DNA from: Nostocaceae cyanobacterium CSSed10_463m
GTDB taxonomy: Bacteria; Cyanobacteriota; Cyanobacteriia; Cyanobacteriales; Nostocaceae
Assembly (NCBI GenBank): GCA_003556955.1
Contig: PWQB01000716.1
Coordinates: 1-7,048, forward strand
Reading direction: 5' to 3'
Length of the DNA stretch: 7,048 nucleotides
A model generated the notes under the pieces. The model was not told the origin of the DNA. It searched no databases and was given only the letters and a program-made list of their open reading frames with translations. The position numbers were made by a program, and so were the translations under genes. Shown here in pieces: positions 1-7,048 of the stretch (within the stretch, counting starts at the first letter, position 1; every line of letters begins with the position of its first letter).

Positions 1-28
1 ATATCCTTAAATTATTCACAGCTTTTTT

Positions 29-376
29 TTACCTTAATTCATTGTTTTCATCTAAATCGCGGCGATATTCTGCTATATATTCCAGCATTTTATCGAACTG
101 CGGATCGTCTTTATATTTACCCGCTATTTTCAACCAAGGATTTTCTGATGGAGGCGCTGCAACTTCTAAAGTAACTATCTTGGCGGTTTCTAACCGAGTT
201 TGCAAACTTTGACTAAGTTTTTCTATAGCTTCTGTTTCTGTACTTCCTAAACCTTGACAGTCTGGTAAACCTAACAAGGTGGCTTTCACTGTATCATCTG
301 GTTGATTTTCAATCAGCACATCATAAGTTAACTTAGGTGCATTCGTGTTGGGGGCAATTTTTACAGATAAATTCAT
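29..376 (-). CDS. HicB-like antitoxin-type small protein (paralogue 1)
   Basis: Encodes 115 aa. Residues about 18-72 look like the small HicB-type alpha/beta domain: a strand with VLIENQPDD, then KATLLGLPDCQGLGS, then a helix with EAIEKL. The tail (about 80-110: NPWLKIAGKYKDDPQFDKMLEYIAEYRRDLDE) resembles the C-terminal 'GxxKDDPxFDxxxxxIxxYRRxxD' segment found on antitoxins of small toxin-antitoxin pairs, often with PIN-domain toxins. This is recognition from memory, not a search. The start at 376 is chosen because the sequence around it matches the paralogue at 449-805. The gene has its own TATAAT box 34 bases upstream. Any toxin partner would lie beyond the left edge: an AAGG ribosome-site-like motif sits in the last bases before the edge. 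Likely role, by inference: neutralising a co-encoded toxin and possibly autoregulation. It could instead be a solitary protein. Confidence 0.75.
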   Translation of the reverse strand: MNLSVKIAPNTNAPKLTYDVLIENQPDDTVKATLLGLPDCQGLGSTETEAIEKLSQSLQTRLETAKIVTLEVAAPPSENPWLKIAGKYKDDPQFDKMLEYIAEYRRDLDENNELR

Positions 377-404
377 GATATTTTACCCGTTAAGTTTTAT
401 CTTG

Positions 405-435
405 ATTATAGCCCTAAGTAAAACCTTGTTGTAAA
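405..435 (-). promoter_or_regulatory. Promoter of the first antitoxin-like gene
   Basis: On the minus strand there is a perfect TATAAT at 410-405 and a TTTACA at 435-430, with a rather long 19-base spacer. The -10 box begins 34 bases before the ATG at 376. The paralogous gene upstream has TATAAT at the same distance, inside a similar 'AGGG-N-TATAATCAA' context, which supports the box as functional. Confidence 0.55.
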
Positions 436-448
436 ACTTATTTTTGCC

Positions 449-805
449 TTAATGATATTTATGCGTTCTATACAAATAGTGATTATGTTGACTTGACCAA
501 TCACTTGGTGCTGCAATTGTTCCTGTTAATGCTTCTAGCACATCCCAAGCGTTACCCTCATTATTGGAAATTCCTGCAAATTCCATTAAAGGAGGTTCGA
601 TTTCTAAAGTAACAATTTCTGGCTGTCGTTCTTGGAAAAGCAGTTTAAGATCATTTAATGCTTCTTCTTTAGAACTCCCTAAACCTTGATAATTTGGTAA
701 AGCTAACAATGTGGCTTTAAATGTACCATCTGGTTGCTTTTCTATAAGCACCTGATTTGACTTTCGAGGTATCCAAGTCCTTTTACTTATGAAAGATAAA
801 TTCAT
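449..805 (-). CDS. HicB-like antitoxin-type small protein (paralogue 2)
   Basis: Encodes 118 aa from the ATG at 805. An in-frame start at 823 exists, but a good ribosome site (AAGGA at 819-815, 9 bases before the ATG) and the MNLS start shared with the downstream paralogue favour 805. Residues about 19-72 match the first gene (VLIEKQPDG, KATLLALPNYQGLGS, EEAL, IVTLEIEPP). From residue about 74 the proteins share nothing. Here the tail (EFAGISNNEGNAWDVLEALTG, then TIAAPSDWSSQHNHYLYRTHKYH) resembles a tail I recall from small cyanobacterial antitoxin-like proteins. No toxin gene sits between the two paralogues: the 72-base gap holds only the next promoter. So this copy is either a solitary antitoxin or a member of a pair that lost its toxin. 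Exact function is unknown. Confidence 0.7.
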   Translation of the reverse strand: MNLSFISKRTWIPRKSNQVLIEKQPDGTFKATLLALPNYQGLGSSKEEALNDLKLLFQERQPEIVTLEIEPPLMEFAGISNNEGNAWDVLEALTGTIAAPSDWSSQHNHYLYRTHKYH

Positions 806-833
806 GATATTTGATCCTTTCAATTTGATATTG

Positions 834-839
834 ATTATA
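834..839 (-). promoter_or_regulatory. -10 box of the second antitoxin-like gene
   Basis: TATAAT on the minus strand, beginning 34 bases before the ATG at 805, exactly as in the downstream paralogue. I see no convincing -35 hexamer at the usual distance. The flanking bases (AGGG before, TCAA after) are shared with the other promoter, so the duplication included the promoter. Confidence 0.5.
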
Positions 840-868
840 TCCCTAAAATTAATAAGTTTCGTCCATAG

Positions 869-901
869 AGATCCCCGACTTCTTGAAGAAGTCGGGGATC
901 T
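869..901. repeat. 33-base perfect palindrome
   Basis: Two 16-base arms (AGATCCCCGACTTCTT and its exact complement) around a single central G. As RNA it would form a very stable hairpin on either strand. There is no T-run next to it, so it is not a textbook terminator, although it lies between the methyltransferase remnant and the antitoxin-like gene, both reading leftward, and may separate their transcripts. I recall the 'GTCGGGGATCT' palindrome as a dispersed repeat of Nostocales genomes, so a small mobile or structural repeat is the likeliest identity. Confidence 0.8.
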
Positions 902-1000
902 GAGCCTTTAGATTTGTTCTGTGATGATCAGGCGATCGCACAAATAGCACCACTGATATTAATCTATCTTGAAAATGCTTCTGTCTGTGGTCATCTTCAA

Positions 1001-1408
1001 TTAGACTGCTAATCCCTCAGCAATTGGCTTTTCTAGCCAACGCTTAAATGCACAACGTCCGAGTGAGTGTAATGGAGGCAGTGCGATCGCTACAACATCA
1101 GCAATATATTTAACTGTAGTCAATCCAAAAGTACGGAAATTATCAACACACAAGTCAATCGTTGGCGCAATATGGGTTGAAATGTCTTCAGTCTTGATCA
1201 ACTTGAATCCAGACTGTTCCAACGCCGTCTGGAGTTCGCTAGCAACATGACAATTAGAAAAAATACCTTCTCGGTATTTGGCATCAAAACGCATCATATC
1301 TGCAAGCAGTAGGTAGCCACCATTATCCAGTAAACGAGCCGCACCTTGAGCTAAATCGTTAACAGCGATATACTGGCTGCTTTCACTCAACAGAACTAAA
1401 TCGTAGGA
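1001..1408 (-). pseudogene. N-terminally truncated SAM-dependent methyltransferase remnant
   Basis: The open frame reads SYDLVLLSESSQYI from about 1408, then ARLLDNGGYLLLADMMR, a helical stretch with SELQTALEQSGFKLIKTEDIS, and a C-terminal region ending EKPIAEGLAV. The first motif matches the post-motif-II strand of class I methyltransferases ('YDLVxxSESxQY'), the second the 'LLxPGGxLLxxD' strand, the third the usual 'LxxAGFxLxxxEDIT' segment. The Gly-rich SAM-binding motif I and about 100 N-terminal residues are missing: a stop at 1421-1423 closes the frame and the preceding DNA is the neighbouring methyltransferase gene. The only start in the remaining frame is a TTG at 1390, giving 129 aa that could not bind SAM normally. 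No further stops or frameshifts are seen, so the loss may be recent. The substrate is unknown. Confidence 0.7.
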
Positions 1409-2397
1409 GTTTGAGTTCCCTTAGCCAAGGTTGTGTTCATCAATTCTGTCGGTGAATTTGCCCGCACAGCCCGGAACATTCCAAATCGACATAGCCCTGC
1501 ACCAAACGCCAAACGCATCAGTAAAAGCGTCGGTACTTCGCGCACAGACTTGACAAAACCAGACAGTCCAAAACGCACCAATCCCTCTGGGCGAGACACT
1601 CCTTGCCAAATCGAATCGAACCAAGAAGGAAGGGTTTCTTGCGTCCAGTCTGCGGTAATTACCTCCCCCTCGACTAATTCTGTCGCCACCAAAAGCTCAG
1701 AAAAGCCTTCAATGCTGGAAAAAGCTGGATGAGACCACTGATCGAGAAGTTGCCGCATTACTGGTTTCTCCCAAAAATTGAGCGGCTTTTGGCGGTCATC
1801 CCTCTGATTCCAGTCAGCTACAACCAACACTCCACCAGGCTTTAGCACCCGCATTAGTTCTCTAGCAAAAACAGTTTTATCTGGCATATGGGGGCCTGCT
1901 TCAATCGACCAAACCACATCAAAACTGCCATCTGGAAACGACAATGCCATTGCATCATCGACCGCAAACTGGGCGTTTAGTCCTTGGGGTGTTAATTCCT
2001 GGGCGCGGTTAACCTGCTGTGGGCTGATGGTAATCCCTGTGACAGCAAACCCATAATCTCGCGCTAAAATCCGGCTGCTACCCCCAATCCCACAACCAAC
2101 ATCTAAGACGGTAGTACCAGGAGGTAATTTATCTAAACCTCCCCACTTCACCATTTCATGTACAAAATCAGATTTAGCAGCTAAAAAATCTTTGCGTCGT
2201 GGCGGCGAACCGTAGTGACCGAGGTGAATGTGTTCTCCCCAGTAAAATTCTAGGATGCCGTCAAGTGTCCATTGGTCGTAGGAATTGGCGACTGTGGTCG
2301 AGGATTGATACTTGCGGGCAGTTAGGAAATAAACCGCAATTCCAATTAGTAAAACTAGAAGGGAAGCAATTACAAAATAAAGTAATGGAGTTGACAT
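1396..2397 (-). CDS. 2-methyl-6-phytyl(solanesyl)-1,4-benzoquinol methyltransferase (MPBQ/MSBQ MT, Sll0418-like)
   Basis: Encodes 333 aa. The protein closely resembles Synechocystis Sll0418, which methylates 2-methyl-6-phytylbenzoquinol (tocopherol route) and its solanesyl counterpart with SAM. Visible features: one N-terminal membrane segment (about 5-26, LLYFVIASLLVLLIGIAVYF), the family block YDQWTLDGILEFYWGEHIHLGHYG (40-62), SAM motif I VLDVGCGIGG (97-106), GITISPQQ (121-128), the acidic DDAMALSFPDGSFDVVWSIEAGPHMPD stretch (147-173), RVLKPGG (183-189) and the C-terminal FIKSVREVPT-like block FVKSVREVPTLLLMRLAFGAGLCRFGMFRAVR (281-312). The start at 2397 puts the membrane anchor where Sll0418 has it; there is no clear ribosome site. 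It acts at a membrane, presumably thylakoid or plasma. The last about 20 residues (NSPTELMNTTLAKGTQTPTI) go beyond the family block, and the 3' end overlaps the methyltransferase remnant at 1001-1408. Confidence 0.92.
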   Translation of the reverse strand: MSTPLLYFVIASLLVLLIGIAVYFLTARKYQSSTTVANSYDQWTLDGILEFYWGEHIHLGHYGSPPRRKDFLAAKSDFVHEMVKWGGLDKLPPGTTVLDVGCGIGGSSRILARDYGFAVTGITISPQQVNRAQELTPQGLNAQFAVDDAMALSFPDGSFDVVWSIEAGPHMPDKTVFARELMRVLKPGGVLVVADWNQRDDRQKPLNFWEKPVMRQLLDQWSHPAFSSIEGFSELLVATELVEGEVITADWTQETLPSWFDSIWQGVSRPEGLVRFGLSGFVKSVREVPTLLLMRLAFGAGLCRFGMFRAVRANSPTELMNTTLAKGTQTPTI

Positions 2398-2444
2398 TGT
2401 TGTGAAAGTTTTTTGTAACTAATAGTTTATAGATGTTGGTGTGT

Positions 2445-2645
2445 TTATGGTTCATCCCGAATTAGACGAGAGATGATCAGAGAAATTTTCCTATAGGTTG
2501 AACTTGCAAGATTTTGCCAACCTTGTATCATTTGCCTGGGATTTAGAAAGGGTTGCTGCTTATCTTCTCTCAAACTCATTTGTTTGACAAAAGGATGAAC
2601 AGCAGTAGGAGTCTTCCCAGTTCGGTGAAGATAAAATTTCGGCAT
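2445..2645 (-). CDS. Hypothetical 66-aa protein
   Basis: I do not recognise this ORF. It encodes a basic protein of 66 aa with HPFVKQMSLREDKQQPFLNPRQMIQGWQ in the middle and a hydrophobic ending ISLIISRLIRDEP. Codon use looks ordinary for the window and no longer ORF opposes it on the other strand. Against it: there is no ribosome site before the ATG at 2645 and no familiar motif. It is the first ORF of more than 60 codons downstream of the cobalamin riboswitch, but about 370 bases away. It could be a small genuine gene, the tail of a decayed gene, or chance. Confidence 0.3.
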   Translation of the reverse strand: MPKFYLHRTGKTPTAVHPFVKQMSLREDKQQPFLNPRQMIQGWQNLASSTYRKISLIISRLIRDEP

Positions 2646-2802
2646 GATGATTAACCGAGTCAGAGTTTAACGAAAATACACAGAAGTATATTCACTTCAG
2701 ATATAGCGATCAAAAGTTATACAAATTTTCTAAAATTTAGCGACAGATTTAAGGCTAAAAACCCTGATGCTGCTGGAAATTCTTAATTGTTAACTACGAA
2801 TT

Positions 2803-2819
2803 GGTATTAGTACAATACC
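2803..2819. repeat. Short inverted repeat GGTATT-N5-AATACC
   Basis: Six-base perfect arms around AGTAC, in the 366-base stretch between the 66-codon ORF and the riboswitch. The stem is too AT-rich and lacks a T-run, so it is unlikely to be a terminator. The rest of this stretch (2646-3011) is AT-rich, with stop codons in all frames, and holds no recognisable gene. Confidence 0.4.
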
Positions 2820-2893
2820 TCATCGAAAATCCATCAGTTTTGATTAAGAAAATTACCTGAATACTCACAAAGTAATCTAATCGCTATTTAGTA

Positions 2894-2977
2894 TTAATTA
2901 CCTATTTCGTGCAAAACCGCCAGTTGTAGCGTTTTAATATACGGTGCTTTAAACCCAAATTTTCGGTAATAAACCAT
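2894..2977 (-). CDS. Possible 27-codon ORF just after the riboswitch
   Basis: An ATG at 2977 is preceded by GAGG with 5 bases between, and starts 35 bases after the riboswitch. It opens a 27-codon frame (MVYYRKFGFKAPYIKTLQLA, then VLHEIGN). The position and ribosome site are what a riboswitch-controlled start would look like. The peptide resembles nothing I know, and so short a frame can easily arise by chance. It might be a leader peptide or the 5' stub of a lost gene. Confidence 0.15.
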   Translation of the reverse strand: MVYYRKFGFKAPYIKTLQLAVLHEIGN

Positions 2978-3011
2978 CCGTGCCTCGCAGATGTACAAAA
3001 TTTACAAATTA

Positions 3012-3128
3012 ACTTCGGCGGGCATTCTGACTCACAAGGCAAGCCTTGATTACAGTTGCGGGACAGCGCCGGATTTACACCGGACTTTCCCCGTTTCCTC
3101 CAGAGGCTGTTCCCCACTAGAACCGAGA
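3012..3128 (-). ncRNA. Cobalamin (B12) riboswitch, short form
   Basis: Read on the minus strand, the segment has the conserved core in the right order: GGGGAAAGUCCGGUG, then UAAAUCCGGCGCUG, then UCCCGCAACUGUAA, then the B12 box GAGUCAGAAUGCCCGCC at about 3032-3017. CCGG pairs with CCGG to form the P4-like hairpin, CAAGG-CUUG-CCUUG (3048-3035) is a tight tetraloop hairpin, and UCGG (3126-3123) can pair with CCGA (3018-3015) as P1. Such riboswitches bind adenosyl- or methylcobalamin-type ligands and usually repress B12 synthesis or uptake genes, or B12-independent isozymes. It points left, away from nrdA. No obvious terminator hairpin follows, so if active it would act on translation or on something I cannot see. 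The family call is strong; the target is unclear. Confidence 0.9.
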
Positions 3129-3137
3129 TTACTTTGC

Positions 3138-3143
3138 ATCTTA
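3138..3143 (-). promoter_or_regulatory. Possible -10 box for the riboswitch transcript
   Basis: TAAGAT on the minus strand would start transcription near 3131, just before the riboswitch P1 stem. No strong -35 hexamer is present; TTTACG about 20 bases upstream is the best candidate. Placement fits better than sequence. Confidence 0.3.
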
Positions 3144-3310
3144 ACACAACTGTGATTTACTTGCGTAAAAATCAATGGTCGATCTATACTGACATTCGTC
3201 ATTAATCGCGGCAAGTCTCATTCTTTACTAAAACTTGCTCTGGATTTTTATTGGGTAATTCTTTGAGAAATTTTTCAACCCAACAAACTTTTTCGGGTTG
3301 CCAGCTTTTG

Positions 3311-3339
3311 CTGACATAGCGCTGACAATTTTTTATATT
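3311..3339 (+). promoter_or_regulatory. Sigma70-type promoter of nrdAB
   Basis: CTGACA at 3311-3316, a 17-base spacer and TATATT at 3334-3339: five of six consensus bases in both boxes. Transcription would start near 3346, giving a leader of about 60 bases before the ATG at 3409. This argues against the earlier in-frame start at 3298 for nrdA. It also means this transcript would not include the antisense of the riboswitch. I see no convincing NrdR box next to it. Confidence 0.55.
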
Positions 3340-3408
3340 GGTAAACCTAGTAAACAATTCTTTTCCATTCAGGCAATTATTTTTCTCCAATCGATTAACT
3401 TATCTAGT

Positions 3409-5664
3409 ATGCAAGCTCCATCCAAACTTTTTGAGAACTCCAAAACGGATATCTATGTTGTTCGTCGTGATGGTTCGACAACACCGTTAGAAATTAATAA
3501 AATTCGCACAGTAGTTAATTGGGCTTGTTGCGGATTTTCAGCAAATTCTATTGCCTTAGAAGCACATCTGACAACTCGATTGCGTCCCGGTATTACGACG
3601 AGAGAAATTCAAGATAATTTAATTCGCTGTGCCTTAGATTTGTGCAGTCCTGAAGAACCTGATTGGCGATATGTCGCAGGGCGATTACATATTTGGAGTT
3701 TGTGGAAAGATACTCAAGTTAGCCGTGGTTATCAATACGGTTACTATGCTCAAACTGTACATGACAAAGTTCTCAAAGGAGAATACGATCGCCGCATCTT
3801 AATCTACACTCCTGAAGAATTAGAAATTGCCAATACTTGGATTAATCCTGACTGGGATGCCGACTATGATTATGCAGGAGCAGTATTACTGACGAAGCGG
3901 TATTTGTTGGTAAATGAGTTACCCCAGGAAGCATTTTTAACTTGTGCGCTGTTGATAGCCTCCGTAGAGTTACCAGAGAATCGCTTACCTTGGGCGCGGA
4001 GATTTTATGAAGCGATCGCTCGTCGTCAAATATCCTTAGCAACGCCGATTTTAGCGAACTTACGGATTCCCAACGGTTCTCTTGCCAGTTGTTTCATTAC
4101 GGCAATGGACGACAATTTAGAAAGCATTTTTGAGAGTATTCATGATGCGGCTCGGATTTCCAAAAATGGCGGCGGTGTGGGTGTGAATCTGTCTCGGATT
4201 CGGGCTACTGGTAGTTGGGTGATGGGAAAGAAGAACGCCTCTGGCGGTGTCGTTCCCTGGATTAAATTATTGAATGATACAGCGATCGCAGTCAATCAAG
4301 GTGGACGTAGAGCCGGTGCTGTCACCGTCAGTCTAGATGTTTGGCATTTAGATTTACCTGAATTTTTGGAAATGCAAACCGAGAATGGAGACGCACGACG
4401 CAAAGCTTATGATGTGTTTCCGCAATTGGTTGTCAGTGATGAATTTATGCGAAGGGTGCAAGCGGATACAGAATGGACGTTGGTAGATCCCTATGAGGTA
4501 CAAACTCGTTTAGGGATTGAATTAGCGGGGTTATGGGGTGAAGCATTTGAAAAGGCTTATCTTCAAATCGAAGCCAGTTTAGAAAGGGAGATTACACTTT
4601 ACAAACGGGTGAATGCTCGTCTTTTACTCAAACAGGTGATGCGAACCCAATTAGAAACCGGGATGCCTTACCTATGGTTTAAAGATACCGCGAACCGAGC
4701 TAATCCCAATCAGCATGAAGGTTATATTCCTGGTGGAAACTTGTGTCAAGAATCTTGGTCAAATGTGAAACCGGGTGAAGAAGCACATTCATGCAATTTG
4801 ACAAGTATTAATCTGGCAAACTTAGAGGACAAACAGTTAGCAGAAATTTGTCAGATTGCAGTACGTATATTAGATAACACCATTGAACTCACCTCACCGC
4901 CCTTTGCTGCTAGTGCTACCCACAACACCAAATATCGCACAATTGGGGTGGGCTGTATGGGATTAGCCGATTGGTTAGCAAAACGTCACCTGACTTATAC
5001 TCATCTTCAGAAAATCAGCGATTTATTTGAAGATATCGGTTACTACTGCACCGCAGCATCAATGGAATTAGGGAAAGAACGGGGTGCGTATCCTGCTTTT
5101 GCGGGTAGTGAATGGAGCAAGGGACATTTAATAGGAGCAAAACCTGTAGATTGGTTTAAGCAACACGCAAGTCAACCAGAACGTTTTTTACAACTAAGTC
5201 GAGATATCCAGCAATATGGGATTCGCAATTCACATATTACTGCGATCGCACCCAATACTTCTTCATCTTTAGTTCAGGGTTGTACAGCCAGTGTTTTACC
5301 CATTTATAGCAAATTCTTTTATGAAAAGTGGGCAAAGGGTTCAGTACCGATCGCACCGCCTTACATTCGGGATAATCTATGGTTCTATGTAGAAAATAAG
5401 ACACTAGATCAGAAAAAAGTGGTGCGGGCGATCGCCACAATTCAACAATGGATTGATACTGGAATTTCGATGGAATTGTTATTTAACTTGAACGCTGGAG
5501 TTTATTTCCCCGAAGAACCAGAGCGATGTCTTACAGCTGTTGATATTTTTGAAACCATCATGCTGGCTTGGGAATTGGGCTGTAAAGCAATCTACTACAT
5601 TCGCACTGTGCAGAAAGATAGTTTCAAAGAATCGGACGAGCAATGTATTGCTTGTGCAAACTGA
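3409..5664 (+). CDS. nrdA: Ribonucleoside-diphosphate reductase, class I, alpha (large) subunit
   Basis: Encodes 751 aa from the ATG at 3409, close to E. coli NrdA (761). With NrdB it reduces ribonucleoside diphosphates to deoxyribonucleotides in the cytoplasm. An ATP-cone lies at about residues 14-103 (YVVRRDGSTTPLEINKIR, ITTREIQ). The catalytic barrel carries the redox pair C228 (ASCFI) and C462 (HSCNLTSINL), the N444-x-C446-x-E448 triad in GGNLCQES, the KNGGGVGVNLS loop (about 252-262), the IGVGCMGLADW block, the APNTSSSLVQG loop, and the radical-relay pair Y729-Y730 (AIYYIRT). The C-terminus ends CIACAN, the CxxC swinging tail that re-reduces the active site. No intein and no missing key residue. 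An in-frame ATG at 3298 would add 37 hydrophobic residues unlike the family, and lies upstream of the likely promoter. nrdB follows after about 100 bases on the same strand, probably in the same transcript. Confidence 0.95.
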   Translation: MQAPSKLFENSKTDIYVVRRDGSTTPLEINKIRTVVNWACCGFSANSIALEAHLTTRLRPGITTREIQDNLIRCALDLCSPEEPDWRYVAGRLHIWSLWKDTQVSRGYQYGYYAQTVHDKVLKGEYDRRILIYTPEELEIANTWINPDWDADYDYAGAVLLTKRYLLVNELPQEAFLTCALLIASVELPENRLPWARRFYEAIARRQISLATPILANLRIPNGSLASCFITAMDDNLESIFESIHDAARISKNGGGVGVNLSRIRATGSWVMGKKNASGGVVPWIKLLNDTAIAVNQGGRRAGAVTVSLDVWHLDLPEFLEMQTENGDARRKAYDVFPQLVVSDEFMRRVQADTEWTLVDPYEVQTRLGIELAGLWGEAFEKAYLQIEASLEREITLYKRVNARLLLKQVMRTQLETGMPYLWFKDTANRANPNQHEGYIPGGNLCQESWSNVKPGEEAHSCNLTSINLANLEDKQLAEICQIAVRILDNTIELTSPPFAASATHNTKYRTIGVGCMGLADWLAKRHLTYTHLQKISDLFEDIGYYCTAASMELGKERGAYPAFAGSEWSKGHLIGAKPVDWFKQHASQPERFLQLSRDIQQYGIRNSHITAIAPNTSSSLVQGCTASVLPIYSKFFYEKWAKGSVPIAPPYIRDNLWFYVENKTLDQKKVVRAIATIQQWIDTGISMELLFNLNAGVYFPEEPERCLTAVDIFETIMLAWELGCKAIYYIRTVQKDSFKESDEQCIACAN

Positions 5665-5668
5665 ATAG

Positions 5669-5693
5669 CAGTTATCAGTAAACAGTTATCAGT
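5669..5693 (+). repeat. Direct repeat in the nrdA-nrdB spacer
   Basis: Two copies of CAGTTATCAGT separated by AAA (period 14). Short tandem units of this kind are common in Nostocales spacers. I see no sign that it forms a terminator. Confidence 0.6.
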
Positions 5694-5708
5694 TCTCCAA
5701 TATAGGCG

Positions 5709-5723
5709 ATGAGCATTGCTCAT
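5709..5723. repeat. Small inverted repeat ATGAGC-ATT-GCTCAT
   Basis: Six-base perfect arms with a three-base loop, in the spacer between nrdA and nrdB. It has no T-run, so it is not a clear terminator; it may be a hairpin affecting message stability between the two genes. It overlaps an alternative TTG start (5716) in frame with nrdB, which makes that start unlikely. Confidence 0.4.
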
Positions 5724-5763
5724 TGCCACATTCAGAGTGAAAACCAATCAAAACAGAATTAAA

Positions 5764-6822
5764 ATGTACCAGCTAAAGCAATCACCAATGCCAATTAATC
5801 CCGTTTTCAATCCCAATGGAAATGATGATACAGGCAACCGTTTAATTTGGTTTGGGCAGACTACGAACTTAATGCAATTAAACGACGTTCGCTACTCGTG
5901 GGCTGTGTCTCTCTATAGGCAAATGCGTGAGAACTTTTGGATTCCTGAAAAAATTGATATTACTCAGGACGTAACAGATTACGTCAATCTCACACCTGGA
6001 GAACGACGTGCATTTGATGGCATCCTTAGTTATCTGACGTTTCTCGATTCAGTGCAAACTTGTAATGTGCCTCATATCAAAAATAGCATTACCGCACCAG
6101 AAATTGCATTGTGTATGGCAGAGCAAATTTCCCAAGAGGCAATGCACAATCAGTCCTATCAATACATCATTGAAACGGTTATTCCCAGCGACCGCCGGAC
6201 ACAAGTTTATGATTTTTGGCGGAGCGATCGCATTCTCAAAGAACGATGCGAATTTATCGCTGGACTATATCAAAAGTATGTTGATAATCCCACATCAGAG
6301 AATTATTTCGTATCGCTGTTAGCTGATTATTTGTTAGAAGGATTGTATTTCTATAACGGGTTTATATTTTTCTACAATCTCTCATCCCGGATGCTCATGT
6401 CTGGGAGTGCCGATATTTTTAGAATGATTAACCGAGATGAACTTTCTCATGTGCGACTGTATCAAAAATTGATTCCAGAAGCGATGCAAGTTTTCCCCCA
6501 CAGCCGCGAACAAATTTATGAAATGTTTGCTGTTGCTGTCGAGCATGAATGCAAGTGGACAGCACATATTGTCGGAGATGATATTTTGGGCATTACAGCC
6601 AACAGTACAGAACATTATACAAAATATTTGGCAAATACTCGCTTGAAGGCGATCGGTTTAGAACCATTGTTTGGGGAAGCTATCTATAAGAAAAGCCCCT
6701 ATGCTCACTTGGAACGTTTCTCAGATACTAAGAAAGAAGCAAATACAAAAGCAAACTTTTTTGAGGCGAGTGTAACTAGTTACGTTATGTCCTCTAGTGT
6801 TGAAGGTTGGGAAGATTTTTAA
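5764..6822 (+). CDS. nrdB: Ribonucleoside-diphosphate reductase, class I, beta (small, radical-carrying) subunit
   Basis: Encodes 352 aa from the ATG at 5764. It holds the metal centre and tyrosyl radical that start NrdA catalysis. All ligands expected from E. coli NrdB are visible: D95 (FLDSVQ), E125 and H128 (QEAMHNQSY), E192 (LLEGLYFY), E226 and H229 (RDELSH). The radical tyrosine is present as Y132, so this is a tyrosyl-radical enzyme rather than the Phe-bearing class Ic type. Relay residues W59 (ENFWIPEKID), D225 and the C-terminal Y340 are also there. The tail SSSVEGWEDF has the acidic and aromatic ending that docks on NrdA. The start is uncertain: the ATG at 5788 (MPINPVFNPNG) matches the family start as I recall it and would give 344 aa; TTG at 5716 is less likely. 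None has a clear ribosome site. Confidence 0.95.
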   Translation: MYQLKQSPMPINPVFNPNGNDDTGNRLIWFGQTTNLMQLNDVRYSWAVSLYRQMRENFWIPEKIDITQDVTDYVNLTPGERRAFDGILSYLTFLDSVQTCNVPHIKNSITAPEIALCMAEQISQEAMHNQSYQYIIETVIPSDRRTQVYDFWRSDRILKERCEFIAGLYQKYVDNPTSENYFVSLLADYLLEGLYFYNGFIFFYNLSSRMLMSGSADIFRMINRDELSHVRLYQKLIPEAMQVFPHSREQIYEMFAVAVEHECKWTAHIVGDDILGITANSTEHYTKYLANTRLKAIGLEPLFGEAIYKKSPYAHLERFSDTKKEANTKANFFEASVTSYVMSSSVEGWEDF

Positions 6823-6835
6823 GAGTGGTTTATTT

Positions 6836-6868
6836 TTGGGTTAGATATCCAGACACGATAAAACCCAA
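6836..6868 (+). terminator. Weak inverted repeat after nrdB
   Basis: TTGGGTT (6836-6842) and AACCCAA (6862-6868) can form a 7-base stem with a 19-base loop, 14 bases after the nrdB stop. There is no T-run after it. A poor terminator at best, listed because it is the first structure after the operon. Confidence 0.25.
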
Positions 6869-6954
6869 CTTTGGACAATCAATTTTGGATTTACGTTAGA
6901 GGGTGTTTGAAAAGTGATGATTAATGTATCAAATATTGTTTTACCCCTCCCTAA

Positions 6955-6977
6955 CCCTCCCCTTGTAAAGGAGAGGG
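6955..6977 (+). terminator. GC-rich inverted repeat downstream of nrdAB
   Basis: CCCTCCCCTT and AAGGAGAGGG pair with one mismatch around a short loop, followed by a T-rich stretch (GGATTTTCTTGTTT). It could end the nrdAB transcript. It sits in a run 'CCCCTCCCTAACCCTCCCC' that I recall as a frequent dispersed motif in Nostoc-type spacers, so it may instead be a repeat element. From 6978 to the right edge there is no ORF or other feature I can support. Confidence 0.4.
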
Positions 6978-7048
6978 AACTGGATTTTCTTGTTTCCCCC
7001 CTTGCTAAGCTATCGTGTACACACAAGTCTTATCAAGTTGCCTTATCA

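Follow-up and report, generated by a model that had tools for sequence, protein, structure and literature searches.

A cobalamin riboswitch directed away from nrdAB in a Nostocaceae cyanobacterium probably acts on a leftward transcript through a short leader ORF

Introduction

In the 7,048-nucleotide stretch of the Nostocaceae cyanobacterium CSSed10_463m analysed here (contig PWQB01000716.1; the window), a cobalamin riboswitch lies beside nrdAB, the genes of a class I ribonucleotide reductase, and is directed away from them, which raises the question of what it controls. Judged by sequence comparison, we consider it likely that a leftward transcript of the B12 regulon carries the riboswitch as its 5' leader and is controlled via a leader ORF, nrdAB being a divergent neighbour that is probably transcribed from its own promoter.

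Results

The riboswitch and the genes behind it

The RF00174 aptamer (Table 1) was found intact by covariance search, with a full-length core, a B12 box and a score above the gathering score of 31.5 bits, and was the sole Rfam match of the window up to an E-value of 0.5. The B12 box, GTCAGAATGCCCGCC, was located by eye at 3031-3017 on the minus strand; the original prediction, a minus-strand cobalamin riboswitch with its box at about 3032-3017, is borne out. By RF00174 membership, adenosylcobalamin is the putative ligand.

Table 1. Coordinates of features in the window.
Feature	Position	Strand	Remarks
Cobalamin riboswitch aptamer (RF00174)	3142-3000	minus	57.6 bits, E 1.3e-12, model positions 1-189
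Expression-platform hairpin (presumably P13/L13)	2975-2993	minus	loop with Shine-Dalgarno GAGG at 2986-2983
Leader ORF, 27 codons	2977-2894	minus	ATG (2977-2975) 5 nt past GAGG; in leader cluster of 98 sites
p66, 66-codon ORF	2645-2445	minus	kept in relatives, weak coding constraint
SAM methyltransferase, presumably of the MPBQ/MSBQ type (Sll0418-like)	1396-2397	minus	85-92% identical protein in 11/12 relatives
Second methyltransferase remnant	1001-1390	minus	290 aa in L001; junction of ~3.3 kb deletion at about 1410
nrdA, class I ribonucleotide reductase alpha	3409-5664	plus	
nrdB, class I ribonucleotide reductase beta	5764-6822	plus	
Conserved intergenic block, probable divergent promoters	3143-3215	none	kept in 17/17 aligned regions

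The leftward set behind the riboswitch comprises p66 and the presumed MPBQ-type methyltransferase, to which close relatives add an FAD enzyme, CobW and a second methyltransferase; related riboswitch modules also precede DUF1636-metE or CobW. It had been proposed that the riboswitch could control only a 27-codon ORF, a 66-codon ORF or a non-coding RNA, but the methyltransferase lies on the same strand, about 600 nt downstream. In 9 of 12 genomes this gene stands downstream of the nrdA-side riboswitch, at a distance of up to about 2.1 kb (the exceptions being G008, where it is on another replicon, G007, where it is about 15 kb away, and G014, where it was not found). It is mostly single copy (the next matches reach 37-39% identity), G009 and G404 having a second one, a pattern poorly compatible with strict B12 repression. 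The 248 nt between the leader stop and p66 exclude stop-start coupling in the window, and a promoter-like match at 2713-2685 on the minus strand may serve p66 and the methyltransferase separately from the riboswitch.

Expression platform and leader ORF

The short ORF originally proposed to lie directly behind the riboswitch is indeed present, as the 27-codon frame that opens in the platform hairpin. Among 80 riboswitches of 13 relatives, a set picked neither by this motif nor by the leader, GAGG lies in the hairpin loop of 69, and a frame of 20-59 codons is opened first by 47. These riboswitches form a fairer basis for leader shares than a larger set of 159 sites, which came from a pattern search containing GAGG (one mismatch allowed) and includes 60 loci fetched with the leader model, so that leader shares from it are not estimates. 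Loops L5 (GGTGN) and L13 (GYAC) are compatible in 134 of the 150 sites that could be parsed out of the 159, GGTG being fixed by the parse itself. At 21 of the 159 sites the same Shine-Dalgarno opens straight on a gene (DUF1636, CobW, TonB receptor, BtuF-like and CbiM groups), and the platform therefore looks translational.

Within the leader cluster, 92 of 98 sites keep the leader frame open over 20 codons or more, against 7 and 37 for the other two frames; the closure of frame 1 is owed partly to the TGA within ATGA. The codon adjacent to the Shine-Dalgarno is ATG or GTG in only 50 of the 98 members, and the largest subfamily has its ATG 12 nt further downstream instead. A recurrent gene family follows at 89 of the 98 sites (DUF1636 36, p66 16, methyltransferase 16, p160 10, CobW 6, MetE 2, others 3), with median gaps, across the five main families, of 161-543 nt to the next recurrent gene.

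In a first test of the peptide, on 26 aligned sequences, the in-frame pN/pS was 0.43, a value equalled or undercut by 4 of 300 column shuffles; one reverse frame gave even 0.35, and a conserved leader peptide was rejected as a general explanation. The test by subfamily, from which the window's own subfamily A2 was left out, yielded (shuffles as low in brackets) 0.89 for A1 (63/80), 0.76 for F2 (42/200), 0.87 for B (144), 0.99 for K (125), 0.71 for T (29), 0.66 for E (62) and 3.75 for D (200). The lowest values were those of M, 0.48 (4), and C, 0.44 (16), and for this reason the peptides of M, and perhaps of C, may be constrained. By the same method the methyltransferase gave 0.144 and p66 0.53 (versus 0.86 and 1.02 in its other two frames). 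Most leader peptides thus appear little constrained, the conservation residing in about 100 nt of nucleotide sequence.

An alternative, possible though in our view not likely, is plain operon control: B12 would lower the leftward mRNA in its entirety, the leader ORF being a by-product left over from a duplicated gene start. The DUF1636 genes that stand directly under the switch begin with MTTTVNISP, resembling the leader starts (M/V)N..INIS, so that the leaders could be copied gene starts, and a leader pN/pS of 0.89, with shuffles averaging 0.79 (36 distinct sequences), agrees with a by-product. Such a leftover is, however, difficult to reconcile with an ungapped identity of 0.80-0.90 over the first 100 nt that falls to 0.31-0.39 past 140 nt (35 sequences; indels add to the drop), and with a leader frame that is kept open in the other leader clusters too (15 of 17 when one site was taken per remaining cluster, versus 1 and 7 in the other frames).

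Structure in the leader RNA

The conserved nucleotides could also reflect a structured RNA, with a hairpin TTCTCATAG..CTATGAGA enclosing a loop of about 34 nt that serves as a binding or processing site and is only modulated by translation; we regard this as unlikely. As expected under this explanation, subfamilies whose frames are offset by a 4-nt indel remain similar in nucleotide sequence. In 85 sequences, 83.1% of the cells of a 14-pair helix are paired, compared with 31-53% for slid versions, a control biased in its favour because the majority subfamily was the source of the helix. Both sides have changed in 45 cells, versus 24.5 in shuffled alignments (0 of 500 shuffles reach 45), the covariation alignment (A3) having been made after 13 of the 98 leaders (groups E and M plus three rows that were hard to align) had been dropped. 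On the other hand, neither the number of pairs with two-sided change (9 versus 6.9; 69/500) nor that of further pair types (23 versus 20.9; 86/500) stands out, RNAalifold returned no consensus pairs, and the folding energies of the leaders equal those of shuffles (mean z -0.14, -0.23 and -0.20), whereas the 115 nt past the leader fold better (mean z -0.93, -1.00 and -0.75).

Pairing of the leader with the P13 arm was no better than in shuffles (mean z 0.16, 0.48 and -0.32). No conserved terminator was seen: of two sets of 40 and 49 leaders, 8 and 21 have terminator-like hairpins within 700 nt, and the location of these varies. The set of 49 (group F) is a remainder and not a clean subfamily, and the scan left out A2 (nine sites, among them the window). 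Between 2380 and 3500 of the window, a single terminator-like site was found, namely the P13 hairpin.

Relation of the riboswitch to nrdAB

The riboswitch could in addition control nrdAB, in trans by a small RNA or peptide or through interplay of the promoters, which we consider improbable. Here the distribution in 24 genomes is suggestive, as the riboswitch is found by nrdA only where a class II enzyme exists: an intact copy is present in 15 of the 16 genomes with class II RTPR and in 0 of the 8 without, although these genomes were picked by us and the comparison is mostly one of Nostocales with other orders. This extends to relatives the link to class I/class II reductase pairs made in the original prediction. 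Class II RTPR was called by the TIGR02505 cut-off, which 16 of the 24 relatives exceed; TIGR02504 was rejected for this use (none above cut-off in the 24 genomes, its matches falling on nrdA itself). The conserved intergenic block between both transcripts also speaks for such control, but it is kept in locus L010 as well, which has no riboswitch. Moreover, a search with model R2 found no riboswitch preceding nrdA on its own strand at any of the best 80 of 105 loci found (two with less than 600 nt upstream). Within this block, which is retained across the 17 aligned upstream regions including that of the window, an nrdA -10-like TATACT stands at 3185-3190. The nrdA promoter proposed earlier at 3311-3339 is one of 5 consensus matches (shuffle mean 3.3). 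Since TATACT, too, falls outside the aptamer, antisense overlap with nrdA stays unsupported, as had been argued from the other promoter, and antisense control was rejected.

Among the same best 80 of 105 nrdA loci, a minus-strand riboswitch stands upstream of nrdA at 15, and a decayed one at a 16th (L011); the aptamer is 266 nt from the nrdA start in L001, L012 and L013, compared with 267 nt in the window. In 13 genomes, 41 of 81 riboswitches lie within 25 kb of nrdA (random expectation 0.48). A local inversion or an orphan riboswitch in this strain is hardly credible, for despite a deletion of about 3.3 kb relative to L001 (FAD enzyme, CobW, p160 and the N-terminal half of a methyltransferase), the riboswitch has the orientation and spacing seen in relatives, and p66 and the methyltransferase are retained. 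The layout in relatives, where a known gene is conserved behind the riboswitch on the minus strand, thus contradicts both the inversion and the reading that the riboswitch points the wrong way; of the suggested loss of its target, the deletion stands, but two of the leftward genes remain.

Discussion

In the leader-ORF mechanism that we favour, scarcity of adenosylcobalamin would leave the Shine-Dalgarno free and the 27-codon leader ORF translated; passage of the ribosome would hold the following RNA open or stable, so that the leftward genes are made. These would be p66 and the methyltransferase and, in relatives, the FAD enzyme, CobW, DUF1636 and MetE. With B12 bound, an L5-L13 kissing loop would mask the Shine-Dalgarno, the leader would remain untranslated and expression of the downstream genes would fall. 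The leader peptide itself seems immaterial in most families. The B12-independent isozyme NrdAB would have the island and the promoter region in common with this transcript, and not the riboswitch.

More tentatively, Nostocales may possess a reusable B12 riboswitch cassette, in which translation of the leader ORF and not its peptide relays the signal to varied operons in bacteria that lack Rho, and copies of which have been inserted into islands combining B12-independent isozymes (nrdAB, metE) with cobalt/B12 genes. If so, the strand of a riboswitch no longer tells which isozyme is served. Rho was found in 0 of 16 relatives at the TIGR00767 cut-off (best 31 bits versus 509), while 8 of 14 control genomes scored above it. 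An apparent misplacement hereby becomes a conserved layout, and a common leader-ORF cassette behind Nostocales B12 riboswitches is exposed. Should the relay be true, annotation of a riboswitch by its nearest gene overlooks an intermediate step, and Rho-less bacteria respond to B12 by a route absent from the literature searched, in which no B12-gated leader-ORF relay in cyanobacteria was found. The islands also allow the idea of B12-independent backup enzymes to be tested at a single locus.

One close likeness is to ppe2 of M. tuberculosis, where, in the available part of PMC11260477, a B12 OFF switch hides the translation start region of a short ORF before the gene; here as well, the Shine-Dalgarno and the start of a short ORF lie inside the platform. 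The ppe2 uORF overlaps its gene (AUGA, mostly termination-reinitiation), whereas such an overlap is absent from the window and gaps are wide in relatives; unlike ppe2, the leader family is spread over several operon kinds with a mostly unconstrained peptide. The Mbox-rv1805A uORF of the same species shares direct control of a small upstream ORF by a translational platform, but differs, in the sections of PMC12810186 at hand, in its Mg2+ ligand, conserved uORF and Rho-dependent termination. In the Eut type, a terminated B12-riboswitch small RNA captures an ANTAR regulator (PMC4991794, in part). The portion of PMC1242208 consulted is silent on the present layout. The Streptomyces nrdABS riboswitch (Borovok 2006, as cited in the consulted part of PMC4991794) accompanies a class Ia enzyme in a genome that also has class II, as is the case in the 15 relatives with an intact riboswitch by nrdA, but it sits in front of nrdABS, whereas the riboswitch described here is on the strand opposite to nrdA. 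According to the text available of PMC2770081, B12 riboswitches regulate the B12-independent methionine synthase and ribonucleotide reductase, and cyanobacterial cobW orthologs were stated in 2009 not to be under such riboswitches; the CobW-like genes whose start lies within the platform itself (two sites, L008 and L059) bear on the latter statement. In common with those systems, metE stands behind related riboswitches in the same islands, with the difference that a leader ORF, often together with DUF1636, intervenes between riboswitch and metE.

The riboswitch in the window and the genes behind it

An Rfam search of the window (up to E 0.5) returned RF00174 above its gathering score and nothing else, which bears out the original prediction of a minus-strand cobalamin riboswitch. 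Only a short ORF, of 27 or 66 codons (the latter termed p66), or a non-coding RNA had been proposed as its target; both ORFs are present, but a SAM methyltransferase follows them. This protein is presumably similar to Sll0418, the MPBQ/MSBQ methyltransferase that acts in the formation of plastoquinone and tocopherol. Further left, two adjacent and similar small proteins without a confident family match are encoded on the minus strand (29-376 and 449-823). The palindrome AGATCCCCGACTTCTTGAAGAAGTCGGGGATCT (869-901, found by eye) is possibly a terminator or a repeat.

Features of the window, with strand and supporting match
Feature	Position	Strand	Remark
Cobalamin riboswitch	3142..3000	minus	RF00174, 57.6 bits (gathering score 31.5)
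Hairpin	2993-2975	minus	riboswitch's strand, behind the aptamer
27-codon leader ORF	2977-2894	minus	
p66, 66-codon ORF	2645-2445	minus	
SAM methyltransferase	2397-1396	minus	
129-codon ORF	1390-1001	minus	piece of a second methyltransferase
nrdA	3409-5664	plus	right of the riboswitch
nrdB	5764-6822	plus	right of the riboswitch

Gene orders were compared among the nrdA loci of relatives (L handles). CobW, DUF1636, MetE and TonB receptor take their names from annotated proteins with which they cluster; the names FAD enzyme, CbiM, BtuF-like and GlmU are our presumed assignments. In L001, L012 and L013 the riboswitch is followed by the leader ORF, p66, an MPBQ-type methyltransferase, the FAD enzyme, CobW and p160 (another recurrent gene family), to which L001 adds a second methyltransferase. 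Other riboswitches divergent from nrdA head DUF1636-metE (L009) or p160 (L005-L008, L059), and CobW comes first at some sites not adjoining nrdA. Relative to L001 the window has a deletion of about 3.3 kb, whose junction near 1410 joins the remnant of the second methyltransferase. The proposal that the riboswitch had lost its target thus holds for the deleted stretch, but not for p66 and the methyltransferase, which were kept. Of 12 relatives, 11 have the MPBQ-type methyltransferase, and in 9 it lies no more than about 2.1 kb downstream of the riboswitch on the nrdA side. It is mostly single copy (next hits at 37-39% identity; second copies in genomes G009 and G404), which speaks for a separate promoter in addition to any control by the riboswitch.

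At two B12 riboswitches, L008:1108-1256 and L059:5424-5572, a CobW-like gene has its start inside the P13 loop itself. These two cases run against a 2009 statement that cyanobacterial cobW is not under a B12 riboswitch (PMC2770081).

Expression platform and leader ORF

The platform was analyzed in 159 distinct aptamer-P13 sites gathered from the window and the relatives' loci, part of which had been chosen with a leader model, and in a set of 80 riboswitches of 13 relatives, obtained by whole-genome Rfam search with no motif selection (three matches were dropped, two under the cut-off and one over it). The P13 loop carried the Shine-Dalgarno motif GAGG in 69 of these 80; the frame it opens was at least 60 codons long in 18, 20-59 codons in 47 and shorter in 4. 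A near-position standard start codon was found in 31 of the 51 short frames, and the other two frames were open for 20 codons in 4 and 15 of the 51. Among the 159 sites, 125 open onto a frame of 20-59 codons and 21 straight onto a gene (ATG 18, GTG 1, ATT 2). Judged by its anatomy, the platform is translational, with a short ORF as its most frequent target.

One homologous leader cluster comprises 98 of the 159 sites. In 92 of them the leader frame runs 20 codons or more (other frames, 7 and 37), and a recurrent gene family lies downstream in 89, ORFs below 80 codons such as p66 being uncounted. With one site per remaining cluster, the frame was open in 15 of 17 versus 1 and 7, although the 17 include L013, really a first-cluster member with an insertion, and two without a standard start codon.

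We consider it likely that the riboswitch heads a leftward transcript on which the leader acts as a ribosome-gated relay. What the sequences show is the anatomy of the platform, short frames that are open, a leader that is conserved and genes that recur downstream. B12 would mask the leader start, and leader translation would help the downstream genes. Since Rho was over the cut-off in none of 16 relatives, the leader groups scanned yielded no conserved terminator, and the next gene mostly lies too far off for stop-start coupling, the likeliest link is transcript stability or unfolding.

Whether such a leader functions as peptide or RNA is met by mixed sequence evidence. In favour of a peptide, the in-frame pN/pS across subfamilies was 0.43 (4 of 300 shuffles as low), although one reverse frame gave 0.35, and within nine subfamilies other than the window's own (A2) it was low in M (0.48; 4/200 shuffles) and C (0.44; 16/200). 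Against a peptide, it was 0.89 in the largest (36 distinct sequences; mean of shuffles, 0.79) and lay at 0.66-0.99 or higher in the remainder, compared with 0.144 for the methyltransferase by the same method. Nucleotide likeness continues through a frame-changing 4-nt indel; ungapped identity in 35 sequences was 0.80-0.90 in the first 100 nt and 0.31-0.39 past 140 nt. In favour of a structured RNA, in a named 14-pair helix 83.1% of cells are paired and two-sided changes are in excess by cell; against it, the numbers of helix pairs and of pair types with two-sided change were not unusual (69 and 86 of 500 shuffles). Also against it, RNAalifold found no consensus pair in the leaders, whose folding energies equal those of shuffles; in the window the leader is somewhat more stable than its shuffles (z -2.04).

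Relation to nrdAB

The best 80 of 105 loci from a NrdA search were used. Rfam, at its gathering score, was applied to 17 of them; an aptamer model from 25 Nostocales aptamers, which distant aptamers may escape, was applied to all 80, two having less than 600 nt upstream of nrdA. A fresh local inversion, proposed earlier for the divergent orientation, is excluded: a minus-strand riboswitch lies within 1.6 kb upstream of nrdA in 15 of these 80 loci (L001-L009, L012, L013, L051, L054, L059, L060), and in none of the 80 did the model place an aptamer ahead of nrdA on the gene's own strand, its sole plus-strand match (L059:1010) being 6.8 kb from nrdA. Between aptamer and nrdA start lie 267 nt in the window; L001, L012 and L013 each have 266 nt. 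With the window counted, nrdA is divergent and no more than 3 kb away at 23 of the 159 sites. L011 (Tychonema) carries a decayed copy upstream of nrdA (7427-7586), probably a relic. It scores 44 bits against the local model and 20.1 bits, under the cut-off, in Rfam; the gene behind it, which we take to be GlmU, runs on the opposite strand.

A block adjoining the aptamer, with TATACT at 3185-3190, is conserved in all 17 aligned regions, among them that of L010, a genome without the riboswitch, and hence likely serves nrdA; the nrdAB transcript would then probably start near 3197, outside the riboswitch. On this sequence evidence, the tie of nrdAB to B12 is island membership, not this RNA in cis.

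In 24 genomes of our own choosing, the class II reductase TIGR02505 was over the cut-off in 16, namely the 15 whose riboswitch beside nrdA is intact and the one whose copy is decayed. None of the 8 without class II has a riboswitch by nrdA, and one of them, Richelia (L010), has none anywhere in a genome-wide search. Kinship may cause this association, the contrast being largely Nostocales versus other orders. Of 81 riboswitches over the cut-off in 13 genomes, 41 lie within 25 kb of nrdA (random expectation 0.48). Some of these islands hold metE; on the Calothrix NIES-4105 plasmid (L009), for instance, it follows DUF1636 and stands back to back with nrdAB. On that plasmid nrdAB is flanked by two riboswitches (L009:7724-7869 and 12342-12492) whose leaders belong to a single subfamily, which suggests cassette copying.

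Four Nostocales nrdAB loci have a group I intron match (RF00028) just downstream of nrdA, at L007:5018-5368, L008:7991-8340, L013:10515-10844 and L059:11592-11978; the window has no such match up to E 0.5. The nrdA match spans about 3.2 kb or more, versus 2.25 kb, in L059, L060, L061, L065, L068 and L070-L078, probably owing to an intein as judged from a single open frame of 1140 aa spanning it in L059 and L060.

Comparison with known systems

Searching mainly at title and abstract level, we found no paper that treats either leader ORFs following B12 riboswitches of cyanobacteria or the divergent riboswitch-nrdAB layout. The nearest systems are the uORF riboswitches of Mycobacterium (PMC11260477, PMC12810186) and the nrdABS riboswitch of Streptomyces (cited in PMC4991794).
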